From Muricea muricata (lineage: Eukaryota; Cnidaria; Anthozoa; Malacalcyonacea; Plexauridae), in NCBI GenBank assembly GCA_963855995.1, contig OY979725.1, positions 11,264,383-11,328,382 of the forward strand: 64,000 nt of DNA, given 5' to 3'. The notes under the pieces are model-generated. The model saw only the letters and a list, made by a program, of their open reading frames with translations, did no database searches and was not told where the DNA came from. This document shows positions 1-64,000 of the stretch, piece by piece; position 1 is the stretch's first letter; the number at the start of each line of letters is the position of its first letter. Position numbers and translations under genes: made by a program.

Positions 1-36
1 AAGAAGCAAGTACTTTGCTACACGTGAAATTTCATT

Positions 37-278
37 AGAGAGGTTAAGATTGATGTTTACAGCAGACCGGTAACCGCAAACGCCAAACTTCAAGTCGGAT
101 TTTCAGGTGAAGTGTTAGCTGTTCGAAATTAGGATAATTAGTGCATTATTATTGAAGAATGGATTGACTAAAAACTTGTCGAAACATTCGAAAACTTGTA
201 GAACTTACCTTCAAATTCGATTTGAAGTTTGCCGTTTGCGGTTACCGGTCTGCCATAAACGTCAATCTTAACCTCTCT
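37..278. mobile_element. 242-bp palindromic MITE with ATT target duplication
   Basis: Terminal inverted repeats of about 45 bp begin AGAGAGGTTAAGAT and end with the complement ATCTTAACCTCTCT. The inner part 'ACCGGTAACCGCAAAC' is also mirrored. ATT flanks both sides (34-36 and 279-281). Copy B has the uninterrupted site 'tttcattggttctcc' at 5629-5643, so insertion after the duplication is directly visible. A 3-bp duplication fits PIF/Harbinger-like or CMC-like elements, but the superfamily is not established. It has no coding capacity. Confidence 0.85.
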
Positions 279-1411
279 ATTGGTTCTCCCCAAGACACAA
301 AGCTATTATTATTATTAATGATATGCATGATTGTGTCGCTGCATGAGGTGTGCGTTTCCAAGTTTCGCTTTATATTTCCAAGTATTTAATCGGCAAGGCG
401 CCAACTAAATTTACACAACAAAATTATGGACGCTAAAAAATCATGCCAGCAAGCAAAAACAGGCCAGTCTTCGCATGCATCGCATACAGGCAAAGCCACG
501 TAGCAAACCTAGTGGCGGCCTTGCCGATGGAATGCGTGCGTGCGACGCGCCAGCAGTTTGTTGAAGGACAAATAGCAAGACTACATCATATTCATAAAAA
601 TTTATTTCATTTTGGCGTTCTTTAATATGCGTTCCTTCGCAGGGACATATTTTAAAAAAGCTTTTCGAAATTAAATGGCATGTGCTTCACAAGTTTAAAC
701 ACCTTTTTCGTTAAATAACTTGCTTGACATCCTCTCATTCTTGACACAAATAATAGAAAACGGTAATGTAGTCTGATGAACGAAATGCCCAAATTCAACA
801 TTTCGCTTTAGGTATTTCGTTCAGAAGTATTACGTTTAGCATTACGTCGTACAAACTTGTACTATAAATGACAGTTGAAAACATACTCCGTGTACTGTTC
901 AAAGAATAAACTGAGATAGAACATTATATGTCACGTCGAAAAGAAGGAGTAAGTTTAATCAGTTTAATTATTAGTTTCTTCTCGGAGACCTGTATTTACA
1001 TGCATGGCAATAAATTGCTGGAAGCCTATGGCTAAACACGGGTCCAAAATATTTTCGGGAGACGACAGTAATTGTTAGTAATTGTCATATAAAAGTGGCT
1101 CTGTAACGTTACTTTGACTGTAGAGTAAGGTTAAGCACATTGGAATAGGAACTCAATCTACAATGGCACAACACGCCGGCGGAAATATATACGTTGCGTT
1201 TAAGTTTATACGTTAAAGTTATTTGGCGTGTCTCAATCGTGTTGTAAAGAGAATAACCTTTTGTAGTTCAACCCATGGTTTAACTATGAAAGTTACTGTG
1301 ATGGGATTTTGCGGTAAGCTTACACCAGCATTGTCAAAATTGCGAATTCGTTGCGATACGAAAATGTCATATTGACACTTGATATTGACACTTGATATAG
1401 AACTTGATATA

Positions 1412-2210
1412 CAGGGTGTATAAAAAAAAACGGAGTCCATGTTTTGTGTCTAATTATTTCTAAATTACTGAAGCTTATAGCACAATTTTGGACTTGTTTT
1501 AAACCACGTTCTTTTCTCTTTCGAACAAGCCGTAATTCGTATTTTTACTCCGAGTAACGTATGTGCTATGACAAATTTAGTAAAAGCTATCGATTTGAGA
1601 TGGCCTCCAATTATGCAAATTCACTGTCTTTCATGGTCGCCAGTTCAATTTTTAATTTTTTCGCTTATTACACGAATGGTATTTCTGTTAAACTTAATAA
1701 AACTTGTTATAAAGCCTTACAGAAGATAAAGGATCGTTTACTTTAACAAAAACCTTAGATTTATGCCAAAATAATGATCGAAATTAGCGTTTTGTTTATC
1801 CGCGCGTACACAATGTTGTCGAAATTGCATAATGTCAATTTCATGTCGATACAAGCTTGAACTATCCGTTCGTAGCGCACGTTAACGGTCCGTTATCTTC
1901 TGTAAAGCTTTATAACAAGTTTTATTAAGTTTAACAGAAATACCATTTATGTCATAAGCGAAAAAATTAAAAATTTAACTGGCGACCATGAAAGACAGTG
2001 AATTCGCATAATTGGAGGGCATCTCAAATCGATAGCTTTTACTAAATTTGTCATAGCACATACGTTACTCGGAGTAAAAATACGAATTACGGCTTGTTCG
2101 AAAGAGGAAAGAACGTGGTTTAAAACAAGTCCAAAATTGTGCTATAAGCTTCAGTAATTTAGAAATAATTAGACACAAAACATGGACTCCGTTTTTTTTT
2201 ATACACCCTG
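1412..2210. mobile_element. 799-bp foldback element with TA target duplication
   Basis: The ends read CAGGGTGTATAAAA and TTTTATACACCCTG, flanked by TA at 1410-1411 and 2211-2212. The two arms (about 1412-1737 and 1887-2210) are near-perfect inverted repeats around a spacer of about 150 bp. The whole element could therefore fold into a hairpin of over 300 bp. The empty site, with a single TA, lies in copy B at 7133-7134. The TA duplication and CAGGG ends suggest a non-autonomous Tc1/mariner derivative. Open frames inside it are products of the palindrome. Confidence 0.88.
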
Positions 2211-2777
2211 TAGAACTTGACAAGATCGGAATCTTCCGAGATTAAAGGCTTACCGAGAAAACGAAAAAAAATGTTCTGAAATTACATGTATGGCAGAAGC
2301 AGTCGATATACTAAACAAAATGTGCCATGAAATGTTAAATTTTCGTGAAATGAGAAAATCTTTGAAGAAGAAAACCGAAACCAAAAAGCCATCTTTGAAT
2401 TCGTGATGTTACGCAGACTACGTTTCGGTTGACAACAGAAGGCAATGCACAGTAAACAGAATCGTCCGTGGCGTCCATGTCGGGATTAGCGAAAAACAAC
2501 CTGTTTCTCCCTACTATAAACTTTGATGAAAGTTACTTATGATGAGGTTTTGCTACAAGTCTATATGCATATTAGGATTGTCAATGTAAAATATTGCAGA
2601 AATTGCTATAATTCCTAGCAAACGCGTCTATACGATTTTAAAATTTGACATTCGACCCCATCAGATTAATGTCTTCTAAAAAAATCAATAAAATTTTACC
2701 GAGAAAACGAAACAATAAAATGTATTAAATACTACATTATATTATATTTTATACATTTTGTCTTCTAGAGCACAGGA

Positions 2778-3650
2778 ATGGATAATCCAAAACAAAACCA
2801 GCATCCTCTTGCGCATCAGGCAAAAGGCGAAGGCTTGTCTCCAGAAGAAATGCAGGCATGGCAGGGTCGACTCAACATAGCAGCAGCATCAGCTGCAGTT
2901 GACCTTGTGCCGTCATTATATTTGGCCAGGGAGATTGGAGAAGTACAGGAGAAAACAAATGCATTCGACGAGGAAAACAACAGGCTTCGCGAGAAAATAA
3001 AAATGTTGAAAAGAGAAAATGATGCATTGAAACAGAAGGTAAAAGAAATGGAAAGTCAGAATGAGGTACAAGGGAAAACAATTCGTACACTCGAATCATC
3101 GTATGACAAGCTACAAAAAGAGCTCGCGAAGGTGAAAAAAGACAAAGATCAGCTACGAGTCGAGATCGAAGAGAAAACGTCCAAGTTCAGCACAGAAAAT
3201 CTGAAGTACAGAAATCTGAAGGCGAACCACGAAAATCTGAAGGCGGACTACGAAAAGTCCAAGTGCAAAGAGGCAAGACTTGCTCTTGGTCAGGTCGCCT
3301 ATCTCCTGGAGGCAGAGATAGGCAAAGTCGTTCTTCCAAACGTAAACATGGGAACAACTGGCGTCCTTAAATCCATGAAACACTGGCTGAAGAAAAATTC
3401 CTCGAGCGACAAAGGAAAAGAAGCACAAGAAACATGGGATGTCTTGAAAGCCACATTAAAATGGGATGAAGATGATCATCAACTGGCCCTGAGTCTTCTT
3501 AAAAAGATCAGAATTAAAGATGCACATCCAGAACCTGTCGACCTCGAGGAAGCAAGAAAACAGTTGAGAGAGGGTGGTTACATTGGTGATCTCTACAAAA
3601 CATCATGCGAAGAAATTATTAATATGTTAGTAACCCTAAAGAACATTTGA
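2778..3650 (+). CDS. Coiled-coil protein of unknown function, copy A
   Basis: This is a 290-residue open frame. The ATG follows a good 3' splice site (polypyrimidine tract then 'tgtcttctag' ending at 2768), so the exon starts at 2769 and an untranslated first exon is probably upstream. Residues about 50-165 have the Glu/Lys/Leu heptad pattern of a long coiled coil, preceded by a short Ala-rich segment. Residues about 165-290 look like a compact helical domain (start 'EARLALGQVAYLLE'). There is no signal peptide or membrane segment. Compared with copy B it lacks about 53 coiled-coil residues, at a place where 'gaaaatctgaag' is repeated, which suggests slippage or unequal exchange. It runs 28 residues further than copy B. 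A polyadenylation signal AATAAA lies at 3909-3914. I do not recognise the family. Confidence 0.75.
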   Translation: MDNPKQNQHPLAHQAKGEGLSPEEMQAWQGRLNIAAASAAVDLVPSLYLAREIGEVQEKTNAFDEENNRLREKIKMLKRENDALKQKVKEMESQNEVQGKTIRTLESSYDKLQKELAKVKKDKDQLRVEIEEKTSKFSTENLKYRNLKANHENLKADYEKSKCKEARLALGQVAYLLEAEIGKVVLPNVNMGTTGVLKSMKHWLKKNSSSDKGKEAQETWDVLKATLKWDEDDHQLALSLLKKIRIKDAHPEPVDLEEARKQLREGGYIGDLYKTSCEEIINMLVTLKNI

Positions 3651-4205
3651 ACGACTTAAAGTGACTGTATGAATGCATGGTATCTCCGTACTCAATGAAC
3701 ACGTCTTTTTTATCTAAGTTTTTTCTTCAAGGAATCGTTTTTGCAAATCGAATTCAAAAGTTAGAATACAATATATAAAAAATATATGTAAAAGCTCAAG
3801 CATGGGTTTATGTATATAAACCTTACCCTCATCCAATAGCCTAATGCCCAATTTAAAGAACTTTCCTAAAGAATATGTAACTTATCAGAAAAAGATATAA
3901 TCAATATCAATAAAATACTTTTTGAAATAAAATATCTAAAACGGTATGTTTCAAGGGAGGAGGGACTGCTTCTGTTAAGCAATGGCGAAGATAGCGCGAC
4001 ATTTGGTCACGCAAATGCAAATTTTTTTGTGTTTATGGACCGTATAAGGAATCAATTTCTACAGAAATGAATAACGATTTAAATTTGCTTAGCATGACCA
4101 AATTGTCGGGCTGCATGGCTTCGCTAGTGCTGTTAAGGACATTTGCTGAGCAACAAATCATGATGGATAGCACAGAATAAGAAATAAACAGAAAAAGACG
4201 AACCA

Positions 4206-5596
4206 GACAGGAATGACGCAAGGTCCTTAAGGGTGGTCCTATTCCCCCCCGGCCTAAATTTTGACTAAATCCCATTGTAAAGGTGCCCAACTTCCATAGC
4301 CCAAGTAGTTTAATCCTGTCCTAGTCTTGCTCAAATCGTCATTCTCATTTTATATTGGGGATTTTTGCCAATGAACCCCAGTTCCAGTGCATGAATCTCC
4401 ATTTCCCAGGAAAAATAGGCAATTCCCAGCTCCCATTTTACCCCTTGGTCAAATAAAGGAGTCCGGAAACAGCACATCAGAGCTTGATTTAACTGCTCCC
4501 CCTCCCCCTGGAAGGATACCAATGTATTATGATCAAAAGACGCAATTGAACCCTGGGGGTGCAGTCACAAGACCGTAAAAATGCTTTTTGAACAACAACA
4601 TGGACAACACGGCTAACTTCAGTTACCCAGATTTTACCCAGATTTACCCAACATGGATTACAAGGCTAACTTCAGTTACCCAGATTTCAATTACCACACA
4701 TAATGGCATTCCAGATTTTTGTTAGTTGTCATGACATTTACATCGATTATAACGAAAATCCCGCCAAATTCAATGACGTGATGTTTTCAATGTTCCAATA
4801 ACTTCCCGATGTCGATGACTGTGCATATTTTTTGCACAGGTGGGCATTTCCCAATCACTAAATATCTGATGCGGGGTTTTTGGGAGCTTAAACGTGTTGC
4901 TCTGTGAGTTTATATCTCCATAAATGATGAGTTCCGTCAAGTATAACTTGTTTAATTTTAGTTCGTGGAAAACTATGAAATGCCATGAATAATAGCAAAG
5001 CCTTCACAAAGCTTCAGCCTTCTTTTTCATTTATCCATTGTTCGCATGCACTGATCAATACTGGTGCTACAGGTCGAATGCTTAGTAGTCACATTTGTAC
5101 GTGGATTAGCCAACGTACAATCCAAGCGGTAGCTATTAGATTGGATGACAACTTGTATGATTTATCGTATAGAACGTATCCATGCAGTTGCTGAAACAAA
5201 CCTATGTCAAGCGAAACAGATCCATTCCCATTCGTAACAAAGTACGTAAATGTACAGCTATTTCAACAGATCACAATTTTCGCTTGCAAAATGAGTAACA
5301 ATTTAATTGTGCTGTTTGAATAATAGAAATCCGATAACTTTCCGTGAAATGTGGTAAAACTTGGGTGAAATTTACACTACCCACTGAGGAGCAAGTCTTC
5401 TATAATAACCAACTGTTAGTGTCACAACTTAGTATTTATGAATTCAATTTTCTTTTTCTAGATAACCCAGTTCATATTTATAGTTTCTTGCTTTTTAGTT
5501 AGGCATTTCGGAGCCCTTGCTCAGCTGTGGTGTAATTCTAGACGTTTTGCAATTTCCGGTTAATTTTGTGAAGCACGCAGCAAAATTTGATTGGTT
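4206..5596. other. Spacer between the two duplicates; short repeat, no gene seen
   Basis: No convincing coding exon was found. A local duplication of the motif 'ggctaacttcagttaccc' occurs at about 4617 and 4663, within a Thr/Pro-poor AT-rich stretch. The frames at 4387-4578 and 4985-5194 lack splice or composition support. Homology to copy A resumes near 5597. Confidence 0.5.
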
Positions 5597-8500
5597 TAAA
5601 GAAGTAAGTACTTTGCTACACGTGAAATTTCATTGGTTCTCCCCAAGACACAAAACTATTATTATTATTAATGATATGCATCATTGTGTCGCTGCATGAG
5701 GTGTGCGTTTCCAAGTATTCGCTTTATATTTCCAAGTATTTAACCGCCAACTATATATTTTAGATTTAGACAACAAAATTATGGACGCTAAAAAATCATG
5801 CCAGCAAGCAAAAACAGGCCAGTAATATCCAGATATATATTACTTGCCTTTTTCATAAGAAGTGGTTTATTCAATGATATAAACACGATCGTTTCTACAA
5901 CTTGGGATTCAAAAATGGTAAGTGCGACTACGATCTATGCCTTAGCATGCATCGCAGACAGGCAAAGCCGCAAACTTAGTGGCGGCCTTGCCGATGGAAA
6001 GCGTGCGTGAATGCGACGCGCCAGCAGTTTGTTGAAGGACAAATAGCAAGACTACATCATATTTATAAAATTTATTTTTCATTTTGTTCCTTCGCAGGGA
6101 CATATCAAAAGCTTTTCGAAATCAAATGGCACGCGGTTCAAAAGTTTAAACATCTTTTTCGTTAAATAACTTGCTTGACATCCTCCCATTCTTGACACAA
6201 ATAATAGAAAACGGTAATGTAGTCTGATGGTGATGAAAAATAGAGAAGTTAAGGCTGTTCTTGTGTATCGTTTCAAGATTAAGGTAATCGTAAAACGTCC
6301 GTATAAATTCATCGCCCCGCCACACCAAGGAAATACGAAAAAGAAGACAAACGACAATCATATTAGCTACCATTACGAATACTCTAACACTCTCTTTTTA
6401 CTAAGATTAAGAAGAGTATTCACGTAGATAAGTCATCGTTCTTTAAGTTTAAACAGAAATACAAACTACCTCCAGTTAGAATTTGCCATTAGGATAAAAT
6501 CGAACGCGATACATAAATTCCACATCTCGCTTAGGTATTTCGTTCAAAAGTTTTACTTTTAGCGTTACGTCGTACAAACTTGTAATATAAATGAGACAGT
6601 TGAACACATATTCCGTGTACTGTTCAAAGAACTGAGGTAGAACATTATATGTCATGTCGAAAAGAAGGATTAAGTTCAATCAGTTTAATTATTAGTTTCT
6701 TCTCGGAGACCTGCATTTACATGCATGGCAACAAATTGCTGGAAGCCTATGGCTAAACACGGATCCAAAATGTTTTCGGAGAAGACGACAGTATTTGTTA
6801 GTAATTGTCATATAAAAGTGGCTCTGTAACGTTACTTTGACTGTAGAGTAAGGTTAAGAACATTGGAATAGAAATTCAATCTACAATGGCACAACACGCC
6901 GGCGGAAAGATATACGTTGCGTTTAAGTTTATGCGTTAAAGTTATTTGGCGTGTCTCAATCGTGTTGTAAAGAGAATAACCTTTTGTAGTTCAACCCATG
7001 GTTTAACTATGAAAGTTACTGTGATGGGATTTTGCGGTAAGCTTACACCAGCATTGTCAAAATTGCGAATTCGTTGCGATACGAAAATGTCATATTGACA
7101 CTTGATATTGACACTTGATATAGAACTTGATATAGAACTTGACAAGATCGGAATCTTCCGAGATTAAAGGCTTACCGAGAAAACGAAAAAAAATGTTCTG
7201 AAATTACATGTATGGCAGAAGCAGTCGATATACTAAACAAAATGTGCCATGAAATGTTAAATTTTCGTGAAATGAGAAAATCTTTGAAGAAGAAAACCGA
7301 AACCAAAAAGCCATCTTTGAATTCGTGATGTTACGCAGACTACGTTTCGGTTGACAACAGAAGGCAATGCACAGTAAACAGAATCGTCCGTGGCGTCCAT
7401 GTCGGGATTAGCGAAAAACAACCTGTTTCTCCCTACTATAAACTTTGATGAAAGTTACTTATGATGAGGTTTTGCTACAAGTCTATATACATATTAGGAT
7501 TGTCAATGTAAAATATTGCAGAAATTGCTATAATTCCTAGCAAACGCGTCTATACGATTTTAAAATTTGACATTCGACCCCATCAGATTAATGTCTTCTA
7601 AAAAAATCAATAAAATTTTACCGAGAAAACGAAACAATAAAATGTATTAAATACTACATTATATTATATTTTATACATTTTGTCTTCTAGAGCACAGGAA
7701 TGGATAATCCAAAACAAAACCAGCATCCTCTTGCGCATCTGGCAAAAGGCGAAGGCTTGTCTCCAGAAGAAATGCAGGCATGGCAGGGTCGACTCAACAT
7801 AGCTGCAGCAGCAGCATCAGCTGCAGTTGACCTTGTGCCGTCATTATATTTGGCCAAGGAGATTGGAGAAGTACAGGAGAAAACAAATGCATTCAACGAG
7901 GAAAACAACAGACTTCGGGAGAAAATAAAAACGTTGAAAAGAGAAAATGATGCATTGAAACAGAAGGTAGAAGAAATGGAGAGTCAGAATGAGATACAAG
8001 GGGAAACAATTCGTGCACTCGAATCATCGTATGACAAGCTACAAAAAGAGCTCGCGAGGGTTAAAAAAGACAAAGATCAGCTACGAGTCGAGATCGAAGA
8101 GAAAACCTCCAAGTTCAGCACAGAAAATAAAATCCTCGCCGAAAAGCTGGAAGCGCTGACCAACGACTTCGAGGCTGTCGAGAAAGAGAACAACGAGCTA
8201 AAACGCAGATTGGAGCAGTTGACAAACAGCAACAATTCCTTAAAGCAGACCGTTGATTTGATGAAGAAAGAAAACATGGAATTAAAAGACGAAATGGGAA
8301 ATCTGAAGGCGGACCACGAAAATCTGAAGGCGGACTACGAAAAGTATAAGTGCAAAGAGGCAAGACTTGCTCTTGGTCAGGTCGCGTATCTCCTGGAAGA
8401 AGAGATAGGCAAAGTTGTCCTTCCGAACGTAAACATGGGAAAAACTGGCATCTTTAAATCCATGAAACACTGGCTGGAGAAAAATTCCTCGAACGACAAA

Positions 8501-9245
8501 GGAAAAGAAGCACAAGAAAGATGGGAAGCCTTGAAAGCCACATTAAAATGGAATGGAGGTGATCATAAAGTGGCCCTGAGTCTTCTTAAAAAGATCAGAA
8601 TTAAAGATGCACATCCAGAACCTGTCGACCTCGAGGAAGCAAGAAAACAGTAGAGAGAGGGTGATTACATTGGTGATCTCTACAAAACATCATGTGAAGA
8701 AATCATTGATATGTTAGTAACCTTGAAGAAAACTTGAACGACTGTAATGATTGTATGAATACATGGTATCTCCTTATTTAATGAACACGTCCTTTTATCT
8801 AATTTTTTTCTTCAAAGAATCGTAGGAATTGCAAAAATTAGAATACAATACATAAAAAATAAATGTAAAAACCTTAGGGATGGATCACATGGATATACAA
8901 CATAATCCAGTAGCCTAATGCACAATTTAATCAAGGTTCTTTAAAGAACATGTAACGATTTTTCCAATAAAACGCTTTTCAAATAAAATACTTAAAACGG
9001 TGGAGGGACTCGAGAAGGAACTGCTTCCGTTAAGCAATGGCAAAGCCAGCCCGACATTTAGTCATGCAAATGCAAATTTTTCACTGTTTATAAACGTACA
9101 AGGAATCAATTTCTAAAGAAATGAATAATGATTTAAATTTGCTTAGCAAGGCTAAATTGTCGGGCTGCCTTCGCTACTGCTGTTTAGACCACTTGCTGAG
9201 CGACAAATCAAGACGGATAGCACAGAATAAGAAATAAACAGAAAG
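5597..9245. repeat. Tandem duplication, copy B
   Basis: This is the second copy of the segment starting before base 1. It preserves the empty sites of both copy-A transposons (ATT at 5632-5634, TA at 7133-7134). It has extra sequence at about 5825-5945 and 6230-6520 that is missing from copy A. The many point differences and small indels indicate an older duplication than the 14.2-kb array further right. No other gene was seen outside 7691-8737. Confidence 0.85.
7700..8653 (+). CDS. Coiled-coil protein, copy B, ended early by a nonsense codon
   Basis: This is a paralogue of the gene at 2778. The frame is 317 residues and starts at the same ATG, behind the same acceptor ('tcttctag' ending at 7690). 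Its coiled coil is about 53 residues longer than in copy A and is probably the ancestral length. At 8651-8653 the sequence is TAG where copy A has TTG (Leu). After this stop the frame stays open for 27 more codons, closely matching copy A, to TGA at 8735-8737. The truncation is therefore a single base change that removes the last 28 residues of the helical C-terminal domain. The gene may be a young pseudogene, a functional short form, or a polymorphic allele. Confidence 0.72.
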   Translation: MDNPKQNQHPLAHLAKGEGLSPEEMQAWQGRLNIAAAAASAAVDLVPSLYLAKEIGEVQEKTNAFNEENNRLREKIKTLKRENDALKQKVEEMESQNEIQGETIRALESSYDKLQKELARVKKDKDQLRVEIEEKTSKFSTENKILAEKLEALTNDFEAVEKENNELKRRLEQLTNSNNSLKQTVDLMKKENMELKDEMGNLKADHENLKADYEKYKCKEARLALGQVAYLLEEEIGKVVLPNVNMGKTGIFKSMKHWLEKNSSNDKGKEAQERWEALKATLKWNGGDHKVALSLLKKIRIKDAHPEPVDLEEARKQ

Positions 9246-10239
9246 GCCTGCATGATGGCAAAGCCCAACTATCACCGCATAGAAATCGAGAGTTGGAAAA
9301 TTGTTTTTGGTAAACGCTATCGCGAGGAATAGACGGCGAGTGAAGTACGGCCAAATGACATCATTTACAATAATATACATGCATGATTCTATTGATTTAG
9401 CTTTGTTTCTGCATGCGTTTACATACCTAATAACCTTTGGCTCCAGGCCTGATTTTGATGACTTCCAACAGGATGCTTCTGAGCCGTATAACAAATAACA
9501 AGCTGAAAAATACGAGTTCTAAAATACATCGGAAGAACAATATCACATTCTTTCTATAACATTCAATATGATAAAATGAAACTATATATTAATAATATAT
9601 TTTTTACAAATCTTTTATAAAACTATATTACAATCTCTTCATTTTTTCTTCTAGAATATGTTTCTACACAGTACTTCTCTAGCCACATAGACCGTTCTGA
9701 AAAACCTAGCGGCATGTTGGTTCCAAGATTTAGAGGTCGAAATAAGGAAGACGGTTTGGTTCTTCGACGCTTTGATTTTCGTTTTTAAACCCTACATAAC
9801 AAAACAAACTTTAATCAAAACGCAACTTCATGTCTTTATGAACTTGTGTCACACCTCTGTTTCTATCTATTCAGAACATACAGCACATGTATATGTAAAT
9901 TTTGTGAATTAATAACACGAATGTCGGAATATTGTGCAATAACCCATTTCCCAACCAAGAACCACAAGCCTCTATAGATTGTTTAGAGGGACACAGTGAA
10001 GTCGCAAGAAACTTTAAAGGTTGAAACTGGAGTAAGAAAATATAAAAGATGCCTCGTTATCTCTAAGGAGAAGTCTCAAAGATTGTCTGCACTATTTGTT
10101 CCATGTCTGGTGCTCTATATCGCACTGGCCCTGGGTAAATACCAACCTAAAATGATCTGGTTTTGTGATTAGACTTTCGAAACAAAATTCATCATTGTTT
10201 GTGATTCGTTCTTTAAAAAACCAATTTATATTTAAGACA
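9246..10239. other. Intergenic stretch with one possible small spliced ORF
   Basis: A weak plus-strand candidate exists. An ATG near 9252 opens a short frame to a possible donor 'ttttg|gtaaac' near 9310. A good acceptor 'tttttcttctag' ends at 9654, and from 9655 a frame runs in phase to TAA at 9785-9787 (about 43 residues, containing 'PRFRGRNKEDGLVLRR'). I recognise no family, and this may be chance. The rest looks non-coding. Confidence 0.2.
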
Positions 10240-10505
10240 TATAAAACATTTTCCGTGTTAATATACAGTTATATCAACACGAGTGGAAATTGGAAAAACG
10301 AGAAATTCGAGTTTTTCCAATTTTCACGAGTGTTGATATAACTGTATATCAATACGGAAAAAAGTTTTATATTTCTTTTATAATATAGCACAAAGAACTG
10401 TAACAGAAGAGTGGCGGGAAATTTTCCGTGTTGACATAGAGTTATATCAACACGGCTCTTAGCCAATCAGCGTTCAGAATTTACAAATGCTATATTATAA
10501 AGTTT
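10240..10505. mobile_element. Foldback / MITE cluster with long hairpin
   Basis: A near-perfect inverted repeat runs from about 10240 to 10371. The left arm contains 'ttccgtgttaatatacag' and the right arm the mirrored 'ctgtatatcaatacgga', with arms of about 60 bp. Immediately downstream, a second partial copy of the same arm ('ttttccgtgttgacatag') lies between 'tataatatagca' and its complement 'tgctatattata' (10381 to about 10498). It looks like one or two short non-autonomous DNA transposons. No target duplication could be assigned with confidence. It lies about 350 bp past the PPP4R4 stop, close to a minus-strand AATAAA at 10503-10508. Confidence 0.6.
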
Positions 10506-10854
10506 ATTGTCTTTCATTGCTATAACCAACTACTCACAAAGCCTGTTAATATAAGCTGATGGCGATCTCTGCCCCTCCAGACAATCCATGCATGTGGTCT
10601 CGATTAGGGCGTTTGGAAAATTGCAAATACTGTATTCCGCCCACTTGCTCTGACCCCCAAATATAAATCTTCGTGCTTGTAATACTTGGTCATTCGAATA
10701 AGAAACTCGTATTACCGTCGAGTTGTCACCATATGGATGCGCTACAACTACGAATAATCAAACTTTTCTTTCTAAAATGTCTCATAGTGACACTATATCA
10801 TTGCCAAGAAATCCCGTAAACTTACTTATCTTAAAGCAGGGTCTTGTTTAAATG

Positions 10855-13800
10855 CTACCTTTTACCAGTGGACTGTGATCGAGTTGTTTTCACAGCTGGC
10901 TTACTAACACTAGCGCCTGAAATGCTTAAAAATAAAAACAAGAATTAAGGATATTTCATTCTTGCTCACTATTACAATATGACATTCACTAACACCATGT
11001 CACCTTTACTATCACCATTTGACCATCATTATCCCCATATAACCTTCACTATCACCATCATTATTACCGTATCACCATCATATCACCATATCACTATCAC
11101 TATATCACCATGATCCATCATCATATCACCATCATTAGCACCATGTCACCATCCCTATCACCATATAACCATCACTAACACCACCATATGACCATTACTA
11201 TCATCATATCACCATCACTATCAAGATATGTATACCAAAACATGCCATATTACTGGTCAACTTACCTATGTGATTTTTTACTTGCAGTCGGTTTATGCGT
11301 CACACTACTGTGCGAACTTTTCACTGTCACTAGACTTGGCCCACTAGTCACTTTCTTAGAAGTCGTTCCGGTGGAATTCTCAGAAAGATAACTGCATGAT
11401 GCGAGGTCTGGAAGAGCCGATGTCATCGATGACATCTTTGTCAGTCCAGAGTTCGTAGATTGTACATTTTTACCACCAGATGTTTTACTGGCTTTACCTT
11501 GAAATAATAAAAATTCTAAATATTTATCGATTTCATAGGTGGACAAAATGTTCGTGATTTGTTCACGATAAAAAAGCTTATTACAGTGTACTTTGCAGGT
11601 TTATCAAGGCATTTTTGTACAGGCATTCAAGTACTGTGTGCCAGAAGTGTTCGAGAAATTACACTACACAATCCTTCTGCTCTAGCAACCAAGTTACTTC
11701 AGGTATGTGCAATTCACTTGTGCTACTAGGTATTTACCTTTCCCTGAACAATGTTTTTCTCTGATGATAATTTCTTTCCAGTAGAGTGTAAAAATACACG
11801 ATCATTCAAACAAACAGCTTTTATTTCTACTAATTACCACAAACTTCTCTCATATCAACACAGAAACAATCAATACGAAAAGGTTCCAAGTGTGTATAAG
11901 TATTTAGTACAAATAAAATTAGTTCATACACTGATCTACCTTCCTTACTAATGCTTTTCTTTAGTTCTTGTTTCCCATGCCCATACTTTTTGTTATTCAC
12001 TGTAAAAAGGAAAATCACACTGATCACGCAACGCCACCCAAGTGAAAAACATAAGTTAGATGGTTCAACTTTATCCGTACCAACTTTCTTATTTGTTTTA
12101 TCATCCTTAGTCGGATTCTTTTTCTTGCCTTCTGAACCGTGTCTCGCCAAGGATAAACCACTCTTTTCCCTCTCCTCCTAAAGGTTAATAAACATTGTAC
12201 AGTTCGGAACAATGCATTTGCAGAAATTAACTTGGGAAAAAGATTCCTCTGCTTACCTGCTATGCGGTCTCCTACTCATCCAGAATACGAGACAATAGAG
12301 CTTAATATATGATCTCCAAAAAGCCGAATCTGGCATACATTACACTAATCAACATGAATAGATGTACTCTTCCCTTGCAAAGTTTTAGAGTTATAAATAT
12401 GAATACTCGTCCTACCATTAACGCTTCTTCTTCTTCTTTTTTCTGATCGACCATATCTTCTTCAAACATAGATCGTCTGCTCAGCTAGAAAAACCCCATA
12501 ATATTTATAGATTGTCAAAAATTGGACCATTCATAAGAAATCAAACGGGGTAAAACATAAAACAGTTGATCTGTCATACCGTCTCCATCACAACCTCAAT
12601 TTTATCAAGTTTAAGCACAGCCTGAAAACAGCAAAACATTTCATGTTGTGGATTAGAATTGTATTTACGACCCGTTTAGACTCAAAGCAATGAGAAGTTT
12701 TATCAAAAGTCATCATTGAAAACTCTGTGTAAAATATCAACGCCTTGCAACAGTATGTGAAATTTTACAAGAAGAAATTCGCGAATTAAATCTTACAATA
12801 TTTGGTAATAACTAAACATCAAGATCGATAAATCTACCTCTCGGACAGCTGTAGAAACATCAGGATCATGTTCTTCATTTAATAACTGTCTTACACACTG
12901 TTCGAGACGTTGTAGTAAACTGCGGTCAGCGGGTAACTTTAAAACTGACTTCAGTGTCGGTAATAACTTACAGAATTGCAATCTGATATTCACCACAGGG
13001 TCCTAGATTGAAATAAAGTCAATTGTTTATTGTTTAATTGCAATAGAGCCCCACCCAACCAGCCTTCCCGCTTTCAGGTCGTTGCTATGACTACTAGTAA
13101 ATTCTTGTACTATAAATGCTGTATATGTTACAGTATCACCCTTCATTATGTCACATTTCGCACACTCATCACTATACACTGTATCTCCCACACTCAGTTA
13201 ACATCTTAACGTTAATCATAATCCAAGCGCTGATCATAATGATAATCCTAAATCTAATCAAATCCTTAACTGTAAACATGATCAAACATCCAATCATAAT
13301 TCAGGTCTTGATTCTTACTTAACCGCGCAATTTTAATCCTTTACAAATAATCCAAAACCCTGATCCTAACCCTATAATCTTAACCCCAATCTAAAAGAGC
13401 ATAATTCCTGGGTTATTTATAAGGAAAATCGCCATGAACAAAAGTAATTAAACTCACCATTGCTAACTCCAAGGCAAACACAAAGACATGTTCCTTGAAG
13501 AATTTCCTTGAAAATATTTCTAATATATATGTACAAATTTTAATAAACAATAATCTGTGCCGATAACTTTTCCCTTTTCCACAATCTAGAAAAAATCAAC
13601 AAAGCACAAATGAGAGAAAAAACATCTTTAGATATCGGTTGATCAACAGCAGCAGATTGGGTGAAATTTTTTTTTTGGGGGGAGGGGAAAGCAGCTAAAA
13701 ACAAAAATATTAGAAATAACATCTCGTACATACCTTCGATAAACCGGCAACAAAGCTCGTCCCTTTGTTCAGCTCGCGTGTTATTCTTTATAAATATACA

Positions 13801-16800
13801 CAAGGTATACGCGGCAGCGTGCGTCACAGGAAGCACGTGCTGAAGGAAAATGGGGGTTATAAATGTACATCAGATGGAGCATATCACCGAGTTAGAAAAT
13901 TTCGCGGAAACTGAACTGGAACAAATTTATGGCCAAAAACCAGAACCGCAGTGCTTTACTTACATTTCTATGTAGGACGTCGAATAAAACTGGTACAAAT
14001 TTATAGTAGATTTGATCTGAGGTGAAGCATTTTACAAAGCTAGCAAATCGCGCCAAAAGTTGTTCGTGGACTCTCCAATTGTTAGACTGGGATACAGTGT
14101 GTTCACACGCTATTACTGGCGGTATTAGGTCGGATAAGTTGTTTAACTGCAAAATAATAACAGCATGTTTTAAACGCACACGGTCACAAGTCAATTGATT
14201 GTACATCAGCCATACTCAAAGCTGGGAAAAAATGTAAATACTGTGAGATTCAAGAATTTTAAATGGTCCTCATTGATTTTACATACTTTAGACTCTGGTA
14301 CGGAGGAACGTCCACCATTTGATAATGCGGTTAAAACAACATTAAGATTTGAAATAACACCTTCTAAAACCTAAATAAAAACCAAACCATTATCATCATC
14401 TAAAGTCTCTATAAATATATATATATACCCTTCTTTGTATTAAAATGGGTACAATTAGTCCTGCTATGTAAATATTTCTGTAACGATCTTTCAAAACAAT
14501 AGCACTAGATACTCCGGGCGGAAGTCTCAGTTTAGTCAGAAATATCAAAGCCCGGACAACAGCTTTAAATAGAGCCATAACATTATTAAAACAGAACAAA
14601 TTTTTTAAAAAATATTTAATGAAGCTAACGTTTCGTTGCTAACTTGCAACATCTTCAGAGCAAATGCAATTAAAATATTTCTGTGTTCAATGAATGTAAA
14701 AACAATGAATTTCTACAGAACTGAATGATGATAATGCAGATGAAACAACAGGCATAGCGGAACAAAATTGCCCGACTAGCTACGCCACTGTACATAACTA
14801 TGTTCAAATACCAAAAACAGGCAGATATATCAATGATTGAAGCAAAATACTAAACTATGTTCAAATACCAAAACAGGTAGATATAACACAAAGATTGAAG
14901 CAGAATACTAAACCGACCTGAATAGATTCATCCATAAGCAGTATATGCAGTTCTGGTTGTAGACATTGAACATTACTTCCCAGTAGTTTGACAACCTAAG
15001 GTGTGGGTAATCAACATCATTTGCCGGTAGTTAGACAACGGTTCCGACTGCAGGACTTGTTTAATCACTGAGTGAAACACAAAGATCAAGAAATTGCAAG
15101 CACTCGCTAGGTGAGATCATTGCTAATTGTGACCAGAACAACGATCCCACTCAACGAGTGTTTGCTTTGACTTGAACTGTCTTTGATTTGACCAATACCT
15201 CATGGAAACCACATGAAATAGTTCGTCTCACGATACTTTTACTATCCGTAACGAGCGCGTGAAAGCAAGAGGCCAGCTCTTTTGTAAAATTTTCCGGTCC
15301 AACGAATAAGACCATTGCCTAAGATGTGAGATAAAAACCAAGTTGATGATAACAAGCGTGTTGAAAGTTTCCAACAGGCTTGATGCATGTACATTGTCAA
15401 GACTTTTTTGCAAAAGTTTGATGCAGTTTCAGACTGCAAGTTTGCAAACATCAAGTCAGTTGCAGGACTCTACTGAAAAACACACATTGTGACGTAGGCT
15501 TCCTGAATAAAAATTGCTTGATTGAAGCCTAATTTTTACAAACTTGATGCAACCTGATGACAAACTTGCACAAAGCTTGCAAACTTGCATTAAGTCTGTG
15601 TCGTTTCAGGCCGCGTAATGCTATTTGAACCTCCTTCCAAGTAACAATTACAAAAATTAATGATAATAATTAATTAATTATATTAATTAATGAATTTTCA
15701 TTAGTAAAGTAGTAATCGCCCGGCAATTTTATTCACTCCCTAACATTACGTGCTCTAGAAGATGAAGGGAAGTACAAACCGGAAAATTAAAAGCACAATT
15801 CTTTCGAATTTCTGTACATCTGCTTTCTTCCAAGCTTTCGTTATAAGCATTGAATCTCTGCAAATGAAAAACAGAGTAGATCACGTGATACGACGGCATA
15901 CATGTACGCTCTGCGCTCCTATTTTTACAAAAAAAAACAGAACACATCTTAAAAGAAATCTGCTTTCTAGGGAATATTCACTACAAAATCAATCTAAATA
16001 CACACCTGAAAATGATTCACTTTGTTCTTTGTTTCAGTTAAACCAGAGCTACAAAGTTTTTGAAAATATTCTACAAACCACTTCTTCTGAGAGTCAGTTA
16101 AGTTCACTAGCAACAAAAAAGAGGAGCGTAAATCAAGAGAAATATTTGGTTGAGCAAACAATTCTTCCTGGTTTGTATTCAGTGTAAAAATTAAATGATT
16201 CATGTTTAAGTAATGCGCTTCGTCTCACCATTGAGTCCATAGCTGAGTTTGCCAAAAAGTTGAGAAACAGTCACGAGTGTTTCGCCGTTTTTCTTGTGCG
16301 CAGAATCGCAAAAGTGCTGAACAAGCGGGATGATAACCTTCACGCAAATTTCTGTTGAGAGAATTAAGAAATAGGACGTTACTAGAAAGTAAACATTAGG
16401 GTAAAGCTATTACTGAGGTAGAATTTGCGACCTTGAATGAATGATTTATATTTCCTGTATGGAGAAAAGCTAACTGTTAAAATCATACATAAACACATTT
16501 CTCCATCGCTTGTTCGATTAATAGAGAGTTTCAGATTTGGCTTCCAATACCTTAATCTACCTTTCAGCCAATCAGATGTGTCGAACCTACCCGATTAACC
16601 AATCAAAATGTTTAAAAATCGGGAAAAGGTAGTGGTAGTGGTGGAGGAAGTCAAATCTGAACCTCTGTATTGTGTTATCTGCCCCAGCTTTTAGTTCTTT
16701 GTAGAAGATGCATGTATCACTTCACAAGATATGTCTAGGAAATGCTTCTGTTTACGATTTACCACTCCCAACATGCCAACTCACCGTCGTCTAAAAGCTG

Positions 16801-19800
16801 CAACAGATTAGCGACAGTTTCGATGGCCGCTAGTCTAACTATACATTCTTCATCATTAGTCAGTTCCACTAACTCTGATATAATGAACGCCTTCGTCAAC
16901 TCTCCTCTATATAAACAGTTTAAACAAAAAGCGTAATTATGGTATTTGATGGACCCTACTTGGATGAAAGGTATAACTGTGGTGTCACTTTGATGAAGGA
17001 GTCATAAAAATTGTAAAGTCACAGAAAATGCCAGAATGCCTTCCCCAAGAAGAAGATTCCTGTTTGTATATGTCCCCAGGTTTTTAAGAAGTTTACGCTA
17101 CCTTGAACCTAGCAAATAATACACAAAATGACAAACCCTAAAGATCTTGAAATTGACTCCAATTCATTACACATGCAGGCTCGAACTTCATAGTCAACGT
17201 CTTGGCATAGTGACGTGACAAGTCCCAAAAGCTCTTTCTTGATCCTGATAAAAAAACATACGCACTGTAAAGAAGACGTAAGAACGGGATCTTCAGTTTA
17301 ACATTGGATAGGCTAAGGATTGAGCTAAATGCTGTTTAATTAAACCAGCTACGAATGCAAAGTGCTGCCTTATCTTTACTCTGCCTGATGGCTGACAATT
17401 CTAGATAAGTAAATGAATGAGTTTACCAGAATGGTTCGAATTTCGTGGCAACTTGACCAAGGATTTTGCAACACGACAGTCTGGATGTAACTGCCTGAGA
17501 GAGTTGACCTTTTGTGATGGCAAGTGGTAGAATCTTTGGAGAAAATAAAGATTTTTTATCATTGTGAAAACATGAGAAGAACAAACGACTTTGTTCAATT
17601 GTAAAACATACAATATTCTTTTCTCACCTCTCTCTTAATGGCATCTTTAGGTAGTTGTGGTATTGTACAGAGTAAAGCGTTAAGCCAACCTCGAGATATT
17701 GCTAGGATAAACACATATGGGATATTACAAAATGTTGTAAATACATTAGTTTTATCTCTGAGAGGCAAAAACTAAATTTTACAAATGCACTATGTAAGCT
17801 ATAAAGCATAGGAAGGTTAAGATGGATGTCAAAGAAAAAACATTTAATTACCAGACCATTTAAAACTTATTAGGTAACTTGTAAACAGCTTTGTTTGCTA
17901 AAACAATGCTGGACTTCAATAACACTTCATGCTCCAACATGCTTTCCCCTTGCTCAAGGCATGTCATGATGTGCTTAGTTTGATGTTGTATTGGGCATGA
18001 TTACACAGTTGAGAATACTCCTGGGACCAAAAAATATTCATAGTTGTTGTCTTATACAAAAAAATCTTTGTTTTTTGAGGGCATATTGTCATGCTACCAA
18101 TTTGCAAATTCCTGGCTCATTGTTTTACTACATCAGATGAACGTGTGGATACTTTTGATTTCTTTTATTGCTTTCTTTATTTTCCCTCCATTTGAACCCA
18201 AAGACCATACCAACCTGGGTCCTTATTTTCCATGTTGTTCAAAATAGTTGGTAAAAATGTTGAGGTGAAGGCATAGATTGGTAGCAAGCTATTCTCGATG
18301 ATGTGACAATAAACTCTGCTGGCCACAAGTTGAATATCGACTGGAGCAATATACAGTAATTCCTGAAATATGGAGAAAAACTTTGAAGCAATGGATAAGT
18401 TTTGCTGGTGTCCTTCTTTCTCCTGGCTCCTGGCTTTGCTAATCACCTAATTCACAAAATAAAAAGGGGGAGGGGGTCCATTGACTAGTACATAATCTTT
18501 AAACTAACACATACACAGAGTGAAAATAAATTGCAATTGAACACTAACTACATGCTGCAAACACTTTAATCACAAATATGGAACATCTATGTATTACTCA
18601 AACACTACTGCGCAACTGAACAAAACATACCCTAACAAGGGGCATGACTTTCTTGATGGCATCATTGGCATTATTTTCAAGCAAAGATGGCAGGTTGTTG
18701 ATTACACTGACTTTCTGAGCTTCTATACCAGAACTAGAAAACAACATATACATCTTTATAACACTTTCCAATAACCCATTTACAACTTTTCTTAGTGTTT
18801 GCCTGCAGCACCAGTATTGGTCAGCAAATGGCAAGTCAATGTTGGATGTTTTGAAATTGTTTCAAACTTCACACAAATGAGCAGAAGGTAATATTTCATA
18901 AAAAAGTGGGTATAGGGCATTGAAAAAATACTTTTCCAAAATTTCATCTACTGTAAATGGTACCTGGGGCAGTTTTGCAAACTTCAGACAATGTCTCAAA
19001 ATTGGTTCAAACTTCACACAAACAGCTTAATATGGTTTGAATAATTGAAAACACCATTTTACATATTTCTCAGAATTACATTCATGGTATAGATCTTCCT
19101 TATAAAGATGTCAAATGCAGATTTGAGATGTTTTAAAAATGGAATTTGATGGGCTTTTGATGGGTACCAACTAAATTTCATGTAAAATTAATTTCTCCAC
19201 TTTTTATGCCCTTAATAAGAAAGGTCCATTCCAAATGGCAATGGGTCAATTTTTGAAACTTCAAATGATTTGTTGAAATCACTTAAGTCCACCCAATTGC
19301 TGCACTGAAACACACAATCTACAGATCTATTATTAGAAAATTTTCTAATTGTAGAAAATCTAGATAGAAAATTTTCAATCACATGTCACCTTTGCAAAGC
19401 GGATAGCGTATATTTAGTATACTGTACCTGTGATCACTGTGGAGCTTACAGGAAATTCACCTCAGTCATCAAATCTCACCCTTGCTGTGTATACTTGTAT
19501 AGATTTTTTGGATTGTTTAACTTGCATTTAAGCAGCATACAAATCCACAGTTTACATAACTACGTACAATTTCTGTAAACATACACTGCTTGCGTATCTA
19601 ACATTAGGGTTCAACTAATTTTTATTTGAACAAACTTCTGGACATTTTATTTCACGTTTTGTGAATGTTATGCAGTATAAATTTGTGTAGTATTCAACGC
19701 TATGGCGCACTTAAAATCCCAAAGCATATAAATGCTTTTAAGCATTCAAATGCAAATTTTTGTAGTAGGCCATCCCGAACTCTAATCCCTAGCCTTCAAC

Positions 19801-20202
19801 GCAAATTTTGCTTGATGTTCAAATAGATCAATAAAACATGGTCAACAATAAAAGCACTTGATGAAGACAACATTCATATACCTTAGCAAAAGCACAGCCC
19901 TCTCAATTTCTGTCAAATTCTCATCCACGGTCAGTCTTTCTATCTCTTCTGTAGACTACAAAAGCGTGCAACAAAAAGCAACCGTATAGCAACAGTAGTT
20001 TATAGTTGTTAGGAAAATGAACACGTCGTTTGGGTCTTCGAGGATTTGAATCAGAGAGCAAAGCATTAAACCCAACCTTTAGACCGCTCTTTATTGTCCT
20101 TTCCGACCTCAGTTCTTCTACTTCGTCCTCTCGTAGCTCTCCCAACTCGCCATAAAGTTCATTTTGGCCGAAGCTGCCTCCATGAGACCAGTCCATTCCC
20201 AA
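10855..20202 (-). CDS. PPP4R4: PPP4R4 orthologue: protein phosphatase 4 regulatory subunit 4 (23 coding exons)
   Basis: HEAT-repeat regulatory subunit expected to bind the cytoplasmic serine/threonine phosphatase PP4 catalytic subunit (family knowledge). Exons, minus strand: 20077-20202, 19882-19955, 18631-18733, 18215-18362, 17628-17701, 17427-17533, 17137-17244, 16785-16906, 16229-16351, 16006-16106, 15780-15857, 15199-15318, 14918-14995, 14287-14370, 13964-14146, 13734-13839, 13458-13585, 12838-13002, 12580-12621, 12416-12484, 12081-12177, 11282-11497, 10855-10916. All junctions keep phase and give 837 codons plus stop, against about 873 in human. Diagnostic blocks: 'EEIERLTVDENLTEIERAV' (exon 2), 'SLCQDVDYEVRACMC' (exon 7), 'RKNCAFNFP' (exon 11), 'TSDQIYYKF' (exon 15), 'LKLPADRSLLQRLEQCVR' (exon 18). 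The C-terminus is Ser/Thr/Lys-rich and disordered, as in vertebrates. Translation may start at 20202 or at the second Met (20196). Donors of exons 21 and 22 are the least certain. Confidence 0.93.
10975..11230. repeat. Degenerate (TCACCA)-type minisatellite in PPP4R4 intron 22
   Basis: About 250 bp of irregular repeats of 'atcaccat', 'tcactatcaccat' and similar units, with no fixed period. It lies within the intron between the last two PPP4R4 exons and ends just before the 11282 exon boundary. Polymorphic length is likely. Confidence 0.8.
13195..13400. repeat. Degenerate CCTAATC-like simple repeat in a PPP4R4 intron
   Basis: Runs of 'cctaaatctaatcaaatcc', 'gatcctaaccctataatctt' and related words form a loose repeat. 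It resembles the tract near 20487-20612. It lies in the intron between exons 13458-13585 and 12838-13002. Confidence 0.5.
15335..15600. repeat. Dispersed repeat (AACTTGATG family), copy 1
   Basis: Contains 'aagttgatgataacaag', 'caacaggcttgatgca' and many 'aaacttgatgcaa' words. The same words recur in the cysteine synthase intron at about 21890-22020 ('tttgatgataacaagtgtt', 'caacaggcttgatgcaag'). This indicates a dispersed non-coding repeat family. It lies in a PPP4R4 intron and extends into the flank of exon 15199-15318. Confidence 0.55.
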
Positions 20203-20702
20203 CCGAGGTGCGAAGCGATATTTATCAACTATATCGCAGGTGTTTTGTTAAGATTAAATGGCAATTTACAGCCATCATCCTTCGAAAATTTTCCCCACTT
20301 TAGCTCGTCGATAAATTGCATAGCGAAGTTGTCAAGGACGAAAAAAGGATCACACTTGTAGTTGCCAAAATACAACTATTATTTACTACATTTTGTAAAT
20401 GAATTTTCTCACGCTCTATTTTGACGCCGGCAAGCAGTCGGTAAAAGATTCGTCGATTGGTATTTTACCTGATAATAATTTCGTCTCTAATCCTAATCTC
20501 ATTCAATATCTCATTCTAATCCCAATCTTATCTCTAACCCCAACGTAAGCACTAACTGTAATCTCACCCATTCGTTGGATTAGAGATTAGATTAGGATTA
20601 GATTTGACTTCGCAGCGTTCGTGCGGTGGGCATTTAGTTATTAGACTTTGGCGTTTCACCCTTCACCTAACGACACTTCACAGAACGCACCAACGAGTCA
20701 GT
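20203..20702. promoter_or_regulatory. Divergent promoter region between PPP4R4 and cysteine synthase
   Basis: Five hundred bases separate the start codons of two divergently transcribed genes, so this interval must hold both 5' untranslated regions and probably a shared promoter. It includes a loose (TAATCC)-like repeat at about 20487-20612 that becomes its own inverse ('ggattagagattagattagg' near 20576-20595). No clear TATA box was identified for either gene. Confidence 0.55.
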
Positions 20703-23700
20703 ATGGTACTAAGTAAGGGTTCCAGTTTAATGATGGGTAGACTTTTAAAATTAACACGGATTTTTATCGCACGGTCGCTTCACAGCGTAAGTCATTTACA
20801 GAATTATTATGTGATGTCATTTTTATAGTATCAATGATACGTTGCAATTTTATTATTTAATTAATTAGGGTTGTCATATTAAACCACTGAGCAAAATACG
20901 TGTCATTACACAGAATCACTAATCAATTTGCTTTAAAGTTAGGGCATCAACAGGGAAACACACGCGTTTTTTACAATATATATATATAATATATATAATA
21001 TAAATAACCGGGTGCTCTGAATGTTGTACCAAAATATCAAAAATTTTGTAATAGGATGGTATTCTTAATGGATTTAAAGGGACAGTGGCATGGTGAGTGA
21101 TGTATTCTTGCATGGTAGCTTAGCCTATGATGTCATAACGAGCATTGTGCAAAACTTATTGTATTGCAATGAATTATAATTATAGGACTCCATTGATTAA
21201 ACTGAACAAGCTCAGCGAGGCAACAGGCATGTAGAATTTTAATTGTGATTGGACAAGACCCAGATCACAGTGTAAATATTTCCAAACATTTACTTAAATA
21301 TTTCCAAAGATCTTAATGAGGCAATGCACATACACTCCACAATCCCTTACTACCAGTCATTTGCTTCTATGCTTTTTGATGACAAGCATTGAGAGTTTGG
21401 GGAGACTGAGTTGCATACATATTTTGGGAGGGGGTAAGCTACCTGTGTTGCAATGCCTCTGCAATGTATAGTTTTTGGGAAATTGCTTAAGAGTGTGTAG
21501 GAGAACAAGTCCAGGTCTTCCCTCTTGATGTATTTACAGCACAGTGCCGTGTATCTTGGTGATGCCCCAACCCAATCTCTGCAACCAATATACAAGCCTC
21601 TTATCCAAATTAAGCTAGATGGTAAGATGGATCCATAGCCTCAACCGCTCTTTGCAAATTGTGGTTTTCCACAGGATGTAATATCACAGTGAAAGCAGAA
21701 TATTTGAACCCTGGTGGATCTGTTAAAGACAGAGCTGCATTATACTTGCTCAAAGATGCTGAACAAAAAGGTTTTGCAATTTGATTTATTCATTAAAACA
21801 AATTGGAATATGTTTTCTTTTTCCAGTTTCCACATCCAGAAATGCACTTCTTACCTTCCACTCTTCAAGCCAGGGCAGTCAATATCTAGATGCATTCGCA
21901 TTACTTGCTCCAGTTTGATGATAACAAGTGTTGTCAACAGGCTTGATGCAAGTTGATCAACAAGCTTGGTGTGATTATCACAGACTTGATAAAACTTGAT
22001 GGCATACTTGCATTAAGCCAGTAAAATCTATTGTAAAATGCACAGCGTTTCTGACTATACAGTGACCAGTAACTTCCTCCTTTAACCTCTACGATTCCAT
22101 TGCAGAATTTCAAGTGCAATTTGCTAACTACAAATCTTAACCATTGCACCGAAGCATATGAAATTTTCTTGCTGTAGGTTTGTTAAGACCAGGCGGTACT
22201 GTTGTAGAAGGCACTGCAGGAAATACGGGTGAGAAATGGAAACTTCCTTACTAAATATTTTGCCTGCGCAAAGAGCTGCGTTTTTGCTAAAGATGAACTC
22301 ATTACAGTTTACTAAATCATTAGGGATTGGTCTGGCCCATATGTGCTTGGCATCTGGCTACAAATGTGTCATTTACATGCCGGATACTCAGTCACAGGTA
22401 GGGTTACGCGGTGTATTTAAATAAAAAGTAAAAACTGAGACGTTGTGACGAAGCAACAACGCCATACAAATCGTTGAACGACTGAAAATGCTGTGAGGTT
22501 TACTGCAAAAATTGAACAAAGTGGATAGTGTTACATGTCATCTCTGTTTCGCAAAAAATCCTTGCAAAAAAGTCAACGGTTAACCAGTCCGTAACCGCAA
22601 CAAAGATACTACGTACCAATTGTTAGCAGTTAGCAAACTTATCTAGAACAGGCAGTTTTTCTACGAGATTTTGATGTGCAATGTAGGCGTTGAAGTACAG
22701 AAAGAACTAATGATTTAACTGTTTAGGAGAAAATTGACATGCTGAAAGTTCTTGGTGCAGATGTACGGCCAGTACCGGCCGTAGCATTTGATGACCCGGG
22801 CAATTACAATCACCAGGTATATGAATATATTTCCTGTGAATATTTCCTGGGAAGTAAAAAATTTGTTTCCGCAACAATGTTTCCTAGTTTGCCCAGGGCT
22901 TTACGCGTATACATGACTGTTTTTTAGGCTAAAAGACACGCAGAAAGCATAGACAATGCAATATGGACCAATCAGGTAGGTACACTCAAACAGTGATGAA
23001 TTTCAAAGCGTCAAATTTTATGCGCTGACAAGGCTAGAGTTTCTTTCTAGTTTGATAACACAGTTAACCGGAAGGCGCACTTTGAAACGACAGGCCCGGA
23101 AATATGGCAACAAACGGATGGCAAAATAGATGCCATCACGTTTTCTACTGGAACAGGCGGTACACTGGCAGGTATATCAGCCCAAAACCTTGATCAAACC
23201 ATTGCAACACGTCTTTGCAACATCGTGCAACTTTGTTCGTTGGTACACAGCCGGCTATTTGCGTTTACCGGCGAAACGAACACAACATTGTGGTTCGTGC
23301 AACGTGACATGCATGCAAACAACAAAACATGAATAAGTGCTGCATTAAAATTTGACCGAAGTCAAATCATTTGCAACGTAATGCAACACAATGCGTACAA
23401 GGTTGCGCAACAAGGTGGTCAAACGGTCATCGCAACAGGTCAAGACAACAAAGTTACGAGTTCTCTTTGACAAGAAGACTTGTTCAAAAGCTGGTCATGC
23501 AAGCGGAGCTAGTGATATATCGATACAACTTTTTCTTGTGAAGGAAAAGTAGTATATGTGCAGCACTGCGCTATCACTTGTCAAGGACAAGACCATTGTA
23601 CACAAGGCCAAGCGAACTTGTTAAGGAGACTTGTATGAAGAAAAAATTGTTTTTCAAATAATATGGTCTATCTTAGACTTGTGCTGTTTGTAAACAAACG

Positions 23701-26700
23701 ATTGTTTACGGCGTAATTTGATTTCCAAAACAATGAAAAAGCGATAGAAATCAATATTGATTGTGCCTAATGGACACGAAAAATGTGACATGATTTGGAA
23801 ACATTGAAAAGACTTATGGTTCGTTCGCTCAATAGTAACTGCATATTATGGAAAGGAGTGAGATTTTCATTACAAGAGAACATGAATGGTTGCGTACATA
23901 TTATATTATATTATTTTATTTTGTTAAATTGCATTTTCAAGGTTCTGGTATGTTTTTAAAGACGAGAAAACCTGGCGTGAAAGTGATTCTTGCCGATCCT
24001 CCGGTACGCTATTGCATTCTTTGCCAAGCGATTACTAAATGAACAAGACCAATGGACCATTCCCCAATTAGACAAACTTTTGAATTCAATTAGCACAGCT
24101 GGAAAGAGCATCCTAAATTTCATAAAATTTGGTTGCAAAATATTAGAAAACGTGGAAAATATAACCCTGTAAAATTGCGAATTTTGTATACTTTTGTATT
24201 ACGAACTAAAAAGCGTTACCACTATGTGGAATGTGGCAACGCTTTTTCCCGCGTAATACAAAAGTATACAAAATTCGCAAAATTTACAATACAATAAGTT
24301 CGACAATTTACCATATTTTACAACAAAACTTAATTTAGGACGATTTTTCCAACTGTGCTAAAATTGTTTTCGAATTTAAAAGTTTCTTTAATTGGGAAAT
24401 GGTCCATTGTAACTTGGATGCGCCGTTTTACTTAGGGCAGTGTGCTGTATGAATATTTCAAGAGTGGGAAGTTAGAAAGAACGGGCGTTGACTCGATAAC
24501 AGAAGGTATGAATTCTCTAGTGCATTCCTGCAGAATTGTGAATTGTGCGAGGAAGTTCTTTCCATTTCTAACGGAAGAAGTGAATCCGAAAAGAAAATTA
24601 CAGAATCTATTTTCGGCAGAAAACATTGTCTTAAGTGCATGCAGTCCGCAGAAAGGAAGAAGCTGGAAGACCCGGAAAGAAAAGTCATTGGTGATCTGAT
24701 CCATAGCACAATGAAAGGGCAAAATACGTTTGAGGAATGATGGCGACACTCTAAAGCGATGTAAACAAAAAATGAAACATTTGGAAGTCAGCGCTAACTT
24801 TCCGACCATGGGCCTTTGCTCGAAACGCCGAACTCTGTTTTATTGCAGTAGAGGAGCCTACATTTGTGTGGAAATGTTTATTTTATTTATTTGTTTAGCT
24901 TCGCCTATGATTACACAAACAACAACATGTACACAACCATTTCTGTTCAACCCCAAAGCACAAACGTCGAAAAACTCGTGTCATCATTTGTGGCTTAAAT
25001 TTAGGGCCAAAATTTGGAAATATGAAATTCATTTAAAAACCTTGCATATACTGTATGTAGACCACACATAGAAGAAGGTGGAAAAGCCTTACGTTTTGAG
25101 GTTGAACAAAGCTAACATAAACAAAAACAACAACAGAAAGGCTGGGACACCACAACAGCTTGAAGCCAATTAATGTGGGCCCTTTGTGTGTGTGGAAAAA
25201 AACATAAATAACATATAAATTGAAACTGTTTACTGAACATGTTACTAATAGCAGCACGTTAATGGCTGCTTGAGTTTGCGCGATGTGTTACATTTTGGGC
25301 AAACAGTCCTCCATGTTCTAACATCGTCCACATCGTAGACTGCTCTTGTAGCGTTGTGGTAGAAGTCCAGTAACAATAGGGCCATTTATACGAGCGAAAA
25401 TAAGCCGCGGCTCAAATAGGCCGCGGCTTAAATAGGCCGCGGCTTAAATAAGTCGAGAACGTCTGTATAAACGTACAATTTCTTTGCGACCAAAATAAGC
25501 CGCGGCTAATTTTAGCCCAGGGTTCGGGCCTCGTCTTAAATTAACGCGGCCAATTTTAGGCGGGAAAACCTCGTAAAAACGCTTCGTTCGCGACCAAGGC
25601 AAGCCTATTCATACGCTGTTTATTAATATTATTTATTATTAGTTTAGTTTATTAATATGATGTTCGCGACCAAAGCAAGTCTGTTTATATGATGTGCTGT
25701 CCTATTTATACGAGTGTTTTGGGCTATTTTAATAAATTTAGTAAAACTGTCGTATAAAAGGCTGTGTTCTCGACTTATTTAAGCCGCGGCCTATTTAAGC
25801 CGCGGCTTATTTTCGCTCGTATAAATGGCCCTAATGATCTAAATCGTACCAGCGATAGATTCTTTTGCCTTAAACCTTGCATATACTGTATGTAGACCAC
25901 ACATAGAAGAAGGTGGACAAGCCTTACGTTTTGAGGTTGAACAAAGCTAACATAAACAAAAACAACAACAGAAAGGCGGGGACACCACAACAGCTTGAAG
26001 TCAATTAAACAAGAATGTAAACAAGTTTTGTGCAGAGACCATTTTACAGCAAAGGATAGTGTAAATTTTAAAGTGTTTCTGTAGGTATCGGCCAAGGAAG
26101 AGTTACTGACAATTTGAAAGATGCTTTTGAAGAAGGGATTATCGATGACGCTTTACACGTCCCGGATGAAGATTCGGTGGAAATGGTACGAGAAATTGAA
26201 AATCGTCATTTTTGGCAGAAAGTGGAAAATTTTTATTTGTAGTGAGAGTTTTTTACAATCATTTTTTGACTCGATGGTTTTAAGGTGTTTTATCTTCTTC
26301 ACGAAGAAGGCTTTTTCGTCGGCGCTTCGTCGGGACTCAATGTAGCTGCAGCCGTACAGGTAAATTAGTAATTGATAAATCAATATAATGACAGCATAGA
26401 ATTGCTATTAAGTTCCTTGTGCCCGTAAGCTCGGATTTTTTTCAGTGCTAATAATGCTATGAATTTGTTTTATGTATTGTGATGCGTTAATTCGGTGCAG
26501 ATAAATACAAACAATTATTGAATGAGGTCGAGCAGGATATGAGGAATTATTAAGGCAGAGGTTTGCATGTGTTATTGTTAACACTAACCGAGGCCTTAAT
26601 AATTCCTCATATCCTGCGAGAACCGAATTCAATAATCGTTTTATTATTTTTTGAATATTTTAAATTCAGTTTAAACGCTTGCTTTGTATGGATATAATAA

Positions 26701-27566
26701 TGGAACAGCATGAAATTGTTCGAAAACTTTAATAAGCCCGACTACGAAAAAAAATTCTTAAAACAATTGTCAGATTACAATGTCAGTCAATATACGACGA
26801 AATGAGTCATAATGTCGCATATTTGTTTTCAAAATACGACGAAATGAGTGATAATGTCGTATATTTATTTTCAACCCCAAATTTCGGCAACTACCCAGCC
26901 GATATAACGATTTCACCTTTAGCTCTTAACCAATGAAAACTCCTGAAATATTTTCAATAAGTAAAATTGATTGTCTCTTGGTTGAGCCCGAGGGATGCAA
27001 TACTACAGCAAGCGGTATCTTTGTACATAATGTGCTTTGAATTCGGTTTTTGTGATGTGGGGACCATGCAGACCTCAATAAGGGTACCAAACTCTTAACT
27101 CGACCTTGATAATTCAGTATATCACAATATAGCTAGTTGTACATTAAAACAAGACTTCATTACTTCAGACTTGCAATTCTAAATGTAAAGTATTTTTGTC
27201 CACTATAGGTTGCTAAGCAACTCGGTCCAGGGCATACGATCACGACATGCCTGTGTGATACCGGTCAGGTATGTGTAATTTATAAGTATACTATTGCTGC
27301 CACCTTGACCTAACAATATGGTCTAACAATCGTATATGTTGTGAACATTGATTCCATATTATTTATATTTGTGCTTTCCAGCGCTATTACGCACGTCTGT
27401 TTAACAAAGAATGGTTGACCAAAAAAGGCAAGTCACTAATTGGTGTTTCATTTCAGCATGTTAGGGAAGTAGGGAACTTGGCATGTGTTAGCCTTTTGTT
27501 TCCTTTTCATTACTTAAAGGACTCTTAGAAGCAATTCCAGAAAAATATCGACATGCCCTTCAGTGA
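20703..27566 (+). CDS. PLP-dependent cysteine synthase, fungal/bacterial type (16 exons)
   Basis: Fold-type II PLP enzyme expected to make L-cysteine from O-acetyl-serine (or a related activated serine) and sulfide. Exons: 20703-20786, 21055-21092, 21186-21226, 21675-21770, 22178-22228, 22324-22397, 22727-22816, 22928-22975, 23051-23171, 23942-24003, 24436-24505, 26085-26185, 26285-26359, 27209-27268, 27382-27427, 27520-27566. All join in phase to 367 codons plus TGA. Motifs: '[11 protein letters not shown]' with PLP lysine K72; 'GTAGNTGIGLAH' (98-109); '[11 protein letters not shown]' (205-215, phosphate cup); '[14 protein letters not shown]' (about 251-264); 'GASSGLN' (305-311). The first 28 residues are basic and hydrophobic, like a mitochondrial presequence. 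'VAWTPLIKL' stands where the family usually has 'IGNTPL'. Introns 3 and 15 appear to use GC donors. AATAAA lies at 27658-27663. No haem or CBS-pair domain is present, which argues against cystathionine beta-synthase. Confidence 0.92.
21890..22020. repeat. Dispersed repeat (AACTTGATG family), copy 2
   Basis: Lies in cysteine synthase intron 4 and shares words with the copy in the PPP4R4 intron at 15335-15600, including 'gataacaag' followed by 'aacaggcttgatgca'. Non-coding. Confidence 0.5.
24176..24281. repeat. Perfect-stem hairpin of about 105 bp in cysteine synthase intron 10
   Basis: The outer arms are 'gcgaattttgtatactttt' (from 24177) and its complement ending near 24281. The inner arms 'aaaaagcgttaccac' and 'gtggcaacgcttttt' also pair, leaving only a few unpaired loop bases. 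It is probably a small MITE. Related words ('gcgaattttgtacac') occur in the array near 30774. Confidence 0.6.
24506..26084. other. Cysteine synthase intron 11 with transposon and flanking direct repeats
   Basis: This 1.58-kb intron holds two near-identical direct repeats of about 125 bp (about 25033-25170 and 25866-26005, both starting 'aaccttgcatatactgtat'). Between them is the inverted-repeat element at 25379-25831. The frame at 24543-24740, which contains Cys-x2-Cys, has no splice support and I do not recognise it; it may be a transposon relic. Confidence 0.55.
25379..25831. mobile_element. 453-bp MITE with GC-rich inner repeats and TA target duplication
   Basis: The ends are GGGCCATTTATACGAGCG and CGCTCGTATAAATGGCCC, flanked by TA at 25377-25378 and 25832-25833. 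Inside each end the unit 'gccgcggctta' is repeated two or three times, giving several SacII-type CCGCGG palindromes in otherwise AT-rich DNA. Non-coding and non-autonomous. Superfamily not established. Confidence 0.8.
26508..26640. repeat. 130-bp inverted repeat in cysteine synthase intron 13
   Basis: The arms 'gcaggatatgaggaattatt' (26531-26550) and 'aataattcctcatatcctgc' pair perfectly. Pairing continues less perfectly outward to 'acaattattgaat' and 'attcaataatcgtt'. The loop is about 40 bp. Probably a MITE. Confidence 0.6.
26790..26875. repeat. Two-copy tandem repeat, about 42 bp
   Basis: The unit 'atacgacgaaatgagt' followed by 'ataatgtcg(c/t)atatttgttttca' occurs twice in direct succession in cysteine synthase intron 13. 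Non-coding. Confidence 0.6.
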
Positions 27567-28431
27567 AAGGAAGACTTCAAGGACGAGAACACAACCTGAT
27601 GATGTGAGTCAGCTTGAAGGAGAAAACGCACTCACAATCATTAAAATTTCAACGATGAATAAAAATTTAGTAAATTGAGAAAAATGTTGACAAAATATGC
27701 AGACAAAATATGTTAAAATGCGTAACGTTGTGACATAGTAAGTAAAATAAATGGACGTCTATTGAGAGATATGGTTTGTAATAGTAATGTTACAAAGAAG
27801 ATATGGAACAAGCCGAGAAATTTCTCTCCATCTGTGCAAATTAGTGCAATCTCAAGTGAATCCTAAGAAAAGAGCATCCGCCCTATGCCAGTAACTTCTG
27901 CTTTAGATGATATTTCGCTGCATGGATAATTGTTGTTGGTCAGGAAAAATGTTAGGAGAGAGATTATCTGCTAACAATCAACATCTTAACTTTTAACAGC
28001 AGTATTTTATTTTAACCACATGATGTACAAGAAATATTCAGTGGCCAGTTGTTCAAAGTTCACGGTTAGCCTCACCTTAGTCCCACTCCTAAACCTATTC
28101 CTTTCCTAATCCTACCCAACTAAATCGTCACTCGTAAGCCTAGACGTGTTGTTATAGACAGGTTTATAGACTAACTCGCTTTTGAACAACTAGGATCGGT
28201 TGTACGAAAGGTGAATAACGCTATCCAAATAATTTTCTCAAACTATCTAAAGATGTTCAATCAGTGGTAAAACTTATATTAAAGTTCAGTATTTTCGAGG
28301 GACAATCACTTTTTAGCAGCTGAGTCAATATTTCTAGTGTCATTATTTTTTATGCCTGTCTTCGGTAGTCGAGAAAATCACCATCCGATGGACTGCGCTT
28401 TCCACCTTTCGTAGAACCGACACCGGGCTTT
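27567..28431. other. 3' flanks of the convergent cysteine synthase and secreted-protein genes; left edge of the array
   Basis: Array homology starts around 27.8-27.9 kb: 'gatgatatttcgctgcatgg' matches 36440-36470. A minus-strand AATAAA lies at 28006-28011 in 'cagtattttattttaacc', a block repeated downstream of every array gene. No other gene was seen. Confidence 0.6.
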
Positions 28432-29816
28432 TTAAGCCTCTGGTGCAACTGGTGGTTCTGTGGGTGCAACTGGTGGTGCTGTGGGTGCAACTGGTGGTGC
28501 TGTGGGTGCAACTGGTGGTTCTGTGGGTGCAACTGGTGGTTCTGTGGGTGCAACTGGTGGTTCTGTGGGTGCAACTGGTGGTTCTGTGGGTGCAAGCGGT
28601 GGGTTTAGGTCACAAAGGTCATCCTCCGGGGTATTTGTGTCAATGACCCTCACACTCTTCGTCAGCTCGGCGAAAAGCTTTTTTGTATTACTATCACGAA
28701 CGGTCCTTTTGTTAGCTTGCATAACGAGGCTGTAATACTCTCCTTCAGGTTTTATTCCAATAAAACCATCCACAAATCCCTCACCACAGGCGCCCGGCTT
28801 TCCCCCTAGGCCTTTAACAACGTACACTCCAAGTTTTTTTTGTTTTGCTGTTTCTGCAATGTACGCATTTTTCCTTGCTGTCGAGCCAAGAGCGGCGACT
28901 TCGGGCGAGAATAGAAGCTCGTGTGCATTGGGTTTGAGCAGAAACTCAACCAGGTGTTTGCCTTCCGTTGGTTTCTTTGAGCAAATATCTTTTGCTTGCT
29001 TGTGGTGGCCAATGTGTCCTGTTAGTTGTGACAGAAGTAAGTAACAAGGTGGTCTAGCTGTTTTACCCGTCAAATCGATCGTGATACTCTTAGCCTCTTT
29101 CAGTGCCATACATCGGTACACACAAATTTGTACTTTTTCTGCCTTTCCTGCAAGCTCGTCCGCTTTGCCACGAATATTGAGAGGGTCTGGACCTGGTGTT
29201 GATGTGTCCTTCCCTTCCCTATAAAACTTCGTAAAGTAGTCTTTGTCAGACGCCCTCGAAGCCGCGTCCTTAAAGGGTTTCAGTTCATTTTTCCACCACT
29301 GAGGATCCAGTGGATCTGGTGGTGCTGCGGCGGCTCGTGTAGTCCTGGAGGAAGCTCTTTCAGAAATATTGTCAGTGGATTTGGCAAATGCTTGGTCTAA
29401 AATCAAGGAGTCCAACCATGAGATTATAGATCATTAAAGCAGCATAAAACAGTGTTGTTAATTGTAACAGTATTAATTTGCACCACTTATATCGGGTGTT
29501 GGAAGAAGCAAAACCACAGTATATAGTATATTGTGATGTTATCCTTTTTCCTTAGCTATTCAAAGAGCAATCGTTCCGAAGAATGTTTATTATATTATAT
29601 AGATTTATTAAATCAATTATAGCTACTTGCGTTAAATACCAAAGGCAGATGAAAAAATATTTCAACAAAGCACTGGTGCTTGCATGTGTTTCATCAGTTA
29701 AATAAACTAGGAAAAAGATAAATATGTGCAAAAATCTTACGTGCTTTGGGTTGCACATCGCATTCTCCAAGTGTACATAGAATTAGCGTTAGCCAAGAAA
29801 CGTAGAGGAACTTCAT
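28432..29816 (-). CDS. Secreted repeat-tailed protein, copy B0 (two exons)
   Basis: Exon 1 (29741-29816) encodes 'MKFLYVSWLTLILCTLG', a good signal peptide, and ends at a GTAAG donor. Exon 2 (28432-29396) follows acceptor 'ttgattttag'. The join keeps frame and gives 346 residues. A second acceptor 13 bp before the ATG ('cttttag') suggests a spliced 5' leader. After the signal come an NIS sequon, a minimal R-x-x-R processing site (R43-R46; paralogues have RTKR), and a cysteine-bearing globular region ('VQICVYRCM', 'LTGHIGHHKQA', 'LVEFLLKPNAHELLFSPEV', 'GFIGIKPEGEYYSLVMQA'). The C-terminal tail has seven APTEPPV-type heptapeptides. Its intron is only 344 bp, without the foldback, LINE or DD37E insertions seen in the other copies, so this is the least invaded copy. 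I do not recognise the family. Confidence 0.85.
28439..28591 (-). repeat. 21-bp coding repeat, seven units (APTEPPV / APTAPPV)
   Basis: On the plus strand the unit is 'ggtgcaactggtggttctgt' plus one base. Each unit encodes a Pro/Thr heptapeptide at the C-terminus of the secreted protein. Five units encode Glu and two encode Ala at the variable position. The other array copies have 1, 2, 2, 2 and 3 units, so repeat number varies among paralogues. Confidence 0.9.
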
Positions 29817-31418
29817 ATTTCGTCTGTACCTAAAAGACAGTGAAAAAAAGAAACAACAGACTCATCAAAGCCGAACAAAATTTTGGATTTTACACTCACG
29901 GCGTTTGACCATGGCATGAGAATGCTTAATTTTGATTATTTATTTTAATATGAACATTTGTTTGCCAAAAAAAGAATGATCAACTAGCTGCTCTGTCTAG
30001 TCAATGATTGTTTATTAATTATATAGAGAGTATTAAAATGTACATGTTTGCTTAACGATTTAGAAAAACATCGAGTTCAATTAAAAGGAAAATTTTAGAT
30101 AGCAAACATTAAATTAGAAATTTTAGTCGTTTTTGCCCATCCCGCAATTTATCCAAGCCGAAAAGAGCATGATTTACATTACCTTGGATTGAAATTGTTC
30201 TCTGCCTTGAGGAAAAGGTTCGCTGTTTCCAAATTTCCAAGTGATCACAGATACAGTTGGGATGTCTTACAACCGCAACTGCTACAACAGAATGAGCTCA
30301 ACACTCATATGTTATTGTAGAAAAATGCACAGCTGTTTGCTTCATTGCCTCTTTTCTTGTTGTTAAAACGAAGTGTTACCGTTAATACAATCGGATCACA
30401 GGTATTCCAAGTGTGGAGACTAAAATATATCACTTTTATTGTTGGTGGTATTGTGGTAAAACGAAGAAGACATAACATTAAATACAATTGCTATTTTTGA
30501 AGCATATAGCTACAAATATACTTGAATGTATATAGTTCAAAATAACAAGACGATTGAAAAAAATTCGAACTATTCAAAAATTTTTTTGTAAATTTCGGTT
30601 GTTAAGCCATAACATAAAAAATCAAATTATAGACTAAGTTTTGATCCAGGCATGCAATATGAACAAATTGCTTTATCAAAGCTAAAAAGAGCATCGTAAA
30701 ATTATAGTAAAATTGCAAGGTTTGGCGCAGGCGAAATGTTGTCAGACAACCGCAAAAAGTTGTTTGCGAATTTTGTACACGATAAAGCTTTCAACATTGG
30801 AGACCATCGCGACCGCCACGACAGAGTGAGTTTGTTAATTACTCATTGTGATATTGTGGAAAAAAGGTATGGCTTGCTTTTTTCTTGTTGTTAAAACAAA
30901 GTGATCACACTCAATACAATCGGATCACAGTATTCTCAGCGTGGAGACTAAAAATAAGACGCAATAAAATATATTCAACTGAGCAGATTTTTTTGTTTAC
31001 TACTCAGTAGAACATAAATTTCCCTATATAGATTTTTATGTATGTCCATGTTTAACATTCATAATTTTATAAAGGACAACTAATACGATGGGTATGTGCT
31101 TATTTGCAGCCGTGAACATGTTATAAATAATTAACTACGATTTTATCCCTAATTCTACAATCTGCCTTTGTGGGCGTTCAAATTTAGCGATTAGCGCACA
31201 GTTACCCGTTGCTAAAAGAACTGAAGTTTAAACTAAAACATTAACCTGTAGACTGCATAACGCCTTATATAGTTGCATAAGAAAAAGACTTATGGTCAAT
31301 TCCGTTCGCTCAGTAGTAACTGGATGTTATAGAAAGGAGTGAGATTTTCATTACAAGGGGACGTGAATGTTTGGCGTAGATATTATTCCATTTTGTTAAA
31401 TTGCATGCTTTTTTCAAG

Positions 31419-31480
31419 GTTCTGGTATGTTTTTAAAGACGAAAAAACTTGGCGTAAAAGTAATTCTCGCCGATCCTTCG
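31419..31480 (+). pseudogene. Captured cysteine synthase exon 10 (array copy 1), with flanks and exon 11 relic
   Basis: The interval about 31283-31590 matches cysteine synthase intron 9, exon 10 (23942-24003) and the start of exon 11 (24436 onward). The 62-bp exon is still open, with 'ttcaag' acceptor and GT donor, and encodes '[20 protein letters not shown]'. The next part 'gggcagtgtgctgt' corresponds to exon 11, but most of intron 10 is missing and the exon 11 acceptor AG is lost. No other cysteine synthase exons are present, so this is a non-functional fragment. Confidence 0.85.
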
Positions 31481-32089
31481 GTACTCTAGTGCATTTTCTT
31501 TGCTAAGCGATTACTAAATGAACAAGAGCAATTGCAATTGGACGCGCTGTTTTATTTTGGGCAGTGTGCTGTCTGAAAATTGCAAGAATAATTGTTAGTG
31601 CTCAGGAAAAAATGTTAGGGGAGAGATCATCTGCTAACAATCAAGAACTTAACTTTTAACAGCAGTATTTTATTTTAACCACATGATGTACAAGAAATAT
31701 TCGGTGACCAGATGTTCAAAGTTCACGGTTAGCCTCACCTTTTTTCTGAATCTATTCCTTTCCTAATCTTACAGAACTAAATCGTCACTCGTAAGCCCGC
31801 GGGCGTGTTGTTATAGACAGGTTTATAGACTAACTCGCTTTTGAACAACTGGGGTCGGTTGTACGAAATGTGAATAACGCTATTCAAATAATTTTCTCAA
31901 ACTATCTAAAGATGTTCAATCAGTAGTAAACTTATATTAAAGTTCAGTATTTTCGAGGGAAAATCACTTTTTAGCAGCTGAGTCAATATTTCTAGTGTCA
32001 TTAATTTTTATGCCTGTCTTCGGTAGTCGAGAAAATCACCATCCGATGGACAACGGTATCCACCTTTCGTAGAACCGACACCGGGCTTT

Positions 32090-34837
32090 TTAAGCCTCTG
32101 GTGCAACTGGTGGTTCTGTGGGTGCAACTGGTGGTGCTGTGGGTGCAAGCGGTGGGTTTAGGTCACAAAGGTCACCATTCGGGGTATCTGGGTCAATGAC
32201 CCTCGCACTCTGCGTCAGTTCGGCGAAAAGCTTTTTTGTATTATTATCACTAACCGCTTTTTTGTTGGCTTGCATAACGAGGCTGTAATACTCTCCTTCA
32301 GGTTTTATTCCAATAAAACCAGCCACAAATCCTTCACCAGCGCCCTTCTTTCCCGCAACAACGTACTCTCCAAGTTTTTTTTGTTTTGCTGTTTCTGCTA
32401 TCAACGCATTTTTCCTTGCTGTCGTACCAAGCGCGGCGACTTCGGGCGAGATTAGAAGCTCGTGTGCATTGGGTTTGAGCAGAAACTCAACCAGGTATTT
32501 GCCTTTCCTTGGTTGCCTTTGGCAAAGGTCTCTTGCTTGCACGTGGTGGCCAATGTGTCCTGTTAGCTGTGACAGAAATAAGTTACAAGGTATTTTTGCT
32601 CTGTTATGCTCCAAATCGACCGTAATTTTCTTAGCCTCTTCCTCTGGCATACATCGGTACACACAAATTTGTACTTTCTCTGCCTTTGCTGCACGCTTGT
32701 CCGCTTCGTCACGAATCTTGAGATGGTCTGGACCTGGTGTTGATTTGTCCTTGCCTTTATAAATCTTAGTAAAGTAATCTGGCTTACTCGCGGTCGCAAA
32801 CGCGCCCTTGAAGGGTTTCAGTTGATCTATCCAATACTGAGGAGATAGTGGATCTGGTGGTGCTGGATTGGCGGTAGCTCGTTTAGTCCTGGATGAAGAT
32901 CTTTCAGAAATATTGTCAGTGGATTTTGCAAATGCTTGGTCTAAAATCAAGAAGTGTAACCATGAAATTATAGATCGTCAAAGTAGTCCGGCAGCTAGAG
33001 GTACAAAAAACATGTTTACTTACCATAACGAGAGGCGATACCATTTTGGTTTTATCTTGCTCCTTAAAGGTTAGTAAGTATATTTCTGCACGTCGGCCGC
33101 GTTGAAATTTCTTGTGGCTTCTTGCCAACACGTTTTTCGCTAGTATCACCACAAAACTGTATTACTGTCAAAAAGGTGATATTTCTAGTTCAATTTTAGA
33201 AAAAATTTGATCATCAGAAAGCTCGTAAAAACTACATATAAGACATTTGAGTGGTAACCTAAATTTTTCCCGTTTTTAGTGAGTTATGAGTCTTTGAAAT
33301 CATATTTTCATACTAGTGCCAAGGATTTTTGTGAAATTTTAGCATTTTTTCGTAGTTTGAAGGATCAATAACATGAAAACCGCTTGAAAAATCGGGTTGA
33401 CCATTTGCAAGGCCTTATATCTAGTTTTTTATGAGCTTTTTGATGTTACTCATTTTTTCTAAAATTAAATTTGAAATATCACCTTTTTGACTATAATACA
33501 ATTTTATAGTAATATCGACGAAAAACGTGTTGGCAAGAGCCTACAAGAAATTTCAACCAGGCCGAAATGCAGAAATACTAACCTTAAAGGAGCAGAATAA
33601 AACCAAAATGAAATTGTCTCTCGATATGGGAAGCATATCGGCCTCTAGCTGCCGGATAAAGCATCATAAAACAGTGTTGTTAATTATAACTGCAGACGCA
33701 GTATTAATTTGCACCACTTATATAGGGTGTTAGAAGAAGCCAAACCGCAGTATATTATACAAATAATGAATGTTTATGAGTGCAATGGTAAGAATATTTT
33801 CATGAGGTGAAAGATTGATTGTTTCATTCAACGAGGCGATAGCCGAGTTATTTCGCATTCATCTCAAGACCGAAACCAGCCTAAGAAAATGGAACTTTTT
33901 ATCTAATATCACGTGACCATAATCAACAAATTAAACGACTAGAATTTAATGAGGTATTATATAAAGAATATTGCTGTGAGACAGGCTACAATCAAAGACT
34001 TACACTTTTAGACCTCCTCGCTTCGTACTACTGGCATGAATTTGTAGATATGGTAACCTTGTACAAATTTACCCATGACATCATGACCACTTACAACGAC
34101 TTATTACAGTCTACACCCAGCAACAACAGAAGGATGCCAGGTCAACTGATCTCAATCAAATGGTATTTACAACTACAAAATGCCATATGACTAACCACTA
34201 AAGGTCATTCTTTAACCGAACAAAAAGATTATGGAAAAATTCATCAAAGATTTTCACAAGCAATAACACTAGTTTAAGACAATTCAAAAACGGACTTTTC
34301 AAATATTACAAATTAGCGGTGGAAGACGTTTTTGACGTTGATGATCCAAGAACATGGAATCTATATGTTTGTCTTGTAACAAGTCTCGTAATCTGTCCCG
34401 TCAAATATCGTGTTGCTTTCAGATTAGTGTTCGTTGAATAGTATTAGCATAGTCCATGGGGCCGCTATAATTGGTGAAAACTGCTATTATATATATGCTG
34501 TCGTAAATTTTACTGTAAAATGTTGCATGTTAGTTGGCAAAGTTAAATAAATAAATGAATAAACTTGATGTTATCCTTTTTCTTAAGCCATTCAAAGAGC
34601 AATCGTTCCGTAGAATGTTATTATATTAAATATAGATTTATTTAATCAATTATACTTGCGTAAAAATATTGCAACAAAGCACTGGTGCTTGCATGTGTTT
34701 CATCAATTACAAAAACGAGGAAAAAGATAAATATATGTCAGTAAAAACGTACGGATCTTACGTGTTTTGGGTTGCTCGTCGCATTCTCCAAGTGTACACA
34801 GAATTAGCGTTAGCCAAGGAACGTACAGAAACTTCAT
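32090..34837 (-). CDS. Secreted repeat-tailed protein, copy A1 (two exons)
   Basis: Exon 1 is 34762-34837 (signal peptide 'MKFLYVPWLTLILCTLG'); exon 2 is 32090-32940. The splice is in phase and gives 308 residues. It has the RTKR processing motif and two C-terminal heptapeptides. Type-A proteins lack the cysteine found in type-B 'GACGEGF' (here 'GAGEGF') and have 'LEHNRAKIPC' in place of 'LTGKTAR.PC'. The 1.8-kb intron contains a 670-bp foldback element and a LINE fragment absent from B0. An acceptor ('cttttacag') just before the ATG suggests a spliced 5' leader. A minus-strand AATAAA lies at 31668-31673. Confidence 0.85.
32987..33656. mobile_element. 670-bp foldback element in A1 intron, 8-bp target duplication
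   Basis: The ends are TCCGGCAGCTAGAGG and CCTCTAGCTGCCGGA, with arms of about 200 bp. Flanks are CAAAGTAG (left) and TAAAGCAT (right), diverged from the TAAAGCAG still present at the B0 site (near 29430-29440, uninterrupted). The 8-bp duplication suggests a hAT-like or P-like non-autonomous element. The left arm carries the sequence 'ttaccataacgagaggcgat', the empty target site of the 4.2-kb element found in B1 and B2. Confidence 0.85.
33755..34563 (+). mobile_element. 5'-truncated LINE fragment in A1 intron
   Basis: The plus strand encodes a decayed reverse-transcriptase C-terminus with the non-LTR signature 'LLALYYWHEFVDMVTLYKF' and ends in an 'aaataaataaatgaataaa' tail. It is absent from B0, where 'agtatattgtgatgttatcc' is continuous. 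Frames are broken, so it is a dead insertion. The first 150 bp or so ('gagtgcaatggtaagaat...') may belong to another repeat. Confidence 0.65.
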
Positions 34838-35515
34838 ATCTCCTCTGTAAAAGACAGTGAAAAAAAGACATATCAGACTTATCAAAACCGAACAAAATTT
34901 TGAATTTTACACTCAGCGTATGACCATGCAGGCATGGGAATGCATAATTTTGATTATTCCAATATGAACGTTTGTTTGCCAAAAAAAGAATGATCAACTA
35001 GCTGCTCTGTCTAGTCAATGATTGTTTATTAAATATATAGAGAGTATTAAAATGTAAATGCTTGCTTAACGATTTAGAAAAACATCGAGTTCGATTAAAA
35101 GGAAAATTGTAAATAGCAAACATTAAATTAGAAATTTTAGTCGTTTTTGCCTATCCCGCAATTTATCTAAGCCGAAAAGAGCATGATTTACAGTACCTTG
35201 GATTGAAATTGTTCTCTGCCTTGAGGAAAAGGTTCGCTGTTTCCAAATTTTCAAGTGATCACAGATACAATTGGGATGTCTTACAACCGCGACTGCTACA
35301 ACAGAATGAGCTCAACACTCATATGTTATTGTAGAAAAATGCACGGCTGTTTGCTTCATTGCCTCTTTTCTTGTTGTTAAAACGAAGTGTTACCGTTAAT
35401 ACAATCGGATCACAGGTATTCCCAGCGTGGAGACTAATATATAGCACTGTTATTGTTGGTAGCATTGTGGTAAAACGAAGAAGAAATAACATTAAATACA
35501 CTCGTTGTTTTTGAA

Positions 35516-35639
<124 letters not shown>

Positions 35640-36215
35640 GCAAATGGTTCAGAGACAAAGTAACGACGATTGAAACAAAAATTAGAACTATTCAAAAAAT
35701 ATTTAAAAAATATTTTTGATCCATGCAGGCATATATACAAATTGCTTTATCAAAGCTAAAAAGAGCATCGTAAAATTACAGTAAAATTGCAAAGTTTGGT
35801 GCAGGCGAAATATTGTAGACAACGGAAAGTTGTTTGCAAATTTTGTATATATTTGTATTTACGCGCGGTAAAGCATTGAAGTGATCATACTTAATACAAT
35901 CGGATCACAGCTATTCTCGGCGTGAAGACTAAAATAAGACACAGTAAAATACATTCAACTGAGCAGATTTTTCATTTACTATTCAGAAGTGTTCATAGAT
36001 GAAGAGACATTTTGCCGGTGGATGGCACGAGACCTCCTCTAAAAATTAACGTGTTTCCATAGTCAGAATTCATAGTTAGAAATTTTATCTCGCCATCGTA
36101 AAATATTTTGTGAATGCTTGAGCTTCATTTTAGCTTTATATATAGCTATGTTCCCTGCATTGCAAAAAGTGTTTCTTCTAAGAAAAGAGCATCCTCCATG
36201 TGCCAGTAACCTTAA

Positions 36216-36428
36216 AGAGGGGTTACAGTCCGTTCTGCCAAATACAAACATTGTGCAAATTTCGTATTTTTCGAACTCTTTTTGAATCAAAATTCTGGTT
36301 TACATTCATTTACAAGCATAGCAAACCATAACAGTGTCAAATATTCAGTTAGTAAATTATATTTTACAAATATGGAATTTGAAAATGTAAACAAAGCGTT
36401 TGTTTATATTACGGACTGTAACCCCCCT
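36216..36428. mobile_element. 213-bp MITE with TTAA target duplication (period 1)
   Basis: The ends are AGAGGGGTTACAGTCCG and CGGACTGTAACCCCCCT, flanked by TTAA at 36212-36215 and 36429-36432. The B0 flank at about 27885-27910 reads 'gtaacttctgctttagatg', with no insertion. TTAA duplication is typical of piggyBac and Kolobok groups. Non-coding. Confidence 0.85.
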
Positions 36429-36970
36429 TTAAGCTTTAGATGATATTTCGCAATTTTCGCTGCATGGATGATTGTTGTTGGTCAGGAAAAATGTTAGGGG
36501 AGAGATTATCTGCTAACAATCAACTTAACTTTTAACAGCAGTATTTTATTTTAACCACATGATGTACAAGAAATATTCGGTGGCCAGATGTTCAAAGTAC
36601 ACGGTTAGCCTCACCTTAGTCACAATTCTGAATCTATTTCTTTCCTAATCCTACCCAACTAAATCGTCACTCGTAAGCCTAGACGTGTTGGTCTAGACAA
36701 GTTTATAGACTAACTCGCTTTTAAACAACTGGGGTCGGTTGTACGAAAGGTGAATAGCGGTGTCCAAATGATTTTCTCAAACTATCTAAAGATGTTCAAT
36801 CAGTGGTAAAACTTATATTAAAGTTCAGTATTTTCGAGGGAAAATCACTTTTTAGCAGCGGAGTCAATATTTCTAGTGTCATTAATTTTTATGCCTTTCT
36901 TCGGTAGTCGAGAAAATCACCATCCGATGGACAACGGTATCCACCTTTCGTAGAACCGACACCAGACTTT

Positions 36971-39900
36971 TTAAGCCTCTGGTGCAACTGGTGGTTCTGT
37001 GGGTGCAACTGGTGGTTCTGTGGGTGCAAGCGGTGGGTTTAGATCACAAAGGTCATCATCCGGGGTACTTGTGTCAATGACCCTCACACTCTTCGTCAGT
37101 TCGGCGAAAAGCTTTTTTGTATTATTATCAGTAACGGATTTTTTGTCAGCTTGCATAACGAGGCTGTAATACTCTCCTTCAGGTTTTATTCCAATAAAAC
37201 CATCCACAAATCCCTCACCACAGGCGCCCGGCTTTCCCCGTAGGCCTTTAACAAAGTACACTCCAAGTTTTTTTTGTTTTGCTGTTTCTGCAATGTACGC
37301 ATTTTTCCTTGCTGTCGAGCCAAGAGCGGCGACTTCGGGCGAGAATAGAAGCTCGTGTGCATTGGGTTTGAGCAGAAACTCAACCAGTAATTTTTCCTCT
37401 TCTTCTTCTACTTCTTTTCCTTTTTTGCTTTCGCACATATCGTTTGCTTGCTTGTAGTGGCCAATGTGTCCTGTTAGTTGTGACAGAAATAAGTTACAAG
37501 GTGTTCTAGCTGTTTTACCCGTCAAATCGATCGTAATTCTTCTAGCCTCTTTCCTTGGCATACATCGGTACACACAAAATTGTACTTTTTTTGCTTTTGC
37601 TGCAAGCTCGTCCGCGTCGCCACGAATCTTGAGAGGGTCTGGCCTGGGTGTTGATTTTTTTTCCTTGCCTTTATAATGAGTAAAGTAATCTGGCATACTC
37701 GCTTTCACCCACGCGTCCTTGAAGGGTTCCAGTTGAGCTTTCCAATACGGAATGGATAGTGGATGTAGTGGTGTAGGATCGGCGGCAGCTCGTTTAGTCC
37801 CGGATGAAGCTCTTTCAGAAATATTGTGAGTGGACTTTGCAAATGCTTGGTCTAAAATCAAGGAGTGTGACCGTGAAATTATAGATCATTAAAGTAGTCC
37901 GGCAGCTAGAGGTACAAAACGAATGTTTACTTTCCATATTACCATTTGCAATCAACCGTTCGGTGCAAACTTTTTCACGCGTTGTTTGACACTCGAAACG
38001 TTCACGTTTGGCCCGCGAAACATTCACTATTAAACGTGTAAAGTAATTAGTTTATAGCGTGAGTTGACAACGTTTGACGAGTAACGCCCACATGTTCATC
38101 AAACGTAAGCGCACGTTCAGAGCAAGATTTGAAAAGATTGTGATTTTACAAACTGAATGTCAATATTATAACAATACTAACAAATAACAATGTCAGTGCA
38201 AGTAAAAATTTTATATGGTCGCGATTACGATCGTTGTAAAACGAGTTCGATTTTAACTAATAGTTTGAAAGATTTGGATTTGGCGATGTTGTCAAAAATT
38301 GTGTGGGACACAGTGGGAAGCTATTATCGCGATGGACGTGATGCCAAGTCTTTGAGAATACAATATCGCGACGATGAGGGTACATTTGTCACCGTTACTG
38401 ACGAAAATGATGTACGGGATGCTGTTCGTTCGTGCAAGCCAGTTCTTCAAGGGGACTACGAAGTGGTCCGATTGTGTCTACGAGTTGATGATGCTTGGAC
38501 GCCATTGGGGTTGAAAGATACCAAACCAGTCGAGAAACCTCGCGAAAAACGCCCTGCTACTTCTGGCGATGCACGAAAAAGATTATTTGATCATGACCAA
38601 AAGAAAGAAACAACGTATTCTTCCGATGAATCGCCTGTTGCCAAATCACCTTATCAAAGGTATGTGAAAAAAATCAAAGATGATATAGAGGCAAAAAAAT
38701 CCAAACTTTATGAACTCGAGAACAAAGAACAAGAAGTGCAAAGAAAAATACTGCGAGTTAAATCAGATCCGTCCAACGGCAACTTGTGTAGAAAGTGCCA
38801 TATGCGATTGGGGCACACTGCGCGTCTCTGTAAATACGAAAAATGATCATCTGTTTTTTCTTGTGGCGAAGAAAAATATCACCATGGCGAAATAGACTCT
38901 CGTGGGACACGTAATTCCATAAAAAAGATTAAAGACGACATTGCCAAACTCGAAACAGACCTAAAGCTAAAGGAAGGACAATCGAAGAAACCTCCAGAAA
39001 GTTTGTCCAATAAAATTGAAAACGCCCTTATGGAAGAGAACGGAGGCCATTTATATATCGATGCTGGAGTAAAGAAATGGACACTCTTGCGTAAACACGT
39101 CTATGTTATCGAGAAACACTGTAAAAAACACTTTGGTGGTAAGATACCTCCAAATCACAAACTTTCGGATATTTTAGAAGCCGCCTTAGACCAAGGTGAT
39201 GATTCAGACGAAAGTACAACCAACTTAACCATGTCGCAAGTCAAAACCAAAAGAACAAATCCAGCAAAAGTTATTCTGCAAGACCAAGGCATTTCATTTC
39301 CTAATCCTAGCGACCAAGGTACCTTCACTTCGCAGTCAAGCACAGTTTATTAGAGTCCAATTGTTCAGCTCAACAGGAACAGCAATCGCTTTTTACACCT
39401 GCAGCGAATGTCATGATGCCAATATATCCTAATCCTCCTCCGTATCATGTAAATAACAGTGCACCAGCTTATACATTTCCGAATGATTATTACGGGAACG
39501 TTAACCCATATCACAATCTCCCTGATATCCATCCGTACACACCGACAGTTCAACAACCTGCAGTATTTCACCAATCTTATGTCTCTCATGGACATGACGG
39601 TAGCTTTCCTGTAAATTCATCCGAAACGATTGCCGCACCAAACACTATTTCACCCCTTGATGATACGACAAAAAGTCAGACAACAGCAGAGACCAGGAAT
39701 GCTGCTTTACAGACTGTAAATTACTTTGTAAATTACAGTTGATGTTTCTCTCAAAAGGAAATGACGAGTGCCCTAAGTAAGAACATTTTGCAATCACTAT
39801 ACAGTATGTTGTGTTTCATATGGAACATAGCTCCATCATTTTGTTTGTCTATTAGAAGTGAATATTTCCATAAGTTCAATAAATTCATATTTTTAAACGA

Positions 39901-42900
39901 ATACACTGGATACATATATATATTACTCGAACTATAAACTGATTACTAGTAAAGCTTGAGCCGACAAATACAATTTGTAGATAATGTTTGTACACAGTTG
40001 CTGTGATCCTAGCCATTTGTTCGCTTAACAAAATTGATATTTAAAATTGACATTTATTTAAATGATAATGGTATCATATTTGTTGGAATTGTCCTGAACA
40101 CGATTTTCAAGGTTTTAACCAATTTATCGAGAATATATACCAACGCTTGTTTTAGGTATGCTAGATTGAATTGCTATATATATTAATATTTGAAGGGGTT
40201 GTAGAAATATATTGATATTTATATGTACATTATACAAATGTAAAGGAAAACGTACCAGAGTCAAATATGTTTGCTTTTTTCTTCGTTCTTCGTCGCAAAA
40301 ATGAATGTTTAACCTGTGCACATTTAGATTTAATTAGTAGTTCGAATATAGTAGGAGTTCGAACAATAAATTTGAACAAAGTTTGGCATCAATTTGTTAT
40401 TTATTATATCAGTAATTACGATGTTGTCAGTCAAGTTACTGACATCGCATGTAAACCGCGCCCTTGACACCCGATATTACGGCCTTGAGAAAATCTATTT
40501 AATATAACAACAATTTTTCATATCGATACATACTAACAACAAGTTTTTACCTGCAACATTTACATTGTACTAAATGTCATATCCTCCGCAGGCGTCTCTT
40601 GGTCCTCCCAGCGGCTTGCTTTAACAATGTCAATATACGTTATAATAATATATATTATAATATAATACATTTACATTTCCATAGAACGAGAATATATATA
40701 TTGTATGTAGTAAGACTACTTTCGGCCTTGAAACAATTTTCTATGTCGCGTATTGACGATAAAACCTTGAATACAATCATGTTTTTTCAATGCAGACAAT
40801 GTAAAACGTCACTCAATGGCAGGAAAAAGATAGGCCGTATGATGATAAAACTTTCTCGTATCCAACGCTGATACCCTTTCGACGGCTTCTGCAACAGCTA
40901 ATTTTAGATTACGATGCACATCGATAGAATAATGTCTGTTAAGTTCTGTTTTTATCTTATTGAAACAAAGTTCGATAGGATTAAGATCCGGTGAGTATGT
41001 TGGGGTAAACAACAGCTCTATACCCATCTCAGCAAGCACTTCTTCTAGAATTTGCCCTCCTTCGTAATGGTGAACAGCTAAATTGTCCATCACGACGATA
41101 TCCCCTACCTCGAGAGCAGGACGTCGAGTTATTTCATTTGCAGCTTGAGAAGCTTCCCAAAAGAAATCCCAAAACCTGACAGTGTCAGTTGGGCCGTCCA
41201 GAATGTTGTAATATTCCGGTCCATTCACTGAAATTAATAAGTTTAAAGTAAAATTTGGAGCTTCTGCTTTTCGAACAATTTCTACGCAGCGTTCACCAGA
41301 CGGTGCATTGCCATACAAACGTGTTCCAACGTCAGGAGTTTTAACCCCAGCTTCATCGAAGAATTTAATTCTTCTCGGATCTTTCGAAGACAGGTAGTTG
41401 ACGTACAGCTGAGTATACATCATATTTTCATCAGTAAAGCGTTCAAAAGCAATGCTAGTGATACGCTTTCGAGTATATCGTTTTCCGGACAAAAGTCTAG
41501 ATTTAATTGCTCGTGAAATAGCTGATAAAGAAACTCCACCACAATCACCAAATTCCTCAAGTATAGAATATAATTCATTGAGTTGTGTCGTGCTTTGCGT
41601 TTTCTTAAGAACCTCAAGGAGTTCGAGGTCTCCTTCAGAGAATTTGCTTGAACGGTCTCCGCCTCTTGGTGATGGATTAATATTTCGTCCTTCGTTGCAA
41701 ATTTTTTCCATATTTTAGAAACTGTGTTCGCAGAGACATTGAAGCGACTAGCTATAGACACATAAGTAACAGGTAAGTAACCAAAAGTTGCATCTCCACC
41801 AGATTTTAGGCATTCATCAATAATAAGACGTCTCAAATCATTGTCAAGAGATTTACCTAGGTTGTAGGACCTACCAAATTTGTTCACATTCATAAGTGCA
41901 CAGTTGCACAAGTAGGTTATAAATTCTTTCAAATCTTGCTCTGAAAGTGCGCTTGCGTTTGATAAACATGTGGGCGTTACTCGTCAAACGTTGTCAATTC
42001 ACGCCATAAACTAATTACTCTACACGTTTAACAGTGAATGTTTCGTGGGCCAAACGTGCACGTTTCGAGTGTCAAACAACGCGTGAAAAAGTTTTCGCCG
42101 AACGGTTGCTTGCAAATGGTAATAACGATAGGCGATACCATTTTGGTTTTATCTTGCTCCTTTAAGGTTAGTAAGTATATTTCTGCACGTCGGCCGCGTT
42201 GAAATTTCTTGTGGGCTCTTGCCAACACGTTTCTCGTTAGTATCACTACAAAACTGTATTACTGTCAAAAAAGGTGATATTTCTAGTTCAATTTTAGAAA
42301 AGATAACTTGCATCATGAGAAAGCTCGTAAAAAAACTACATATAAGACATTTGAGTGGTCACCTAAATTTTTCCAGTTTTTAGTGAGTTATGAGTCTTTG
42401 AAATCATATATTCATACTAGTGCCAAGGATTTTTGTGAAATTTTAGGATTTTTCGTAGTTTGAAGGATCAATAACTTGAAAACCGCTTGAAAAATCGGGG
42501 TGACCATTTACAAGGCCTTATATCTAGTTATTTTATGAGCTTTCTGATGATTTTTTCTAAAATTCAATTTGAAATATCACCTTTTTGACAGTAATACAGT
42601 TTTATAGTAATATCGACGAAAAACGTGTTGGCAAGAGCCTACAAGAAATTTCAACCAGGCCAACATGCAGAAATATACTTACTAACCTTAAAGGAACAAG
42701 ATAAAATCAAAATAGAATTGCCCCTCGATATGGTAAGTATATCGGCCTCTAGCTGCCGGATAAAGCAGCATAAAACAGTGTTGTTAATTGTAACTGCAGT
42801 ATTAATTTGCACCACTTATATAGGGTGTTAGAAGAAGCCAAACCGCAGTATATTATACAAATAGTGAATGTTTATGAGTGCAATGGTAAGAATATTTTCA

Positions 42901-44030
42901 TGAGGTGAAAGATTGATTGTTCCATTCAACGAGGCGATAGCCGAGTTATTTCGCATTCATCTCAAGCCTAAAGTAAACTATACGAAGACCGGTACGAAGA
43001 GCTTTTTGACGAATGGGAATTGTGAGGGCGCAATGGAAAAACTATTGCACTCCTAGGAGTGCAATGGAACGTTTTCCATTGCACTCTTGGAAAATGGAAC
43101 TTTTTATTTAATATCACGTGACCATAATCAACTAATTAAACGACCAGAATTTAATGAGGTATTATATAAAGTATATTGCTGTGACACAGGCTACAATCAA
43201 AGAATAGCACTTTTAGACCTCCTCCCTTTGTACTACTGGCATGAATATCTAGATATGGTAACCTTCTACAAACGTACTCATGACATCATGACCATTTACA
43301 ATGACTTATTACAGTCTACACCCAGCAACAACAGAAGGGAAACCAGGTCGTCTGATCCCAGTCATACGATATTTACAACTACAAAATGTCAGATGACTAT
43401 ACCTACTAAAGGTCATCATTCCTCAACCGAACAAAAAGATTGTGGAAAATTGACCAAAGAGTTTGACATACAATAACACTAGTTTAGGACAGTTTAAAAA
43501 CAGACTTTTCAAATATTACAATTAATTTAGCGGTGGAAGACGTTTTCGACGATGGAAACTTGTAACAAGTCTCGTAATCTGTCCCGTCAAATATCGCGTT
43601 GTTATTAGATTTGTGTTCGTTGTATCATAATCCATGGGGCCGCTGTAATTGGTGAAAACTGTAGCGTGTACCCTGCCATTGTAAGATATATGTTGTCGTA
43701 AATGTTGCATGTTAGTTGGCAATTGAAAGTTAAATAAATAAATTGTGATGTTATATCCTTTTTCCTTAGCCATTCAAAGAACAATCGTTCCGTAGAATGT
43801 TTATTATATTATGTAGATTTATTAATTCAAATATAGGTACTTGCGTTAAATACCAAAGGCAGATGAAAAAATATTTCAACAAAGCACTGGTGCTTGCATG
43901 TGTTTCATCAGTTAAGTAAACTAGGAAAAAGATAAATATGTGTAAAAATCTTACGTGTTTTGGGTTGCACATCGCATTCTCCAAGTGTACATAGAATTAG
44001 CGTTAGCCAAGAAACGTAAAGGAACTTCAT
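36971..44030 (-). CDS. Secreted repeat-tailed protein, copy B1 (two exons, 6.1-kb intron)
   Basis: Exon 1 is 43955-44030 (same signal peptide as B0); exon 2 is 36971-37851. The in-phase join gives 318 residues. It carries RTKR, 'VQFCVYRCM', 'GACGEGF', an acidic insert 'EVEEEEEKLLVEF' and two heptapeptides. The intron grew to 6.1 kb through nested insertions: a foldback element (37898-42760) interrupted by the 4.2-kb DD37E/PB1 element (37938-42122), and a LINE fragment. Splice sites are intact, so the gene may still be expressed if the long intron is spliced. The promoter-side sequence is the same as in B0 and B2. Confidence 0.83.
38190..38846 (+). CDS. PB1-domain/zinc-knuckle protein of the transposon, copy 1
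   Basis: A 218-residue frame. Residues about 1-100 form a PB1 domain with a type-I acidic OPCA motif ('YRDDEGTFVTVTDENDV'). Residues about 155-195 are a charged coiled coil. Residues 198-214 hold a zinc-knuckle-like 'CRKCHMRLGHTARLC' (C-x2-C-x5-H-x4-C). PB1 domains mediate head-to-tail protein association and zinc knuckles bind nucleic acid (family knowledge), so a DNA- or RNA-binding, self-assembling accessory protein is plausible. The frame stops at TGA (38844-38846) but stays open in the same frame to 39353. The protein in the second copy is identical over all 218 residues. Confidence 0.85.
   Translation: MSVQVKILYGRDYDRCKTSSILTNSLKDLDLAMLSKIVWDTVGSYYRDGRDAKSLRIQYRDDEGTFVTVTDENDVRDAVRSCKPVLQGDYEVVRLCLRVDDAWTPLGLKDTKPVEKPREKRPATSGDARKRLFDHDQKKETTYSSDESPVAKSPYQRYVKKIKDDIEAKKSKLYELENKEQEVQRKILRVKSDPSNGNLCRKCHMRLGHTARLCKYEK
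38847..39742 (+). CDS. Continuation of the PB1 protein: in-frame segment plus shifted P/Q/Y-rich tail
   Basis: From 38847 to TAG at 39351 the frame is the same as the PB1 gene. It reads on with 'FSCGEEKYHHGE', another Cys/His cluster, then a charged coiled coil and a globular stretch ('ENGGHLYIDAGVKKWTLL'). A second frame, shifted by -1, overlaps at about 39341-39353 and continues to TGA at 39740-39742 with a Pro/Tyr/Gln/Asn-rich tail ('MMPIYPNPPPYHVNNSAPAY'). The likely ancestral product was one protein: PB1, knuckle(s), coiled coil, P/Q-rich tail. That order recalls TFG (PB1, coiled coil, P/Q-rich). Whether these pieces are now separate, spliced, read through or dead is unknown. Confidence 0.6.
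39743..40808. other. AT-rich interior of the transposon between its two convergent genes
   Basis: About 1.07 kb of very AT-rich DNA with several ATATAT tracts and no supported exon. It must contain both 3' ends. A plus-strand AATAAA occurs near 39880 ('ttcaataaattcat'). Confidence 0.6.
40809..41893 (-). CDS. DD37E transposase (Tc1/mariner-IS630 group) with a -1 frame break, copy 1
   Basis: A DDE transposase that should cut and join DNA at TA sites. The first ATG is at 41893-41891. The N-terminal frame encodes a paired-type helix-turn-helix ('NKFGRSYNLGKSL', 'VSIASRFNVSANTVSKIWKK'). Near 41705 it must pass to the -1 frame, which runs 300 codons to 40809. Catalytic residues in that frame are D119 (FFDEAG), D209 (VVMDNLAVHH) and E247 (SPDLNPIE); 37 residues separate the last two, hence DD37E. 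The frame change sits on a run of six A followed by TTT, so either one A was lost or the ribosome slips there. The combined protein would be about 360 residues, normal for the group. Both array copies share the break. Confidence 0.85.
42855..43741 (+). mobile_element. LINE 3' fragment in B1 intron, with open RT-like frame
   Basis: The frame 43087-43476 (129 codons) contains 'LLDLLPLYYWHEYLDMVTFYK', the pattern at the end of non-LTR reverse transcriptases. It ends near 'aaataaataaa' at about 43741. Same insertion site as in A1, but it keeps about 80 bp more ('gaagaccggtacgaagagc') and a palindromic 'ggagtgcaatgg/ccattgcactc' cluster. Truncated and inactive. Confidence 0.65.
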
Positions 44031-45618
44031 ATTTCGTCTGTACCTAAAAGATAGTGAAAAAAACCAACGGACTCGTCAAAACCGAACAAAATTTTGAATT
44101 TTACACTCAGCGTTTGACCATGGCATGAGAATGCTTAATTTTGATTATTTTAATATGAACATTTGTTTGCCAAAAAAAGAATGATCAATAATTAGCTGCT
44201 CTGTCTAGTCAACGATTGTTTATTAAATATATAGAGAGTATTAAAATATACATGTTTGCTTAACGATTTAGAAAAACATCGAGTTCAATTAAAAGGAAAA
44301 TTTTATATAGCAAAGATTAAATTAGAAGTTTTAGTCGTTTTTGCTTATCTCGCAATTTATCTAAGCCGAAAAGAGCATGATTTACAGTACCTTGGATTGA
44401 AACTGTTCTCTGCCTTGAGGAAAATTAAGGTTCGCTGTTTCCAAATTTTCAAGTGATCACAGATACAGTTGGGATGTCTTACAACTGCAACTGCTACAAC
44501 AGAATGAGCTCAACACTCATATGTTATTGTAGAAAAATGCACAGCTGTTTGCTTCATTGCCTCTTTTCTTGTTGTTAAAACGAAGTGTTACCGTTAATAC
44601 AATCGGATCACAGGTATTCCAAGTGTGGAGACTAAAATATATCACTTTTATTGTTGGTGGTATTGCGGTAAAACGAAGAAGACATAACATTAAATACAAT
44701 TGCTATTTTTGAAGCATATACAAATATACTTGAATGTATATAGTTCAAAATAACAAGACGATTGAAAAAATTCGAACTATTCAAAATTTTTTTTGTAAAT
44801 TTCGGTTGTTAAGCCATAACTTAAAAAATCAAATTATAGACTAAGTTTTGATCCAGGCATGCAATATGAACAAATTGCTTTATCAAAGCTAAAAAGAGCA
44901 TCGTAAAATTATAATAAAATTGCAAGGTTTGGCGCAAGCGAAATGTTGTCAGACAACCGCAAAAAGTTGTTTGCGAATTTTGTACACGATAAAGCTTTCA
45001 ACATTGGAGACCATCGCGACCGCCACGACAGAGTGAGTTTGTTAATTACTCATTGTGATATTGTGGAAAAAAGGTATGGCTTGCTTTTTCTTAAAACAAA
45101 GTGATCACACTCAATACAATCGGATCACAGTATTCTCAGCGTGGAGACTAAAAATAAGACGCAATAAAATATATTTAACTGAGCAGATTTTTTTGTTTAC
45201 TACTCAGTAGAACATAAATTTCCCTATATAGATTTTTATGTATGTCCATGTTTAACATTCATAATTTTATAAAGGACAACTAATACGATGGGTATGTGCT
45301 TATTTGCAGCCGTGAACATGTTATAAATAATTAACTACGATTTTATCCCTAATTCTACAATCTGCCTTTGTGGGCGTTCAAATTTAGCGATTAGCGCACA
45401 GTTACCCGTTGCTAAAAGAACTGAAGTTTAAACTAAAACATTAACCTGTAGACTGCATAACGCCTTATATAGTTGCATAAGAAAAAGACTTATGGTCAAT
45501 TCCGTTCGCTCAATAGTAACTGGGTGTTATAGAAAGGAGTGAGATTTTCATTACAAGGGGACGTGAATGTTTGGCGTAGATATTATTCCATTTTGTTAAA
45601 TTGCATGCTTTTTTCAAG

Positions 45619-45680
45619 GTTCTGGTATGTTTTTAAAGACGAAAAAACTTGGCGTAAAAGTAATTCTCGCCGATCCTTCG
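45619..45680 (+). pseudogene. Captured cysteine synthase exon 10, array copy 2
   Basis: Same fragment as at 31419-31480 and identical in the exon, with flanking intron sequence and an exon 11 relic to about 45785. Confidence 0.85.
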
Positions 45681-46294
45681 GTACTCTAGTGCATTTTCTT
45701 TGCTAAGCGATTACTAAATGAACAAGACCAATTGCAATTGGACGCGCTGTTTTATTTTGGGCAATGTGCTGTCTGAAAATTCCAAGGATAATTGTTAGTG
45801 CTCAGGAAAAAATGTTAGGGGAGAGATCATCTGCTAACAATCAACAACTTAACTTTTAACAGCAGTATTTTATTTTAACCACATGATGTACAAGAAATAT
45901 TCGGTGGCCAGATGTTCAAAGTACACGGTTAGCCTCACCTTAGTCACAATTCTGAATCTATTCCTTTCCTAATCTTACCCAACTAAATCGTCACTCGTAA
46001 GCCTAGACGTGTTGTTATAGACAGGTTTATAGACTAACTCGCTTTTAAACAACTGGGGTCGGTTGTACGAAAGGTGAATAGCGGTGTCCAAATGATTTTC
46101 TCAAACTATCTAAAGATGTTCAATCAGTAGTAAAACTTATATGAAAGTTCAGTATTTTGGAGGGAAAATCACTTTTTAGCAGCGGAGTCAATATTTCTAG
46201 TGTCATTATTTTTTATGCCTTTCTTCGGTAGTCGAGAAAATCACCATCCGATGGACAACGGTATCCACCTTTCGTAGAACCGACACCAGACTTT

Positions 46295-49021
46295 TTAAGC
46301 CTCTGGTGCAACTGGTGGTTCTGTGGGTGCAAGCGGTGGGTTTAGATCACAAAGGTCAGCATTCGGGGTATCTGGGTCAATGACCCTCGCACTCTGCGTC
46401 AGTTCGGCGAAAAGTTTTTTTGTATTATTATCACTAACCGCTTTTTTGTTGGCTTGCATAACGAGGCTGTAATACTCTCCTTCAGGTTTTATTCCAATAA
46501 AACCAGCCACAAATCCTTCACCAGCGCCCTTCTTTCCCGCAACAACGTACTCTCCAAGTTTTTTTTGTTTTGCTGTTTCTGCTATCAACGCATTTTTCCT
46601 TGCTGTCGTACCAAGCGCGGCGACTTCGGGCGAGATTAGAAGCTCGTGTGCATTGGGTTTGAGCAGAAACTCAACCAGGTATTTGCCTTTCCTTGGTTGC
46701 CTTTGGCAAAGGTCTCTTGCTTGCACGTGGTGGCCAATGTGTCCTGTTGGCTGTGACAGAAATAAGTTACAAGGTATTTTTGCTCTGTTATGCTCCAAAT
46801 CGACCGTAATTTTCTTAGCCTCTTCCTCTGGCATACATCGGTACACACAAATTTGTACTTTCTCTGCCTTTGCTGCACGCTTGTCCGCTTCGTCACGAAT
46901 CTTGAGATGGTCTGGACCTGGTGTTGATTTGTCCTTGCCTTTATAAATCTTAGTAAAGTAATCTGGCTTACTCGCGGTCGCAAACGCGCCCTTGAAGGGT
47001 TTCAGTTGATCTATCCAATACTGAGGAGATAGTGGATCTGGTGGTGCTGGATTGGCGGTAGCTCGTTTAGTCCTGGATGAAGCTCTTTCAGAAATATTGT
47101 CAGTGGATTTTGCAAATGCTTGGTCTAAAATCAAGAAGTGTAACCATGAAATTATAGATCGTCAAAGTAGTCCGGCAGCTAGAGGTACAAAAAACATGTT
47201 TACTTACCATAACGAGAGGCGATACCATTTTGGTTTTATCTTGCTCCTTAAAGGTTAGTAAGTATATTTCTGCACGTCGGCCGCGTTGAAATTTCTTGTG
47301 GCTTCTTGCCAACACGTTTTTCGCTAGTATCACCACAAAACTGTATTACTGTCAAAAAGGTGATATTTCTAGTTCAATTTTAGAAAAAAATTGATCATCA
47401 GAAAGCTCGTAAAAACTACATATAAGACATTTGAGTGGTAACCTAAATTTTTCCCGTTTTTAGTGAGTTATGAGTCTTTGAAATCATATTTTCATACTAG
47501 TGCCAAGGATTTTTGTGAAATTTTAGCTTTTTTTCCTAGTTTGAAGGATCAATAACATGAAAACCGCTTGAAAAATCGGGTTGACCATTTACAAGGCCTT
47601 ATATCTAGTTTTTTATGAGCTTTCTGATGTTACTCATCCCCCCCAAAACTAAATTTGAAATATCACCTTTTTGACTATAATACAATTTTATAGTAATATC
47701 GACGAAAAACGTGTTGGCAAGAGCCTACAAGAAATTTCAACCAGGCCGAAATGCAGAAATACTAACCTTAAAGGAGCAGAATAAAACCAAAATGAAATTG
47801 TCTCTCGATATGGGAAGCATATCGGCCTCTAGCTGCCGGATAAAGCATCATAAAACAGTGTTGTTAATTATAACTGCAGACGCAGTATTAATTTGCACCA
47901 CTTATATAGGGTGTTAGAAGAAGCCAAACCGCAGTATATTATACAAATAATGAATGTTTATGAGTGCAATGGTAAGAATATTTTCATGAGGTGAAAGATT
48001 GATTGTTTCATTCAACGAGGCGATAGCCGAGTTATTCCGCATTCATCTCAAGACCGAAACCAGCCTAAGAAAATGGAACTTTTTATTTAATATCACGTGA
48101 CCATAATAAACAAATTAAACGACTAGAATTTAATGAGGTATTATATAAAGTATATTGCTGTGAGACAGGCTACAATCAAAGACTTACACTTTTAGACCTC
48201 CTCGCTTTGTACTACTGGCATGAATTTGTAGATATGGTAACCTTGTACAAATTTACCCATGACATCATGACCACTTACAACGACTTATTACAGTCTACAC
48301 CCAGCAACAACAGAAGGATGCCAGGTCAACTGATCTCAATCAAATGGTATTTACAACTACAAAATGCCATATGACTAACCACTAAAGGTCATTCTTTAAC
48401 CGAACAAAAAGATTATGGAAAAATTCATCAAAGATTTTCACAAGCAATAACACTAGTTTAAGACAATTCAAAAACGGACTTTTCAAATATTACAAATTAG
48501 CGGTGGAAGACGTTTTTGACGTTGATGATCCAAGAACATGGAATCTATATGTTTGTCTTGTAACAAGTCTCGTAATCTGTCCCGTCAAATATCGTGTTGC
48601 TTTCAGATTAGTGTTCGTTGAATAGTATTAGCATAGTCCATGGGGCCGCTATAATTGGTGAAAACTGCTATTATATATATGCTGTCGTAAATTTTACTGT
48701 AAAATGTTGCATGTTAGTTGGCAAAGTTAAATAAATAAATGAATAAACTTGATGTTATCCTTTTTCTTAAGCCATTCAAAGAGCAATCGTTCCATAGAAT
48801 GTTATTATATTAAATATAGATTTATTTAATCAATTATACTTGCGTAAAAATATTGCAACAAAGCACTGGTGCTTGCATGTGTTTCATCAATTACAAAAAC
48901 GAGGAAAAAGATAAATATATGTCAGTAAAAACGTACGGATCTTACGTGTTTTGGGTTGCTCGTCGCATTCTCCAAGTGTACACAGAATTAGCGTTAGCCA
49001 AGGAACGTACAGAAACTTCAT
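46295..49021 (-). CDS. Secreted repeat-tailed protein, copy A2 (two exons)
   Basis: Exon 1 is 48946-49021; exon 2 is 46295-47124. The in-phase join gives 301 residues. It differs from A1 by Ala for Ser before 'SSRTKR', Pro for Leu in the 'LFLSQLTGHIGHH' block, Ala for Gly near 'DLCDLNPP', and only one C-terminal heptapeptide, the shortest tail in the family. The intron contains the foldback element (47171-47840) and the LINE fragment (about 47939-48750). Confidence 0.85.
47171..47840. mobile_element. 670-bp foldback element in A2 intron
   Basis: Same ends and 8-bp flanks as the A1 element. One visible difference is a 'ccccccaaaac' run near 47640 in place of 'ttttctaaaat'. Its left arm holds the unoccupied DD37E target site. 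Confidence 0.83.
47939..48750 (+). mobile_element. LINE 3' fragment in A2 intron
   Basis: Same truncated reverse-transcriptase relic as in A1, with the same broken frames and 'aaataaataaatgaataaa' tail. Confidence 0.6.
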
Positions 49022-49700
49022 ATCTCCTCTGTAAAAGACAGTGAAAAAAAGACATATCAGACTTATCAAAACCGAACAAAATTTTGAATTTTACACTCAG
49101 CGTATGACCATGCAGGCATGGGAATGCATAATTTTGATTATTCCAATATGAACGTTTGTTTGCCAAAAAAAGAATGATCAACTAGCTGCTCTGTCTAGTC
49201 AATGATTGTTTATTAAATATATAGAGAGTATTAAAATGTAAATGCTTGCTTAACGATTTAGAAAAACATCGAGTTCGATTAAAAGGAAAATTGTAAATAG
49301 CAAACATTAAATTAGAAATTTTAGTCGTTTTTGCCTATCCCGCAATTTATCTAAGCCGAAAAGAGCATGATTTACAGTACCTTGGATTGAAATTGTTCTC
49401 TGCCTTGAGGAAAAGGTTCGCTGTTTCCAAATTTTCAAGTGATCACAGATACAATTGGGATGTCTTACAACCGCGACTGCTACAACAGAATGAGCTCAAC
49501 ACTCATATGTTATTGTAGAAAAATGCACGGCTGTTTGCTTCATTGCCTCTTTTCTTGTTGTTAAAACGAAGTGTTACCGTTAATACAATCGGATCACAGG
49601 TATTCCCAGCGTGGAGACTAATATATAGCACTGTTATTGTTGGTAGCATTGTGGTAAAACGAAGAAGAAATAACATTAAATACACTCGTTGTTTTTGAAG

Positions 49701-49811
<111 letters not shown>

Positions 49812-50387
49812 GCAAATGGTTCAGAGACAAAGTAACGACGATTGAAACAAAAATTAGAACTATTCAAAAAATATTTAAAAAATATTTTTGATCCATGCAG
49901 GCATATATACAAATTGCTTTATCAAAGCTAAAAAGAGCATCGTAAAATTACAGTAAAATTGCAAAGTTTGGTGCAGGCGAAATATTGTAGACAACGGAAA
50001 GTTGTTTGCAAATTTTGTATATATTTGTATTTACGCGCGGTAAAGCATTGAAGTGATCATACTTAATACAATCGGATCACAGCTATTCTCGGCGTGAAGA
50101 CTAAAATAAGACACAGTAAAATACATTCAACTGAGCAGATTTTTCATTTACTATTCAGAAGTGTTCATAGATGAAGAGACATTTTGCCGGTGGATGGCAC
50201 GAGACCTCCTCTAAAAATTAACGTGTTTCCATAGTCAGAATTCATAGTTAGAAATTTTATCTCGCCATCGTAAAATATTTTGTGAATGCTTGAGCTTCAT
50301 TTTAGCTTTATATATAGCTATGTTCCCTGCATTGCAAAAAGTGTTTCTTCTAAGAAAAGAGCATCCTCCATGTGCCAGTAACCTTAA

Positions 50388-50600
50388 AGAGGGGTTACAG
50401 TCCGTTCTGCCAAATACAAACATTGTGCAAATTTCGTATTTTTCGAACTCTTTTTGAATCAAAATTCTGGTTTACATTCATTTACAAGCATAGCAAACCA
50501 TAACAGTGTCAAATATTCAGTTAGTAAATTATATTTTACAAATATGGAATTTGAAAATGTAAACAAAGCGTTTGTTTATATTACGGACTGTAACCCCCCT
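50388..50600. mobile_element. 213-bp TTAA MITE (period 2)
   Basis: Same element, ends and TTAA flanks (50384-50387, 50601-50604) as at 36216-36428. Confidence 0.85.
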
Positions 50601-51142
50601 TTAAGCTTTAGATGATATTTCGCAATTTTCGCTGCATGGATGATTGTTGTTGGTCAGGAAAAATGTTAGGGGAGAGATTATCTGCTAACAATCAACTTAA
50701 CTTTTAACAGCAGTATTTTATTTTAACCACATGATGTACAAGAAATATTCGGTGGCCAGATGTTCAAAGTACACGGTTAGCCTCACCTTAGTCACAATTC
50801 TGAATCTATTTCTTTCCTAATCCTACCCAACTAAATCGTCACTCGTAAGCCTAGACGTGTTGGTCTAGACAAGTTTATAGACTAACTCGCTTTTAAACAA
50901 CTGGGGTCGGTTGTACGAAAGGTGAATAGCGGTGTCCAAATGATTTTCTCAAACTATCTAAAGATGTTCAATCAGTGGTAAAACTTATATTAAAGTTCAG
51001 TATTTTCGAGGGAAAATCACTTTTTAGCAGCGGAGTCAATATTTCTAGTGTCATTAATTTTTATGCCTTTCTTCGGTAGTCGAGAAAATCACCATCCGAT
51101 GGACAACGGTATCCACCTTTCGTAGAACCGACACCACACTTT

Positions 51143-54100
51143 TTAAGCCTCTGGTGCAACTGGTGGTTCTGTGGGTGCAACTGGTGGTTCTGTGGGTGCA
51201 AGCGGTGGGTTTAGATCACAAAGGTCATCATCCGGGGTACTTGTGTCAATGACCCTCACACTCTTCGTCAGTTCGGCGAAAAGCTTTTTTGTATTATTAT
51301 CAGTAACGGATTTTTTGTCAGCTTGCATAACGAGGCTGTAATACTCTCCTTCAGGTTTTATTCCAATAAAACCATCCACAAATCCCTCACCACAGGCGCC
51401 CGGCTTTCCCCGTAGGCCTTTAACAAAGTACACTCCAAGTTTTTTTTGTTTTGCTGTTTCTGCAATGTACGCATTTTTCCTTGCTGTCGAGCCAAGAGCG
51501 GCGACTTCGGGCGAGAATAGAAGCTCGTGTGCATTGGGTTTGAGCAGAAACTCAACCAGTAATTTTTCCTCTTCTTCTTCTACTTCTTTTCCTTTTTTGC
51601 TTTCGCACATATCGTTTGCTTGCTTGTAGTGGCCAATGTGTCCTGTTAGTTGTGACAGAAATAAGTTACAAGGTGTTCTAGCTGTTTTACCCGTCAAATC
51701 GATCGTAATTCTTCTAGCCTCTTTCCTTGGCATACATCGGTACACACAAAATTGTACTTTTTTTGCTTTTGCTGCAAGCTCGTCCGCGTCGCCACGAATC
51801 TTGAGAGGGTCTGGCCTGGGTGTTGATTTTTTTTCCTTGCCTTTATAATGAGTAAAGTAATCTGGCATACTCGCTTTCACCCACGCGTCCTTGAAGGGTT
51901 CCAGTTGAGCTTTCCAATACGGAATGGATAGTGGATGTAGTGGTGTAGGATCGGCGGCAGCTCGTTTAGTCCCGGATGAAGCTCTTTCAGAAATATTGTG
52001 AGTGGACTTTGCAAATGCTTGGTCTAAAATCAAGGAGTGTGACCGTGAAATTATAGATCATTAAAGTAGTCCGGCAGCTAGAGGTACAAAACGAATGTTT
52101 ACTTTCCATATTACCATTTGCAATCAACCGTTCGGTGCAAACTTTTTCACGCGTTGTTTGACACTCGAAACGTTCACGTTTGGCCCGCGAAACATTCACT
52201 ATTAAACGTGTAAAGTAATTAGTTTATAGCGTGAGTTGACAACGTTTGACGAGTAACGCCCACATGTTCATCAAACGTAAGCGCACGTTCAGAGCAAGAT
52301 TTGAAAAGATTGTGATTTTACAAACTGAATGTCAATATTATAACAATACTAACAAATAACAATGTCAGTGCAAGTAAAAATTTTATATGGTCGCGATTAC
52401 GATCGTTGTAAAACGAGTTCGATTTTAACTAATAGTTTGAAAGATTTGGATTTGGCGATGTTGTCAAAAATTGTGTGGGACACAGTGGGAAGCTATTATC
52501 GCGATGGACGTGATGCCAAGTCTTTGAGAATACAATATCGCGACGATGAGGGTACATTTGTCACCGTTACTGACGAAAATGATGTACGGGATGCTGTTCG
52601 TTCGTGCAAGCCAGTTCTTCAAGGGGACTACGAAGTGGTCCGATTGTGTCTACGAGTTGATGATGCTTGGACGCCATTGGGGTTGAAAGATACCAAACCA
52701 GTCGAGAAACCTCGCGAAAAACGCCCTGCTACTTCTGGCGATGCACGAAAAAGATTATTTGATCATGACCAAAAGAAAGAAACAACGTATTCTTCCGATG
52801 AATCGCCTGTTGCCAAATCACCTTATCAAAGGTATGTGAAAAAAATCAAAGATGATATAGAGGCAAAAAAATCCAAACTTTATGAACTCGAGAACAAAGA
52901 ACAAGAAGTGCAAAGAAAAATACTGCGAGTTAAATCAGATCCGTCCAACGGCAACTTGTGTAGAAAGTGCCATATGCGATTGGGGCACACTGCGCGTCTC
53001 TGTAAATACGAAAAATGATCATCTGTTTTTTCTTGTGGCGAAGAAAAATATCACCATGGCGAAATAGACTCTCGTGGGACACGTAATTCCATAAAAAAGA
53101 TTAAAGACGACATTGCCAAACTCGAAACAGACCTAAAGCTAAAGGAAGGACAATCGAAGAAACCTCCAGAAAGTTTGTCCAATAAAATTGAAAACGCCCT
53201 TATGGAAGAGAACGGAGGCCATTTATATATCGATGCTGGAGTAAAGAAATGGACACTCTTGCGTAAACACGTCTATGTTATCGAGAAACACTGTAAAAAA
53301 CACTTTGGTGGTAAGATACCTCCAAAGCACAAACTTTCGGATATTTTAGAAGCCGCCTTAGACCAAGGTGATGATTCAGACGAAAGTACAACCAACTTAA
53401 CCATGTCGCAAGTCAAAACCAAAAGAACAAATCCAGCAAAAGTTATTCTGCAAGACCAAGGCATTTCATTTCCTAATCCTAGCGACCAAGGCACCTTCAC
53501 TTCGCAGTCAAGCACAGTTTATTAGAGTCCAATTGTTCAGCTCAACAGGAACAGCAATCGCTTTTTACACCTGCAGCGAATGTCATGATGCCAATATATC
53601 CTAATCCTCCTCCGTATCATGTAAATAACAGTGCACCAGCTTATACATTTCCGAATGATTATTACGGGAACGTTAACCCATATTACAATCTCCCTGATAT
53701 CTATCCGTACACACCGACAGTTCAACAACCTGCAGTATTTCACCAATCTGATGTCTCTCATGGACATGACAATAGCTTTCCTGTAAATTCATCCGAAACG
53801 ATTGCCGCACCAAACACTATTTCACCCCTTGATGATACGACAAAAAGTCAGACAACAGCAGAGACCAGGAATGCTGCTTTACAGACTGTAAATTACTTTG
53901 TAAATTACAGTTGATGTTTCTCTCAAAAGGAAATGACGAGTGCCCTAAGTAAGAACATTTTGCAATCACTATACAGTATGTTGTGTTTCATATGGAACAT
54001 AGCTCCATCATTTTGTTTGTCTATTAGAAGTGAATATTCCCATAAGTTCAATAAATTCATATTTTTAAACGAATACACTGGATAGATATATATATTACTC

Positions 54101-57100
54101 GAACTATAAACTGATTACTAGTAAAGCTTGAGCCGACAAATACAGTTTGTAAATAATGTTTGTACACAGTTGCCGTGATCCTAGCCATTTGTTCGCTTAA
54201 CAAAATTGATATTTAAAATTGACATTTATTTAAATGATAATGGTATCATATTTGTTGGAATTGTCCTGAACACGATTTTCAAGGTTTTAACCAATTTATC
54301 GAGAATATATACGCTTGTTTTAGGTATGCTAGATTGAATTGCTATATATATTAATATTTGAAGGGGTTGTAGAAATATATTGATATTTATATGTACATTA
54401 TACAAATGTAAAGGAAAACGTACCAGAGTCAAATATGTTTGCTTTTTTCTTCGTTCTTCGTCGCAAAAATGAATGTTTAACCTGTGCACATTTAGATTTA
54501 ATTAGTAGTTCGAATATAGTAGGAGTTCGAACAATAAATTTGAACAAAGTTTGGCATCAATTTGTTATTTATTATATCAGTAATTACGATGTTGTCAGTC
54601 AAGTTACTGACATCGCATGTAAACCGCGCCCTTGACACCCGATATTACGGCCTTGAGAAAATCTATTTAATATAACAACAATTTTTCATATCGATACATA
54701 CTAACAACAAGTTTTTACCTGCAACATTTACATTGTACTAAATGTCATATCCTCCGCAGGCGTCTCTTGGTCCTCCCAGCGGCTTGCTTTAACAATGTCA
54801 ATATACGTTATAATAATATATATTATAATATAATACATTTACATTTCCATAGAACGAGAATATATATATTGTATGTAGTAAGACTACTTTCGGCCTTGAA
54901 ACAATTTTCTATGTCGCGTATTGACGATAAAACCTTGAATACAATCATGTTTTTTCAATGCAGACAATGTAAAACGTCACTCAATGGCAGGAAAAAGATA
55001 GGCCGTATGATGATAAAACTTTCTCGTATCCAACGCTGATACCCTTTCGACGGCTTCTGCAACAGCTAATTTTAGATTACGATGCACATCGATAGAATAA
55101 TGTCTGTTAAGTTCTGTTTTTATCTTATTGAAACAAAGTTCGATAGGATTAAGATCCGGTGAGTATGTTGGGGTAAACAACAGCTCTATACCCATCTCAG
55201 CAAGCACTTCTTCTAGAATTTGCCCTCCTTCGTAATGGTGAACAGCTAAATTGTCCATCACGACGATATCCCCTACCTAGAGAGCAGCAGGTCGAGTTAT
55301 TTCATTTGCAGCTTGAGAAGCTTCCCAAAAGAAATCCCAAAACCTGACAGTGTCAGTTGGGCCGTCCAGAATGTTGTAATATTCCAGTCCATTCACTGAA
55401 ATTAATAAGTTTAAAGTAAAATTTGGAGCTTCTGCTTTTCGAACAATTTCTACGCAGCGTTCACCAGACGGTGCATTGCCATACAAACGTGTTCCAACGT
55501 CAGGAGTTTTAACCCCAGCTTCATCGAAGAATTTAATTCTTCTCGGATCTTTCGAAGACAGGTAGTTGACGTACAGCTGAGTATACATCATATTTTCATC
55601 AGTAAAGCGTTCAAAAGCAATGCTAGTGATACGCTTTCGAGTATATCGTTTTCCGGACAAAAGTCTAGATTTAATTGCTCGTGAAATAGCTGATAAAGAA
55701 ACTCCACCACAATCACCAAATTCCTCAAGTATAGAATATAATTCATTGAGTTGTGTCGTGCTTTGCGTTTTCTTAAGAACCTCAAGGAGTTCGAGGTCTC
55801 CTTCAGAGAATTTGCTTGAACGGTCTCCGCCTCTTGGTGATGGATTAATATTTCGTCCTTCGTTGCAAATTTTTTCCATATTTTAGAAACTGTGTTCGCA
55901 GAGACATTGAAGCGACTAGCTATAGACACATAAGTAACAGGTAAGTAACCAAAAGTTGCATCTCCACCAGATTTTAGGCATTCATCAATAATAAGACGTC
56001 TCAAATCATTGTCAAGAGATTTACCTAGGTTGTAGGACCTACCAAATTTGTTCACATTCATAAGTGCACAGTTGCACAAGTAGGTTATAAATTCTTTCAA
56101 ATCTTGCTCTGAAAGTGCGCTTGCGTTTGATAAACATGTGGGCGTTACTCGTCAAACGTTGTCAATTCACGCCATAAACTAATTACTTTACACGTTTAAC
56201 AGTGAATGTTTCGTGGGCCAAACGTGCACGTTTCGATTGTCAAACAACGCGTGAAAAAGTTTTCGCCGAACGGTTGCTTGCAAATGGTAATAACGATAGG
56301 CGATACCATTTTGGTTTTATCTTGCTCCTTTAAGGTTAGTAAGTATATTTCTGCACGTCGGCCGCGTTGAAATTTCTTGTGGGCTCTTGCCAACACGTTT
56401 CTCGTTAGTATCACTACAAAACTGTATTACTGTCAAAAAAGGTGATATTTCTAGTTCAATTTTAGAAAAGATAACTTGCATCATGAGAAAGCTCGTAAAA
56501 AAACTACATATAAGACATTTGAGTGGTCACCTAAATTTTTCCAGTTTTTAGTGAGTTATGAGTCTTTGAAATCATATATTCATACTAGTGCCAAGGATTT
56601 TTGTGAAATTTTAGGATTTTTCGTAGTTTGAAGGATCAATAACTTGAAAACCGCTTGAAAAATCGGGGTGACCATTTACAAGGCCTTATATCTAGTTCTT
56701 TTATGAGCTTTCTGATGATTTTTTCTAAAATTCAATTTGAAATATCACCTTTTTGACAGTAATACAGTTTTATAGTAATATCGACGAAAAACGTGTTGGC
56801 AAGAGCCTACAAGAAATTTCAACCAGGCCAACGTGCAGAAATATACTTACTAACCTTAAAGGAACAAGATAAAATCAAAATAGAATTGCCCCTCGATATG
56901 GTAAGTATATCGGCCTCTAGCTGCCGGATAAAGCAGCATAAAACAGTGTTGTTAATTGTAACTGCAGTATTAATTTGCACCACTTATATAGGGTGTTAGA
57001 AGAAGCCAAACCGCAGTATATTATACAAATAGTGAATGTTTATGAGTGCAATGGTAAGAATATTTTCATGGGGTGAAAGATTGATTGTTCCATTCAACGA

Positions 57101-58199
57101 GGCGATAGCCGAGTTATTTCGCATTCATCTCAAGCCTAAAGTAAACTATACGAAGACCGGTACGAAGAGCTTTTTGACGAATGGGAATTGTGAGGGCGCA
57201 ATGGAAAAACTATTGCACTCCTAGGAGTGCAATGGAACGTTTTCCATTGCACTCTTGGAAAATGGAACTTTTTATTTAATATCACGTGACCATAATCAAC
57301 TAATTAAACGACCAGAATTTAATGAGGTATTATATAAAGTATATTGCTGTGACACAGGCTACAATCAAAGAATAGCACTTTTAGACCTCCTCCCTTTGTA
57401 CTACTGGCATGAATATCTAGATATGGTAACCTTCTACAAACGTACTCATGACATCATGACCATTTACAATGACTTATTACAGTCTACACCCAGCAACAAC
57501 AGAAGGGAAACCAGGTCGTCTGATCCCAGTCATACGATATTTACAACTACAAAATGTCAGATGACTATACCTACTAAAGGTCATCATTCCTCAACCGAAC
57601 AAAAAGATTGTGGAAAATTGACCAAAGAGTTTGACATACAATAACACTAGTTTACGACAGTTTAAAAACAGACTTTTCAAATATTACAATTAATTTAGCG
57701 GTGGAAGACGTTTTCGACGATGGAAACTTGTAACAAGTCTCGTAATCTGTCCCGTCAAATATCGCGTTGTTATTAGATTTGTGTTCGTTGTATCATAATC
57801 CATGGGGCCGCTGTAATTGGTGAAAACTGTAGCGTGTACCCTGCCATTGTAAGATATATGTTGTCGTAAATGTTGCATGTTAGTTGGCAATTGAAAGTTA
57901 AATAAATAAATTGTGATGTTATATCCTTTTTCCTTAGCCACTCAAAGAGCAATCGTTCCGTAGAATGTTTATTATATTATGTAGATTTATTAATTCAAAT
58001 ATAGGTACTTGCGTTAAATACCAAAGGCAGATTTGGCAGATATTTCAACAAAGCACTGGTGCTTGCATGTGTTTCATCAGTTAAGTAAACTAGGAAAAAG
58101 ATAAATATGTGTAAAAATCTTACGTGTTTTGGGTTGCACATCGCATTCTCCAAGTGTACATAGAATTAGCGTTAGCCAAGAAACGTAAAGGAACTTCAT
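51143..58199 (-). CDS. Secreted repeat-tailed protein, copy B2 (two exons, about 6.1-kb intron)
   Basis: Exon 1 is 58124-58199; exon 2 is 51143-52023. The encoded 318 residues are identical to B1, including two heptapeptides and the acidic insert. The intron holds the foldback element (52070-56928), the second DD37E/PB1 transposon (52111-56290) and a LINE fragment. Identity to B1 points to a very recent duplication or ongoing gene conversion. Confidence 0.83.
52362..53018 (+). CDS. PB1-domain/zinc-knuckle protein of the transposon, copy 2
   Basis: The 218 residues are identical to copy 1, with the same TGA at 53016-53018. The same-frame continuation runs to TAG at 53523-53525 (one Lys-for-Asn change in 'PP(K/N)HKLSDIL'). 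The shifted P/Q/Y-rich segment runs to 53914. Confidence 0.85.
   Translation: MSVQVKILYGRDYDRCKTSSILTNSLKDLDLAMLSKIVWDTVGSYYRDGRDAKSLRIQYRDDEGTFVTVTDENDVRDAVRSCKPVLQGDYEVVRLCLRVDDAWTPLGLKDTKPVEKPREKRPATSGDARKRLFDHDQKKETTYSSDESPVAKSPYQRYVKKIKDDIEAKKSKLYELENKEQEVQRKILRVKSDPSNGNLCRKCHMRLGHTARLCKYEK
53019..53914 (+). CDS. Continuation of PB1 protein copy 2 (in-frame segment and shifted tail)
   Basis: Same layout as 38847-39742. In the tail frame 53585-53914, four residues differ from copy 1 (two His-to-Tyr, Tyr-to-Asp, Gly-to-Asn) within about 130 bp, while the upstream 218 codons are identical. Confidence 0.6.
54977..56061 (-). pseudogene. DD37E transposase, copy 2, with nonsense codon before the second catalytic Asp
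   Basis: Same gene as 40809-41893, with the same -1 frame break. In addition the Glu codon before 'VGDIVVMDN' is now TAG ('ctagag' on the plus strand at 55277-55282), with neighbouring base changes, and a Pro-to-Leu change lies nearby. The stop separates the first catalytic Asp from the second Asp and the Glu, so this copy cannot make a full catalytic domain without readthrough. Confidence 0.85.
57023..57909 (+). mobile_element. LINE 3' fragment in B2 intron
   Basis: Same fragment as in B1, including the 129-codon RT-like frame at 57255-57644 and the palindromic 'ggagtgcaatgg' cluster. Confidence 0.65.
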
Positions 58200-59793
58200 A
58201 TTTCGTCTGTACCTAAAAGATAGTGAAAAAGACCAACGGACTCGTCAAAACCGAACAAAATTTTGAATTTTACACTCAGCGTTTGACCATGGCATGAGAA
58301 TGCTTAATTTTGATTATTTTAATATGAACATTTGTTTGCCAAAAAAAGAATGATCAATAATTAGCTGCTCTGTCTAGTCAACGATTGTTTATTAAATATA
58401 TAGAGAGTATTAAAATGTACATGTTTGCTTAACGATTTAGAAAAACATCGAGTTCAATTAAAAGGAAAATTTTAGATAGCAAAGATTAAATTAGAAATTT
58501 TAGTCGTTTTTGCTTATCTCGCAATTTATCTAAGCCGAAAAGAGCATGATTTACAGTACCTTGGATTGAAACTGTTCTCTGCCTTGAGGAAAATTAAGGT
58601 TCGCTGTTTCCAAATTTTCAAGTGATCACAGATACAGTTGGGATGTCTTACAACTGCAACTGCTACAACAGAATGAGCTCAACACTCATATGTTATTGTA
58701 GAAAAATGCACAGCTGTTTGCTTCATTGCCTCTTTTCTTGTTGTTAAAACGAAGTGTTACCGTTAATACAATCGGATCACAGGTATTCCAAGTGTGGAGA
58801 CTAAAATATATCACTTTTATTGTTGGTGGTATTGCGGTAAAACGAAGAAGACATAACATTAAATACAATTGCTATTTTTGAAGCATATACAAATATACTT
58901 GAATGTATATAGTTCAAAATAACAAGACGATTGAAAAAATTCGAACTATTCAAAATTTTTTTTGTAAATTTCGGTTGTTAAGCCATAACTTAAAAAATCA
59001 AATTATAGACTAAGTTTTGATCCAGGCATGCAATATGAACAAATTGCTTTATCAAAGCTAAAAAGAGCATCGTAAAATTATAATAAAATTGCAAGGTTTG
59101 GCGCAAGCGAAATGTTGTCAGACAACCGCAAAAAGTTGTTTGCGAATTTTGTACACGATAAAGCTTTCAACATTGGAGACCATCGCGACCGCCACGACAG
59201 AGTGAGTTTGTTAATTACTCATTGTGATATTGTGGAAAAAAGGTATGGCTTGCTTTTTCTTAAAACAAAGTGATCACACTCAATACAATCGGATCACTAT
59301 CACAGTATTCTCAGCGTGGAGACTAAAAATAAGACGCAATAAAATATATTCAACTGAGCAGATTTTTTTGTTTACTACTCAGTAGAACATAAATTTCCCT
59401 ATATAGATTTTTATGTATGTCCATGTTTAACATTCATAATTTTATAAAGGACAACTAATACGATGGGTATGTGCTTATTTGCAGCCGTGAACATGTTATA
59501 AATAATTAACTACGATTTTATCCCTAATTCTACAATCTGCCTTTGTGGGCGTTCAAATTTAGCGATTAGCGCACAGTTACCCGTTGCTAAAAGAACTGAA
59601 GTTTAAACTAAAACATTAACCTGTAGACTGCATAACGCCTTATATAGTTGCATAAGAAAAAGACTTATGGTCAATTCCGTTCGCTCAATAGTAACTGGAT
59701 GTTATAGAAAGGAGTGAGATTTTCATTACAAGGGGACGTGAATGTTTGGCGTAGATATTATTCCATTTTGTTAAATTGCATGCTTTTTTCAAG

Positions 59794-59855
59794 GTTCTGG
59801 TATGTTTTTAAAGACGAAAAAACTTGGCGTAAAAGTAATTCTCGCCGATCCTTCG
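59794..59855 (+). pseudogene. Captured cysteine synthase exon 10, array copy 3
   Basis: Same fragment as at 31419 and 45619, with flanking relics from about 59660 to 59960. Confidence 0.85.
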
Positions 59856-60464
59856 GTACTCTAGTGCATTTTCTTTGCTAAGCGATTACTAAATGAACAA
59901 GACCAATTGCAATTGGACGCGCTGTTTTATTTTGGGCAATGTGCTGTCTGAAAATTGCTAGGATAATTGTTAGTGCTCAGGAAAAAATGTTAGGAGAGAG
60001 ATCATCTGCTAACAATCAAGAACTTAACTTTTAACAGCAGTATTTTATTTTAACCACATGATGTACAAGAAATATTCGGTGACCAGATGTTCAAAGTTCA
60101 CGGTTAGCCTCACCTTTTTTCTGAATCTATCCCTTTCCTAATCTTACCCAACTAAATCGTCACTCGTAAGCCCGCGGGCGTGTTGTTATAGACAGGTTTA
60201 TAGACTAACTCGCTTTTGAACAACTGGGGTCGGTTGTACGAAATGTGAATAGCGCTATTCAAATAATTTTCTCAAACTATCTAAAGATGTTCAATCAGTA
60301 GTAAACTTATATTAAAGTTCAGTATTTTCGAGGGAAGATCACTTTTTAGCAGCTGAGTCAATATTTCTAGTGTCATTAATTTTTATGCCTGTCTTCGGTA
60401 GTCGAGAAAATCACCATCCGATGGACAACGGTATCCACCTTTCGTAGAACCGACACCGGGCTTT

Positions 60465-63231
60465 TTAAGCCTCTGGTGCAACTGGTGGTTCTGTGGGTGC
60501 AACTGGTGGTTCTGTGGGTGCAACTGGTGGTTCTGTGGGTGCAAGCGGTGGGTTTAGATCACAAAGGTCAGCATTCGGGGTATCTGGGTCAATGACCCTC
60601 GCACTCTGCGTCAGTTCGGCGAAAAGTTTTTTTGTATTATTATCACTAACCGCTTTTTTGTTGGCTTGCATAACGAGGCTGTAATACTCTCCTTCAGGTT
60701 TTATTCCAATAAAACCAGCCACAAATCCTTCACCAGCGCCCTTCTTTCCCGCAACAACGTACTCTCCAAGTTTTTTTTGTTTTGCTGTTTCTGCTATCAA
60801 CGCATTTTTCCTTGCTGTCGTACCAAGCGCGGCGACTTCGGGCGAGATTAGAAGCTCGTGTGCATTGGGTTTGAGCAGAAACTCAACCAGGTATTTGCCT
60901 TTCCTTGGTTGCCTTTGGCAAAGGTCTCTTGCTTGCACGTGGTGGCCAATGTGTCCTGTTAGCTGTGACAGAAATAAGTTACAAGGTATTTTTGCTCTGT
61001 TATGCTCCAAATCGACCGTAATTTTCTTAGCCTCTTCCTCTGGCATACATCGGTACACACAAATTTGTACTTTCTCTGCCTTTGCTGCACGCTTGTCCGC
61101 TTCGTCACGAATCTTGAGATGGTCTGGACCTGGTGTTGATTTGTCCTTGCCTTTATAAATCTTAGTAAAGTAATCTGGCTTACTCGCGGTCGCAAACGCG
61201 CCCTTGAAGGGTTTCAGTTGATCTATCCAATACTGAGGAGATAGTGGATCTGGTGGTGCTGGATTGGCGGTAGCTCGTTTAGTCCTGGATGAAGCTCTTT
61301 CAGAAATATTGTCAGTGGATTTTGCAAATGCTTGGTCTAAAATCAAGAAGTGTAACCATGAAATTATAGATCGTCAAAGTAGTCCGGCAGCTAGAGGTAC
61401 AAAAAACATGTTTACTTACCATAACGAGAGGCGATACCATTTTGGTTTTATCTTGCTCCTTAAAGGTTAGTAAGTATATTTCTGCACGTCGGCCGCGTTG
61501 AAATTTCTTGTGGCTTCTTGCCAACACGTTTTTCGCTAGTATCACCACAAAACTGTATTACTGTCAAAAAGGTGATATTTCTAGTTCAATTTTAGAAAAA
61601 AATTGATCATCAGAAAGCTCGTAAAAACTACATATAAGACATTTGAGTGGTAACCTAAATTTTTCCCGTTTTTAGTGAGTTATGAGTCTTTGAAATCATA
61701 TTTTCATACTAGTGCCAAGGATTTTTGTGAAATTTTAGCATTTTTTCCTAGTTTGAAGGATCAATAACATGAAAACCGCTTGAAAAATCGGGTTGACCAT
61801 TTACAAGGCCTTATATCTAGTTTTTTATGAGCTTTCTGATGTTACTCATTTTCTCCAAAACTAAATTTGAAATATCACCTTTTTGACTATAATACAATTT
61901 TATAGTAATATCGACGAAAAACGTGTTGGCAAGAGCCTACAAGAAATTTCAACCAGGCCGAAATGCAGAAATACTAACCTTAAAGGAGCAGAATAAAACC
62001 AAAATGAAATTGTCTCTCGATATGGGAAGCATATCGGCCTCTAGCTGCCGGATAAAGCATCATAAAACAGTGTTGTTAATTATAACTGCAGACGCAGTAT
62101 TAATTTGCACCACTTATATAGGGTGTTAGAAGAAGCCAAACCGCAGTATATTATACAAATAATGAATGTTTATGAGTGCAATGGTAAGAATATTTTCATG
62201 AGGTGAAAGATTGATTGTTTCATTCAACGAGGCGATAGCCGAGTTATTCCGCATTCATCTCAAGACCGAAACCAGCCTAAGAAAATGGAACTTTTTATTT
62301 AATATCACGTGACCATAATCAACAAATTAAACGACTAGAATTTAATGAGGTATTATATAAAGTATATTGCTGTGAGACAGGCTACAATCAAAGACTTACA
62401 CTTTTAGACCTCCTCGCTTTGTACTACTGGCATGAATTTGTAGATATGGTAACCTTGTACAAATTTACCCATGACATCATGACCACTTACAACGACTTAT
62501 TACAGTCTACACCCAGCAACAACAGAAGGATGCCAGGTCAACTGATCTCAATCAAATGGTATTTACAACTACAAAATGCCATATGACTAACCACTAAAGG
62601 TCATTCTTTAACCGAACAAAAAGATTATGGAAAAATTCATCAAAGATTTTCACAAGCAATAACACTAGTTTAAGACAATTCAAAAACGGACTTTTCAAAT
62701 ATTACAAATTAGCGGTGGAAGACGTTTTTGACGTTGATGATCCAAGAACATGGAATCTATATGTTTGTCTTGTAACAAGTCTCGTAATCTGTCCCGTCAA
62801 ATGTCGTGTTGCTTTCAGATTAGTGTTCGTTGAATAGTATTAGCATAGTCCATGGGGCCGCTATAATTGGTGAAAACTGCTATTATATATGCTGTCGTAA
62901 ATTTTACTGTAAAATGTTGCATGTGAGTTGGCAAAGTTAAATAAATAAATGAATAAACTTGATGTTATCCTTTTTCTTAAGCCATTCAAAGAGCAATCGT
63001 TCCGTAGAATGTTATTATATTAAATATAGATTTATTTAATCAATTATACTTGCGTAAAAACATTGCAACAAAGCACTGGTGCTTGCATGTGTTTCATCAA
63101 TTACAAAAACGAGGAAAAAGATAAATATATGTCAGTAAAAACGTACGGATCTTACGTGTTTTGGGTTGCTCGTCGCATTCTCCAAGTGTACACAGAATTA
63201 GCGTTAGCCAAGGAACGTACAGAAACTTCAT
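60465..63231 (-). CDS. Secreted repeat-tailed protein, copy A3 (two exons)
   Basis: Exon 1 is 63156-63231; exon 2 is 60465-61336. The in-phase join gives 315 residues. The sequence matches A1 and A2 in the globular part and has three C-terminal heptapeptides. The intron contains the foldback element (61383-62052) and the LINE fragment (about 62153-62962). Confidence 0.85.
61383..62052. mobile_element. 670-bp foldback element in A3 intron
   Basis: Same ends and position as in A1 and A2, again with the unoccupied DD37E target site in its left arm. Confidence 0.83.
62153..62962 (+). mobile_element. LINE 3' fragment in A3 intron
   Basis: Same truncated relic and tail as in A1 and A2. Confidence 0.6.
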
Positions 63232-63907
63232 ATCTCCTCTGTAAAAGACAGTGAAAAAAAGACATATCAGACTAATCAAAACCGAACAAAATTTTGAATT
63301 TTACACTCAGCGTATGACCATGCAGGCATGGGAATGCTTAATTTTGATTATTCCAATATGAACGTTTGTTTGCCAAAAAAAGAATGATCAACTAGCTGCT
63401 CTGTCTAGTCAATGATTGTTTATTAAATATATAGAGAGTATTAAAATGTAAATGCTTGCTTAACGATTTAGAAAAACATCGAGTTCGATTAAAAGGAAAA
63501 TTGTAAATAGCAAACATTAAATTAGAAATTTTAGTCGTTTTTGCCTATCCCGCAATTTATCTAAGCCGAAAAGAGCATGATTTACAGTACCTTGGATTGA
63601 AATTGTTCTCTGCCTTGAGGAAAAGGTTCGCTGTTTCCAAATTTTCAAGTGATCACAGATACAGTTGGGATGTCTTATAACCGCGACTGCTACAACAGAA
63701 TGAGCTCAACACTCATATGTTATTGTAGAAAAAGCACGGCTGTTTGCTTCATTGCCTCTTTTCTTGTTGTTAAAACGAAGTGTTACCGTTAATACAATCG
63801 GATCACAGGTATTCCCAGCGTGGAGACTAATATATAGCACTGTTATTGTTGGTAGCATTGTGGTAAAACGAAGAAGAAATAACATTAAATACACTCGTTG
63901 TTTTTGA

Positions 63908-63932
63908 AGTATATATATATATATATATATAG
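63908..63932. repeat. Short (TA)n tract at the right edge of the array
   Basis: Only about 25 bp of TA repeat, followed by 'gatagataaatg'. It occupies the position of the 110-120 bp tracts of periods 1 and 2. The last 68 bp of the window show no recognisable feature. Confidence 0.85.
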
Positions 63933-64000
63933 ATAGATAAATGTAGTGATAAAAACTATCGTGAGGATAGAATTTAGCGCATACAAAATCGTACGGATAG

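Follow-up and report, generated by a model that had tools for sequence, protein, structure and literature searches.

A degenerate two-gene Tc1/mariner-type transposon with a PB1-bearing accessory protein that may act in transposition

Introduction

Transposons of the Tc1/mariner superfamily are the textbook one-enzyme mobile elements and the basis of gene-delivery tools. An element of this kind in the cnidarian Muricea muricata carries a second gene beside its transposase, and the question is what that gene does for the element. If a whole lineage retains such a self-assembling partner gene, partner-dependent transposition would seem to have evolved in Tc1/mariner too, and the lineage would offer a natural test of how polymerising PB1 or SAM proteins act on DNA. 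A search for such elements by their transposase only overlooks half of the element, and recent intact gene pairs are suited to cell assays. The window analysed here is a stretch of 64,000 nucleotides (contig OY979725.1, positions 11,264,383 to 11,328,382); coordinates below are those of the window.

The element and its ends

The window copy is a degenerate Tc1/mariner-type cut-and-paste transposon with two genes, an architecture that is close to certain. Its boundaries, copies and empty sites are as follows (TA sites carry no strand):

37939..42122: whole element, with TA at 37937-37938 and 42123-42124
37937..37938: TA target-site duplication, left
37939..38139, plus strand: left terminal inverted repeat, beginning TTACCATTTGCAA
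41922..42122, minus strand: right terminal inverted repeat, from the repeat alignment
42123..42124: TA target-site duplication, right
52111..56290, plus strand: second copy of the whole element
33026..33027, 47210..47211 and 61422..61423: three empty sites, each a single TA

The initial annotation placed the element at 37938 to 42122; the end holds, and the start moves to 37939, since position 37938 holds the A of the left TA. The long inverted repeats that it gave as 195 bp are confirmed, the two being identical in 187 of 201 alignment columns (198 bp at 93.9% identity by BLAST). The TA target-site duplication is likewise borne out by the three empty sites in the window, each with a single TA, and was also found in 8 of 18 stretches. 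The second copy is 99.5% identical to the first and lies inside a tandem duplication of ∼14 kb; it therefore represents no second transposition. As had been annotated, two convergent genes start just inside the repeats, the accessory ATG (38190) 51 bp inside the left repeat and the transposase ATG (41893) 29 bp inside the right one, and both are enclosed by a single pair of terminal repeats.

The transposase

40809..41893, minus strand: DD37E transposase gene, with one frameshift at about 41699-41708 (open reading frames, Pfam, alignment with a relative)

The identification as a DDE transposase with 37 residues between the second Asp and the Glu stands: the window protein matches DDE_3 (PF13358, E 1.1e-21), the D, D and E are invariant in 12 aligned relatives, and the spacing is 37 residues in the window and in 12/12 of them. 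One correction concerns the frame, which is broken by the frameshift. In the far transposase C3 the same interval is 38 residues. A search for an N-terminal PAIRED-type helix-turn-helix domain matched PAX in P0120 (1.6e-6) and L069 (8.6e-17) and gave only weak helix-turn-helix matches, below cut-off, in the window family and P0019. No relative turned up when viral contigs were scanned with P0013 and P0018, and a phage search returned four distant DDE matches.

The accessory gene and its protein family

38190..38846, plus strand: first part, with PB1, coiled coil and the first half of the zinc module, ending in a premature TGA (open reading frame, Pfam)
38847..39353, plus strand: same-frame continuation, with the rest of the zinc module, a long helix, an NW-LLRKHVY domain, an NPAK motif and a TAG stop (P0139 alignment)
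39323..39742, plus strand: shifted frame with the P/Q/Y-rich tail (P0139 alignment; open reading frame to 39742)

The second gene had been annotated with a protein of 218 residues. Its start, PB1 domain and coiled coil were read correctly; the frame is cut by the TGA at 38844-38846, where relatives have Cys, and longer relatives that include the C-terminal part reach about 470-600 residues. Beyond the TGA the frame runs on to 39350 and then shifts: residues 1-386 of the relative P0139 align to 38190-39350 at 86%, and residues 400-512 to 39323-39664 at 71%. A profile search places the window PB1 above the Pfam cut-off (PF00564, E 9.4e-7), and the coiled coil, the P/Q/Y tail and the membership of this protein in the element are upheld. 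The C-x2-C-x5-H-x4-C knuckle is present at residues 200-214 of the window frame, within a zinc part larger than a CCHC knuckle. Its signature, C-x2-C-H-x4-H-x4-C-x4-C-x5-C-G-x4-H, is strict in 34 of the 41 relatives with a trace of the knuckle (51 scanned).

The family shares one layout, in which PB1 stands at the N-terminus and is followed by a coiled coil, the zinc module, a helical middle domain and a disordered P/Q/Y tail. At the C-terminus a motif, A-x2-L-x2-L, recurs in 14/23 proteins. A further, UIM-like stretch occurs in 15 of 23 proteins longer than 430 residues; Pfam made no UIM call in the 10 proteins scanned. The zinc module and middle domain are the best-conserved part, which suggests nucleic-acid binding; a Foldseek comparison of the middle domain with solved folds gave no match below E 0.8. 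PB1 is more variable. Among 10 long partners, Pfam places five above cut-off, four as weak matches and one without a call; three genome relatives match the profile below cut-off (E 0.0001-0.017), and 14 of 23, some of them truncated, lack the strict Lys/OPCA pattern. The predicted model of P0139 nonetheless has the ubiquitin-like PB1 fold; the model is poor in the zinc stretch and the tail. In two far loci, both of one subfamily, the N-terminal domain is instead a Pfam-supported SAM. SAM is claimed for these two only, because the N-termini of L070 and L073 were not joined to them by hhalign, and Pfam and PDB sequence searches likewise gave no SAM. Judged from these comparisons, what stays constant in the partner is the zinc module plus the middle domain, and not PB1.

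The initial annotation suggested that PB1 was captured from a TFG-like host gene. This origin is rejected as unsupported: against the family profile Cdc24 (E 0.0042), p40phox (0.019), TFG (0.02) and NBR1 (0.068) all match about equally weakly, and in fold comparison of the P0139 model Par6, p67phox, p62 and NBR1 rank above TFG, which comes 12th. The PB1 scaffolds TFG, p62 and NBR1 are host proteins, and their likeness is limited to the PB1 part, at about 15% identity. Phmmer searches of the window frames against the PDB gave coiled-coil noise and weak matches to an NBR1 PB1 (E 0.12) and SETMAR (E 0.29).

Pairing of the two genes and its explanation

Many relatives of the element throughout this animal genome carry the same two genes together, and the second protein is therefore probably a working part of the transposition machinery. 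All 59 pairs are convergent and they are spread over many contigs; on convergence and shift controls, chance adjacency is rejected. The PB1 gene is neither confined to host positions outside such repeats, which enclose both genes, nor consistently lacking from related transposons. Of 91 PB1 loci, 32 have no transposase within 10 kb, and the one of these examined (1/32) derives from an internal deletion and still has 5' sequence of the transposase beside it.

Among transposases below 40% identity a PB1-family partner is found in 3/34, and in 2/32 of the loci added later; five were inspected. The merged set holds 101 transposase loci, 46 without a PB1 partner, two of which (C1:75.8M and C5:10.7M) were paired by further queries. 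Inspection covered 12 of the 46, five far loci and seven others, with 32 outside it. A zinc accessory gene with the same zinc module is present in all five far loci. The other seven include an accessory gene in L079 and L081 and remnants in L077 and L078; L075, L076 and L080 (3/12 inspected) have no convergent accessory gene within about 3 kb. L080 has one weak accessory match, in the wrong orientation.

The best overall explanation, to which we give a probability of roughly 0.6, is a degenerate two-gene Tc1/mariner-type element whose accessory protein is a transposition factor. PB1 occurs mostly in host proteins, and the second gene could be a passenger that was acquired from the host in a single capture and does nothing for the element; the PB1 of MUSTANG-B was likely acquired by transduplication (PMC8616336). 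Passengers decay, however, whereas both frames here stay open over a long divergence, in accessory partners as far apart as 22-30% identity with synonymous sites saturated, and far relatives keep the same zinc module. We reject this reading as very improbable. That the pairing is an artefact left when one unrelated element once inserted into another, long ago, is more improbable still: short elements with the ends of this family do sit between the two genes in a related subfamily, but the uniform convergence on many contigs, the repeats around both genes and the accessory and transposase distances, which co-vary closely across a wide lineage, together refute it.

The remaining alternatives grant the second gene a function. 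It may be an anti-silencing or host-interaction factor outside the transposition complex, its condensates sequestering host repressors or ubiquitin-pathway proteins. The PB1, the P/Q/Y tail and the UIM-like stretch resemble selective-autophagy and ubiquitin scaffolds, and the C-terminal motif could be a docking peptide; the conservation of the zinc module and middle domain and the co-varying distances point the other way, and we consider this role unlikely. P-element-type systems include repressor or copy-number regulation of transposition, and a protein that assembles with itself, may bind DNA and is made from the repeat sequence that also serves the transposase would suit such a regulator. 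Both genes are intact in very recent copies, which makes a repressor distinctly unlikely.

A possible mechanism

For a transposition factor, self-assembly of the accessory protein is likely, as its domains suggest. It would polymerise head to tail via PB1, or via SAM in some far relatives, while the putative zinc-binding module would bind the long terminal repeats. The polymer could then gather the ends and the transposase, perhaps with host factors, into one assembly. Since each gene starts inside one of two near-identical repeats, the same promoter sequence may drive both. That the role is such an end-binding assembly, rather than regulation or anti-silencing, we put at slightly under even odds. 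More tentatively, a deep DD37E/DD38E lineage may be a two-protein machine in which a zinc and helical core is joined to an exchangeable head-to-tail polymerisation domain (PB1 in one branch, SAM in another), with a polymer scaffold on long ends needed to transpose. A search of the open-licence PMC literature found no description of a polymer-scaffold mode of transposition for the Tc1/mariner superfamily, and no report that a Tc1/mariner element has a partner with PB1 or SAM (Repbase and papers behind subscription lie outside this scope).

Comparison with known systems

Harbinger transposons differ from Tc1/mariner in transposase superfamily and target site. They are similarly two-gene DNA transposons that keep both genes, with largely congruent phylogenies, and their Myb-like partner, which binds the terminal repeats, also interacts with the transposase in nuclear import (PMC9179366). 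The Harbinger partner has a Myb/SANT tri-helix, whereas the window family has PB1 or SAM with the zinc module; Pfam hits of the window and its relatives include no Myb/SANT family, DDE_3 and PB1 being found instead.

The statement that Tc1/mariner elements normally encode only a transposase needs qualification, as the ciliate Tec and TBE elements belong to this superfamily and have three open reading frames, TBE including a zinc-finger protein (PMC7325037). They resemble the window element in these respects; they are DD34E and found in ciliates only, and section 8 of that source mentions no PB1, no SAM and no zinc signature like that of the window family (PMC7325037).

By description, the DD37E families MS (Mosquito), TRT, L18 and L31 share the 37-residue spacing with the window transposase, along with a TA target and a transposase of ∼340-370 residues; MS repeats measure 19-203 bp, and L18 has been studied in cnidarians (PMC10379824). 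MS has one transposase frame in elements mostly of 1.3-1.8 kb, some exceeding 4 kb, in contrast with the two genes here (PMC10379824), and TRT, compared with the window element by description only, is a 1,563-bp element. According to a review, PB1 is usually not associated with transposable elements (PMC8616336). MUSTANG-B resembles the window element in that PB1 is joined to a transposon-derived gene (PMC3435246, PMC8616336); it is a domesticated MULE-type transposase of plants, in which PB1 and transposase form a single host gene and PB1 is not encoded by a separate mobile gene.

The element and its state in the window

The window occupies C10:11264383-11328382 of a 453-Mb assembly in 74 contigs (C1, C2 and so on, with position after the colon). 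The inverted repeats, TA duplication and three paralogous empty sites described in the initial annotation are borne out: the terminal repeats are identical in 187 of 201 columns, and three paralogous places within the window have a single TA and no insert. A second copy, 99.5% identical, is the product of a ~14-kb tandem duplication, since the 1-kb flanks are also 99.7-99.9% identical.

37939-42122, element; accessory gene +, transposase -; TA at both sides
52111-56290, second element copy
33017-33633, 47201-47817 and 61413-62029, paralogues of the palindromic right flank (42122-42739)
28432-29415, 32090-32950, 36971-37861, 46295-47134, 51143-52033 and 60465-61346, -, ORFs of the APTEPPVAP-tail family

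Both genes of the window element are broken. The accessory gene, which encodes the PB1 protein, is present as proposed, but its 218 codons reflect a premature TGA, at which five relatives (P0002, P0005, P0006, P0013, P0017) have Cys; the frame continues open to 39350 and then shifts. A 528-aa relative, P0139, aligns to 38190-39350 at 86% and to 39323-39664 at 71%. The transposase frame shifts at about 41699-41708. With both genes thus interrupted, the window copy is probably non-autonomous; relatives with both genes open do exist.

The right flank of the insertion is itself a long imperfect palindrome with the transposon at its edge: for ~620 bp it matches its own reverse complement, and those of its paralogues, at about 76-78%. 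A repeated protein family with APTEPPVAP-repeat tails spans 28432-61346 on the - strand and was partly copied by the ~14-kb duplication; a Pfam scan of one member gave no significant match.

Pairing of the two genes across the genome

Searches with the accessory protein read through the TGA (P0138; 105 matches) and with the transposase (P0019; 117 matches) give at least 84 and 101 merged loci, the best candidates alone being scored. A transposase lies within 10 kb of 55 of the 84 accessory loci, always convergent, and shift controls of 0.2, 0.5, 1 and 3 Mb yield 0, 0, 0 and 1 pairs. Further searches add 7 partner and 32 transposase loci, bringing the pairing to 59/91, again all convergent (five shift controls: 0, 0, 0, 1, 1). 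The proposed two-gene arrangement is therefore upheld, and is a property of the lineage. Pairing by transposase identity to P0019 is 32/36 at ≥50%, 22/31 at 40-50% and 3/34 below 40%, with 2/32 for added loci without an identity value.

Of 18 stretches that each join at least two loci, 13 show some inverted repeat, and the other five show none within the DNA examined around them. Clean TA-bounded ends enclose both genes in eight: both window copies, C4, C1:49.8M, C15, C7, C3:58.7M and C9.

Locus L082 (C15:8844300-8846300; PB1 match at C15:8844065) has PB1 only, with the 5' part of a transposase adjoining on the other strand, and is an internal deletion derivative retaining the starts of both genes. 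Separately, three copies of a related subfamily carry a 245-251-bp pair of this family's ends between their two genes, which resembles the insertion of a short non-autonomous element in their ancestor.

C1:61297800-61298050, C1:68130077-68130321 and C2:59839353-59839597, end pairs

Recent copies and co-divergence

The C15 and C7 elements align in blocks of 4,536 bp (99.87% identity) and 245 bp (100%), the match ending at the terminal repeats; about 150 bp of the C15 element is absent from C7. C9 is 99.6-99.7% identical to both C6 and C2:4.97M across 3.0-3.5 kb. Such near-identity points to recent mobility. Both frames are open in C15, C7, C9, C2:4.97M and C1:49.8M. Between C9 and C1:49.8M, with all four frames open, synonymous change is saturated, yet dN stays at 0.43 in the accessory gene and 0.23 in the transposase; comparison with C15 shows strongly diverged accessory genes (dN 0.83-0.91, as against 0.43 for the transposase). 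Among young or degenerate pairs, dN/dS of 0.36-0.69 gives no strong sign of constraint and would fit decaying copies.

Partner and transposase trees, the comparison proposed at the outset (19 pairs), agree in part: several groups are common to both, but deep forks are weak and C15 is placed differently, its branch among the partners being long. The distances of the two proteins correlate with r 0.90 (0.79 with 13 representatives), values reached by 0 of 5,000 permutations.

An apparently constant zinc core with a probably exchanged N-terminus

Five far transposase loci (30-35% identity, no PB1 match) were examined: C3:21.5M, C1:56.5M, C13:6.95M, C2:58.9M and C2:50.9M. In all five, a gene with a zinc signature faces the transposase. 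The signature, C-x2-C-H-x3-H-x(7-10)-C-x4-C ... C-G ... H with somewhat varied spacing, is complete in four; at C2:58.9M the frame ends after the first part (break or intron). The N-terminus matches SAM_2 above cut-off in the two close copies at C1:56.5M and C13 (4.8e-5 and 1.3e-4). Those of C3 and C2:58.9M are SAM-like by eye, unsupported when SAM was looked for, and that of C2:50.9M is PB1-like by eye, without Pfam support. Because the zinc signature recurs in far loci and SAM in two, what stays constant in the partner appears to be its core of zinc module and helical domain, the N-terminal assembly domain having been swapped on at least one occasion. Head-to-tail polymerisation is possible for PB1 and SAM domains alike.

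Repeats of 164 bp, 96% identical, enclose both genes of the C3 element. Four places, including the query's own, encode its DD38E transposase without a stop or a single difference in 340 aa, which suggests very recent activity.

C3:21533112, C7:10040581, C4:2427319 and C1:78802852, identical far-group transposases

Possible role and relation to known elements

The genes start 51 bp (accessory) and 29 bp (transposase) inside near-identical repeats, so the same promoter sequence could drive both. By analogy with the Harbinger Myb-like partner, described as binding terminal repeats and entering the nucleus together with the transposase (PMC9179366, in the part consulted), the accessory protein would most likely be a self-assembling factor binding the element ends, with an anti-silencing or a regulatory role as less likely alternatives.

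The initial annotation knew of no described element with this pairing. Multi-ORF Tc1/mariner elements as such are already known in ciliates (PMC7325037, in part), and no PB1 or SAM partner was found for the superfamily in the literature searched. Of the animal DD37E families, the one compared, MS, has one transposase ORF in the portion of its description consulted (PMC10379824).

Named relatives of both proteins are anthozoan: Dendronephthya gigantea (89% identity over 84% of the query), Actinia tenebrosa (65%), Montipora foliosa (59%) and Paramuricea clavata. The public protein set yielded 17, then 56 partner relatives (58 in all) and 410 transposase relatives. Against the 120 transposase matches listed, 5 of the 58 partners have a longest contig exactly equal in bases, presumably the same contig; a control with lengths 1-5 bases apart gives one pair. 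One such contig, 3,566 bp long, would then carry both a partner of 530 aa and a transposase of 359 aa. Distant DDE matches (28-41% identity) also occur in unannotated human faecal phage contigs (MT835684, MT835881, MT836403, MT838236), possibly as IS630-type transposases.
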